Origin: Cunninghamella blakesleeana
Lineage: Eukaryota > Mucoromycota > Mucoromycetes > Mucorales > Cunninghamellaceae
Assembly: GCA_017871115.1 (NCBI GenBank)
Contig: JAFCIZ010000006.1
Location: 2,604,001-2,668,000 of the forward strand
Reading direction: 5' to 3'
DNA: 64,000 nucleotides
Positions within the stretch are counted from its first letter, which is position 1; each line of letters begins with the position of its first letter. The position numbers and the translations under genes are program-made. Below, one piece after another: positions 1-64,000 of the stretch. The notes under the pieces were generated by a model. It searched no databases. It was not told where the DNA came from and saw nothing but the letters and a program-made list of their open reading frames with translations.

Positions 1-614
1 ATTTTTCAATTTTATACTTTGCTTAAATAAACACTCGTCAGCTTAGTACCATACGTAGCTTTTTTTTTTTTCTATAGATCATCAAAAGGTAAAAAGTAAA
101 TATAGATTTTTTCTGGATCAATAAATAATAAATATATATATATATATATTCTCCTCTATCTCTTTTACACTTTAAAATGATTACACAGACTAATATAATA
201 TATTTTTCTTTCCTTTCCATAATTAGTTGACTTAGCTACCTAAGCCCCGCTCATATGATAATAAAATTGATATACGTCTGATACAAGTTAGAAAATCTAT
301 TTATATTCATATACAAAAAATAAAAATTTGTATACATATAAAGATGTAGGTGATGAAGTCACTAATATTACTGTTACTATTTACTTTTTTAAAAATAGTA
401 GAACCACTCATTTCTTTTATGCAGTTTTATCCACGTTCACCTAATAAAGGAAGTGGCTCGTTTATTTACTCAGCTTTTTTAAAAAAAGAATAGATAAAGG
501 CATAGCTTTTTTACTCTTTCTCTCTTTTTTTCTTTCTTTCTTTCTTTCTTTTTATTTTTTAATTCAACAATCAAAACACAAGAATTTTTATTTTTTATTT
601 TTATTATATAAAAC
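1..614. other. Intergenic, left edge of window
   Basis: No gene is supported here. The stretch is AT-rich with T runs and a TA repeat near 132-149. Just before the first gene there is a pyrimidine tract of CTTT/TTTC repeats (about 515-560) and a TATATAAAA-like box at about 604-612, which together look like the promoter and leader of the following gene. Confidence 0.6.
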
Positions 615-1178
615 ATGACAGCAACTAGTTATACATTTTTTAGAGATGGTTCAAAAGGAGCTGCTAGAATATATAGTGGTAATTTTCATGAAGAAAATCC
701 GCACCAACCAATAAACTATAGAATCAAAGTAAATAAAAAAACTTACGAATTATATGATGAATTGCAGCAGCAAAGAGGAATGTATGGTCCTATTTTAAAA
801 GGGAACTACACCAATTCATCTAAAAGTAAAGCGACTATGGAAGGATTTAATATGAATGTCAATATGAAGCAAGGTGGGTTTTTATTATCTGATAAATGGA
901 CTTTTACTGATCCTTTCCAAGGAAATAAATCATATACATGGAAAATCGATTTTTTGGGTGATTCTTGGAAATTAAAAGATGATCAAACTCAACAAGTAGT
1001 AGCTTTCTTCGAACGAGCAGGTTTTAGTATTAGAAAACAAGGTGTTTTAACAATTTATTATCAAGTCCCCCTTTATTTATTAGCATATATTATTCTAAGT
1101 CATAAATTACTTCATCAAAGCTTAAAAAAGGAAGAAGATAAAGCTATAGAGAATGGTGCTGATTCTTTTGGCGGTTAA
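615..1178 (+). CDS. Small tubby-C-like family protein, tandem copy A
   Basis: An intronless 187-residue protein, first member of a local tandem family (other intact copies at 3146 and 4832). All share the opening YTFFRDG, the block ELYDE, a tryptophan-centred core (W-T-F, then Y-T-W, then S-W-K-L-K), and a C-terminal block FSIRKQGVLTIY followed by a hydrophobic stretch (about residues 150-166) ending in HKLLHQ. Alternating beta-like strands followed by one hydrophobic helix resemble the tubby C-terminal/LURP-one/scramblase-like fold, but I infer this from pattern only. No signal peptide is visible. The start is the first ATG after the TATA-like box and aligns with the starts of the other copies. 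The function is unknown; a membrane- or lipid-associated role would be a guess. Confidence 0.8.
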   Translation: MTATSYTFFRDGSKGAARIYSGNFHEENPHQPINYRIKVNKKTYELYDELQQQRGMYGPILKGNYTNSSKSKATMEGFNMNVNMKQGGFLLSDKWTFTDPFQGNKSYTWKIDFLGDSWKLKDDQTQQVVAFFERAGFSIRKQGVLTIYYQVPLYLLAYIILSHKLLHQSLKKEEDKAIENGADSFGG

Positions 1179-1678
1179 TTATCGTTTTATTTTATTCTAT
1201 ATATTTATTTATTTTTTTCAACTGTAATAACAATAATAATAAGAATCAACTAATATCATATATATATAAATTTGTATTATTAGCAAAATAAAGCATAGCA
1301 AAATTATTTTACAAAAAAAAATATAAGGTTAAAAGAATTAATATGATTTTTTTTCTTTCTCTTCGTTTTTCTTTTATTTTTTTTAAAATATATAATTAAT
1401 ATGACTTTAACAATAAGTTTTAAGAAATGAAATAATTAATCCTTTTTTCATAATAATAGTGACAATAATGATAATATAAGCTTCAAATTTATATTTGCTA
1501 TGAAATCAAACAATTCAATTCTTTAGAAACTACTTTTTTTTTAAAAAATAAAATAAAATAAAATAAAAAACAATTCTTCTCTCTATCTTTATTACTTTTT
1601 TTATTCTTCAACATTACACTTAAAAAACACTATTTCGCTTTAAAGGTTCATTTTATTTATACTTTTTTTAATAAAAAC
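1179..1678. other. Intergenic between copy A and decayed copy B
   Basis: AT-rich spacer with T runs and no supported ORF. The last 100 bases before 1679 resemble the leader region of copy A (pyrimidine tract followed by a short A-rich leader), as expected if the decayed copy was duplicated together with its promoter. Confidence 0.5.
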
Positions 1679-2214
1679 ATGACAACTTAGACTTTTTTCA
1701 GGGATGGGTCAAAAAGAGCAACCAAGGTATGTAATGGCACTTTACTTCATGCACTGGAATAAGATCAAGATATTGCTTATCAAATCAAAATAAACGAAAG
1801 CAAGATAAATGAAAAGGTTTTGGAATTATACGATGAACAACAGCAACAAAAGGACCCTATTTAAAAGGACAATTTTTCAATTCATCAGAAAGTAAAGGAA
1901 TTATCGAAGGTTTTAATACTAGCTTTTATTTTGTAAAAGAAGAATATACAACAGGTAAATGTACGTTTATGGATCCTTTCAATAAAAATAAATATTACTC
2001 CTGGGATACCGATATATTAGGCATTTCATGGAAATTAAAAGTGGGTCAAAATAAATTGATTGCTCGATTTGAACGTTCTGGTTTAAGTTTTAGAAAACAA
2101 GGTATTTTAACTATATATTCCCAGATTCCTTCTCATATATTATTTTGTATATTACTTGGTCATAAAATGCTTCATTTGAAATTGAAAAAGGGTGGAAAAG
2201 GTGGTGTTATTTAA
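1679..2214 (+). pseudogene. Decayed copy B of the tandem small-protein family
   Basis: The sequence starts like its neighbours (ATG, then TFFRDGS after a TAG stop at 1688-1690). It has a second in-frame TAA at 1760-1762 and loses one T in the CCTATTTTAAAAGG region near 1856-1862, which shifts the frame. From there the second frame continues to the normal end at 2214 with all family blocks: a W/Y-rich core, SFRKQGILTIY, the hydrophobic stretch and HKMLH. Two stops and a one-base deletion relative to copy A make it a pseudogene, although the distal 81 codons from about 1969 remain open. The good preservation of the distal half suggests recent inactivation. I see no splice pattern that would rescue all three lesions. 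Confidence 0.8.
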
Positions 2215-3145
2215 AGCTCGGGTGAACTATATTCTTTAATAATGGGTTTATAATTATTTACCTTTTTAATGTCATGTATTTATTTATTAATTTCATTATA
2301 ATAAAAGTACAGAGTATATTTTTTTTTCTCTTTTCAAATCTTTTTCTAAACTTGAAAATCTTTTCTCTAGTTACCAAAAATAAGGTTTTATTAATTTTAT
2401 AAAAATTCTAATGAAAGACACTTTTAAAGTTACTAGAATGGTCTTGGAAATATATAAATCAAAAACTGCTTATTATCGTCAGTATTATTATTACTTGATA
2501 TATTCAACTTTAAATATATACATGTGCTTTTTATTTACAAAATCATTATCACCTGTAAATCATTCATCAAAAGAAATTCTTTCTTTAATATATATTTATA
2601 TTTTTTTAAAAAAAAAAATAACGCTATGGCACTATTCATATATCCTTGCACTGTGATTTTAAATAATAATAATAATAATATAGCAGGCATAGACGATCAA
2701 TGGCACTTGTATAATTATTTTATTTTAATTCTTGTATATATATATATATATATATATGCTAGCTTAACAAAGTTAAGCCTCGACAATGCATTACCCACCA
2801 TACATTCAAATTTGGGTTAATCATGTGTTTTGATAGATTAAACTAGTGCAAATAAAATAAAATATAAATCAATAGACTTTTTAAGGGAAAAAAAAATAAT
2901 GTCATAAAAGCTACACAAATATTTTCGGAATCGGATAATACCCGACAAAAAAGGAAAAGTGGATAATGTTATAAACCAACACATATAAAGAAACTTTACA
3001 CATTGCTCAGCCATCATCCAAAAAAAAAATAAGATAATATAAAATTGTCATTAATTTCTTGTTCTTTTCCTACTTTTTTTTTTAAAAAAAAATATATAAA
3101 GTTTTTACATTAAATCAATTTATACTAATCAAAATAAATAAAACA
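2215..3145. other. Intergenic between copies B and C
   Basis: AT-rich DNA holding a TA dinucleotide run (about 2733-2757) and several T/A homopolymers. Short open frames in this stretch (for example 2411-2656) are low-complexity and not supported as genes. An AATATATAAAG box at about 3091-3101 lies roughly 50 bases upstream of copy C. Confidence 0.5.
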
Positions 3146-3676
3146 ATGACAACATCATACACCTTTTTTAGAGATGGAAGTGGAGCATCAAAAATCTATC
3201 TTGGGGAATGGAAAGAAGATGATAGAAATCAACCAACAGAATATCGAGTGACAATATCTAACAAATCAGCAGAATTATATGATGAAAGGAATATATATCA
3301 AAGAAGAGAACCTATATTATGGGCTAGTTTTAAGAGTAGCTGTAATAAAAAAAAGGGCGAAATGCATGGATACAATACAACCTTTAGTTTTGGCAAACAT
3401 GGGTTCTGGAAAACTCGCTGGACATTCATTGATAGCCTGGATCAAAATAAAGAGTATACTTGGGAAATTGGTGGTTGGGAGACTCGTTGGAAACTAAAAT
3501 TGGAAGGTAGTGAAAGTGTCATTGCAGAATTCCATAGGGCTAGCTTAAGTATTAAACGTCAAGGCGTATTAACGATTTATCAGCAAGTCCCTCCTCATTT
3601 ATTATCTTGCATTATTTTAACTCATAAAATCCTTCATAAAAACCTTAAAGAAGAAGAAGCTCAACGTGGTGGTTAA
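3146..3676 (+). CDS. Small tubby-C-like family protein, tandem copy C
   Basis: An intronless 176-residue member of the family. It shares YTFFRDGS at the start, YRVTISNKSAELYDE, EPILW, the aromatic core with W-T-F-I-D-S-L-D and YTWEIG, and the C-terminal block SIKRQGVLTIYQQVP with a hydrophobic segment ending HKILHKNL. It is closer to copy D than to copy A: both contain IYKRREPILW or IYQRREPILW and a TFIDSLD/SFMDSLD block. The C-terminus is short and charged. No known enzyme motif is visible. The start is the only ATG that aligns with the family N-terminus. Confidence 0.8.
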   Translation: MTTSYTFFRDGSGASKIYLGEWKEDDRNQPTEYRVTISNKSAELYDERNIYQRREPILWASFKSSCNKKKGEMHGYNTTFSFGKHGFWKTRWTFIDSLDQNKEYTWEIGGWETRWKLKLEGSESVIAEFHRASLSIKRQGVLTIYQQVPPHLLSCIILTHKILHKNLKEEEAQRGG

Positions 3677-4831
3677 ATTTAACATTACTTTTTTTATTTA
3701 TTTATTTATCCATATTTATATCCTTTACATTTTATTTATTCATTTCTTTAATTTTATATATATTCATATTTCATAAAATCTTCATGTTTTTAACAATAAA
3801 CTAAAATAAAAAAAATAATAATTTATATATAATTATAAAGCTTATTCCATACTAAAAAAAAAGGTGAGATCAGATAGTGAATTCGGGGATTTAAAACAAA
3901 CGCTAAACTTTTTTCTATTTTCAACGCTATTTCTATAGAAGTAATTGATGCTCTTTTTCACATATATTAAAAAACTTTATTTTATTTTGAATTGGTACGA
4001 ATAGATAACAATTAACTTTTAAATTTATCAGCGCATTTTTAGAAATTAATCTTAAATAGCATTTTTTTTTGTTGCCGATCCTTACAAAACATATTCAATT
4101 GTATATATACATGACCCTATTTACAAATGTATCAACGCTCAAACATCTTTTATCGCATTTTTAAAAGATTTTTTAATGCAAAAAAGACTATGGTACAATT
4201 CATTTATTTCTCTAAAATATTTTATAAAGGTAAAAGCAACAACCAAGGATGAAAAAATAATAAGCAAATATCTCTTATACCACAATACTCAATAAGCTCT
4301 ATTATTGAAATACGAATTTTTTTTTCTTTTTTTTTTTTGGTAAAAAGCATCTGCCACTTTTAAATAACTCATACTATAAACAAGTATTCCTTCTATCATT
4401 ATTATTATTATTTTTGGAATATGGTAAGCAATATTATTAATATTTACAAAGAAAATAATAAGCAAGGTATCGAAAATGTAATTGATTATATAAAAAAAGA
4501 GAGAGATTAAGAGAGGAAGAGAAGTGAATAGTGTTTATAAATATTAATATTATTTAACTTTAATCCAGTAAATATTGCTTTAACAAGTTAAATTTCAGAA
4601 ATCATCTATCACACATATTCGATTGATCATCATGTGCTCTAATTGATAGCCTTACGTGAATGCTACACGAGAATACGGCGAATATAAACCCAAAAAGGAA
4701 ATGGAAAGACCTTAGCCAATTCGTTTTCCATTAAAAATATATATAAATGCTTTTTTTTATTTGCTCTTTAGTTTTTTTTTAATATACATACATCTATCTA
4801 AAACAGAAACAAATAAACAAATAAAACGCAA
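3677..4831. other. Intergenic between copies C and D
   Basis: About 1.15 kb of AT-rich sequence without a supported gene. A TATATATAAAT box at about 4737-4747 precedes copy D by some 85 bases. I see no transposon ends or RNA gene. Confidence 0.5.
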
Positions 4832-5341
4832 ATGGCAGAAGTATACACATTTTTTAGAGATGGATATTTTGGGAAAGCAAGAGTTTACAGTGGCGATTGG
4901 GAAGAAGAAGATAAAAACCAAGCATTAGAATATCGGGTAATGACGAGTTACAAAACAGTCAAACTATATGACGAAAAGGATATTTATAAACGACGAGAGC
5001 CTATATTATGGTCCAATTTTACAAATCTTCTAAAAACCAAATGCATTATAAAAGGATATAATACAACATTTGAAATGAAAAAAGAAGGGTTACTCACAAA
5101 TAGCTGGTCCTTCATGGATAGCCTGGATGAAAATAAAAAATATACATGGCATGTTTCAAAGTTATTTTATCACTGGGAATTAAGAGATGACCAACACCTT
5201 GTCATTGCAGAATTTGATCGAACTAAATGGGCTATTAAACGTCAAGGTGTATTAACAATTCATCAACAAGTGCCTCCTTATCTGTTATCTTGTATCCTTT
5301 TAACTCACAAAATTCTTCATGGAAATATTAGAGATGACTAA
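4832..5341 (+). CDS. Small tubby-C-like family protein, tandem copy D
   Basis: An intronless 169-residue protein, the shortest intact member. It carries YTFFRDG, ARVYSGDWEEEDKNQ, KLYDEKDIYKRREPILW, a YTW block, WAIKRQGVLTIHQQVPP and the hydrophobic tail ending HKILHGN. Much of the sequence is shared with copy C, which points to a recent C/D duplication. Another remnant of the same family follows about 240 bases downstream. The biochemical role is unknown. Confidence 0.8.
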   Translation: MAEVYTFFRDGYFGKARVYSGDWEEEDKNQALEYRVMTSYKTVKLYDEKDIYKRREPILWSNFTNLLKTKCIIKGYNTTFEMKKEGLLTNSWSFMDSLDENKKYTWHVSKLFYHWELRDDQHLVIAEFDRTKWAIKRQGVLTIHQQVPPYLLSCILLTHKILHGNIRDD

Positions 5342-5475
5342 ACAAAAAAAAAAAGACAAGAAAGGTACCAAGTAGCTTATTTTATTATTTCTATTTTCAC
5401 ATCATTTTTTAAACAAATTAAATCTGCATAAAATATAAAAAATTAAACAAAAATTTAAAACTGCGTTGCCTTAGT

Positions 5476-5508
<33 letters not shown>

Positions 5509-5569
5509 GTAATTTTTTTCAATTTCTAATGCCTTTTTTATGCTTTAAAAATGCAGTCAAAAACTGGTA

Positions 5570-5820
5570 CTTTTACCAAAAATTGAACGTCTATGAATAA
5601 GTTTAGATCAAGGTAAAGAATACACGTGATATGTTAATCAATAGGTTTATTATTGGAAATTAAAAAAGAATCGAGCCCATGTTATTACAGTATTTGACCA
5701 GATTGGTTAGAGTTTTACACAACAAAGCTTATTAACTATATATCAATAAGAACCACCTTATTTATTATCTTGTAATGTTTCAAGTATAAAATTATACACG
5801 AAAAACTAAATTGTGAAGCA
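5570..5820 (+). pseudogene. Strongly decayed copy E of the tandem family
   Basis: Read in one frame, this stretch keeps a recognisable shadow of the distal half of the family. SLDQGKEYT is followed by a stop, then VYYWKLKK, VITVFDQIG, a stop, LLTIYQ, a stop, then EPPYLLSC and a run resembling HKILH. There are at least four in-frame stops and the N-terminal half is not recognisable. The order and spacing of blocks match copies C and D, so chance similarity is unlikely. It is older and more degraded than copy B. Confidence 0.7.
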
Positions 5821-6048
5821 AGAGAAAAATCTCAATATTAGTAATATGTTTTTCAAACTGAAATCATCATATACGTGAATATGGTTATAAAAAATAAATA
5901 CACTTTAATTTATTTATAATGAAAAATAAAATAATAAAATAAAAAATATCAACTCGAAATAAATAAACAGATATATATATAAGCAATAGATATACAAAAA
6001 AGTAAAACAAAAATAAACATAAATAATATTCTAAATAATTTTTCTTTC

Positions 6049-6987
6049 TTAGTTAGTGTAAGGGTTTGGGTCGTTTAAACAACCAGCAACAGTAGTAAAT
6101 CTATAGCCTTTAGCACGAGCTTCTCTAACGACAAAAGGAGTTAATTCTCTAACGGTTTGTTGTTGAGTATCATGCATTAAGATGATATGGGAACTAGTAG
6201 GTGGTGTACTATGCTCTTGGGCCAAGACACCTGTAACAGTGGTCTGTTTAGTTTGGTAAGAAATTGCTTCAAAATCTTTTGGATCAATATCCCAAATAAT
6301 AACTCTAATAAGTCATACCAATAATCGCAATACAAACAATATAATAAAATTAATATACATATACATTGTACATATACATCCATATTAATTTGATAAATAA
6401 ATATTTTTACTTACTGATAATGCAAGTTACCAAGTTCATTACGAGTGGCATTATTATTTTCACCATAAGGGGGTCTCATGTATCTTGGACGAAGATTAAT
6501 AGCCCTGAAGATAATATCATTCAATTGATTCATTTCATTTTGAATCTGTTGTGGGGAAGAAGAATCCAAATGGGCATGAGAATAAGTATGACTTGCAACT
6601 TGATGCCCAGATTGATGCATAAAACGGATATGATCCATATAAGTTTTAATACCATCAGAAGTATTGGTACTACCAGTAGCAACATCACTATGTAAATTAT
6701 TATTAGTTATTGGATAACCACTCCTATTATTCTTATTATTATTATCCATATACTTACATTCCATTATTGCCATTAATAAAGAAGGTGGCAGTTATATTTT
6801 GTTGATTCAAGTATTTAATAAGTTCCCAAGTATATTCATTAGGCCCATCATCATAAGTTAAAGCAAAAGTACCAGGAACTGAACAAGTTTCAATCACATT
6901 GGCTGGTGCTCTTTTAAATAAAGGGGCGGATGATACAAAACTAGTTAAAAGACCGGTTAATGCAATGAAAGTAGCTGTAAAACGCAT
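6049..6987 (-). CDS. Polysaccharide (chitin) deacetylase, secreted
   Basis: A carbohydrate esterase family 4 enzyme, predicted to remove N-acetyl groups from chitin at the cell wall. Three exons on the minus strand: 6987-6758, 6687-6415 and 6304-6049, giving 252 residues. A signal peptide is clear (MRFTATFIALTGLL then AP-rich). The catalytic blocks are present: TYDDGP, HQVASHTYSHAHL (metal-binding H-x-x-x-H type), RPPYGENN, WDIDPKDF and ILMHDTQ. Intron 2 joins in phase (H-Y-Q-V-I-I-W). The acceptor of intron 1 is less certain: I chose TTTACATAG with an ACTAAT-type branch site upstream. The protein lacks chitin-binding modules. It is divergent to the SUV3-like gene, sharing about 380 bases of upstream DNA. 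Confidence 0.85.
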
Positions 6988-7368
6988 TTTATTATTTTAT
7001 TATAAGATATAATATTTTATTTTGTAATGAAATAATAAAAGAAAAAGAAAAATGTATATTCTCAACAAGCTTATTTATATTTTTTTTTTAAAAAAAAAAA
7101 AGTGCTTGGTCTCTATTTCTTATAAACAATAATAAAAAAAAATACTAAGCCTGACGTTTATTTGTATGCAACAAGAGTAAAGAGTTAAAAAATAAAAATA
7201 GCATTCTAATATTAAAATAAGGTAAGCTCAGTATAGATCATGCGTTTTTCAAACACCGCTCGTCATTTTATTTTATTTTTTTTATTTTATTTTTCCAAGG
7301 ATAGCCCAGATAATTCTTTTTTTCCCTACTTTCCTTTTTTTTTTTTTTTAGAAAAATAAACCATTTTT
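6988..7368. promoter_or_regulatory. Shared upstream region, deacetylase (-) and SUV3-like (+)
   Basis: 381 bases separate the two divergent start codons. The stretch is mainly T and A runs with a CAACAAGC-like island and no ORF. It must contain both promoters; I cannot pick out specific factor sites. Confidence 0.4.
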
Positions 7369-10299
7369 ATGATTATTCGTTATAATAGATGTTTTATTAA
7401 TATAGCACAATATTATTATTCAACAAAACAGATAGAATCGCATTTATTAAAACGATTACCAACTAAACAGCGTATTAACAATGCTCAAGTAGATTCAAAA
7501 CAACTTACTCATAGGGCTCAGAAAAGTAAAAAAATTATAAATAAATAAATATAAAGCGTGTCTATATATATACACACATATATATACATATATATATAAA
7601 TAAAAATAAAAAAAATACAAAATACGTTGTCAAAGCCTCGTGAAATAAAAAATATCTTGACGGAATGAACTTTATTAAAAATAGTTTTACAATCAAGGTG
7701 GAAAGATTGGATTCATCATTCAAAAGCAAGGCGTCTATCTACCACCTTGGGCTTAAATACTGGACTTTATTTTCGACTTGCTACTTTATTTGTAAAAGCT
7801 GGTTCAAAAGGTCAACTTGTATCTTGTGAACCTTCCAATATAATAGCTAATATAAATCATTCTGTTATATCATACCAAGGTAATACTAACAATAATAGTA
7901 ATAGTAATAGTAATAGTAATAGTAATAGTAATAGTAATAGTAATAGTAATAGTAATAGTAATAGTAATAGTAATAGTAATAGTAATAGTAATAGTAATAG
8001 TAATAGTAATAGTAATAGTAATAGTAACAGTAATAATATATATTTAGAATTAGAAAACTATATTGATGATCGACTTTTATCTGCTTTTTTTGATTATGCT
8101 TATCCTTATTTACCTGGATCTATTCAACAATTAAAAAAGGCAAGTCAATTCTCGACAGTTACTTGGTATCCACAATCTCAAAATTCACATAGGTAAGGCT
8201 TAGAATAGAAAAATACATGTGATATAGAATACATTATATACATTAACTATATATATATATATGCATACCTTATTAGAACTATTTATATTCATACCATCAA
8301 CTCCAATCAATTTATAAAATTATATCATAATATTTTAGAAACATCAACAACAATGTATTGTGGTAACCAACAGCTGATCAACAGTAGCAACAATCAAAAT
8401 GATATAAAGGTAACTACTATTAACGATTATTTTGAAGACCCACTTTTTAAAAAGAATCAAGTGTCAGCATTTATATTGGATAATATTGAAAAATGTACAG
8501 ATCAACATAATGGATGGCGTTGGACAAATGCTTTATTTAATGTCCCTCAAAAAACTACTTTACACTTATTATTAAACCATAATGATGATCAACATTCATC
8601 TATGATGACACTTTTATTAACTATTTTAAAAGAAAATGATCAAGAATCTATTGTTCAACATTATACTAAACCATATCAATCTCATCTTGACACTATCCAT
8701 TTAATACATAATAAATTTCAACAAAGGGATTGTATAATCATTAAAAATAGACATGAATTATTTCAACTCAAAGATATTTTAGAAAGTGACTTTGGATTAA
8801 AATGTAGTGTATTATATTCTGAACTTCCTATAGGTAAAATAAAATGATGGAATAAAATAAAAACAATATATATATATACAATGTTATTATACTATAAACT
8901 TATATATATATATATATACAATAGCGATACAATTGGATCAAATCAAATCATATAATGAATCAAAGAAGGATGTCTTATTGGTTACTGAAAATATGGATCT
9001 ACCTTTAAAAATGTAAAATCTATTTTTAGAATTTCACATAGTATCAATAACAATAACAAATAAATAAATAAAATATATGATTATTTTAGAAATGTAGGTA
9101 GACTGATATTTAAATCAATAAAAAAAAATCAAGATGAAGCATATATTACGATCAATAAATTGCAACAAATAATTTCTTCTTTTGATTCAATAAATGGAAT
9201 TGGTTGGTAAGTCTTTTTTAAATCTCCAATGTTTTTTTTTATGCTTATCTATTTTTCGTTTTATTTTTAAATAAGCTACCGTAACACAGATGTAAACTAT
9301 CTTCAAAAAGCCATCACTCAAACTTCCTCTCCATTACTGGAAAAAAAGGTATATACAAAATTAAGTCTTTTGATTTATTTATTTATACATGTTTCAAGTC
9401 CGCTCTAATTTTTCTTTCTTAAAAGGCAATAGGTATTTTACCTCCAAAACATGTATTTAAAAAATTTCATCAATGTTTTTCAGAAAATCAATCCATGTCA
9501 AGCATTATGGTAAAATTAGAATATATTTTTATATAATTATTCACATATACACACATACGTACCTATAAAAACAATTAGAATATAATTACCATGTGTATTT
9601 TTATAGGATATTTTTAAAATCATGACAAACGTTCGAGGAAAATACTTTATGTGCGATTGGAAAGATCAGATGGTAATACTTTTTTTTTTTTTTATTAAAA
9701 TAAAATAATCATTATCACAATCATAATCATAATAACAAGAGTTTTAATTTTTTTTAAAAAATTACAAGGTGATTGCCGATTCGATTGAACATATCCCATT
9801 AACGTTCGAAGACCGCTGGGAATTTTTAAATTCCCCTGTCAACACAAAACTATCCATCACTATACCAACTATACAATTATTTGGTGCATCTGTTTCTTCA
9901 AAAAAAACATGCGGTTTAAAGGATATTATTTCTACTACTTTCATTCCAAATCAACCTATAATAAAAACATTAGACCATTTAGTACATCAACACCATATTA
10001 TTGAATGGTATCGTTGGTTTAAGTAAGTGTCTAACTAAAATTAGGATTAAAATACTAAATAGAGAGAATGTGGAACTAATACTTTTAATTTTTTTTCCTT
10101 GGTTTTTTTTTTTAGACTAAAATACCCATCTATATTTATTAGTGATGATAATATAATAACCACCTTACTGCAAAACACTCAATTAGCTATAAAGGATACA
10201 TTAGACCTCATTAAACCGAATATAACTCGATCAACTATAAGAAGAAAGCCTATAGAAAAAGCTTATTTACAAGTCAAAAAACTAATTAGACAACACTAA
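7369..10299 (+). CDS. SUV3-like mitochondrial RNA helicase with destroyed ATPase motifs
   Basis: Ten exons join in phase: 7369-7525, 7685-8192, 8277-8833, 8925-9012, 9090-9206, 9276-9348, 9426-9509, 9607-9672, 9769-10022 and 10116-10299, giving 695 residues. The N-terminus (MIIRYNRCF, basic, followed by YYYSTKQ) fits a mitochondrial presequence. Resemblance to SUV3 is clear in MYCG (residue 248 on), G-W-R-W-T-N-A-L, DCIIIKNRHELFQLKDIL, the segment RGKYFMCDW, IADSIEHIPLTFEDRW and the C-terminal domain. The motifs are lost: the family P-loop GPTNSGKT aligns with INSNQFIK (about 229-236), DEIQ is DNIE (290-293), motif V is VTENMDLPL, and QIAGRAGR is QIISSFDS (463-470). Exon 2 contains about 22 Ser-Asn repeats. 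An in-frame TGA at 7666-7668 is placed inside intron 1; if that intron is wrong it would be a premature stop. Probably a non-catalytic paralogue. Confidence 0.75.
7890..8036 (+). repeat. Hexanucleotide repeat AGTAAT encoding Ser-Asn dipeptides
   Basis: About 22 perfect tandem AGTAAT units lie in frame inside exon 2 of the SUV3-like gene, so the protein carries a run of alternating Ser and Asn. The near-perfect DNA repeat implies recent slippage expansion. A six-base unit keeps frame whatever the copy number. Confidence 0.95.
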
Positions 10300-10516
10300 A
10301 ACTAAACTAGCGCGTACTTCTTTTAAAAATAAATAGTGAAACATGTGATCTCTTAAACATGATATCATCTATTGTTTATGAAGTCATGACTGCATAATAA
10401 ATATTTTATTTTAATATAAAATCTTTCTTTTTAAATATAATTTTTTTTTCTTTTTTTTCATTTTCATTTATTTTGTTTTATTTTATTTTATTTTATTTAA
10501 TTTTAATAACTAAACT

Positions 10517-10608
10517 ATGGGCTCTGTAGTTTCATGTCTTAGTGGTCTTGTCCATTCAGTTATTAACTTGGCACAAAATATTATAGGAAGCATATTTGGT
10601 AAATATCA

Positions 10609-10652
<44 letters not shown>

Positions 10653-10811
10653 ATCTTTGTTTATCTGAAAATTCATTCATTTCATAACTATATTTATTTA
10701 TATACGTACAATAATCTAGGCTTTTTAAAAGCAATTGTAAATTCAATCGCAGCATTCTTCCACAGCATCTTTCGATCTCTTGGTAGACTATGTAGTTGTA
10801 GGTGTTGCTAA
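10517..10811 (+). CDS. 57-residue membrane microprotein, MG...C and C-terminal Cys cluster
   Basis: Two exons, 10517-10598 and 10720-10811, join in phase 1 to a 57-residue protein. It begins MGSVVSC, a good N-myristoylation context with a cysteine at position 7 that could be palmitoylated. Two amphipathic or hydrophobic stretches follow (about residues 8-29 and 30-45, rich in I, V, A, F), and it ends RLCSCRCC with four cysteines in six residues. Small fungal proteins with MG-x-x-x-S-C starts and Cys-rich ends are, to my knowledge, widespread but without assigned function. The intron is mainly a TA repeat. No signal peptide. Predicted to sit on the cytosolic face of a membrane. Confidence 0.75.
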
Positions 10812-11253
10812 CACTTTCAAAAAAAAAATCAAGACATCCTTTTTACTTATAATAGTTATCATTATAAATTACAATGAAATTACTAAAACATATATATATA
10901 TAAATTAATTTAATTCATAATAAAATTTACCATAACAAATTATTTTTTCATGCTGTTATTTTTTAAACTCATCTATATTTTTCGGTTGCATCGGACAAAA
11001 AATTTAAAAAAAAAATGAAACCATATTTTTTTTACCGTTTTTTTCATTCTCTTTCCTATTTTATTTATCTTTTTTTTTCTCTTTCTTTTTTTTTGAAATG
11101 GTTTATAAAATTCTTATCATATTACAATAAATATATTTCGTTAAAAAACTAACCATCTTTGATTTATTTATTAATTTATTTAAACCTCCTCCCCTTTTTT
11201 TTTTTTTTTTTGCTTTCTCCTTTTACTTTATTTCTCTTTGTGCTTTCTTTTTT
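10812..11253. promoter_or_regulatory. Upstream region of the PAS kinase gene
   Basis: 440 bases of T-rich DNA. The only GC-containing island is CCTCCTCCCC followed by a long T run (about 11186-11210), which includes CCCCT, the complement of the yeast stress element AGGGG. This is suggestive only. The start codon follows at 11254. Confidence 0.35.
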
Positions 11254-14155
11254 ATGAATTTGGCTGATATACCCAATTACGGTACGATAGAATAATAATA
11301 ATTACAATAATAATAATATAACCAAAAAGACAAAAGAAACGCTTAACTCATTTATTTATTTGTTTATTTATTAATTGTTGTTATTTTTAATCTAATAGGT
11401 GAAAAAGATGAAGACACCAAGTAAAATAATATATAATAATAATTACAATAACAATAATAATAAAATACTATTAAAAAAAAAAAAGGATAAACCAAGGAAT
11501 TTAATTCTTTTTCTTCTTTTTTTTTTACTTATATATATAGGACCCAACACGTTAATAAACTTCTTGTCGATACAACTATGAGTATAGATGACACTATTGG
11601 TTATACAAGATTCCGTGAAAATAGTTTATCAGAAGTTGAATCAAAATTTAATCCACCAGAAGAAAGTGATATAGCAAGATTTTGTAAAGAATCCAAATAC
11701 GGCTATAGCTTCACGCCTATCTCACCCTCACCTACATTATCAACCTATTCGTCCATGACATTGTCTTCGTTAGGGTTTGGGGCAACCAATACAACATCAA
11801 CAGCAGCGGCGGCAATAATAGGCAATCGTAGAAAAAGTTGTGATAGAGGGTTATTATGTTTTCTTAAAATACGTAATAGATTAAATCAATTGAATACTGG
11901 ACGTCGTTTTTCTCAACCTGATTTTGGCATTATTGATAAACAAAGATCAAGATATGAAATGCTATCTAATCACCACCCTCATAATCGTTCTTCTAATATT
12001 GAATCTATACCTGAATTCTCTATATTAACGCCATCTTCATCTTCATCTTTTTTTAAACATCATGAAGAAAACGATGAAGAAGATCAAATGCCAATAAAAC
12101 GTATAGAATCATCACCTGATTCACCAATTTTATGGAGTCAAGATGAATATCGTTTTAATTCTTTAAATAGAGTTGCTTCTGAATACAATAATGATAATAA
12201 TTCTACTTCAGTCGCTTCAATTCACCCTATTAAAAAAAATATAAACAGTTTGAATATGTCATTTACTAAATCAACACCAATATCAACAACAACAACAACA
12301 AATAATAATAATAATGATGATGATAATAATAATAACACTAGTCATTTTACACCATCAAGTGCATCAAGATATTTAAGGGCCTTACATTATCCTACTAGAT
12401 TTTTACCACAACAACAAGCTATTTTAACAACTGATGTAAATGGAAAAGTACTTTTATTTAACGACATTTCAAGTTTATGTTTTGGTATTGATCAATCTTT
12501 CATTGGGCAATCCTTATTTACTAAATTTGATCACCATACTCAACGTACAATGAAAGCAATGTTACAACAAAGAAAACATGTGCAAAAAACATCTTCAACA
12601 CCATCATCGTTATTACCTACAAATAACAACAGTAATATTAATGACAGTTCGGTACTTGTGTGTGGTGGGATAATCCCAATTATTAAGGAAAAAGGAAAAA
12701 AAGCTACCGCTGCTTCTTTATGGCTTAAAGAAAGATGGAACAATAATCAAGGAAAATTTATTTATTTATGGGTTTTTGAAGAAATTTATGAAAGTCAACT
12801 AACCGTTATTATTGATTCAAAGGTAAAGAAAATAAAGTAAAAATATCGTGAGTGTATAAATATATACATATATTAATATACCAAACTATATGTGTTATAT
12901 GTATATACATGTACATAGGGTCGTATTTTAGATACGTCTTCTACAACTATTTACGAACTTTATGGTTACCAAAGATCGGATGTGATTGGCCAATCTATAA
13001 AAACGCTATTACCATCAATAAACACAGCTACTATGGAAACAAATAACAATAACAACAATGAATTAAAAGTCAATACAAATAAATTTTATACAAGTAAAAC
13101 AAAATCAGGAAAGTTCTTTCCCTCTATGGTTCATTTACAAAATAACAAATTACTGATCACCTCTTTACCGACTATATCTGGTTTAATTACAATACATCGT
13201 AACGGTATGATACAAAGTATGAACCCAGTTCCAGCGAAATATTTATTTGGTTATAAAACAAAGGATGCAGTAGAAACAATACATATAAACAAATTGTTAC
13301 CTCAATTTATGACCTTGGTTCAATTACTTGACGAACATCATTTATTACATTATAATCGTATGGTATCATCGGAAGAATGCATTGAATTGTTACATCAACA
13401 ACAACAACAACAGGGTATTGTTGCCATTCATCATGATGGAAACCAATTTAACGTTGAATTACAAATTCGTCTTATCGAAAGCGATGAAGAAGATTTATAT
13501 AGTGTATGGATTACTTATAATCGTATTTCAACAACAAAGACTATAGAAACAACATCAATTATAAATACAACTAATCATTGTAGGAATGATATTGAAAACA
13601 ACAACTATAATAATACCAATAATAATATTACAAAAGAAGAAACCTCCATCCATTTAACAAAGAATTTAGACGAGAATGAAAATAATCAATTCCATGCATC
13701 ACCATCAACAACAATGACAGCAACAGTGACAACAACGACAATGACAACAACGACAAAAACAACGACAAAAACAACAACTGCTAGTATAAAAATAAATGAT
13801 GATAATCAATTTAAAAAAAAGAATGAACAACCACTGTTATCAGGTTCACCACAAATCAGTAGAATTAGCTGTTTTGGATCCGTACCAAAAGAAAAAGCGC
13901 TTTTCCCCATGCATAGAGAAGAAGATGAGGAACAAGATAAAAATACATCATCCTCATTATCACCACCACCACCACAGCAACAACAACAACAACAAGGCAG
14001 TTTAGCACCTATTATTTTTCCCGAATTAGATGATTATGTGATTATGGGTAGTTTAGGTGAAGGAGCTTATGGTAGTGCCAAATTAGTCCATTTGAGATCT
14101 GACCCTAAACAGGTAAATAAATTTTCTCTTTTTACACACACACACATATACACAT

Positions 14156-14193
<38 letters not shown>

Positions 14194-15196
14194 AAAAAAC
14201 AAATATATTTATATATTTTTACTGATTTTTTTTTTTTATATCTATTTATATACATAGGAGTTTGTCATTAAAGCCATTGTTAAATCACGTATTGTTATAG
14301 ATTCATGGGTCAGAGATAGAAAGTATGGATCAATACCAATAGAAATTCATATTTTACTCAAGTTACAACAACATCAGCACATGAACTGTCCACGTTTAGG
14401 TAAATAAATAAACAAATAAGAAATAATAAAAATAAAAAAACTTCAGTAAAAGGAAAAATAAAAAAGTATATTTCAAACCAATGAATATTTATTTATTTAT
14501 TTACTTATTTATTATTACCCTATTAGTAAAATTTATTGAAGATGATGATAATTATTATACAATCACTCAACTTCATGGAGATGGTATGGATTTATTTGAT
14601 TATATAGAACTAAATGAAAACATTCCTGAACAACAAGTAAGAAAAATTTTTTATCAGGCAGTCTCTGCAGTTCAACATTTACATCATCTAAAAATCGTAC
14701 ACCGTGATATCAAGGATGAAAACATATTATTGGACGAACATGGTGTGGTTCAACTTATTGATTTTGGATCAGCTGCCTATTTTAGAGAAGGGAAACTATT
14801 TGATACTTTTAGTGGTACCTTGGATTATTGTGCTCCAGAAATTTTAAATGGAAATGCTTATGCTGGCCCTCCTCAAGATGTTTGGTGTTTGGGTATATTA
14901 TTATATACCTTAATTTATCGTGAAACACCTTTTTATTCTGTGGATGATATTATGGAAAGAAAACTTCAATTGCCTTATCTTCCTTTTCAAGGTATGTAAA
15001 TTAAAATAAAAATAGTAGAAAATAAAAAAAAAGTTTGCTTTTTGGATAATTAAACCATTACTTTTATGTACATATATATATAGGAAAGAGTCAAGGAGTT
15101 GTCGATTTAATTTATAAATTACTTGATAAAGATTACCAACGGCGGCCAACTATTGATGAAATTATGGAAGATAAATGGTTATTACAAAAAGGGTAA
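11254..15196 (+). CDS. PAS-domain protein kinase (PASK/Psk type)
   Basis: A nutrient-sensing Ser/Thr kinase. Seven exons, all in phase: 11254-11281, 11399-11420 (only 22 nt), 11541-12822, 12919-14112, 14258-14399, 14527-14991 and 15084-15196, giving 1081 residues. I placed the start at 11254 because the two short exons read smoothly into the long third exon (MNLADIPNYG...). PAS-like segments lie near residues 310-345 (ILTTDVNGKVLLFN), 445-480 (GRILDTSSTTIYELYGY) and 523-560. The kinase domain has the glycine loop GSLGEGAYG (about 821), VIKAI with the catalytic Lys (about 847), HRDIKDEN, DFGSA, APE and DVWCLG. Long Asn, Gln and Thr runs separate the domains. In yeast and animals such kinases control glycogen and glucose partitioning; that role is inferred here. 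Confidence 0.9.
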
Positions 15197-15606
15197 TTAA
15201 TCGTTTACTCATATGAATATCAAAACACACGCAACACATCTTTATACGTCAATAATAACAATAATACTAATACTAATGGCATAATATTTAGTAATGATAG
15301 CAACAATAATAATAAAAGAAGCAATAATATACCTTTTATAAAATATCTACATCTCTATTTTCTATTTTGTCATTTTTTCCCATGCATTTTATTTATTTAT
15401 TTTTATGACTTGACTATTCTTTATTATTGGATGAAAATAGTAAAAATGTGGGGTTGGATCTTATTTTTTAATGAAGATCAGAGTTAAATGTTTATTATTA
15501 TTTATTTTAAAAATAAATCATTAAAAAGTCATGTCTATGCATAAACCATTATCCTTTTTTTTAAAAACCAATAAAATACTTATATAAACCTGATATTTTT
15601 TGTTTT

Positions 15607-15641
<35 letters not shown>

Positions 15642-16332
15642 CACACACATATCTCTCCATTTTAATTTCTTGTTATTGTACAACGTGATTAATATATATA
15701 TATAAAGGTAACAAATATTTAAATGGCTTGGCCATACTTTCTGATTTTTCCAAAAAAAAAAAAGATGTGGAGAAATTTTTTTTTATCTTTTTTTGCGCAC
15801 TTGATAGATATATATATATATATATTTATATATATATTCGTTTTTATAGTGATTCCTTTTTAATACTAAAATATCAAATTCATAATGGAATATCTTGTAA
15901 CTGGCTCTACTATAAATATTTTTTATATCTTTCGGTAAATAATCCGAAGAATATTTTATCGCTGCTTTTTATATATTTATATTAAATATGAAATCTTCAA
16001 GGTATATAAATTTTGTTCCATCATATTTATAAATATAAACGAACCCGATTTTTTTTCCCTAATGATTTAAAAAGAGATCATAAGGTTTATTGTTTCTGAC
16101 TTTTGAAGGTGGCACAAAAAAAAAGATACGGCGTTTAAATTTTTTTCTTTTTTTTTTCTGAGAGACTCCAACTCTAATCAAAAAAAATATATATCCTATA
16201 ATTCTTTTTCATCCCTCTTTTTCCTCTCTCCCTCTTTCTTTTTTTTATTATTATATTTTTTCTGTATGAACCATTTTTATTTAACATTTATATAAAACAT
16301 ATAGATATATATACACATATATATACAAAAAA
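15197..16332. other. Intergenic
   Basis: About 1.1 kb without a supported gene. It contains a 30-base A run at about 15608-15637, followed by a short CA repeat, and TA runs near 15810-15835. The open frame at 15728-15985 is low-complexity and rejected. Confidence 0.55.
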
Positions 16333-17925
16333 ATGGGAAATCCGATCATCGATGTAGAATTAGAAAAAGAACATTTAGTTATGTATGGATTATCGAACGA
16401 ATCACCTGGCTGTGTATTAAGAGGTGTACTAAATATTCATTTTAAACAACCTACTAAAGTAAAAAACATTACTTTACGTTTCATTGGTACTATTCATATT
16501 AGCTGGACACAAAGTAAATATATAAAAAAAAAATAAGGGGTGATGATGGAGAAGTGACGGGTTGAAAGAATAAACTTTGAACACAATAAAGGAAGGATCA
16601 TCCTATTTGGGGTGAATTTATTTATTTATTTTTACGCCACATGATTTTTAAAAAAAAAAAAATAATAATAATAATTCATTCTATCTTTCTAACCTAATAT
16701 ATTAATTTATTATTTATTATTTATTTTTATTATTTTAACAGATTATGGAAATGGACGAGAACAATATTTTGAAGACGAAAAAATCGTAATGAATCATCAA
16801 TGGACATTATTTACACCACCTCACGGATTAAAATCATATACATTAAATGCCGGCACGCATTCCTATGAATTTGAATTACCATTAAAAGGCGATTTGCCAG
16901 AAACCATTAAAGTAGGGCATTATTATATAGTTCAATATCGACTGAAAGCTTTAATCCAACGACCACATGTATTACCTAACTATGCCATGTTTCGCCCAGT
17001 ATTTTTAACAAGACAACCCATGTCCTTACATCAACAACAACAATTTTTTTCTTCATCTTTTCAAGCAGCTAATCAATTATTTGAGCCTATTTCTGTCACT
17101 AACCAGTGGGTTGATAAAGTCGATTATTGCATTAGTTTACCATCCAAAGCCTATCATCATGGGGATACGATGCGTGTTCATTTACGTATTTCGCCTTTAA
17201 TTCATGGATTAACCTTGAAGCAGCTCATTGTCACTTTTAAAGAATATGCTTCGTGTAAACCTGTCAATGGTTGGTTTGGTGGTGCTTCAAAATCATATGG
17301 GAAAATCATTTATTACACAAAAATCAATCAAATAGAAGATATCATGACACCGCTTGATGAGGAAGAAGAACAGCACACACCTTTTCATTCTTATTCTATG
17401 CATTTAAATATACCTATTTCATCTTCTTTTAATGATATTCAATGTGATACTCGGCATCATGATGTGGTTCGTGTAAAGCATAAATTAAAATTCATACTCA
17501 GTTTTGAAAATGCGGATGGTCATTTATCGGAATTAAGAGCCATTTTACCTGTCATCATTCAACCTAAATCAAATGATTTATTACCTACTTATGAACAATC
17601 TTCTAATGGTCTCTCTTTTCCTTACAATCCTAATTTAATGCTTTTATTATTAAGAAGAAACCATCATCAAGGTCAAAATAATAATGATCAAAACAATACT
17701 AATAATGATGAAGATCAAACAAATACGGCTTTATTAAATGTATTGAACAACCCTAATTCTTCTTTATCTAATCTACTGAATTATCACCAATCATTATCAA
17801 CTTCTTTGGATCATGATATTCAACAACAACGTGGTACTTTCAGTCATCATCGTTTTTCTTTCCCTTCCTTCTTCCATCGTGATCATCCTCGTTTACCAAA
17901 TTATGATGAAGTACAATGTCACTAA
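16333..17925 (+). CDS. Arrestin-like trafficking adaptor (ART/ARRDC type)
   Basis: Two exons, 16333-16513 and 16742-17925, join in phase 1 to 454 residues. The N-terminal part has the arrestin fold pattern (IDVELEKEHLVMYG, GCVLRGVLNIHF, NITLRFIGTIHISW, then HSYEFELPLKGDLPETIKVG, YYIVQYRLKA). The second domain starts near VDYCISLPSKAYHHGDTMRV. The C-terminal third is disordered and His/Asn/Gln-rich and carries LPTY and LPNY. These resemble the L/P-P-x-Y motifs that alpha-arrestins use to recruit Rsp5/Nedd4 ubiquitin ligases to plasma membrane transporters. The motif assignment is seen; the ligase link is family knowledge. The start is the first in-frame ATG after a TA-rich leader. Confidence 0.85.
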
Positions 17926-17926
17926 A

Positions 17927-17959
<33 letters not shown>

Positions 17960-18004
17960 TATGTAAATACTTTTATTATTTATTTATTTATAGTCATTAT
18001 ATGT

Positions 18005-18008
18005 AAAC

Positions 18009-18060
<52 letters not shown>
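18005..18060. repeat. ATT trinucleotide repeat
   Basis: About 17 ATT units lie downstream of the arrestin-like gene, after a long A run at 17929-17957. A simple repeat in the spacer between two convergent genes. Confidence 0.9.
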
Positions 18061-18061
<1 letters not shown>

Positions 18062-18211
18062 CATCTTTTCTTATCAACATATTTATATTACATTACCTTT
18101 TTATATGCATTATTATATATTTAATATATATTCCATAACTTTATATATAGAAAAAATAAAAATAAAGATTCCTTTTTTTATAATATATATATATATGCAC
18201 ATATGGTATGT

Positions 18212-19334
18212 TTATGGTGTTGAAGTAGAAGGTGTTGAAGGAGAAGGTGAAAGTTCATTATGCTCACTGTCATCGTTCATTACTGTTGCTTCCTGTTGAT
18301 TTTTTCCTTGTTCATTTTGTCCCATTTCTCCTTTTTCATAGCCATTACTATCTTTTTCTTCTTCATCTTCTTCTTCATCCTCTGTTTCCTCTTCCTCTTC
18401 TTCATCACCACCACCATCGTCATCGTCATCATCTTCATCATCGCGATATTCATATTGAGTAGTATTGATAAACGTCATATAAGTTAATCCACTTTTTAAA
18501 TAAGCTAATAGTTCATCCATCCATCTTATTATGATTTGCTCACTTTCATCTATTAATTCTGATAATTGCTGAATAATTATATCATCATACATTGTCATTT
18601 CATTATTTTTATTTGCATTACTGTTGTTGTTGTTGGTGTGGTATGGTATTAAAAGAATATTTTTAACATGTTCTTCAATAAATGCATCATAAGCACTTCC
18701 TATTAATATATATAATTCATTCTGGAGAAAAGGGATAATCTAAAAAATGAAAGGAAAAAAAAAAGAAGAAAGAAATACGTGAGTATATAAACGATGATGA
18801 CATGACTAAACGTTATTTCTTAAATTATCTCCTATTACATACTTTGGGTATATGATCAGGTTGTATAACGGTAAAAGAATTAAATCGATGTAAGGGTAGA
18901 GGGTAAGATATGACTTTTGATGTTGAGATCTGTTGATATAGTAATTTACGTTTATGCTGCCATCGGGTAGTTAGCGTTTGATGTTGTGTATGTAAAGGAG
19001 GCAAAGAGGGTGGATTATGTTTTTTGGAAGAAGTTGAAGATAAGTCTAATGGATATTCTGTAAAAGTATTTGTCTCTTCTACAATATTGTACACTAAAGA
19101 TAAAATCGTTCTTTTACACAAAGGGCATTCAGGAACAATATTAATCCATTGTTTGATACAGGAAAAACAGAATGAATGATAGCAATTACGTACAAAGGTT
19201 CTATTGGTATACTCTTGTAAGCATATTGTACATTTGGGTTGATTATTATTACTTGACTTTATGTTTTTATTATTATTATTTAATGATGATGACTGTGCTT
19301 GACTAATATAAAAAGCAGATCTTTTACGTTTCAT
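18212..19334 (-). CDS. TOPORS-like RING E3 ligase
   Basis: Two minus-strand exons, 19334-18843 and 18739-18212, join in phase 0 to 339 residues. A C3HC4 RING lies near residues 34-78: C-T-I-C, C-Y-H-S-F-C-F-S-C-I-K-Q-W, C-P-L-C-K, with the spacing and wording typical of TOPORS (HSFCFxCIxxW). After the splice the segment IIPFLQNELYILIG and the following helices match the region that follows the RING in TOPORS-type proteins (R/I-P-W-L-x-x-E-L). The tail is very acidic (D/E runs), then Ser/Thr/Pro-rich. TOPORS proteins act as ubiquitin and SUMO ligases at chromatin; that function is inferred. It is head-to-head with a SAP30-like gene 190 bases away. Confidence 0.8.
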
Positions 19335-19524
19335 TTTGTATTGTATTTATTTATTTTATTGTTAAAAAATAGAAAATGAAAAGAAAAAATAGCACTACCA
19401 AAAAATTTTCTTAAAAAAACTGTCGGTATTTAAATTTAAAAACTTAAAAAAATTCATTTTTTTTTTCTTCTCTCCTTTTTTTTTCTTTTTTTTAAAAAAA
19501 TAATAAAAAGCAATTACATACACT
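19335..19524. promoter_or_regulatory. Bidirectional promoter, TOPORS-like (-) / SAP30-like (+)
   Basis: Only 190 bases separate the two divergent start codons. The sequence is almost entirely A and T runs. Such a short gap means the two genes very probably share control elements. Confidence 0.5.
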
Positions 19525-20059
19525 ATGGGATCAAAAATAAAAGCAAGTAGTAATAATAACAATAATAATTTAAACAATATGAATGAAACATCTCAAAATG
19601 GGGCTGAAAAGCGTAGAAGAACAGGCGAAAGCAACGTTGGAAAAGAATTTCAAACGGTAATAAATAATATATATAAACTATATAAACTATATATATACAT
19701 ATATTCATTTATATATATCCATCGTTATTTTTATTTAATTGATTTAACAGATTGACTTTAATACTTTCGATATCTCAGTTTTACGAAAATATGCTCGTGT
19801 ACATAAAATTAAAATCAAATCCAAAACCAGTAAAGAAGATTTAGTTAGTGCCGTCTCTCGTCATTTTGCAAATCAAACGGTTAAAGAAGTAGATACTATT
19901 ACTTGTTTCTTATACACTGCCCATTACAGAGGTAAATAGGATATTAATATAAAAAAGAAAAAGAAATATTTTTATATATGCCGGTTACTAATATACTAAT
20001 TTTTATTATCACTTTATGTATATATAGATAGTGTTTTACGTTTACCTTTACATATGTAA
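19525..20059 (+). CDS. SAP30-like Sin3-binding protein
   Basis: Three exons, 19525-19656, 19751-19931 and 20028-20059, join in phase to 114 residues. The N-terminal 40 residues are Asn/Lys/Arg-rich with a basic patch (EKRRRTGES). The rest matches the SAP30 Sin3-binding domain pattern: IDFNTFDISVLRKYARVHK, then KTSKEDLVSAVSRHF and VDTITCFLYTAHYR. SAP30 bridges Sin3 and class I histone deacetylases in the nucleus. The protein is short and ends just after the domain (RLPLHM). The last exon is only 32 bases. Confidence 0.8.
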
Positions 20060-21569
20060 AATCTTATTCACTATCTTAATTCATTAGCAACAATTATATC
20101 ATTTTTTTATTCGCCTTATATGTATACAATACATTATTGTTATTGGATTATTATAATTATTATTATTATTATTAAATTATTCACTCTGTTCATATTATTA
20201 TCATCATCATCATCAAAATAACTAATCAACCGGATAAATGTTATAACTTCGGCCATTCAAATTCTATATCACATATAATTTTTATTTTTCTTATTTTATT
20301 TTATTAATGGATCGGAAATAATAAAGGTTGTAACCTAATAAACCATTCCAGTCAAATATAAAAGAAGAGTATCATTATAAAAGCTTTTTGTATGTATTTT
20401 TATTGCTTTATACATCAAAAATTATTAAAAAGTATTACAAAGATGATCTAGCTAACTGCATACACTTTTTACCATTCTATATTATATTATTTTTTAAAAG
20501 AAATGCACTTGTGATCAATTTTTTCTCACTAGGAGAGACTCTCATCTCATAGTAGAATTTTATTCCCTTTTCTTTTTATAAAAAAAATCACAATGCTTAC
20601 TTCAAAAATAAATATGAAATGATTTTACACTTTGTAAATAAATAAATGTATAACAAAAGATCAATTAAAACTGTATATACAAGTCTGGCTCAAAATTACC
20701 TAAAAAAAAACCTTAAATGAATTCAGACTCAATGGATAAAATACAATTTTCATTATCACCTGACCTCTTTATCTTTTTTTAGTCCTGGATACACAAAGAA
20801 TTATCTATCCATAATTCTAACTTATTAATAAAAAAAAAAGAAACGCATATATCTAGCGAAATTATAGAATTTGTATATAATATAACCATTTGAATTATTT
20901 ATTTATTTATTTTCATAATATTTCAACGATATGCATACATGTATACATATATTTATATATATCATCTTTTTCGTTTTTTTTTTTTTTGAAAAAAAACAAT
21001 ACAAATCCCGATAGTATTTCTTAAAAAAAGCTAAAAAAAAAATCCTTATAGTTGCTTTATTAAAATGATAAATAGATTTCTTTTAATGAATGAATTTAAA
21101 AGTATATGCAGGCTGTTGCTATATATATTTTAACTATTTAATTAATTATACATAGTAAAAAAATAAAAAAAAGAGTGGCTTGTTGCACTGACTTTTAAAA
21201 TTTAGATATAAAAAATCAATCAGCTTTAAAAAAACTAAACAATTCTTTTTGCTCCTCCATCTTTTTTTCTTCATTTTATCTATACTATATATATATATAT
21301 ATATATATAACGTTTATATTCTATAAAAGTTTATTAAAAAGAAAGAAAAGAAAAGAAAAAGTAGGATATAGTTCCTTCTCCTCTTTTTTTTTTTCTCTTT
21401 CTTTTAACTCTTTTTTTTGCCCACAAAAGGACACCAATAATTTTATTTTTTTAATATCTATTCATTTTTTTATTCTCCTATCATTTTTCTTTTTCTTTTT
21501 CTCTTTTTTTTTTTACATGGACTTGTTAAAAAATAATATTATATATAATCCGTTAATCTATTCAATGCT
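20060..21569. other. Intergenic
   Basis: About 1.5 kb with no supported gene. It holds ATT/ATC simple repeats (20156-20216), T/A homopolymers and a TA run (about 21283-21308). A pyrimidine-rich tract at 21375-21510 precedes the cyclin gene. Confidence 0.55.
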
Positions 21570-21940
21570 ATGTCGAAACAAATAACTCCTGATGACCATT
21601 CAACTCCCAACATTAGTGTTATTGAAGTACCTGAATATTTTTATGCTGTAGATATTAATTATCTTTCACATATGATAGGTAAGAGGAAAAAGAATAGGAT
21701 GTAATAATACCAATCAATAATAGTCAATAATAATAAATGTGAAGAGAATATGATGGTAAAAAAAGGCAAATAAACAAAATTTACAACGATATATGCGTGT
21801 TTATATATACATACGTGTAGTTTGAAAAGTATGAGTATATACATATATATTTGTGGGTGTGAGTATATGTTTGTATATATATATATATATATATTCATAT
21901 ATATATGGATGAATGGGATGATTTTATAATATGATCTAAT

Positions 21941-21979
<39 letters not shown>

Positions 21980-22862
21980 TTTTCATCGTATAGCTGATAT
22001 GCTAGGAAGACTAATTTCTCACAATGATTTAATTCCATTAACACCAAGTAACCTTACAAGGTTTCATTCAAGAATACCACCAAATATATCATTAGTGGAT
22101 TATTTAAGACGTATTATCAAATTTACATCTATTGAAAAATCCTGTTTATTGATTATTTTAATCTATATTGATCGTGTTTGTGAACGCCATCCACAATTTA
22201 CAATATCTTCCTTAACAGTCCATCGTTTTTTAATCACAGCCGTTACCGTATCCTCCAAAGCACTCTCTGATTCTTATTGTACCAATTCACATTATGCCCG
22301 CATTGGCGGGATATCTACTCAGGAATTAAACGCTTTGGAATTAGAATTTTTATCTCTTATTGATTGGCATTTAGCTTCAACCGGGGTCATTTTACAACGC
22401 TATTATACTAATTTAGTAGCCCAACATCCTTGTTATCACCGTATTCTTTCTAACGATCATACTATAACAATGATTGATCATGTCACTTCATCATCATCTA
22501 TATCAACATCAAATCGACAACATTCAACAAGTTCTACTACATCATCTTCTTTATCTTCTTCACCTACGTCTTCTACAACTTCTATATCACCAAATAATAA
22601 TACACATAAAAGTAAAAAAAGACGAAGGCAAAGCAGTATTATTAGTACCAATGATCTTCAAAATTTACAACAGCAACAAGAGGGGATTAATAATAATAAG
22701 GATAGTAGTGGTATAAACAATAACAATAATAATAATAGTGAAGATAACCATGAACAAAATGAGAATGATGAAGAGGCTGATGAAGAAGAAGAAGAAGAGC
22801 GTCGCATATGGGCTCATTTTGATCAATTATCGAATATTGAGTGGATACCGTACATAGCTTAA
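21570..22862 (+). CDS. Pho80-type cyclin (Pho85/CDK5-class partner)
   Basis: Two exons, 21570-21678 and 21994-22862, join in phase 1 to 325 residues; the 315-base intron is long for this window and full of TA repeats. The cyclin core begins ADMLGRLISHND, followed by FHSRIPPNISLVDYLRRI, CLLIILIYIDRVCER, LTVHRFLITAVTVSSKALSD, YCTNSHYARIGGI and LNALELEFLSLIDWHL. These are the hallmark blocks of Pho80/Pcl cyclins. The C-terminal third is disordered (Ser/Thr runs, KSKKRRRQ, Asn runs, acidic run). Such cyclins direct a Pho85-like kinase in phosphate, glycogen or cell-cycle control; which one cannot be told from sequence. An upstream out-of-frame ATG at 21565 is followed quickly by a stop. Confidence 0.85.
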
Positions 22863-23287
22863 ATACACACACACACATACACACACACGCACACACACAT
22901 ACACACACACAAACATACATGCATACTCTTATATATATACTTTTATAATTCTGATTCTTATTATCTAATTTATATACACTTATTTATTTTTTCCATTGTA
23001 ATTTTTAGCTTTAGTTTATTATTTATTTATTTAAAATTTATTATCACCTATTATATTTATATATGATCATTTCAGCAATAATCCCTCTTTACCATAGCTT
23101 CATTATCATATATTGATATAACTTTTTCTTTTTTTTATCATTTTATATTCATGTATTAAGCATGATGAAATCCTTTTATATATAATGTATCAAGGAAAGC
23201 TTTTTTTTTTCCTGCTGAATTTAAAAGGGGTGATGGAGGAGAAATAGATATAAAATATATAAAAAAGAAATAAGCAACATCATTGTA

Positions 23288-23319
<32 letters not shown>

Positions 23320-24221
23320 AAAATAGAACTATTCTCTTTTTTAAAAAAATTTCATTAGATAATAAAAATTCCTTTATCACCAGATATTCAAGTAAGGATC
23401 TAGTTTCACCTGATCCTGAGAAATATCGTTCTAGTAACCTATTTATATTACATTGATTAGTTAGAAAATATCTTTTCATTCTACGTATTTATTTTTTATA
23501 CATTATAACGCAACCGGAAAAAAGAAAGATCATTTGTTATTATTTATTTTTTATTTATTTTTAGAGTTCAATAAATACATATTATTAAACTTGGAAACGT
23601 TTAACATATCTAGTTATTATAGTAAAGTTGATATATATACATAATAAACTTTAATATAAGTTTTATATACAAACGAATAATAAGAAATCCATTGGATTAC
23701 AATTAATAAAACCCATTATTATTTTTTTGTAAAAAAAAAAAAAAAAAAAAAAATGTAAATGCAAGCATCTAGATTTATTTATAAATAAATGATTTTCTGT
23801 TTGTTATTTTGACACTATCAGTGTTTAAAAAAAAAAATCAAAAATTAGGATTTAACTTGTGATTAAATAATAATGATACAATAAAATGTACTTTTTATGC
23901 AACTCAAAAAAAAAATACAACACGTGAACAAACTATAATATACTTATATAATGATTTAGGGCAAGAGAAATAGGTGAAACCATATTAAATTTCAAAGTTT
24001 GGGGATTTTTAAAAAATATGGTGAGAAAAAAAAATAGAAAATAGAAAAATAGAGAATTTATTAATAAAAAATATAATAATAAAAATTCATTAATAGAAAT
24101 AGCTAAGAGAGTATAAGTAAAAAGAAATGAGTAAAGAGGTAGGTTGATAGGTATTAAAAATAAAAATAAAAGCTATACTTTATTTTTATTTGTTTATTTT
24201 TGTTGATTAAAAAGATTATTT
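22863..24221. other. Intergenic with CA microsatellite
   Basis: About 1.36 kb. A CA-type repeat (about 22865-22917) directly follows the cyclin stop codon. A long A run lies at about 23731-23753. The minus-strand frame 23156-23479 is low-complexity and rejected. Confidence 0.6.
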
Positions 24222-25053
24222 TTAACCAAGAAGAGGAGCGTTTTCAGCATCGCTGGAACGACCTAATAATTTGAAAACATAAGGACGAAGAGGATAAGCA
24301 AGGGTAATGATAGCTAAAGCCAAAGCGGTCCAATGAATCCAAGGGTCTTGTTGGTTAGTGAAGACGGCCAAGATACCAAGACCAAGAACAAGAGCACCGG
24401 TGATATCACCTTTGTTTTTCTTATATTCAACATAACCAACGGCGGTACCGGTAAGGAAAAGAAGACCAATAATAACGAAGATACGAGACCATACACCAGG
24501 ACCATCTTCAGAAGTATGGGAGACTAATTGGAAAAAGTTGACGACAGCAGAAAAGACGATCCATCCGTGCCATAAAGAGAATGGAGCATGAACAAATAAT
24601 TTGTCGGTCCATGTTTCAGCATGGTAATTCTTTTCCAAATTATAAAAGACATAAGAAACGGAAGAGGCGGTAAGGAGGACAAAGATAAAGGCGATAAAAG
24701 TATGACCACTCTTTAAAAGTCCAAGCCAAGCAGAGTTAAGTAAGATAGAAATAACAAAGTGCCATCCTTTTTTAATAAAAATAAAAATAAAAAATAGAAT
24801 GGTAAATAATAATAATAAAGACCCTTATGAACTCTTATTTTTTTTAAAAAAAAATATGACAATGATTATTATTATTATTATTATTATTTCTTACCAACAC
24901 CGTGAATAGCGGCTTCATGGGCAGCATCAAACCATTGGTAAATAACGAAACCACCAAGAAGAATATGAATTAAAGTCCAAATATAAGAGATCCAGAAAGC
25001 TATATATATATATATTATATAAAAGAATAAGTATTTGAATAGTTAAAGATTAG

Positions 25054-25090
<37 letters not shown>

Positions 25091-25239
25091 GTATATGTTA
25101 ACTTACAAGGAGTAATGTATGTATGGCCGTCAGAAACAGTACCGTCTTTAGGGCTAACAATACTATAAACAGTAGCAGATAAGAAGAAGAGGTAAACGAT
25201 TACGTTTGCAACCTTTTGAAAAATATGAAGTCTAGACAT
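24222..25239 (-). CDS. Multi-pass membrane protein, TspO/DUF1774-like
   Basis: Three minus-strand exons, 25239-25107, 24999-24895 and 24766-24222, join in phase to 260 residues with about seven or eight hydrophobic spans. The arrangement SDGHTYITPSFWISYIW, then HILLGGFVIYQWFDA, FSLWHGWIVFSAVVNFFQL, GALVLGLGILAVF and a Trp near DPWIHWTALA resembles the larger tryptophan-rich TspO/MBR-related proteins and fungal DUF1774-type proteins. I cannot separate these by eye. The tail ends ENAPLLG, containing E-x-x-x-L-L, a candidate acidic dileucine signal used for vacuole sorting. The function is unknown; transport or binding of a hydrophobic ligand is only a family-based guess. Confidence 0.75.
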
Positions 25240-27172
25240 ATTTTAAAAAAATGAATTGTTTAAAAAAAAAAAAGAAAAAAAAAGAAAAAAGAAAAAAAAT
25301 AAAAAAATTTTTGAATAATTTATATATTTTTTAAAACGCGTATCTGATTATTTTTTATTTATATTTATTTATTTGCCATTTTTCCCTTAACGTTTCGTCT
25401 ATGAAATAAAGTTTTCTCACTGTCCTTTTGTCATACCCGACAATAGATGCTTCATGCTGAATTCATTGGAAAATAATTGTTTAGGAATATCGTTGCACTA
25501 CTTATTTAGTCCATGACGAGTTTTTTTTTATGTATTTAACCTGCCTGACACCTTTTTTATATTGTTATTTATTAAATTCATTCGATAATAATAAAATAAC
25601 AAAAAAATGATCAAAAAAATAAAATATGCATATACGGTGATTAAAAAAAGTATACTTGTATATTGAAACAACGATTTAAAAAAAAAAAAAAGTGAGCTAA
25701 AAGGCTGATTTTTTTTTTAAGGGAAAAGGGAACATATATGTATAAATATATAACATGATGATAATAGAATTTTTGTTGATCATAAAATAAATCCGCTGAC
25801 TTGTTTCCCTCGCTTTTTTATTTTTATTTTGTGTTCAAACGTTATTCTTTTAAAAAAATACATCATTTTTATTATTTTGAAATAAATAAAATATAAATAA
25901 TAATGATTTTTGAAATGTTGTTTCTTTTTTGTCACACAGTTTTTTATTCTTTCGGAATTAATATTAAAACAGTAAAATTTATTTTAAAATACATTTTATC
26001 ATAGTAAGTCTGCTTGGAGGGGGTTATATATCTCTCATGTTTTCTTTTTTGTTTTTTTATTTTATTTTTTTCCTTTTCTTCTCTCTTTTCCCTTGCTTTA
26101 TTAATATTAAAAAGAAAAAAGAAAAACATCATATCATTTTTTTTATTTTCATTTTATAGGCATTTTATCTATTTCAGTAATAAAAATTTTTACTTCTGTA
26201 CCTATAAATAGTAAACATAGTTTTGATAGCGAGAATAATAATAATAATAATAACGATGCGTGTTTGATAAATAGTATTAATATTAAAAAATTCATATGTA
26301 TGCATTTTTTATTTTTTATACTAATAAAGATTGCTCTTAAGCTTTTTTTTTTGTGATGATATGAGGTCTTCGGCTACAACAAGCGATAATCAAAAATGGA
26401 AATATGCTTATATATATATATATATATATATATGCATATTTATATAAAAAAGGGCGTCATCACCTTTTCGGCGCACTCTTTTTTAATCTCTCATCCATAT
26501 TTTATTTTAAAAAAAATACTGTCATTTACTATTACTATGTAACGATAATATTAAACGAATGCATAACAATCTTAAAAAGAAAACACCGCTGTTTGAATTG
26601 CACTTTGTAATTTTTAATTTATTGATTAATAGTTATATATAATAATATATAATTTTAACCTACATAATCAAAATAATACTATTATTTCGATAGATTAGGC
26701 TAACCTTCTTTGATTATTCTATTATTCATATTATATTAAACAAGATATTATAGTATTCTCTAACCATAATTCAAAAAAGAAATAGGTGTCAATATTATGC
26801 CTCGTTATTTCCTTATAAAATGAATATCTTAAAATATATACCAATTTATGACCGTTTAATTATACCAAAAATATTGTTATTATAACAGTACAAAAAAAAC
26901 AGAATAGATTGAAAAATATATCTTTTTTAATACTAAATAAAATAATTAAAATGATTGTAAAATAGAAAAAAAAAAAAAAAAGTGCCCCACTCATCCTTTT
27001 AAAAACGCGGTGTTTAAAATGGCGCATCAAGTGGAAAAAGGCACAAACTTTTCAACTTTTAGAATCTTTTTCTTACTCCTCCCCCCCCCCTTTTTATTTT
27101 TTATTTTTTTCTCTTTCTCTTCTTTTAGTCCATCATTATAACAATTACCGCATATATTTCATTTTATATCTA
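25240..27172. other. Intergenic, kinesin-13 upstream region
   Basis: About 1.9 kb without a supported gene, the longest gap in the window. TA repeats occur at about 26408-26433. Close to the kinesin start there is an uninterrupted run of ten C at 27081-27090 followed by T runs, striking in such AT-rich DNA and possibly a promoter element. Confidence 0.5.
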
Positions 27173-31467
<4,295 letters not shown>

Positions 31468-32713
31468 ATTTATACAATATATATATATATATATATATTC
31501 TTTTTGATAATACCCTCCTCCTCCTCCCTTCTCTACTTTTCCCAAGAATTATTTCTTTTTTACATATATACATATATACATAGTATACCCAATTGCTTTT
31601 TATTTTATTTCAATCATTTATTTATTTATTATGCTTTTTTTTTTCTTTTTCTTAGTTGATATATCGTTACTAATTATGTATACCATAATATTATTTATAC
31701 ATTTATAAAAAGATGAAAAAAAGATGAAAAAAAAGACAAAAAAAAAAAAAGATTGAACAAAAAAAATGAAGAAAAAATAGAAAACAAGAAAAAAAAAATC
31801 TATTTGAATTGAATATGCTATGAATCTCGTATGTTAAATCTTTATTTACTGATCATTATGAAAATAAAATAAAATAAAAATTAATTTTATGAAACTTATT
31901 ACAATGAAAAAAGACTCACCAGGCCAAACCAATAATAAAAATCAAATCCCACTGCAATAATTCTAAATAATGAGCTCAACTATAAAATAAAGAGTATATT
32001 CTATCAGTTTATTTTTTGTTATAGTTAAAACCGTCATCTAACTAACCACTATACAGATGCATAATAAATTTACGCAATATACCTACTATTACATTTGACA
32101 TATAAATAATAATTCTAAATAGCTGAATATCAATTCAATGCCATTATACTGAAATATCAATGCTAGATAAATTTTATTTTTTAAAATAAAAAAATAGGAT
32201 AGTTCAAAATTAAAATAAAACTCAATTTAATATTTATTAAACCATATATTCAAGATGATGCTGATATTTTTTTTTGCTTTTATATTTTCTTTTTTATTTT
32301 CTCTATATTATAAGGACTTTTAATAAACCAATTTATAGATGGATTTAGAATATTCTCTTTTGACAAATTTTCATAATAAAAAAATGATGAATACGATAAT
32401 TATTTTTTTCTTTAATTTGTTTTATTATTTAAATATAATATATATATTATCAAATGTATGTTTAAAACGGAAAATCGATGGTAAGAAAAAGAAGAATACG
32501 AAAATAAAAGAATAGATATTTAAAAAGGATAAATAAAAAATAGTAATAATAATAATAATAGTATAGTAATAGCAATAATTGTAATAATAATCATCATATA
32601 AAAAAAATATGTATATATTTTTTTCTTGTTTTTTCTTTTTTTTTTTTTAAAAAAAAAAAAAAGGGATTATTATAGTATATAAATATATGTATTGTTTTTT
32701 AGTTTTTTTTTTT
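31468..32713. other. Intergenic between convergent kinesin-13 and coatomer genes
   Basis: About 1.25 kb with A/T homopolymers and no supported gene. It contains the 3' regions of both genes, which point toward each other. Confidence 0.6.
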
Positions 32714-35700
32714 TTAATTAAAATTACGTAAACCTGTTGCATTGGCACCAATTTGAGATACATCACAAATACTACATAATTTTCCTTTAAACTCGGGTTT
32801 ATAAGAGGCTTGACAGAAAGGACATTGAACCACGGGTGAACCTTTATAAATGGGTTCAAAAGTAGAACAACAAACAACGAAAGGATTATATTGATCATAA
32901 GATAATGTAATTTCATCACTTAAATTACGTTCACAGACAGCTTGGATTTGACGTGTTTCTTCAGCAACTTGAGCACTAGGAGCTAATTCTAATAATCGTC
33001 TAGCAAATTGAGAGGCAGTATTAAAGTTTCTTAATCTAAAGGCTTGCTTTGTGGCTTGTCTTAATGCTACTTGTAAATGAACAGATTGTAATTGACAATG
33101 AGTGAAATAAGCTGCCAATTCTAAAGCCCTCTTATGTTGACTAGCATCGCTAGCAGCAGCAGCAACGGTAGATCGACGTTGTAATTCTAATGTAACACCT
33201 ATAATATATTCACGACAGATATCAATGAGTTGTGATACTTCATCTGATTCAGCTTGATCTGAAGCAACTGTAAATAAGGCAGCATGCAATAAGTCTTTAA
33301 ATTGAACAGTAATGGCAGCAAGACGTCCAGCTGAGAAAAGTCTATAACCCACTTGGAGTAATCGACTAAGATTTTCTACATTATACATAACAGGTGGTAA
33401 TGAGGTACGAGTTGTTAATTCTTCTGGACGGCGTCTAAGGTGGAATCGTAATGGTGGATTGGAAGGTAATAATGATAAATAAACTTGCGATGCTTGGTAA
33501 ATTGATAAGAAATGATTTTTGAGAGGTGTGAAATTGACGATACCAACTTGACGATTTAAAGTCTGTGTAATAAATATATACATATTAATACTTACTTTTT
33601 TTATTCATTTTTTTATATACTGCTCTTTTTTTTTATTATTTTATTATTTTACCTGCATAGCAGATTCAAAGGAACCAGCAGCGATATGATCAGCAGCCAA
33701 TGGAGAGTTTTGGGTCCATTGAGCACTTTCAGCGGTTCCAGGCGTAGGAGGTACAAACTCAGCGGTTTCTTTAGCAGCAGCACGACTAATTTCAACATCA
33801 ATATCAGCTTTAATATCACCATCAAAGTCCCATCCACCGCCTTCTTCTTCATCACCATGAAGGTTGAATGTTTCTTGTTCATCTACATCAAGGAATTCGT
33901 CATCTCCTTTATTCTTATTTGATGCACCAGTAGCACCATTTACATCAAATACATCATCATCGGCTCCCCATTCACCTCCAATTTCATCAATATTATCAAT
34001 ACCTTCTTCAAATTTGAATGTAGGTCCAACAGCAGGATGAGCAGGCCCATTGTTATCCACAGCTTTAGTAAATGCAGTTTCAAAGAAGCTCTTTGATACA
34101 GTTAATAATGGCCAATTAGGATCTTCAAGCTGAATAACAGGTTTAGGTTGTTTTTTAGATGCTTGAAGGGGTGATGTTGGAAGTGTAATATCTTCTTCAG
34201 TCTTTCCAGCAGCTGCAAGAATAGCTTGAGCACGATCATGAAGTCCATTTGATTTTGCGGTCATATAAGCAAGTGGTACTATTTTTTAAAAAAATAAGAA
34301 AAATAAAAATAAAACATACATACGTTAATTATTTAATACTAAATAATATTTATTATGGCTTTATATATACTTACATTGACCAACGTCTTGGAGTAAACGA
34401 ATACGTTCTTCAACTTCGCCAAGATATAATGCATTTTGGAATCTAGACATAGGATCACCACGGAGTTCAGCGATTTTCATCATTTGACGAAGATTATTTT
34501 CATTGCCGGTAGATAAATATAAGAATGAGAGACGATCATAGTTTTGAGTGCGTTGATAAGCTAACTCTACAATCTACATAATTATAAAGATATATATAAA
34601 AAGATATATAATAATTATTATTATCATTAATATTAATATTATATGTATTCGTTTATATATTCATTTATACCTTATAATTTCCTTGACGTAAAGCTTCAGC
34701 GCTTAATTTACCCCAACATTCAGCCTTATCCAATGATTTGGCAGTTTCCAAAGCAATATCTAAATTACCACATTCTAATGCAAGTTCAAAACGTGTTTTT
34801 TCATCACGAACAAAATGTAATGCAATCTATAAATATAATGGAAGCATATTAATTATTAGTTATGCATACATTCTTAAAAAATGTTTCATATGTACTTAAA
34901 AAAAGTTATTATAATCATTATTACTTCAGGATATCCCTTCTTTTGTAAGTAAGCGATGATAGATTGACCGACTAAATTAGAATTACGAATAATGTGGAGT
35001 ACTTCTTCGTATTGGCGTTTAATAAGGGCCAACTTGAAACGATATTCTGTAGGATCAATTAAGATAGAGCGAGCTTTACCGTCACGGTCCAAAATGTATA
35101 ACGTTTTTCCTTTTACACGAGTTAAATAGACAGGTTGATCTAAAGTACGAATAATACCATTATCCCTATTTGGAAAAAAAAAGTAATAATAGTAATAATA
35201 ATAATTAATATAGGATGATTGATATAGGATGATAATGATAATGATAATGATAGTTGGATGATACTTACCCTTGTGATAATGCATATTTAATATGATTCAA
35301 AGTGCAATAAATAAAAACACCGGAATCATCCCATGTACCGCTCTTAATACGAATAGTCTCATGAATTTGACAGATTTGTTTCAAATTTTTGTCAGCAATA
35401 GTAATTGCTATTAAAAAAATATAAAGTAAATAAATAATTAATATAAATACATGATATATAATTTTATACAAATTAAAAAAAAGACTTACTATGTTTGCTA
35501 AGTAAAGCTACCATATTTTGATCATTAGACCAGACAACATATTTCACAGAAGCGACAGGAAGCTCAGCTAAAACACGGCGTTGTTGAAGATCGTATAAGA
35601 TAACAGATGTTTGGGTGGCCATAATTAAACCTCCAGTACCAGCATAAAAGATTTCATTCACAGGAATAGGTGTTTTAAAAGATTTAGTGACAGTATTAGT

Positions 35701-36253
35701 AAGGTCACGAATTTGAATTTGTTGATTTGTTTTATCTAATACTGCAAAACGATTACGAGCAATGAAAAGTGCTGAATGTCCTGTTCCTCGTTTTGATTCA
35801 TCTGAAGGTTCTTTTAATGATCCAGATAAATTTTTGGGTATATGATAAAGTTCATATATACCACCATCGTGAGGCTAATAAAAAATATTGACTTAGTTTC
35901 AATATTCATTTTCTTAATTTCTTTTTTTATTTATTTAGCTTATTTTATTATTTTATTATTTTGTATTTTATCTCTTACAGAGGTTATCAAAATAGCACGT
36001 TCAGCAGGATTATAAGATAATGTACGAGGTTGGATATACTGTGAGCCTAATTTACGTACGCTAAGAACTTCTTGATCAGCGGTGCTGCTGAAATCATGAA
36101 CATGTACAATTTTATCTTTTACATAATAAAGTTGATTTTGATGAACTTGGAATGCTGGTCGTTCGCGTTCTAACTTGAAAACAATTAAACCACTATCATG
36201 ACCTATTTAAAAAAAGCAATAAGATTAATAAATTCATCATAATAGTTATATAA

Positions 36254-36299
<46 letters not shown>

Positions 36300-37572
36300 C
36301 CCGCAGCAAAAAGATTTAATTCAGGATGAGCTGTTAAAACCCAGAAACGATCATGATCTCTTCTAAACGTAGCGACAGCAGTACGCTTTGTCATATCCCA
36401 TACACGAATAGATTTATCTTCACCATCAGATAAAATTAATTCTTGACGAGGATGGAAAATAGCACTCGAGACGTTATTAAAATGACCACGACAACTATCT
36501 ACCTCCCATGCCTTAGTATCTATATAAGCAAAATAAAATAAAAAAATAAAAAAAAGGTATATTTTTTAAAATTGTTTTTCTCAATAAAATATATATATAT
36601 ATCGCTATTACCATTCATTCTCCAAAGTTTAACTTGACGATCATCACCAGAAGAGACAATTAAAGGAAGAGTAGGATGGAAAGAAGCCCAGTTAACACCA
36701 TGATCATGACCTTCTAAGACATATTTTACCATAACATCTGTAGAACCAAATAAATCAGCTTGTGAGCTTTGTCTTGCAAAAGGATCTTCAAAAGACATGG
36801 CAGAAGGAGCTTGGTTCTTTTTAACAAGACCAGAAATATCCCAAACACGTACAGTTTGATCCATAGAAGCAGATACTACAAGATCATTTTTAGGATGAAA
36901 TTGAGCACACATAACATAATGATTATGACCTGTAAGAATAGCGATACAAGTTCTTGATTGCCAATTCCAAATACGAATGGTTTGATCATCAGAAGCTGAA
37001 ATAATCCAAGGGTATTCATGATGAAAAAAGACGGTACGTACATAATCCAAATGTCCATTTAAAGTGAATAAACAACGACGGGTTTTATAGTTCCATACTT
37101 TAATTTTATAATCATCACCACCAGATACAAATAATGGTTGAGTTGGGTGAAATGCGATACCACGGACGGGTCCTGTATTATATAAATAGTAGCCATATAG
37201 TTTTATATATATTAATTAATGTATTCGTATTTATTCATATTATTATATTTTATTATTATTAGCAGTATTATTATTGTGATATTATTATAATATTATTTTT
37301 GTTTACCATCATGTTCATCAAAACGTTCTAATAATGTACCCATACGATAATCCCATAATTGTACACAACCATTATGTAAAGAAGCTAAAATCCAAGGTCG
37401 TTTATGATGAAAAGCAATTCCTTTGACGCGATTACTTTTGGATTCAAACTATAGCATGTAAACAACATGTACATATATATTGTAAATAAATAAACTGTAA
37501 AGCATTGTTTTCATTTTATAATAATAATAATAAATATACATATATATATATTACCTTAGTTAGCATCTGCAT
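32714..37572 (-). CDS. COP1: Coatomer subunit alpha (alpha-COP)
   Basis: Twelve minus-strand exons join in phase: 37572-37555, 37448-37307, 37172-36612, 36519-36301, 36202-35979, 35874-35490, 35407-35269, 35165-34925, 34826-34671, 34573-34375, 34278-33653 and 33562-32714, giving 1252 residues, the normal size. It starts [20 protein letters not shown], the conserved N-terminus (the first exon is 18 bases). WD repeats follow ([57 protein letters not shown]), then the second propeller and alpha-solenoid. The C-terminal domain has [20 protein letters not shown], a zinc-like four-cysteine site. The protein is a core part of the COPI coat for Golgi-to-ER retrieval; its WD domain reads dilysine tails such as the one on the SURF4 protein encoded in this window. 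Confidence 0.95.
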
Positions 37573-38937
37573 TTTGTAATAAATAACCTACTTTCAATTA
37601 TATAAATATATAGATGTTTGTTATTATATTAAATTATTGGTTGTTACTATAGCTATTATCCGTACACGTATAACAATAATATATATATATATATATTGTT
37701 GGATGAAGTCTTAATAAGATGGGTTTTTTAATTCGTACCTTTTTTTCAATCGAGTTTTAATAAAAATAATTAATATAATGATATAGGAAAAAACACGTAA
37801 TAAAAAAAAGGAAGAAGAATATAGGAAGAAGTATTTAACAACTGCTTATATAAAACTTTAGAGCAGATGTGCGATGAATATATTCACGAGATGAAAAAAA
37901 AAAAAAAAAAAAAAAAGAGAGAATGAAAAAAAAATTAGAGCAAAGAAAACAAAACCAGCAAATTGTTTAACGTGTCATTTGAAATTCAAACGCCGACATT
38001 TTCATATTAATTTTTTTCAGTCCAAATTTTTTTTCGCCCTTCTTTTTTCTTTTTGCCTCTACTTTTTTTTGCTTTAATAAAAATAAAATGCATAACACGA
38101 TAGATTTATAATGATGATATATAGAAAAAATATTATTTAATAAAATAAACAATACATAGAAAAAATCTTATTTAATAAATAAACTAAAAAAATTAAAAAC
38201 TGTTTTTTACATTGATTTGGGATAAATAACTTTACAGTAGATGGTATATTTATTTTAACAATACTATAAACATCAACTGGTCAATAGCAAAGATTATAAT
38301 AATATTAATATTTGAATAATATCAGTATTGAAAAAAGAAAAAGAAAATAACACATAAGAGAAAAAAAAGAGACAGAGGGAAAGAGAAAATAGAAAGTTTG
38401 GATAAAAAAAGAATAAAGTTACAAGTGATACGTGTGATATATTGGATAGACTTTAAAGGCCAGTGGTGTGTGAGTGTTTTTTATAAAAAGGAGAATATTT
38501 TTAAAATCAAATCAAATAAAAAAAAAAGATAGAAGGGGGCAGTATAGGTTTTTTTTTAATGATCGGGAAAATACAAACCGAGTATAACGTGGGTAAAGTG
38601 GAATAAAAAGTATTAATTATAGGGTGTGAAAAGGGTGATGATTTAAACATGTCAAAATATTTACATTTACTATTGGATAATTAAGTTATTATACTTCATA
38701 ACATGTTGGGTTATGTATCAACAATGATTGGTGGATTTTCTTTTTACATTTCCTTCTTTGGTAATCTATGCAAGTGAAAAAAAAACGAAAATCATTTTTA
38801 TTTTTAAATATAAAGAAAAAAACATTTTTTCATTTTTATTTTTTTCTTTTCTTTATTTTTTCTCATTTATTTTCTTTTTTTTATTATTATAGAACGCCCA
38901 TATAGATATAATAAATTATTTATTATTATAAATCAAA
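37573..38937. promoter_or_regulatory. Upstream region shared by alpha-COP (-) and ATP-grasp gene (+)
   Basis: About 1.36 kb between divergent genes. It contains a TA run (37679-37695), a long A run (37893-37915) and, nearer the plus-strand gene, a 24-codon open frame at 38703-38777 (see separate entry). An acceptor-like ATTATTATAG at 38883-38892 suggests an intron in the leader of the plus-strand gene. Confidence 0.4.
38703..38777 (+). other. Possible upstream ORF or microprotein in the leader
   Basis: A 24-codon frame starting MLGYVSTMIGGFSFY, hydrophobic enough for one membrane span. If the donor-like G|GTAATC at 38760/38761 is joined to the acceptor at 38892, the frame continues for another 17 codons and stops at 38943-38945, overlapping the ATG of the downstream gene. 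That would make it a start-overlapping upstream ORF. Nothing else supports translation. Confidence 0.25.
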
Positions 38938-41132
38938 ATGGCTGAATTACAAGTGAATAACATTATTAATCATCCCATTATTATGGATCAAGATAATCAC
39001 AAAGAAGAAGAACATGCCCATAAAAAAAGAAGAAGAGACTCTGTATCTGCTAAATCTGCTCCTTCTCCTCCTAGAACTCCTCCACAAGAAATTAATAATG
39101 AATTACGTCTTATAAGTCAAGGTGAATTTGAATCTAATTTACATTTTTATCCAAGATGTTTAAATGCCCAAATCCACCCTTTGGTTCAATCTTTCTTTTC
39201 TCTTGGTAATGATCGGATTATTGCCCGCTATACCCATTTAAATCCTCAAGTAAAACCCGACTATCTCAAGGAAATATTATCTTATCGTCCAGTACATTTC
39301 CAATGGGCAGGTAAAATAATAATAGTAATAATAATATGGAGAAAAAAAGAAAAAAGAAAAAACCAAACTAAAAAAAAAAAATAGACTCAAAAAAATTAAA
39401 AACTTTACTAAAATGACTTTTTTTAATTTTTTGGTTTTAGGGTCTGATTTATTTAATGTAACCACAGCATCTGGGCAAAAACAGATGATTGTTATCGAAA
39501 CTAACTCATGTCCTTCTGGGCAAAAATCCATGCCGCTGTTATCGGAAACAGATGAACATAATGAACAAGGAGGATATAGGTTAGTGATTGAATCCGCATT
39601 CCAAGAACAACTTTCCAAAGCTGATAAATCTTTAGGTGGATTGGCTGTAATTTATGATAAAAACTTGATGGAATCTTCTGGCTATGCTTCTGTTTTAGCT
39701 GATGTTGCCCAAGAAGATGTATGGTTAGTGGAATGGAAGATCGATGATATGGATCCCAACGTGAAATGGGTAGATAAAGTACTTTACATTCGTAATGATG
39801 ATCAAGAATGGCTTCCAATTCGTGCTTGTTTCCGTTATCTAACTCAAAAACCGTGGAATCGATTCCCATTAAATACAAAAACCATTGTAATGAATAAAAT
39901 TATTAGTTGTTTGGCTGGGGGTCGTAATAAAATGATGGCGGCTCGTGCTTATGAATTTTATAACTCTGAATTGGTCGATACTGGTTTAAACATACGTACT
40001 CCCGAAACTATTAACAATGTGACTCTTGGTGAAATTCCTCTTTGGATCCAATCAATGGGTGGACACGCTGTTTTGAAAGTGCCTTATAGTAATGCAGGTG
40101 AGACGAATATTCTATAAAAGGAAATTTGCGCGATATATAAAAAAACCCTGTATTCATTTTTTTTATTTATAATTTTTTATTTTATTTTGTTTTATTTTAA
40201 AAATAACTCATAAATAAATAGGTCAAGGTGTATATACTATTACAAATGATGGTGAATTATCAGACTTTTTAGACCAAGATCACCATTACGATAAAGTAAA
40301 AAATAAATAAAATAAGTAACAATGATAAAGAGTACTATTGTTTAGTTGCAGACGTATTCACACGTACCCTTTTTTCTTTTTTTTTTCTTTTTTCTATAGT
40401 TTATCGTTCAATCATTAGTTGGTAATGCCTCATGGTCAAGCGTTACTAGAAGCGGAAAGTTCTACCATGTCGGAACTATACCAAACAAAAAGAATAAAAC
40501 CTATGTTAGTGATCTTAGAATGATGGTGACTGGTAATAACACAAAAAAATTTAATCACTGAATTTTTAAAAATTAAAATAACAACTAAAATATTATTTTT
40601 ATATGCATTTGTTTATTTATTTATTATTTAATTTTTAAATAGGAAATTCTAATGGGTTTCGACCTATTTGTATTTATGGCCGTAAAGCAAGATTACCATT
40701 AACATCAAAATTAGACCCTGAAGGTACGCTTCATTATATTTACTATATAGAGAAAAAGTGAAAGTGAAAAAAAAAATTAAATCGATGATGATCTGATCTT
40801 CTTCCCTCCCTCTCTATTTGCCATTATCATAACTATTAGCTAATACATGGGATATGCTTGGTACTAATTTATCTGTCAAGTTACCTGATGGTGGGTGGAC
40901 AACAGATACTTCCAGATTAATCTTAATGGATAGGAAAGATTTTAATCAATTGGGTCTTGGTATTGATGATTTGATTGATGCTTATATTCAAACTGTGTTG
41001 GCTGTTATTGCTATAGATAAGATGTCTGATCGCTTAATGGCTAATGGTAAATTCGATTATCAATTATTTGGTAGTTTAAATCCTGATGATGCTTTATTAC
41101 ATGAAATTAAGGAAGCTAATGAAGATTTTTAA
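38938..41132 (+). CDS. Uncharacterised ATP-grasp-like protein
   Basis: Six exons, 38938-39310, 39441-40097, 40222-40295, 40400-40532, 40643-40723 and 40840-41132, join in phase to 536 residues. The N-terminus has a basic cluster (HKKRRRDS, about residue 28) that could be a nuclear signal. The middle carries WLVEWKIDDMDP and WLPIRACFRYLTQKPWNR. Then come MGGHAVLKVPYSNAGQGVY (about residues 333-351) with the Lys and Gly-rich loop expected of an ATP-grasp fold, and later SGKFYHVGTIP, RPICIYGRKARLPL and a C-terminal LNPDDALLHEI. I recognise it as a conserved fungal-type hypothetical, not a named enzyme. ATP-grasp enzymes ligate a carboxylate to an amine or thiol; the substrate here is unknown. 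Confidence 0.75.
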
Positions 41133-41520
41133 AAACACATACATACCTATTCATCTATTTTTTTTTAAAATAATAGTAATACAATTATACGTAATATACA
41201 TGATTTTTTCTATACTGTTTTTTTTATATATTGTTTTCTCTTTTTTTTTGTTTTTCCTTTTTTATTAATATTATTATTATCTTATTTTTTATCCATATCA
41301 AAGTTTTAATTTATATATATTTTCATTTTTTATCTTTATTATATAACTATTTTTTTTATTTTTTGTTACATCAATTTTTGATAAGGATCTTTTCCCTAAA
41401 TCTCACTCTCTTCCCCCAATTGCGGTGTTTAAATGTTTGTGCATAATAAAAAAAAAGTGCAAAAAGGGTTATCATTTCTTTCCTTCTCTTTTTATTTTTT
41501 CTTTATTATTAATTTATAAC
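41133..41520. other. Intergenic
   Basis: 388 bases of T-rich DNA between two genes in the same orientation. No ORF beyond low-complexity frames. It probably holds the 3' end of the ATP-grasp gene and the promoter of the permease gene. Confidence 0.5.
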
Positions 41521-42471
41521 ATGGAAGTAAAAATAGAAAGCTACATATCTTCTGATGATGATATTAATAATACAGCAACTTCAACGAAACCAGGAATACC
41601 TTCTTCATTTTCAATATATAATTGGCGTAATTATATCATTCATTATTTTCCTCATTATAAACTTCAAACACAAACAGGCAAATAGATAAAAAAAAATAAG
41701 ATATACATACGTATACACAAATATATACATTTATAAATTATTTTATTTATTTTATTTATTTTATTTATTTTATTTATTTTATTTATTTTATTTATTTTAT
41801 TTATTTTATTTATTCCTTAGATACTGCTATTAAAATTGAAGAACGCCCACCGTTTACTAAATGCTTAATATTCGGATTACAACACGTTTTAGCCATGTTT
41901 AGTGGTACTATTTTTGTTCGTAAGTTTTGAAAATTAAAATAAACTTTCCTTCAAACAAAATTATCAACTTTAATTTTATTATATTTTTATTTCTTATCAA
42001 ACTATCTTATAGCATTACAAATGGGTTTTGACGTGAATAGTAAATAAAAATGATATATTGGCTTTAACAAAAAAAAAAGAAAAGAAAAAAGAAAAAGGAA
42101 AAAAGGAAAAAAAAAAAAAAAAAAAAGGATGAAAGGGGATAAATATGTAGGTATATATTGACTTACATGTATATACATATTTGCTTTTATTACTTTGATT
42201 ATTATAGCTGCATTATTTTTTTCGGGGATTAGTACAATGATATTTTTTATTATTACAAAAGGCCGTATACCAGCTTACTTAGGCTCTTCTGGAAGTGCTA
42301 TTAGTGCTGTTTTAACAATTACTCAATATAAGTATCAAGCGGGGTCACTTAATCCAGATATTTCTTTAGTTCAAGGCGCTTTAGTAACATTAGGTTTAAT
42401 TTATATGACTATTTCTTTTTTGGTGATGACTTTTGGTTATAAAATTATTTCGGCAATCATGCCTCCTGGTA

Positions 42472-42507
<36 letters not shown>

Positions 42508-42736
42508 AAATAAAATTATTTATCTATAGAACTAATGACGATATATATTTTTGCTAATTTATAGTCGTAACCGGTTCAATAGTGGCTTCGATAGGTATTC
42601 ACCTTATTTTTTCATCTTACCACCAAGTTACTTCGACTTCTTTCGATACATATATGGCACTTGCCACTGTTTTATCCATCATGATCATCTCTATTTATGC
42701 ACCTCTACCTTTGTTACGCCGTCTGTAAGTATATGA

Positions 42737-42767
<31 letters not shown>

Positions 42768-44072
42768 TATAAAGAGAATAAATTAATTATTGGTATGTAT
42801 ACATATTTTAGCTGTTTATTATTAGGCACTATTATAGGTTATATTATCCATCTTATATGCGGCATTAAAGGTATTGGTAAATCTATTGATTTTAGCCAGG
42901 TAGTCTCTTCACCATGGTTTAGTGCCCCACAAATACATTCTCCTGTTACCTTTGATCCTCAAGCTATTAGTACTATGGCGCCAGTTGTGATTGTTCTTTT
43001 AGCTGAAAATATGGGGTGATATATATAAATATACTTTTATGATTATAACTTACTAATTAATTAATAAAAACGATTTTATTATTATTATTATTATTAACAC
43101 TATATAGTCATCTTAAGGCCTTAAGCTCAATTACAGAAAATTCTCTAGATCATTACCTTGGAAGGACTTATCTTGGGGATGCAATATCAATTATAATGTG
43201 TGGATCTGTTGGTACTTCTGTAATAAAATAATAATAAGGATGATAATAATAACAAAAAAAAAAGATTATTTACTTTATTTATTTTCTTTAATAATGGACT
43301 ATTTTAATTTTACGCATACTTTACGCATACTTTATCAAATATATTAAAGCCGATGACAACCTATGCTGAAAATCTAATCATGTTGAAAGTTACCAATATC
43401 TACTCTCCTTTAGTTATTCTGTTTGCTGCTTTTGTTGCTGTTATATTAGGCTTTATTAGTAAATTTGGTGCCGTAGTGAAAACCATACCTGAAGGTAATT
43501 ACAATAGAACATATACACAATTCTATCAAACAATTCATTTGTTATCTATCATACTAAATTGGGTATGGTTATTTTTTTATCTATCTTTTTTAAAAAAAAA
43601 TAGGTGTTTTTGGTGGAACTTCAATTATTTTATACACTTATATTTTTATTACAGGCATTAAAATATGGTTGGATAATAGAATTGATCTTTCAGGTAATTT
43701 ATTTTTAGTATTTATTAAGTTTATAGAGAAATGAATACACACATTTACACGATAAGAACGATATATATTGATAGATAAATAGATGAATATATAATTAATA
43801 ATAATCATTTTATTTCTTATTATATTTTAACATCATTAGATCCAAGAAACATCTTTATAGGTGGACTTCCTTTAATGCTGGCTGCCATAATCCAAGAAGA
43901 GGTTAAATTAAACTCGTTCCAATTAGATGGTATTGGTGCCGCAACATTTAGTTCAATTATTCTATATCAATTATTAAGAGGGGTGGATGGATTCAAAGAG
44001 TGTGCTAATTCTATGAAATTATTTTTTACTTCGCATAAACAACATAAAAAACGAATGGATACCAATGTATAA
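41521..44072 (+). CDS. NAT/NCS2 nucleobase permease (RutG/UraA-like)
   Basis: Ten exons, 41521-41677, 41821-41919, 42013-42039 (27 nt), 42208-42468, 42565-42724, 42812-43015, 43108-43219, 43350-43494, 43604-43693 and 43840-44072, give 495 residues in phase. Intron 1 appears to use a GC donor (CAG|GCAAAT). Family signatures: GLQHVLAMFSGT in TM1, the AENMGHLKAL block in TM8 (close to the AEN-x-GH of RutG-type proteins rather than the fungal UapA QNNG type), GSVGTS|PMTTYAENL and a late IIQEEVKLNSFQLDG cluster. About 12 or more hydrophobic spans. Predicted to import uracil, xanthine or a related base with protons at the plasma membrane; the substrate cannot be decided by eye. The tail is short and basic. 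Confidence 0.88.
41738..41816. repeat. 9-base tandem repeat TTTTATTTA
   Basis: About eight to nine near-perfect copies of a 9-base AT unit fill most of intron 1 of the permease gene, immediately before the acceptor ATTCCTTAG. The repeat provides the pyrimidine-rich tract of that intron. Confidence 0.9.
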
Positions 44073-44431
44073 TACTACTATTATTTTATTTATTAATTTA
44101 TTTATATTTGTTTATAATAAATTTTTATTTAATTTTTATGTATATTTTTTTATAAATAATGATATTTATTAAACAAATTGGGAACCTTGTCTTTTTTTTT
44201 TTGTTGCTATATATTACAGAAAAAAAAAATGTTGATGATAATAAAGATAAAAAAAAAAAAGATAAAAAAAGGATAAAAAAGATAAAAAAAGTCGATAATA
44301 TTCAGCATTTTAGAATATAAAATAATAATAATAAAGAAATGTGATGATGAGTAATAAACCTATCAAACAAAATTAAAAAAAATTCATTTGGTAGAGGATA
44401 TATGATTATTTATAATGTTGATCAACTAAGT
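44073..44431. other. Intergenic between convergent genes
   Basis: 359 bases of 3' flanking DNA for the permease (+) and Scd6-like (-) genes, with A-rich GATAAAAAAA repeats around 44245-44290. Nothing else seen. Confidence 0.6.
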
Positions 44432-44559
44432 TTATTGACTTTCTACTTGTTGCTGTTGCTGTTGTTGATGTTGTTGTTGCTGTTGTTGGTGTTGGGGCTA
44501 TAATAGATAAATTAAAATTAAAAAATAGGATTAAAATCAATTACGATGTATAAACTTTT

Positions 44560-44594
<35 letters not shown>

Positions 44595-46621
44595 TATTAT
44601 TATTATATCCTAGTATTCTTTTTCTTGTTACTACTACTTACTCTATATCCATAATTATTTCTATTATTATGATTATGATTACGATTACCACCACGATGAC
44701 CATGGTAACCACGATAATTTCCACCACGATGACCACCACGACCTCTGAAGTTACGGAATCTAGATTGATCTACAGATGCTTGTCCAAAAGTTTCCATATT
44801 AAGTCTACGTTCTTCATGGAATTTGCCACGACGATCGCCACTTCTATATGAGAAATAATATATATTTGTTAATCATCGATATTTGCATAAATAAACATTG
44901 ATATATCTATTTATAAATATATATATGTACGTATGTATGTATGTATATATTTAAAAACTTACGATTCTTGATCTTGGCGTTCTTTAGATTCGCATGAAAT
45001 ATTATCAAAGAAACTCTTGCTCTATAAAAAAAAAAAAAAGAAGGAAAAAAAATAAAAAGAGACAAAGATGTTAAAAAAGATTCAAATATTAATTTTTTTA
45101 AGATACATATATAATAATATTAATAACAATTAATATATAAGCTTACCTTATCATAAAATTCTTCATCATTAGGAGGAATAATAACTTTTTCTTCTTTTTG
45201 TTCAGTATTGGTATTGACAACTTCAGCCTCTTCATTAGCGCCACCACCCATTAATTCTTTAAGCAAATCATTTTTACTGAATTTAGCATTAGAAGATTCA
45301 AAATCGAAATCAGATTGAGGAACATGAACACGTTGCTGTTTTCCAGGTTGATTACGTGTTCCATTTGTATGGCCAGAATTATTTTGACGATAGTTATTAT
45401 TATTAGCATTAGTGTTAGTATTAGTGTTGTTATGACGAGGACCACGATAATTATTTTGACGATGGTGAGATTGTTGTTGTTGTTGTTGTGATGAGGATGT
45501 AACACTTTCTTCAGGTTCTGTAGAATCAACATCTAATTCACTTACTTGTTTAGCCAAATTTTCAACAGCAGCACCATCAATTTCATTTTGGTCTAATTGT
45601 TCCGTAAGGTTATTTTGTACATCATTAACATTAGTAGTAGATTGTTGTTGAGACGATTGAGGCTCATTATTATTAGGAGTAGGAACTGGTTGAGGCATAG
45701 TAGTAGGTAATGTAGGTAAAGAAGAAGAGGGAGAAATGGATGATTGTTGAGGTTGCTGTTGTTGATTAGATGGAGGCATTGGAGGTTGACCAAGAGGCAT
45801 TTGTTGACCATACATGGGTGTTTGCCAATACATTGCTTGAGGAGGAGGATAGTTAGGCATCATATAAGGATTCATAGGGGGAGGATACCCCTTTACAGAG
45901 TGCTATAAATACATGTATAAAAAAGAAAAAGAAAATAACACAGGTAGAGAAAAGTTAATAATTATTTTTTTAAATAATACGTAACTTTTTATCGCTATTG
46001 TGATTCTTTATATATATTATTTACATTAATAGCAGGATCAACTATTGCTTGAGCATGTTGTTGTGGAGCAGGTGGAGCAGGTTTTGAGGGAGCTTCGAAA
46101 ACTTGCAAGTCTTTAATATCAGAACCTCGGAAGACAACAAAATCAAAAACAGTATCGGAAGCTGCAACTTCATCATCAGGATTCCCACGACGACCTTCAG
46201 TACCAAAGGATCGTACTATAAATGAAATAATAAATATATGTATAGAATATATTATTATTATTATTATTAATATAAAGATGAAACTTGGTAATCACTGTTC
46301 TCTTATTCTTTTCCTTTTCCTTTACTCTTGTTCTTTTTATTATTAATATATTCATTTTATAAATATATTTAAGAGTATTATTATTTACCATTTTCCAAAG
46401 ATACTGTAGAATCGTTAGTGTTTATACTGTGAAGAGTACCAACATATCTAATATCACTTAAACTGATAAGCTAATAATATGAAATAAAATCATAAGTAAA
46501 AAATTAGATCACTCCATCTATACTTGAGAAAAAAAAAAAAAAAAAAAAAAATACAAATGTAAATAAACATTAATATTATTATTACCGATATCTTTGAGCC
46601 AATATAATTTTGCCCACTCAT
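44432..46621 (-). CDS. Scd6/LSM14-family mRNP protein
   Basis: Seven minus-strand exons, 46621-46586, 46470-46389, 46215-46025, 45902-45147, 45021-44963, 44843-44642 and 44497-44432, give 463 residues in phase. The N-terminal LSm14 domain starts [32 protein letters not shown] and [14 protein letters not shown], with [12 protein letters not shown]. Then a Pro/Gln/Met-rich linker, [12 protein letters not shown] (DFDF motif), [12 protein letters not shown] (FFD box), [14 protein letters not shown] (TFG box), and RGRGG/RGG repeats followed by a Gln-rich tail. This is the full Scd6/LSM14/RAP55 order. Such proteins repress translation, bind Dcp2/Edc3/DDX6-type partners and sit in P-bodies and stress granules. 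Low-complexity Asn/Gln and RGG segments fit condensate formation. Confidence 0.93.
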
Positions 46622-47980
46622 TCTTATTCAATAATAAAATAAAAAAGAAGACAAAAGTTAATAAAAAAAGAAAAGAAAAAGAAAAAGAAAAAGAAAAAGG
46701 AAGAGAGAAAGAAAGGAGATGTTATTTAAGAGGGAAAGAAAAAGTGAAAGAAAGTAAAAGAAAAAAAGGGAGGTAGAAAAGGTTGAATTTTTACAACGGG
46801 GTGACGTTTTTAAATTTTTCTTTAGAAGCGCGTCTGAATTTAAAAATTGGTTAACACACCTATTTTTATGCTATTTGAATTATATGATTCATTTTCTTTG
46901 TTTTACTGACTATTTTTTATATGTATAAAAATAACAGTAACAACACAAAAAATATAACAATAATCAACTTTTAATTTAATCACTATTTTTAAATATGTAA
47001 TATGTATATAGCTACTACAAAGATATATGTATTTACTTTTTAAATATTAATATTTAAAAAAAAGATAAAAGAACATGTATCACATTCATATTAATTTTAC
47101 TTTATAAAAGCATTTTGCTCTCTTATATTATTATTATTATTATTATGAGCTATGTGTTTCAAATAGGTTTATGAAATAATGTATATAATCTATGAAAATA
47201 AAAGGAAGCAACTTTAATGATCGAAAAAAAAAAAAAAAAAATTAAAACATAAATAATTTATTGATCAAAAACGATTATCTGTTTAGAAATAATATTTATG
47301 AAATATATACAATATGAAATACTATTTAATCTCGAAAAAACATTTAGATAATTAACATAAAAAAGTTTAAATTTATTAAATATTCCATAAAGTTTCGAAT
47401 TTTCTGCAATGTCAATCATTCCATAAGGGTGGTTTAGATTAGATAAATAAAAAAACACGTCGCAAGTTTTTTTTAACAATTTCCAACTTTAATGATAACA
47501 GAAAATTAAATAATTCCTGTAATAAAATATATACTAATTGATAATTTATAAAGTAAGTAATGATAGTTATTTTTTTCAATGAATTGACAATAAAAAACAA
47601 TAAAATATAAGGTCAAATAGACAAGGTAGAAGAAAAATCAATTTTAAACTAAAAATTTCCAAGTACTGGAGTCAATCTTCCAAATTCCATCAAGATTTTA
47701 AATGCCGTCCATGATCTCGAAGAGTGTTAGGTTATTCTGGAAGCCGTCTTCTATTTCCTTAGACTTTGAACCAAAAACTATATATTAATATTGATTTAAA
47801 AGTAAAAAAAATAAAAACAAAAAAAATATCTATCTTAAAAAAACTTTAATTAATATATTTTTTATATTCATCTATAGTGATTGTGTAATATTCTATTTAA
47901 AACCATAAAAACCAATTTTATTTTTGTTTTTATACTTTACTATGATCAAAATTGTAAATTTTCCCACACACTCAACAAGT
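46622..47980. other. Intergenic
   Basis: About 1.36 kb between the Scd6-like gene (-) and the tRNA. AT-rich; an AG-rich stretch lies at 46660-46790, probably the pyrimidine tract of the minus-strand promoter. The frame 47258-47479 (-) is not supported. Confidence 0.55.
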
Positions 47981-48053
47981 GCCTTCTTGGCTCAGTTGGC
48001 AGAGCGTCTGCCTAGTAAGCAGAAGGTCGCCAGTTCGATTCTGGCAGAAGGCA
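47981..48053 (+). tRNA. tRNA-Thr (anticodon AGT)
   Basis: A 73-base intronless cloverleaf. The acceptor arm GCCTTCT pairs perfectly with AGAAGGC, with discriminator A at 48053. D arm GCTC/GAGC, anticodon stem TCTGC/GCAGA with loop CTAGTAA (anticodon AGT, Thr), T arm GCCAG/CTGGC with loop TTCGATT. The D-arm and T-loop supply the internal A and B boxes for RNA polymerase III. A T run just downstream (from about 48058) can terminate transcription. CCA is not encoded, as in eukaryotes. Confidence 0.96.
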
Positions 48054-48660
48054 TTCATTTTTTGTAACTTTTTGTAAAATAAGGTTCAATAGTTTAGCCA
48101 TTAATAAGCAAAAAAGTATATCCTTGATTTGGTTTTCCTTTTTTGGAATTTTTTGAAAGCTTTAACTTTTATAACCTTAAGATATAATAATGTTGTGTAG
48201 TTTTTGGTTAAAAAAAATTTTTTTAAAAAATAAGGAATAAATATTTGAAGTATATTTTATAATTAGAACGATTTAATATAAAGAAATATAAATTTAAAGG
48301 GAAAAAGATTTATATACAAATAAACTTTAAGGTCAGTGGGATCATTATTATATAAAAAAAAAAGAGTAATAATCAAAAGTAAAGTAAAATGGATAATAGG
48401 AATTTATATATGTCATGAAAAAAAAAAAATTAGTTTAGAAGTAAAACAAAATTGGTCAAGATAAAAATACTATTTAATAATTTGACAAAAAAGAAAAATA
48501 TCTAACCTATTTATATTTAAAGTAAAATTTAATCTTTTTTCAAGAGAGAGAAGAAGGAAAATGGATGTACGAATAAGAGTGTACAGTGAGGATATACAAT
48601 CAAGGATGTAAGTATGGATTTAAATATATGATTATAGCCATATAAATATATCTATATCTA

Positions 48661-48691
<31 letters not shown>

Positions 48692-49455
48692 ATATATATA
48701 TAAACATAAATTTTACACACTGGCAGGATCATTATCTTCATCAGTTCTTTGTATTATTGTTTTTTTCCTGTCGGGTAGTGCTTATGCTTAATTAAAGCAA
48801 ACAAATATCATATTTCTTTTTAATATGGATAATGTAAAAAGATCTAAAGGATCCAGTTACAATTTTTTAAGGGGAATTATTAAAAAATAAATATAGGTTC
48901 GTAATGACACTAGTAAATCCCGGAGCAAATAAATGATGTATTAATTTAGTTTATTTTTATTTTTATTTTTTTACGAGATATTCTCCCAAAAACCAATATG
49001 ACGGTATAAAATCAATTAAATCAACAACAGTGATTACTATATATTAAACGTTTAAAATGAAATATAAACGTATATAATAAAAAAATATTAGGTATAGATA
49101 CAATGGATTTTATCTGTATTAATAAGTAATTTTGAAATAAAAAAAAAAAAAATGCTCTATTCTAATTTTGGGCAAGTCTATAAATTTTAAAAAAGGCGCT
49201 AGTTTTTTTTTTTTTTCTCTTTCTCTCTCTTTATTTTATTTATTTTATTTTATGTTTTCTGTAACTCGCAACTATTTTCTTTCTTTCTCTTTTCATCTAC
49301 CTTTTTTACTTTATTATAATTATTTTCTTCATACTTTATTTATTACTTTTCAATAAATGTTATTCCACTAAATATATATATATATAATATATATTTATTT
49401 ATATAAAAAAAGAAAGAATTCAAACTTTACTTGTAATAAACTATTATTCTTTTTA
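48054..49455. other. Intergenic with ATCT microsatellite
   Basis: About 1.4 kb. A TATC/ATCT tetranucleotide repeat lies at about 48650-48692, followed by TA repeats. The remainder is AT-rich without a supported gene and leads into the OGT promoter. Confidence 0.55.
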
Positions 49456-51689
49456 ATGGTAACAATTCTATATTTCTCCTTTTTTTCTTTCATTTTTCTG
49501 TATTCACTTTTTTTTTTTTTTTTTTATCCATTGAAAAAATGCTGGATCATGAATAATAAAATATTAAAATAAAATAAAAACAAAATGTATATAATAGGAA
49601 CCTACGAGAAAGAGTATATCAAATAAAGGAATAAAACATGAACAAAACTTACAGGCTAATAATAATAATAATCAACATGAAAATTATTATTATACTACCA
49701 AACGTTTTCAACAAAGTAATCCAAGCCAATATCACAATCATACCACCAATACTATATTATACCAACCGTCTCATATTAATTCATTAATAACAACAACAGT
49801 AGCAAGTACTATGAGCAGTAAGTGATGTTATGACAATGATATCAATTAGTAAAATGAAATATTTAACCATTTTCCATGTTTAATTTATTTACCATAGACC
49901 CATCATACTCCAATGTAAACTTACTTGACTTATCTTATATTCCACTCCAAACACAATGGAATATTCAACTGCGTGATAATTTATTGCAATATGCTCATAC
50001 TATTTATTCGACCACACCACAAAATCCATTATTACTTACCATATTACATTCAATTCATAATGCTTATCCAACTCATTTGCCAACTTTGTTATTGCTTGCT
50101 TGTGTTTATTATTCTCGGCAAGATTATAATGCATCTTTACGTTATAATCAGCTTATCTTGAAATATGATCCAATTTATGTCGAAGCGATGAGTAATATTG
50201 GTACTACTTTAAAAGTGTTGGGTAAAATAACTGAGGCGGAAGATTGGTGGTATAAAGCAATCAAAATAAGACCTAATTATTGGGATGCTATTGAAAATTT
50301 GGTCGGTAATCTTTGTTCATCAGCAGCTTCATCTATAATTAAAAACGGTTCTGCCGCTTCAACAACAACAACAGCAAATAGACAGCAATCTAATTTATTA
50401 ATAAGGCGCTACAATGAAGCTATTGATCTATGTAATTTTATAGAAAATTATTTTTTTAAATCAGATGTCATCTCTCCTCCAAAACATTTTCCTCTGCTTC
50501 AACTTCCACGGTTACAAAATATATTTTATATGAAAGGGAATCTCAAATTAGCCTTAGGAGATTTGGATGGGGCTCAAGTTGAATATGAAAAAGCTCTGGA
50601 ACTTGTATTTGGTGGTGCCAATTTGTTATCTATTATCCAACATATGGCTTTAATTTGTGGTTCCTCTGTAGCTATCCAAGCATCTCAGTCCAAATTAACT
50701 TTAGATAGTCACTCTCTTCCTTTGATTTTATTGCAACCAGTTCAAGCAATTCAAATTTTACAATTCATGTATCCTCATACAAATGGTTTATTACCAAGTG
50801 TTGTTCTTACCAATCTTAATTTACCATCATCATCATCATCATCATCATCATCGTCATCATCACCATCATCCAAAGACTCCAATATAGTATTAGATACAGC
50901 AGTAACAGAAACAGCATTAAAAAAATTATTACAATCTACATCGTCAGTTTTATTATCTTTAGCAAAATTAATTCAAGATAAAATGAATTCACCTTTACCT
51001 ACTGTTCCTCATCATTCAATTTATAACAATAAAAATAATATCAAATACAACAATGACAGTAATAATAAAAAAAAGAAATCAATCAAAAGAATACCTACTG
51101 CATCTTCCATGTCAGTATTATTACCATTATATTATTTAAGTTTAGCTTTAAATCCTAATCCTTCCACCATTAATAATCTTGGTATTCTTCTTACTAATAT
51201 ATCTGGGGTTTCAAACACTGTTCAATTAAATACAAATATAAATACAAATACTACCGCCACTAATACAAATGCAGCTACAACAACAAATGCTCCTTTATCA
51301 GGTATAATGCTTGCTATGCAGTATTATATGTATGGTCTTCAACTTGATCATAAGCACTCACATCTTTATACAAACCTTGGTTCTCTTTTAAAGGATATGG
51401 GTCATCTACAAGAGGCAGTACGTATGTATGAAAAGGCAATAGAAATAAATCCTCAGTTTGATGTTGCTTTAGCTAATTTGGGAAACGCTCTAAAAGATAT
51501 GGGAAAAATACAAGATTCTATACAATGGTATCAACGGGCCATTCAAATCAATCCTAGTTTTATAGATGCTATTTGTGGTTTAGTGAATTCTCTTATGGCT
51601 GTTTGCGATTGGCGTGGCAGAGGTATTGTTTATGATAATGATCAGCAACAACTTCAATCTACATCATCTTCACCAACAGCAGTTTATTT

Positions 51690-51720
<31 letters not shown>

Positions 51721-53808
51721 GAATTTGGTACTGGATGGATGGGTCAAATTGTATCTATTGTAGAAAAACATTTAAACGAAGGTGCTCAATGGGGAATTGG
51801 TATATTAAATACATCAATACAACAGGAATCATTAAGTAATCATTTGATAAACACTTTGACAACAATCTCATCGTCCGATCATCATATATCGATATTAAAA
51901 AATAGATTGTATAAATGGGTGTTGTTAAAAAATGATAAAAAAAGAAAAAAGAAAAATGAAGGTGGTTGGTTAATTAGATTAATAGAAAGATTAATAAGAC
52001 GCATGCAGCGTTATTGGTATTTACAACATTATGGAAATGTTAAAGTAATTAAAAATAATGAACATCATCATTCTCAAAAAATAAATAGTATAGTAGTGAA
52101 TGAACAACTCGCCAAAAAATACAAACGACCTTCTATACCTGATCAATTAGCTACACCACCTATTCCAGCCGTATTGCCTTTCCATGCATTCACATATCCT
52201 TTATCAGCAAGACAAATTAGATTGATTTCTCATAGAAATGCTCTACGTATATCACATACAACATTAACTTCTTCTTGGATTTCTCCATATGTTTACCCAC
52301 CTCCACCTCCACCATGTCCTAGAATTAAAGTTGGTTATGTATCGTCTGATTTTAATAACCATCCGTTATCTCATTTAATGCAATCCGTCTTTGGTTTTCA
52401 TAATCGACATTTATTTGATATCTTTTGTTATGCATTGACTCCTTCCGATCAATCGAACTATCGACTTAAAATCGAAAATGATGCTGAACATTTTTTAGAT
52501 GTATCTCAATGGACAAATCAGCATATTGTAGAACAAATTCAAAAGGATCAAATTCATATTTTAGTTAATTTAAATGGTTATACAAAGGGTGGTAGGAATG
52601 AAATCTTTGCTGCAAGACCTTGCCCTGTTCAATGCTCTTTTATGGGTTTTGCTTCAACTTTAGGTGGTGGTTGGTGTGATTGGATTATTGCAGACCCTAT
52701 CGTCTGTCCTCCTACTATGGTATCATGCGAAGTTTGGAGAAAAAGAAATCTGCAGCAACAACAAAAAGTAAAAAATGACGACAGCAACGATATATTAAGT
52801 GATTTTGATGGTGATATTGATCCTGAAGAATTGTCCAATGATTTTGTTTATACTGAAAAATTTATTTATATGCCCCATTCTTATTTTGTCAATGATCATA
52901 AACAAGGATTTCAAGATGAAGACGAAGGTGATGATAAAAATAGTGTAGATGATGAAGAGTTATTATGGATCAATGAAAAAGAAAAAAGAAAAAAAATGCG
53001 ACACGAATTATTTCCAAATATATCAGATACTACAGTGATCTTTGCCAATTTTAATCAGCTTTATAAATTAGAACCAAACACCTTCCATATGTGGTTAAGT
53101 ATATTAAAAAGGGTACCTGATTCATTATTATGGTTATTAAAATTTCCTCCTGCTGGTGAAGAGCATTTAAAACGTACCGTCTCTAAATGGGCCTCTACAC
53201 CTCAGCAAGCTAATAATATCATCAATCGGATTGTTTTTACAGACGTAGCACCTAAAAAAGTACATATTCAACGTGGCCGTGTTGTAGATATTTTTTTAGA
53301 CACACCTGAATGTAATGCTCATACCACAGCAGCTGATATTTTATGGTCCGGAACGCCGGTAGTTACTTTTCCAAAACATCAGCATAAAATGTGTTCTCGT
53401 GTAGGTGCAAGTATTGCTTATGCTACCGGATTTGGACAGGAAATGGTTGTGTATTCGGAAAAAGAGTACGAAGATCAAGCGGTTCAATGGGCTCAAAGTT
53501 TATCACCTTCACCTGACCCTATCATTCATGAAGAAAAAGAAGAAATTACAATATCATTATCAACAAATGGTCAAACAATAAAAAAAGGTTATTTGATGGA
53601 TTTAAGAAAGCGATTATTTTTATCTAGAACAAAAAATCCTTTATTTGATACAAAAAGGTGGACTAGGAACTTGGAAAAAGGATACCAAGAAGCTTGGAAA
53701 AGATGGATCTCTGGGGAAGAAATGGAAGATATCACTTCAAACCCAATCACTACTTCTGGTTGTATATGGATTGACGATCCTGATTCTGATGAACAAGCAC
53801 ATCTTTGA
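49456..53808 (+). CDS. O-GlcNAc transferase / SPY-type GT41 with TPRs
   Basis: A nucleocytoplasmic glycosyltransferase of the OGT family. The main exon is 49898-53808; 49598-49817 precedes it in phase. The first exon is uncertain: the best fit is a bare ATG at 49456-49458 followed by GTAACA, giving 1377 residues; a start at 49811 would give 1305. TPR units include AMSNIGTTLKVLGKITEAEDW, LYTNLGSLLKDMGHLQEAV and VALANLGNALKDMGKIQDSI. The catalytic region begins PRIKVGYVSSDFNNHPLSHL (His about 896, equivalent to the OGT active-site His), then ILVNLNGYTKGGRNEIFAAR, FANFNQLYKLEP (Lys about 1131) and DTPECNAHTTAADILWSGTP (His about 1216). It modifies Ser/Thr of intracellular proteins; whether with GlcNAc or fucose cannot be told. 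A Ser run and acidic insertions are present. Confidence 0.88.
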
Positions 53809-54508
53809 TGGATTTTATTGTTATTATTACCATATTATTATTATTATTATTATCAAAATATAATACTAATAATAATTAATATTATATATATACATATATA
53901 TAAAGGCAAACAAATATGAAACATGACTTAAAAATATATCTTTTTTTTTTTTGTTGTTATTTATTGTTATTTTACAGTGATCACCTTTTATATACAAAGC
54001 GGCGGGGAGAAAACTACACAGCGGGGAGAAACTTTTTCCATTTTACTTAATTTGGAATTGGGCACATGTATAGCAATGATTTGGATAGTATATGCTAGAG
54101 TAATTTTATATAAATATATATTTTCGAATGGGGTAAAGCGTTTATTTAATATATGAAATTACAATCATAGTATATTATGTAGATATACGTTATTTATTTA
54201 TTATTTTTTCTCTCTTTTTTCTTTTATTTTACAGTTATTGAGCATAACTTTTTGGAAAAGTCTTTAGAGTTAAGATTTAGTGTAACAGGTAAATAAATTT
54301 ATCCTTCCCGTTCATAAATAGAATATATTTAAAAAAATCTTTTTGATTTTCTTTCTTTTTTTGATTTATTTAAAGCTGTTCATATATATCCTTTAATACC
54401 AATAAATATATCTATTTTTTACTTTATTTTATTTTAATTTTTATATATACACAGGTGATAAGTTAGATAGATATATTATAACAAAACAATTTAGAAAATC
54501 AATAAAAT
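53809..54508. promoter_or_regulatory. MFS upstream region with probable leader exons
   Basis: 700 bases between OGT and the MFS gene. Two sequences look like untranslated leader exons: 54235-54288 (after TTTTACAG, ending CAG|GTAAAT) and 54455 onward (after TACACAG) into the ATG at 54509. They contain stops in all relevant frames, so they would be non-coding. Evidence is splice-signal pattern only. Confidence 0.35.
54002..54031 (+). promoter_or_regulatory. Two direct copies of GCGGGGAGAAA
   Basis: The 11-base word occurs at 54002-54012 and again at 54021-54031, about 480-500 bases upstream of the MFS start codon. Each contains GCGGGG, which fits the SYGGGG core recognised by Mig1/CreA-type zinc-finger repressors in other fungi. 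In DNA this AT-rich, two such GC-rich words 19 bases apart are unlikely by chance. The factor assignment is inference. Confidence 0.45.
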
Positions 54509-55473
54509 ATGTCAAGTTCGGAAAAAAGAGAAGATATTATTACAATTGAAGAAATAAAAGAAAATGATCATACTACGATATGTGAAGAAATGAATACGAC
54601 TAAAAATACAAACGAGTTATCTTCAACAACAATACAATCGATAGAAGAAAAAAAAATGAATAATAAAAAAAAATGGTGGGAATTTTGGAAGCAAGATCCT
54701 GAACAGTTGGCTATGAATCCACAAGATTTTTCTCAAGCCAAAAAAAATATGATTTTGTTGACAATCGCTCTTGCAACTTTAGTGTAAGAAGTAATAATGA
54801 TAATATTATCATCATTAATGCTATTTTTTTTTTATTAATATTCACTGATTTGTTTATTATCATTATCATTATGTAGTGCACCAATTTCAACTACTATTTA
54901 TGTAATACTAATAATGGCGATCATTTTATATTCAGATTATTGGTTTGATTAATAAGATATACCTTTTTATATACATATATATTTAGGTTCCAGCATTAGT
55001 AACGATTCAAAATGCTTTTAATACAGATGATACTTCAATGAATGCTACATGTAAGAAAATAAAATTATATATTTTAAAGAATAAAAAATAAAATAATAAA
55101 TCACATAGTCAGTGATTATTTATTCATCTTTTTTTTTCTTTATTTCAATTTATATATATATACTTTACAGTATCGGCTTTTACTTTTACAATTGCTGTGT
55201 TTGTAAGTTATTGTCGCGCAGTTTAAAAGTGATTAGATCAGTTTAATAAATAGCTATTTAACAAACTAATTTGATTTCATTTTCAATTTTTTTTTATTTT
55301 GTTATAGCCCTTATTCTGGAGTAGTGTTGGCGAAGTGTATGGTAGACGCCGTGTTTACTTAATATCGTTCCTTATTTATATTATTGGTGCAATAGCTTGT
55401 GCCCTTGCTGTGAATATCCAAATGTTTATTGCCTTTCGTGTTGTTACTGCCATTGGATCATCATCTGTAATTG

Positions 55474-55507
<34 letters not shown>

Positions 55508-57512
55508 AATAAACTTTTTTATGAATTTTATTTTATTTAACCAATATAGGTTTTGTCAATGGGTGCTGGTACAATCCAAGACTGTTTTAAATCACATGAA
55601 CGTGGAAGAGCTTTTGCTTTGTGAGTGGAGAAAAAAAAAAGAAATTATGAAAAGAATAATTGTAGTAATATAGCTATAATCATTATTTTTTAATGTTCAC
55701 TTATTTATTTATTAACATTACTATCATTTTAGATATGCTTCTGGGCCTTTACTGGTAATAATAAAAAATATAATAATCATATCAACAATTTATATAACGA
55801 TTAATTATATTTTATTCATTAAAATGATTTTTAATTTTATTATTGTATTAATAGGGGCCTGCACTTGGTATATATATATATATAGACATATAGTGAAGTT
55901 AATATTGTTTTTTAAATAGTATATTAATTATTGTTGTTTATTTTTTCTTCTTCTTTTACTCTTATTATTATTACCGTTACCCAAACAACAGGACCCATTA
56001 TAGGTAAAAAGCAATAATATCAATTTTGGTAGAAATAAATAAATAAATAAAATTAACTAACAATAACAATAAATTGTTCATTATTATAAATATTACTTAG
56101 GTGGTTATCTGAATATAGGATTAGGTACGTATAAAAATGTGCTTTTTTAAAAAGTGTTAAATCAAAGAAATAGGGCAGAATGTAGTCTTAATTTATTGAT
56201 TTAACTCTTGATTTTTATTTTTAATTTTTTAAAAAAGGTTGGCGAAGTAATTTGGCATTTGTGGCTATATATGGAAGTGTGATCTGGCTTTGCATTTTAT
56301 TCTTCCTTCCTGAAACTTCTCGCCCTATGCCTGCATTACCTGGCCAAGAGCCAACTAAACCCAAGCTCAGAAATCCTCTATCTGCATTAATCTTTTTTAA
56401 ATATTTCAATGTAATTCTAATTGTGATTTATTCTGGAATAGCGTAGGTTATATATATTATCATCCTTTTATTTATTTTTCTGGGTATTAATTAAAACGTA
56501 TCTTTATTTTATTTTTATTTTTTTAAATAATTATATATATAGGTTCATGATGTTTTTTTTAGTAAATACAACTTTTACAAGAATTTTAACTATTCAATAT
56601 AAAATGGATACTGGTACTATTGGTTTATGCTATTTACCGCTTGCTGGGGGTGCTATGATTGGCAATCAAATAGGTATTTCTATAATACTCTTTTTATTAA
56701 AAAAAAAATAGAACTTAAATAAATCAGTTTTATTTTTTATCTTTTATTTTTCTATTTAACATTTAGGTGGTAGATTCTCAGACTATAATTTTGTTAAAAA
56801 TTCTACGGCTGCAAAAAAAAATGGTCAAGAAGTTTATCCTGAAATGAGAATAAGTGCTACTATTATTGCTTTAGCTGCTATTTTGGCCTGTTGCGGATTC
56901 ATTTCTTATGGTTGGTGTATGGAGAAAAATGTTCATTATGCATATTCTTTGGTTTGCATTTTTTTTTGTAGGTGTTTTAAATGATAATAATATACATAAA
57001 AAATATCTCTTTATGATGTTATTTTTTTTATAAATCCATAATTACTGAATTCATTTTTTTATTATTTATTTTTGATGTATAGTGGCCATTGGTTTAATGA
57101 TTCCTACTTTAACAATAGCAACTTATTTAATCGACGCATTTAAATCAAAAGCTTCTGCTGTAACAGGTAAATTTTCTTAAAAAAAAAATAGAGCAAAAAA
57201 GGGAATTTTAGATGTTAATGGAGTAGATTCATTTTAAGGTTATTCCTAACGCCGATTTAACCATTATCTTTTTTTTCTCTCTTTTTCTTCTTCTTCATCT
57301 TCGGTACGTTATCATTAGCATGTGTTAGTTTAGCTAGATTTGCCATGGCTGGAGTGGGTTCTATAATAGCATCGCCTTTAGTAAATGCCCTTGGAAAAGG
57401 GATATTGTTTAGTATTTGTGGGGGCCTTTTATTTTGTTTGGCTTTCTTAATTTTTTATGTGAAATATAATCCAAAAAAATGGGCTGCACAACTTGCCAAA
57501 AATGGTTTATAG
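54509..57512 (+). CDS. MFS transporter, DHA1 drug:H+ antiporter type
   Basis: Fifteen exons give 503 residues in phase: 54509-54783, 54877-54901, 54987-55050, 55171-55202, 55308-55466, 55550-55620, 55733-55754, 55855-55867, 55992-56003, 56101-56124, 56238-56442, 56543-56673, 56767-56967, 57083-57166 and 57319-57512. Five exons are 25 bases or shorter. The N-terminal 80 residues are charged and cytosolic, with WWEFWKQDPE before TM1. MFS motif A appears as GEVYGRRR, and the antiporter motif C as GPALGPIIGG, the latter assembled from the run of tiny exons; GLGWR follows. Twelve spans are expected. Homologues of this group export drugs, polyamines or organic acids at the plasma membrane; the substrate is not predictable. 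The TGA/TAA codons seen between exons all fall in introns. Confidence 0.87.
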
Positions 57513-58008
57513 ATAATTATTAAAAATTATAATAATAATCACTTATTATTATTATTAAAGTTTTATTATTATCATTATTATTTTGATAATGTGATCTAGT
57601 ATCTTTTTGTATATTTTAGACATATTTATAATATTAAATCTTAATAAAATTCGTTTGTATCATCGTTTTTTTTTTTAATGTTATCGAAACATTTGAAAAT
57701 AAATGATTATATTAAAAAAAAAAAATGTTGTGCCACGTCAACAGCATCATTTGTATTTTTATTGGGAGATAATCATCAAGGAGGTGGAAAAAAAAATAAA
57801 AACAAAAAAAAATAACAGCAACAAATATATAAATATACAAGTGAAAACTACTATATAATGTATATGATGTATCTATATATTATGTACGATGGGTAATATA
57901 GTTCTCCTTTTTTCTCTTTTTCTTTCTCTTTTTTATTTTATTTTCATTATCATTTTATCGTGATCATCATTTAATTTTTTTTTTTATTTCCTTGCTAATT
58001 TGTTTTAT
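57513..58008. other. Intergenic between convergent MFS and SURF4 genes
   Basis: 496 bases of AT-rich 3' flanking DNA with T/A runs. No ORF or RNA gene seen. Confidence 0.6.
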
Positions 58009-59102
58009 TTAAAAATCCTTCTTCTTTTCATCGATAGAGTAACTACCAGCACCAACACTAACTAATAAAAGGAAACCCTATTTATTGTAATAATAAATAA
58101 ATAAGTAATCATTGTCCAATTAATATATTGATGTTTTTTTTTCAATAAATAATAGTATTCCTTTTTTTCTTATTTTTTATAACTTACTCCAACGGTTGAT
58201 AATGTTTGGAAGAAATCATATTTCAAGAAGTCGCGTTTATAATGAGTATGAGAGACAGACCAAAAGTTATTGATAAAGACATTAAAGATGGATAAGAAAA
58301 GAACGAGGAACATGGCGGACCATCTAGCTTTAAACCCAATAGCAACCATAACACAGGCAACCAAACCATAGACAGAAACGAAGATACGTAAAAGAGACCA
58401 TTCTCCATGGAAAGCAGAACCAATAAATAAAAAGATTAAAAGGATACGACCAGCTAATTGCAAATAAGTGCGTCGATTGTTTTCAGTCATTTGAGGTAAA
58501 GCAGCAAACATTTGTTTTTGTTTCACAATAGAATCCGATAATACCATCATTAATCCTCCCATCACTGATAAGTTACGAAGAAAGAATTGCATATCAAAGA
58601 CAAGACCATATCCAAGTGCTTGTGATACGACTACACCCATTAAACCATATACAGCAAGATCTTGATGTTTTTTAGCAATAACTAATACAGAGCAAACAAG
58701 CATGGCCTATATATAAATGTATGATTATTATTTTGTATCCATCTACTTTTTTGTTTTTTCTCATCTAGTTTTATTTATTTATATTATATACCCCCTTCTC
58801 CTTTTATTATTATTATTTACGATTGGTATTTTATACTATAAGATATAAATAAAAAAACTTACAATAATATTAGCACCAAGGAAAAGATGACTAAGGAAGG
58901 AGGGGAAACCTCTTGATTGTTCCATATAAAATATTTGATCTTCCCATTGGGTAATAATACGAAGAGCGTCTTCAAGGAAAGTAGCAACGATTAAAAATCG
59001 TGCAATAAGAGGAATATAAGGCTTTAAAGGTTGACCAATTTTGTCAACTACATCTTCAGCTTTAGAACTGAATGATTCTATTTGTTGTTTAATATCTGAC
59101 AT
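58009..59102 (-). CDS. SURF4/Erv29 ER cargo receptor
   Basis: Three minus-strand exons, 59102-58863, 58706-58188 and 58077-58009, give 275 residues in phase, the usual length. It opens MSDIKQQIESFSSKAEDVVD, then PLIARFLIVATFLEDALRII and QWEDQIFYM, hallmarks of the SURF4 family. Seven or so spans follow, with LRNLSVMGGLMMVLSDS and QLAGRILLIFLFIG. The last exon adds GFLLLVSVGAGSYSIDEKKDF. The terminal K-K-D-F has lysines at -4 and -3, a COPI dilysine retrieval signal, matching alpha-COP encoded elsewhere in this window. The family packs soluble secretory cargo into COPII vesicles at the ER. Confidence 0.94.
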
Positions 59103-59342
59103 ATTTATTATTATTATATATATATAAAATAAAAAAAAGGAGAGTGGGTGGTTTAATAATAATAAAAAAAAGTGAAGAACAGAAAAAAGAAAGAAATAAA
59201 TAGGGCAATTGGAAAAAAAATTATATATAAAATATTTAAATCCCGCTACTCGCTCCATTTCTTTTTTTAAGCAAATAAAGTTTATTCTATTTTTTTTAAT
59301 TAAAAATTTTAATAGTTCCTGATTATTTTTTTATTATGATGT

Positions 59343-62300
59343 TTAATTATTATTGTTATTATTTTCTTCTTCCCTCTTCTTTTTTAAATATTCATCTTCT
59401 AAAACTTGTTCTTCATCACCTACAGGGGCTACTTCATTATATTCAGATTCTTCCAAGGTGCCAGGTTCATGATTGCGTTCAATATCAAGTGTTGTTTCAC
59501 CATTGTCCAACGTTTTCACTCTAACTCGACAAACTTCATTACTTCTGATTGAGCCATCAATTAATAATCTTGCAAATGGGTTTAATAATGATTTTTGAAT
59601 TAATCGATTAAGTGGACGAGCTCCTAAAGCTGGATCATATCCTCTTTCTCCTAACCAATTACGTGCTGCTTCATCCACATCCAAAGTAATACGTCTATCT
59701 TTAATTCTTTCTTGTACTTCTTTAAGTCGGACATCTACTATTTGTCGTAAAGCTGATTTTGATAGGCGATTAAAGACAACCTGTTTATATAAAAAAATAA
59801 AAAAAATTAATATAGATAATAATTATAAATTATACATATACATTTATATGTTGTTCTATATTTCATTTATTAATTACCAATTCATCTATACGATTTATAA
59901 ATTCAGGAGCAAATGCTTGACGGACTGCTTGCATAACTGATTCGCGAGCCCGTTTACTTACTGTTTGCTCATCTTTAGCATCCATAGCTAATGCTTCGCT
60001 TCCAAGATTGGATGTCATAATAATTATTGTATTTTTAAAATCAACCTTTCTTCCTTGACCTTCATAATTTTTTTAAAATAAAAAGAAATTGAAGAAAGAG
60101 AGTTAATGTATTTGGAATATTATTATTATTATATGGTTTTTCTTATTATATCCATATTTTCATTTTATTATTATTGTCACTTACTATCGGTTAAAACACC
60201 ATCATCAAGTACTTGTAAAAGAATGTTCGATACTATATATAAAAAAAGAAAAAGAAATGACCAAAAAAATAAAAAAATCATGTTAAAAGTTTTTTTTCTT
60301 TTTACTTTTTTAAAAAATTAACTCGGTTATTCAAAAATTACCATCTCTATGTGCTTTTTCAATTTCATCCAATAAGATAACCGCCGCTGCTCTTTTACGA
60401 ACCGCTTCAGTAAGTTGTCCAGCCTCTTCATAACCTACATAACCTGGAGGTGCACCAATTAATCGACTAATAGAGAATTTTTCCCTGTAATTGACATTAA
60501 TAAAGTAAATAAAATTCAATAGAATATATATATATATACATAATTATATTAGTATATCAATTTTGAACGCTTTTTATTGCATTTTATTTTTTTAGTACTT
60601 ACATATATTCTGACATATCAATTCTAACAAGGGCCTTTTCTGTATCGAATAAAAACTTGGCGAGTGTTTTACATAATTCAGTTTTACCAGTACCAGTAGA
60701 ACCCAAGAACATGAAGGAAGCAATTGGGCGAGAAGGATTTTGAAGACCAGCTCGACTAAGACGGACAGCTTCAGAAACAGACTAATATAAATATATAAAA
60801 TATAGATAAGTTGGGAGATTGAATAATAACTTTATTATGTACTTGTATTGTAAGAGTTACATACCCTAATGGCTTCGTCTTGACCAACGACATGTTTAGA
60901 AAGAACATCTTCCATATGCAATAGTCTTTCCCGTTCTCCTTTCATCAAATTCTATTGTATTTTAATAAATAAGTAAATAAATAGATAAGTAGGAATAGTA
61001 ATAGTAATTTATAAACAGCAACAGTTGAGAATTGCTATTTTTAAAAAAAAGCAACTAAAAGAATATTACTTACAGTAACAGGAATGCCTGTCCAACGGGA
61101 TACTACACGAGCAATATCATCGCTGGTTACACGTTCATGTACGAGTGAATCTGGACTTTCATCATCAGAACTATCATTAAAAAAATAAAAAATAAAAACG
61201 GAAAAATAGTGATAGTTTAATAGAATAATCAATTATTGTAATTTTTATATTATTGTCATTATATTTTACCCTGGTAATTTTTTTTCTAAGTTTGGAATGA
61301 CACCATATCGTAATTCAGACGCACGTTGGAAATTGCCATTTCTTTGAGCTATCGTTTAAATTAACAAATATATATATATACATATATATATATTATTTAT
61401 GAATAAAGATAATATGGTTATATATATAAATTATAAATTATTATTGTTATTATTACTATTAATAGTATTGTTTTACCAGCTTCTAAATCAACGCGTGCTT
61501 GTTCCAAATCTTGTTTTACCAGTTTAATATTTTCCAATTTTTCACGTTCTTTATTCCAAATATCATTGAGACGTTTACTTTCTTCTTGTTTTGATTTTAA
61601 ATCAGTTTCTAAAGATTCTTTTCTTTCCAAGGATGATATATCAGTTTCTTTACGTAAAGATTCTAATTCTATTTGTATTGTCATAATTTGTCGGTCTAAA
61701 TTTTCTAACGCTTCAGGTTTACTTTCTTGTTGTAATCTTAATTTAGAGCATGCTTCATCTACTAAGTCAATAGCTTTGTCGGGGAGAAATCTAATTAATA
61801 ATATATATATATATATATATAATTAAATTTAAGCAGTTTATTCATTTATAATGTATTTTTTTTTCACAATTTGTATTTACCTATCAGCAATATATCGATT
61901 GGAATGAATAGCTGCGGCAACTAATGCAGAATCCTATAAGGTATCATATGTAAAAGTTTAGTTCATCAGTGGTGATTATATACATAGTTGATATCATATG
62001 TTTATATATATATTGTATAGCTTACGGAAATTCTAACTCCATGATGTACTTCATAACGCTCCTTAAGACCACGAAGGATAGAAATAGTATCTTGTACAGT
62101 AGGCTCGCTTACCTATAATTTTTTTAGAAAAATATTATTGAATATACAAATATATGTAGGTATAAAACTTTTTTGTTCCATTTTCGTTTTTTTATTATAT
62201 AACTATTTTGCTTATTTACCATGACTTGTTGAAATCGTCTTGCTAAAGCTGGATCGGACATAATGTACTATATATAATAATAGTAATTAAATAACAGTAA

Positions 62301-64000
62301 TAATAATAAAAAATATCAATTAATTAACTTGGCTAGATGAACATATAATAATACAATAAGGATTATAAAGATGTTAATACCTTACGATATTCATCAATTG
62401 TAGTAGCACCCACACAGCGAAGTTGACCTCTTGCAAGAGCAGGCTATGATAAAATATATTTGGTATAGAATTAATTTCATATAATAGCAGTGATGTTTAT
62501 GAAATGTGTATTAATTACAATTTTTTTTTAATGTAATTACTTTGATTAAATTTGCAGCATCCATAGCGCCTTCAGATTTTCCCAATCCAAGTAATGTGTG
62601 TATTTCATCAATAAAAAGAATAATCTTTCCTTCAGCTTCTGTTACTTCTTTAAGAACTGCTTTTAATCGATCTTCGAATTCACCTCTATAAAAAATAAAT
62701 AAGTAAGTAAATAATATATATATTGCTTTTTTTTATTTATAAAGCACTCATGATTCTTTCATACTATTACCGATATTTTGCACCAGCGACCAAACTCTAT
62801 ATTAAAGAAGGCAAGAAAATTTAATAAAAATATACATATATTTATAAAAAATATTGATTATATTATATATTATATATATATCCATCCACTTACTCCCAAG
62901 TCCAAAGCAATTACTTTGCGATTTTGAATGGATTCAGGGACTTCATTAGCTACTATTCTTTGAGCAAGACCCTGTATATAAATAAAACAATAAAAAATAT
63001 ACATAATTTAATCAAATCTTATCTTTTTAAACCCAGTTCTATTGTATTATATGTATAATGCATTACTTCAGCAATAGCAGTTTTACCGACACTATATTAA
63101 CTCACGTAAAAAATAAATTAATATTCAATATTTTTATTTCATTTAATTTTGTATTTAAATGTATAGATTTGAATATATAAATATACACTTACCCAGCTTC
63201 ACCAATTAAGACTGGGTTATTTTTTGTTCTTCGAGCCAAACTATTTTAATACCAATATTGATGTATTACTTTATCTGATCTAACTCTGTATGTATTCATA
63301 TATTTTTAAACACACTTACACTGGAAGTCAAAAAAAAAAAGTTATTTATACGGTTACTTATATTTATTACCAGTATAAGTATTTTCATTTATTTAATTTA
63401 CCTTCAAGAGTTCGTCTGATTTCTTCGTCTCTTCCTATAAAAAAGAATTATAATCGTGAAAAAAACAAATAAATAATAATATTCAAAGAATGGGCGCTTT
63501 TTTTATTAGTATTAGAGAATATATATATATATATATATAAACTTACCGATAACTGGATCCAATTTTCCTTTTTCTGCCATAGCTGTCAGATCCAAACCCT
63601 TGAAAAAAATAGTAAAAAACGCGTGATTAAAATGGTCATGTATATTGCCGTTATTATTATTATTATTATTATTGTATAATTTATATACTTACATATTTTT
63701 CCAAGGCTTTTTCCTCAGTTTGTTCTTGGTTAGGATTTAAACGAAAACCTCCTTGGCCACCTGGATTACCACCTACATGAATAGGATAAGAGTATAAAGG
63801 CTTACAAGCATTAATTATATTAACGGTTGTAATATAGATATATATATATTATATTACCATTATATAATCTTTTAGTGACAATAGGTAAATATAAAGCTTT
63901 ATTAAACTTTAAAGGTGTTTGAGTTGATAAAATAGTACGAGAGTTTTGTTTTATGATTAATCTTGAAGAAGAAGGTCGTGTAAAATGATATGAACGTATG
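59343..64000 (-). CDS. HSP78: Mitochondrial Hsp78 (ClpB-type disaggregase), 5' partial
   Basis: At least 23 minus-strand exons: 64000-63858, 63772-63693, 63598-63547, 63434-63402, 63320 (one base), 63240-63193, 63091-63067, 62971-62894, 62796-62771, 62685-62541, 62443-62381, 62267-62220, 62112-62026, 61933-61881, 61790-61477, 61348-61270, 61170-61074, 60951-60865, 60781-60603, 60484-60342, 60232-60185, 60059-59878 and 59780-59343. This gives 815 codons plus stop; the start codon lies just beyond the window. The Arg/Ser-rich beginning suits a mitochondrial presequence. There is no ClpB N-domain, as in Hsp78. NBD1 starts [15 protein letters not shown] with Walker A GEAGVGKT and [10 protein letters not shown]. 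The coiled-coil middle domain lies in exon 15. NBD2 has [23 protein letters not shown] and LLDEIEKAH. The protein refolds matrix aggregates with Hsp70. The tail is acidic, then Asn-rich. Confidence 0.93.

Follow-up and report, generated by a model that had tools for sequence, protein, structure and literature searches.

A very probable one-nucleotide exon in the Hsp78 gene of Cunninghamella, with signs of the same exon in related fungi

We found that a single T at position 63320 of the window (the whole stretch of DNA analyzed here, 64,000 nucleotides long) is very probably an exon of its own, one nucleotide in length, in the gene for the mitochondrial ClpB-type disaggregase Hsp78. The frame of the flanking exons, the splice signals, the intron sizes, a conserved valine, and the breaks seen in models of relatives at the same codon together support this reading, and the exon is probably used constitutively. 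Exons of this kind were already known; what is new here is evidence for one, very probably real, that would be common to Mucoromycotina and probably also to Glomeromycota, with many of the Hsp78 models listed for these groups being wrong at the valine codon. The features concerned are as follows.

59343 to 64000, minus strand: Hsp78 gene as far as it lies in the window (contig C6), with the start codon at 64074, outside the window; identified from homologs and ClpB structures.
63402 to 63434, minus strand: exon 4, 33 bases, ending CTT GAA G in phase 1.
63321 to 63401, minus strand: intron 4a, 81 bases, GTAAAT...TTCCAG, with a run of 11 Ts at 63340-63330; TAAC at 63344-63341 may be its branch site.
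63320 to 63320, minus strand: putative one-nucleotide exon, T, the middle base of the Val128 codon G-T-T.
63241 to 63319, minus strand: intron 4b, 79 bases, GTAAGT...AAATAG, with a strong donor and a weak acceptor.
63193 to 63240, minus strand: exon 6, 48 bases, entered in phase 2, with T TTG GCT CGA as its first bases.

Read on the minus strand from 64074 to 59343, the gene encodes one protein of 840 codons with 22 GT-AG introns, provided that T 63320 is counted as an exon, and with that base included no further frame problem was found along the whole gene from start to stop. Among the matches listed, the closest Hsp78 proteins were those of Cunninghamella echinulata (95% and 94%), placed in Mucorales, Mucoromycotina by taxonomy look-up, and C. 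blakesleeana (85%). A preliminary description had held that exon 4 stops in phase 1 before GTAAAT while the exon starting at 63240 requires phase 2, and the sequence bears out both phases. Joined directly, exons 4 and 6 differ in frame by exactly one base and a stop follows, and lengthening exon 6 upstream of 63240 leads into a TAA (read by eye), as described. Between the flanking exons lie, at the places given there, the run of 11 Ts, GACTTCCAG (63329-63321), the single T, and GTAAGTGTG (from 63319). A usable acceptor and a usable donor enclose one base (AG-N-GT) and leave two introns of viable size, whose lengths of 81 and 79 bases had been correctly reported. Insertion of the T yields GAA-G-T-T-TTG, which is read as E-V-L-A-R-R and restores Val128, the conserved valine of the NBD1 motif, in agreement with the original proposal. 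The arrangement is not the zero-length exon of recursive splicing, as one base separates the acceptor AG from the donor GTRAGT. The junction strings implied are GAAGTTTTGGCTCGAAG for the one-base exon, GAAGTTTGGCTCGAAG for the direct join, and GAAGGTTTGGCTCGAAG for a reading with glycine, which is considered below.

The 161-base gap was then scanned for internal exons with GT/GC-AG boundaries that keep the frame free of stops and have 20 or more bases of the gap to either side. T 63320 (CAG, T, GTAAGT), which gives V, was the top-scoring frame-restoring internal exon at 13.7 bits. The earlier statement that the frame can be repaired by no other splice site was nearly right, but four weaker internal exons and one single-intron solution also keep it. 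Three of the four exons add residues or alter the valine: an exon of 16 bases (12.9 bits, only 0.8 bit behind T 63320 on splice score alone) leaves a 29-base intron and places ELDQIN where V should be, a single A (9.7 bits) leaves a 44-base intron and changes V to D, and an exon of 10 bases (3.3 bits) again leaves a 29-base intron, with DQIN in place of V. The fourth, the T at 63314, six bases on, leaves mRNA and protein unchanged and scores -10.3 bits, 24 bits below T 63320. The single-intron solution uses ACCCAG and deletes ten motif residues. We regard it as most unlikely that one of the four other small exons is used instead. Such use is favored by the score of the 16-base exon, close to that of T 63320, and by P0003, a second C. 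echinulata model, which reads TLEDQINLARR as though annotated with the 10-base exon, spurious in the window. However, introns of 29 or 44 bases stand against 83-128 bases for the others of this gene, the three exons that leave such introns break a motif that is intact in 29 of 29 listed Mortierellomycota models, and the score of T 63314 speaks against that base.

When the gap was shuffled 20,000 times by dinucleotides, with the 6 bases at its start and the 16 at its end left in place, an equally good one-base exon with both introns of at least 60 bases arose in 0.07% of the shuffles, or in 0.05% with the base restricted to T. The other 20 introns of the gene have a mean of 102 bases (s.d. 13.6), and the gap taken as one intron of 161 bases lies 4.3 standard deviations above it (z=4.3). 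Introns 4a and 4b would be the two shortest of the gene, the next being 83 bases. Their donors (8.5 and 8.6 bits) fall inside the range of the other 20 introns (3.7-11.8), whereas their acceptors (4.2 bits for 4a and 2.7 for 4b) fall below it (4.8-13.1), these reference scores being somewhat inflated because the same 20 introns built the matrix. The intron 4b acceptor, AAATAG, lacks a clear pyrimidine tract, and five AGs lie 28-45 bases upstream of it; in this it differs from the acceptors of the gene's other introns.

An assembly error could also account for the broken frame. Exon 6 would then truly begin TTTTGG, one 161-base intron would suffice, and CAG-T-GTAAGT would be there by chance. 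Long-read assemblies err in T runs, a single T missing from the T run would repair the Hsp78 frame exactly, and the motif by itself shows no enrichment in the genome, as detailed below. Nevertheless, the resulting intron would be an outlier in length, this codon is also not intact in the models of many other species, and the reading of P0001 needs the identical three Ts. P0001, a C. echinulata model that is ~95% identical and comes from a contig of different length, reads TLEVWPEEQKII, with EVW at the join, as expected for a direct join over three Ts; had there been four, the reading would be VLA. Its differences from the window in the TLEVWPEEQKII stretch can be explained as synonymous changes in the VLARR frame. 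Since P0001 and P0003 both fail in ways that the window DNA predicts, an error in one assembly is unlikely, and we consider this explanation as a whole to be very improbable.

The motif was also searched for in the window and in the host genome (31.9 Mb in 12 contigs). The window contains YAGNGTAAGT at two places, a number that 7 of 100 shuffles reached or exceeded, which indicates that the 10-base core is not rare by itself; the second occurrence (44636-44645, minus strand) resembles an ordinary exon-end donor. The 27-mer around T 63320 had one match in the genome at up to 3 mismatches. Genome-wide, T8-N{0,14}-YAG-N-GTAAGT was not enriched, with 9 overlapping matches against 16 for a reversed-pattern control. 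Its five distinct places were Hsp78, two at which ATGGCTAGA is followed by GTAAGT (first exons, judged by eye from the matched text), one read as the antisense of an exon, and C1:6618529. The relaxed T5 pattern was likewise not enriched genome-wide (54 matches at 31 distinct places against 80 in the reversed control). All 31 places were scored by a rough coding script, which served for ranking only, since its one-base score has a built-in bonus; besides Hsp78 and L089, eight places were read by eye. L106, L126, L099, L097, L107, L129, and L103 resembled ordinary exon ends by eye, and the motif of L115 recurs in L125. L089 (C1:6618529-6618555, minus strand) is a candidate one-base T exon, with TCTATAAATAG, T, and GTAAGT, in a gene for a 415-aa protein with multiple membrane spans (Pfam DUF7789 at 22.5 bits, under the cut-off of 25). 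There, a plain donor, GTATTG, which lies four bases further downstream, would also keep the frame and give one 245-base intron; thus, a one-base exon is not claimed at that place.

Next, we classed Hsp78 models of relatives, drawn from the best 120 matches of each of three homolog searches, by their reading at the Val128 codon. The counts refer to models and not to species, several coming from one species (e.g., R. irregularis, Phycomyces, and Entrophospora), and groups were assigned from organism names and recall, with taxonomy look-up for Cunninghamella, Mucoromycota, Basidiobolus, and Calcarisporiella only. The 50 listed Mucoromycotina models comprised 16 with valine, 9 with glycine, 12 with an insertion, and 13 of other form, the last including models that begin at or downstream of the site, so that 34 of 50 were not intact. 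None of the 18 listed Glomeromycota models was intact (valine 0, glycine 1, insertion 4, other 13). All 29 listed Mortierellomycota models carried the valine, as did 19 of the 23 listed models from other fungi, where three had an insertion and one, P0253 (Limtongia), was unmatched and carries Ile. The 118 listed homologs of mostly bacterial origin had V in 79 and I in 32, with 7 unmatched. Plant P0025 and the ENA records P0246 and P0252, the latter with valine, were left out of the group counts, and a separate count was made for 12 short-contig proteins (9 with V and three unmatched, P0063, P0068, and P0251, of which P0251 has Ile). A disruption score tried for these counts missed the V-to-G models and picked up natural divergence elsewhere; therefore, the codon classes were used in its place.

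The breaks took the form of a skipped exon (TIQ-AGVGKT), a late start (MIRLSRR), or read-through (TLEASLYHSLARR), and a further one, TLEGILARR, possibly reflects a shifted donor. Models that have extra residues or begin just before L(A/S)RR were listed by hand (27, several of them from close relatives and hence not independent), and in 19 of them the residue before L(A/S)RR was S or R, as would be expected if the AG of a phase-2 acceptor plus one base were translated. P0030 (Rhizopus) has the valine and has lost the residues after it. These patterns suggest that the one-base exon may be common to Mucoromycotina and, with less certainty, to Glomeromycota. Against a shared exon, the 16 Mucoromycotina models with valine show no visible difficulty. 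Models of Calcarisporiella (P0056), Spizellomyces (P0107), and Basidiobolus (P0121) also break here, and two of them have V-S after Q, hinting at a phase-0 donor, perhaps with a different small exon or a shifted boundary. In the search for the Hsp78 DNA of relatives, a degenerate exon-6 acceptor pattern had 0 matches in genome_contigs and 0 in viral_contigs, and a protein query on viral contigs listed at least 80 loci; orthologous DNA was not found by these scans. A short-query homolog search for transcript fragments was swamped by bacterial ClpB, with two proteins fungal by name among the 120 listed.

The glycine models raise another explanation, namely a non-canonical single intron (GAAGG / TAAAT...ATAG / TTTGG) that would give TLEGLARR. 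Exactly this glycine is present in 10 listed models (9 of 50 from Mucoromycotina and 1 of 18 from Glomeromycota) compared with 0 of the 111 matched among the 118 mostly bacterial homologs, and it was likewise absent from the 29 Mortierellomycota and the 19 intact models of other fungi listed. However, the reading requires a GT-TA or TA-AG intron, and the three Phycomyces models disagree, offering three solutions (G, V, and read-through). We therefore give a glycine-coding intron very little probability. The glycine models would be best explained by transcripts that exceed the annotated exons by one base and were forced onto the genome at the splice-site G. A transcript with the string GAAGTTTTGG would speak against the glycine, which implies GAAGGTTTGG.

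Uninterrupted proteins with the valine were also found. An Hsp104-like paralogue in the same genome has an open frame of 829 codons with the valine codon in line and no gap. P0015 runs for 801 codons without interruption in a 3,315-base sequence and has the valine; it is 94-96% identical to Lichtheimia models, and the L. corymbifera model P0042 starts exactly at the valine junction. P0007 (828 aa, 2,627-base sequence) is likewise uninterrupted with the valine present. Since both are uninterrupted, P0015 and P0007 probably derive from spliced RNA, although processed gene copies are possible. Seven other short-contig proteins with valine were not used, being not evidently of Mucoromycotina (nearest relatives were compared for six, P0250 aside). 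P0015 also bears on the idea that splicing joins exons 4 and 6 directly and that the ribosome slips backward by one base once it has read GTT. Such a -1 shift would yield E-V-L-A-R-R as well, but inspection showed no classical slippery heptamer where the exons meet, and transcript-like P0015 has the valine in one frame, so that we assign a ribosomal shift a very small probability.

With T 63320 as an exon, the spliceosome would remove two short GT-AG introns of 81 and 79 bases independently by intron definition, and probably either of them could go first. The first acceptor would be defined by TTCCAG with its T11 tract, and GTAAGTGTG would act as the strong donor of the second intron; these two sites need never be bound simultaneously, as once one intron is gone the remaining one would have a full-length exon beside it. 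Since introns here are ~100 bases long, intron definition would be enough, and the one-base exon itself would not have to be recognized by any factor. The product, GAA-G, T, and T-TTG, would then carry Val128. We judge it somewhat more probable than not that this exon is ancient, already carried by the ancestor that Mucoromycotina and Glomeromycota share, kept since, and lost by intron loss in, for example, Rhizopus. The time since that ancestor is several hundred million years. The exon is perhaps older still, given that one Spizellomyces model and those of Calcarisporiella and Basidiobolus break in a similar way.

Hsp78 would add a second fungal gene to the very short list of one-nucleotide exons, and in a widely conserved chaperone. 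Its many natural orthologs would allow a test of how an exon without room for splicing factors persists over deep time. The exon would also explain why listed Hsp78 models of many Mucoromycotina and Glomeromycota are truncated, padded, or glycine-bearing, and a gene finder that permits one-base exons could correct them. If the ancient origin is true, the exon would be among the oldest of its kind known, and one conserved chaperone would be misannotated across these fungi.

In the open-licence literature searched, we found no report of a one-nucleotide exon in Hsp78 or in Mucorales. Placozoan mitochondrial cox1 reportedly contains a one-nucleotide exon (PMC5436844). The preliminary description rightly called such exons rare and named APC11; VPS55 and CYP621A are further nuclear cases. 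In the parts of the sources consulted, the APC11 exon of Arabidopsis and other land plants is an A located 333 bases into its gap, proven by cDNA and minigenes (PMC4674806, PMC8831610). As in Hsp78, one base lies between two spliceosomal introns, the frame needs it, and annotation missed it; most monocots have intronless copies of APC11, and Rhizopus may be likewise for Hsp78. APC11 differs in being a plant gene with base A and cDNA and minigene proof. The VPS55 exon is deeply conserved in land plants (PMC8831610) and resembles that of Hsp78 in the GTRAGT donor that follows the base and in its absence from annotations; unlike Hsp78, it is described from plants, with gene duplicates with and without the exon and alternative transcripts in early lineages. 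A parallel in fungi is the P450 gene CYP621A, whose one-nucleotide exon, a G, is described from Fusarium only and was confirmed by RNA reads (PMC12940212, as far as consulted). Both fungal exons lead from phase 1 to phase 2 and supply the second base of a codon that belongs to a conserved motif, and in both the merged intron is unusually long and database models are wrong at the site. In contrast to the restriction of the CYP621A exon to Fusarium, the Hsp78 models that are not intact span Mucorales, Umbelopsis, Jimgerdemannia, and Glomeromycota.
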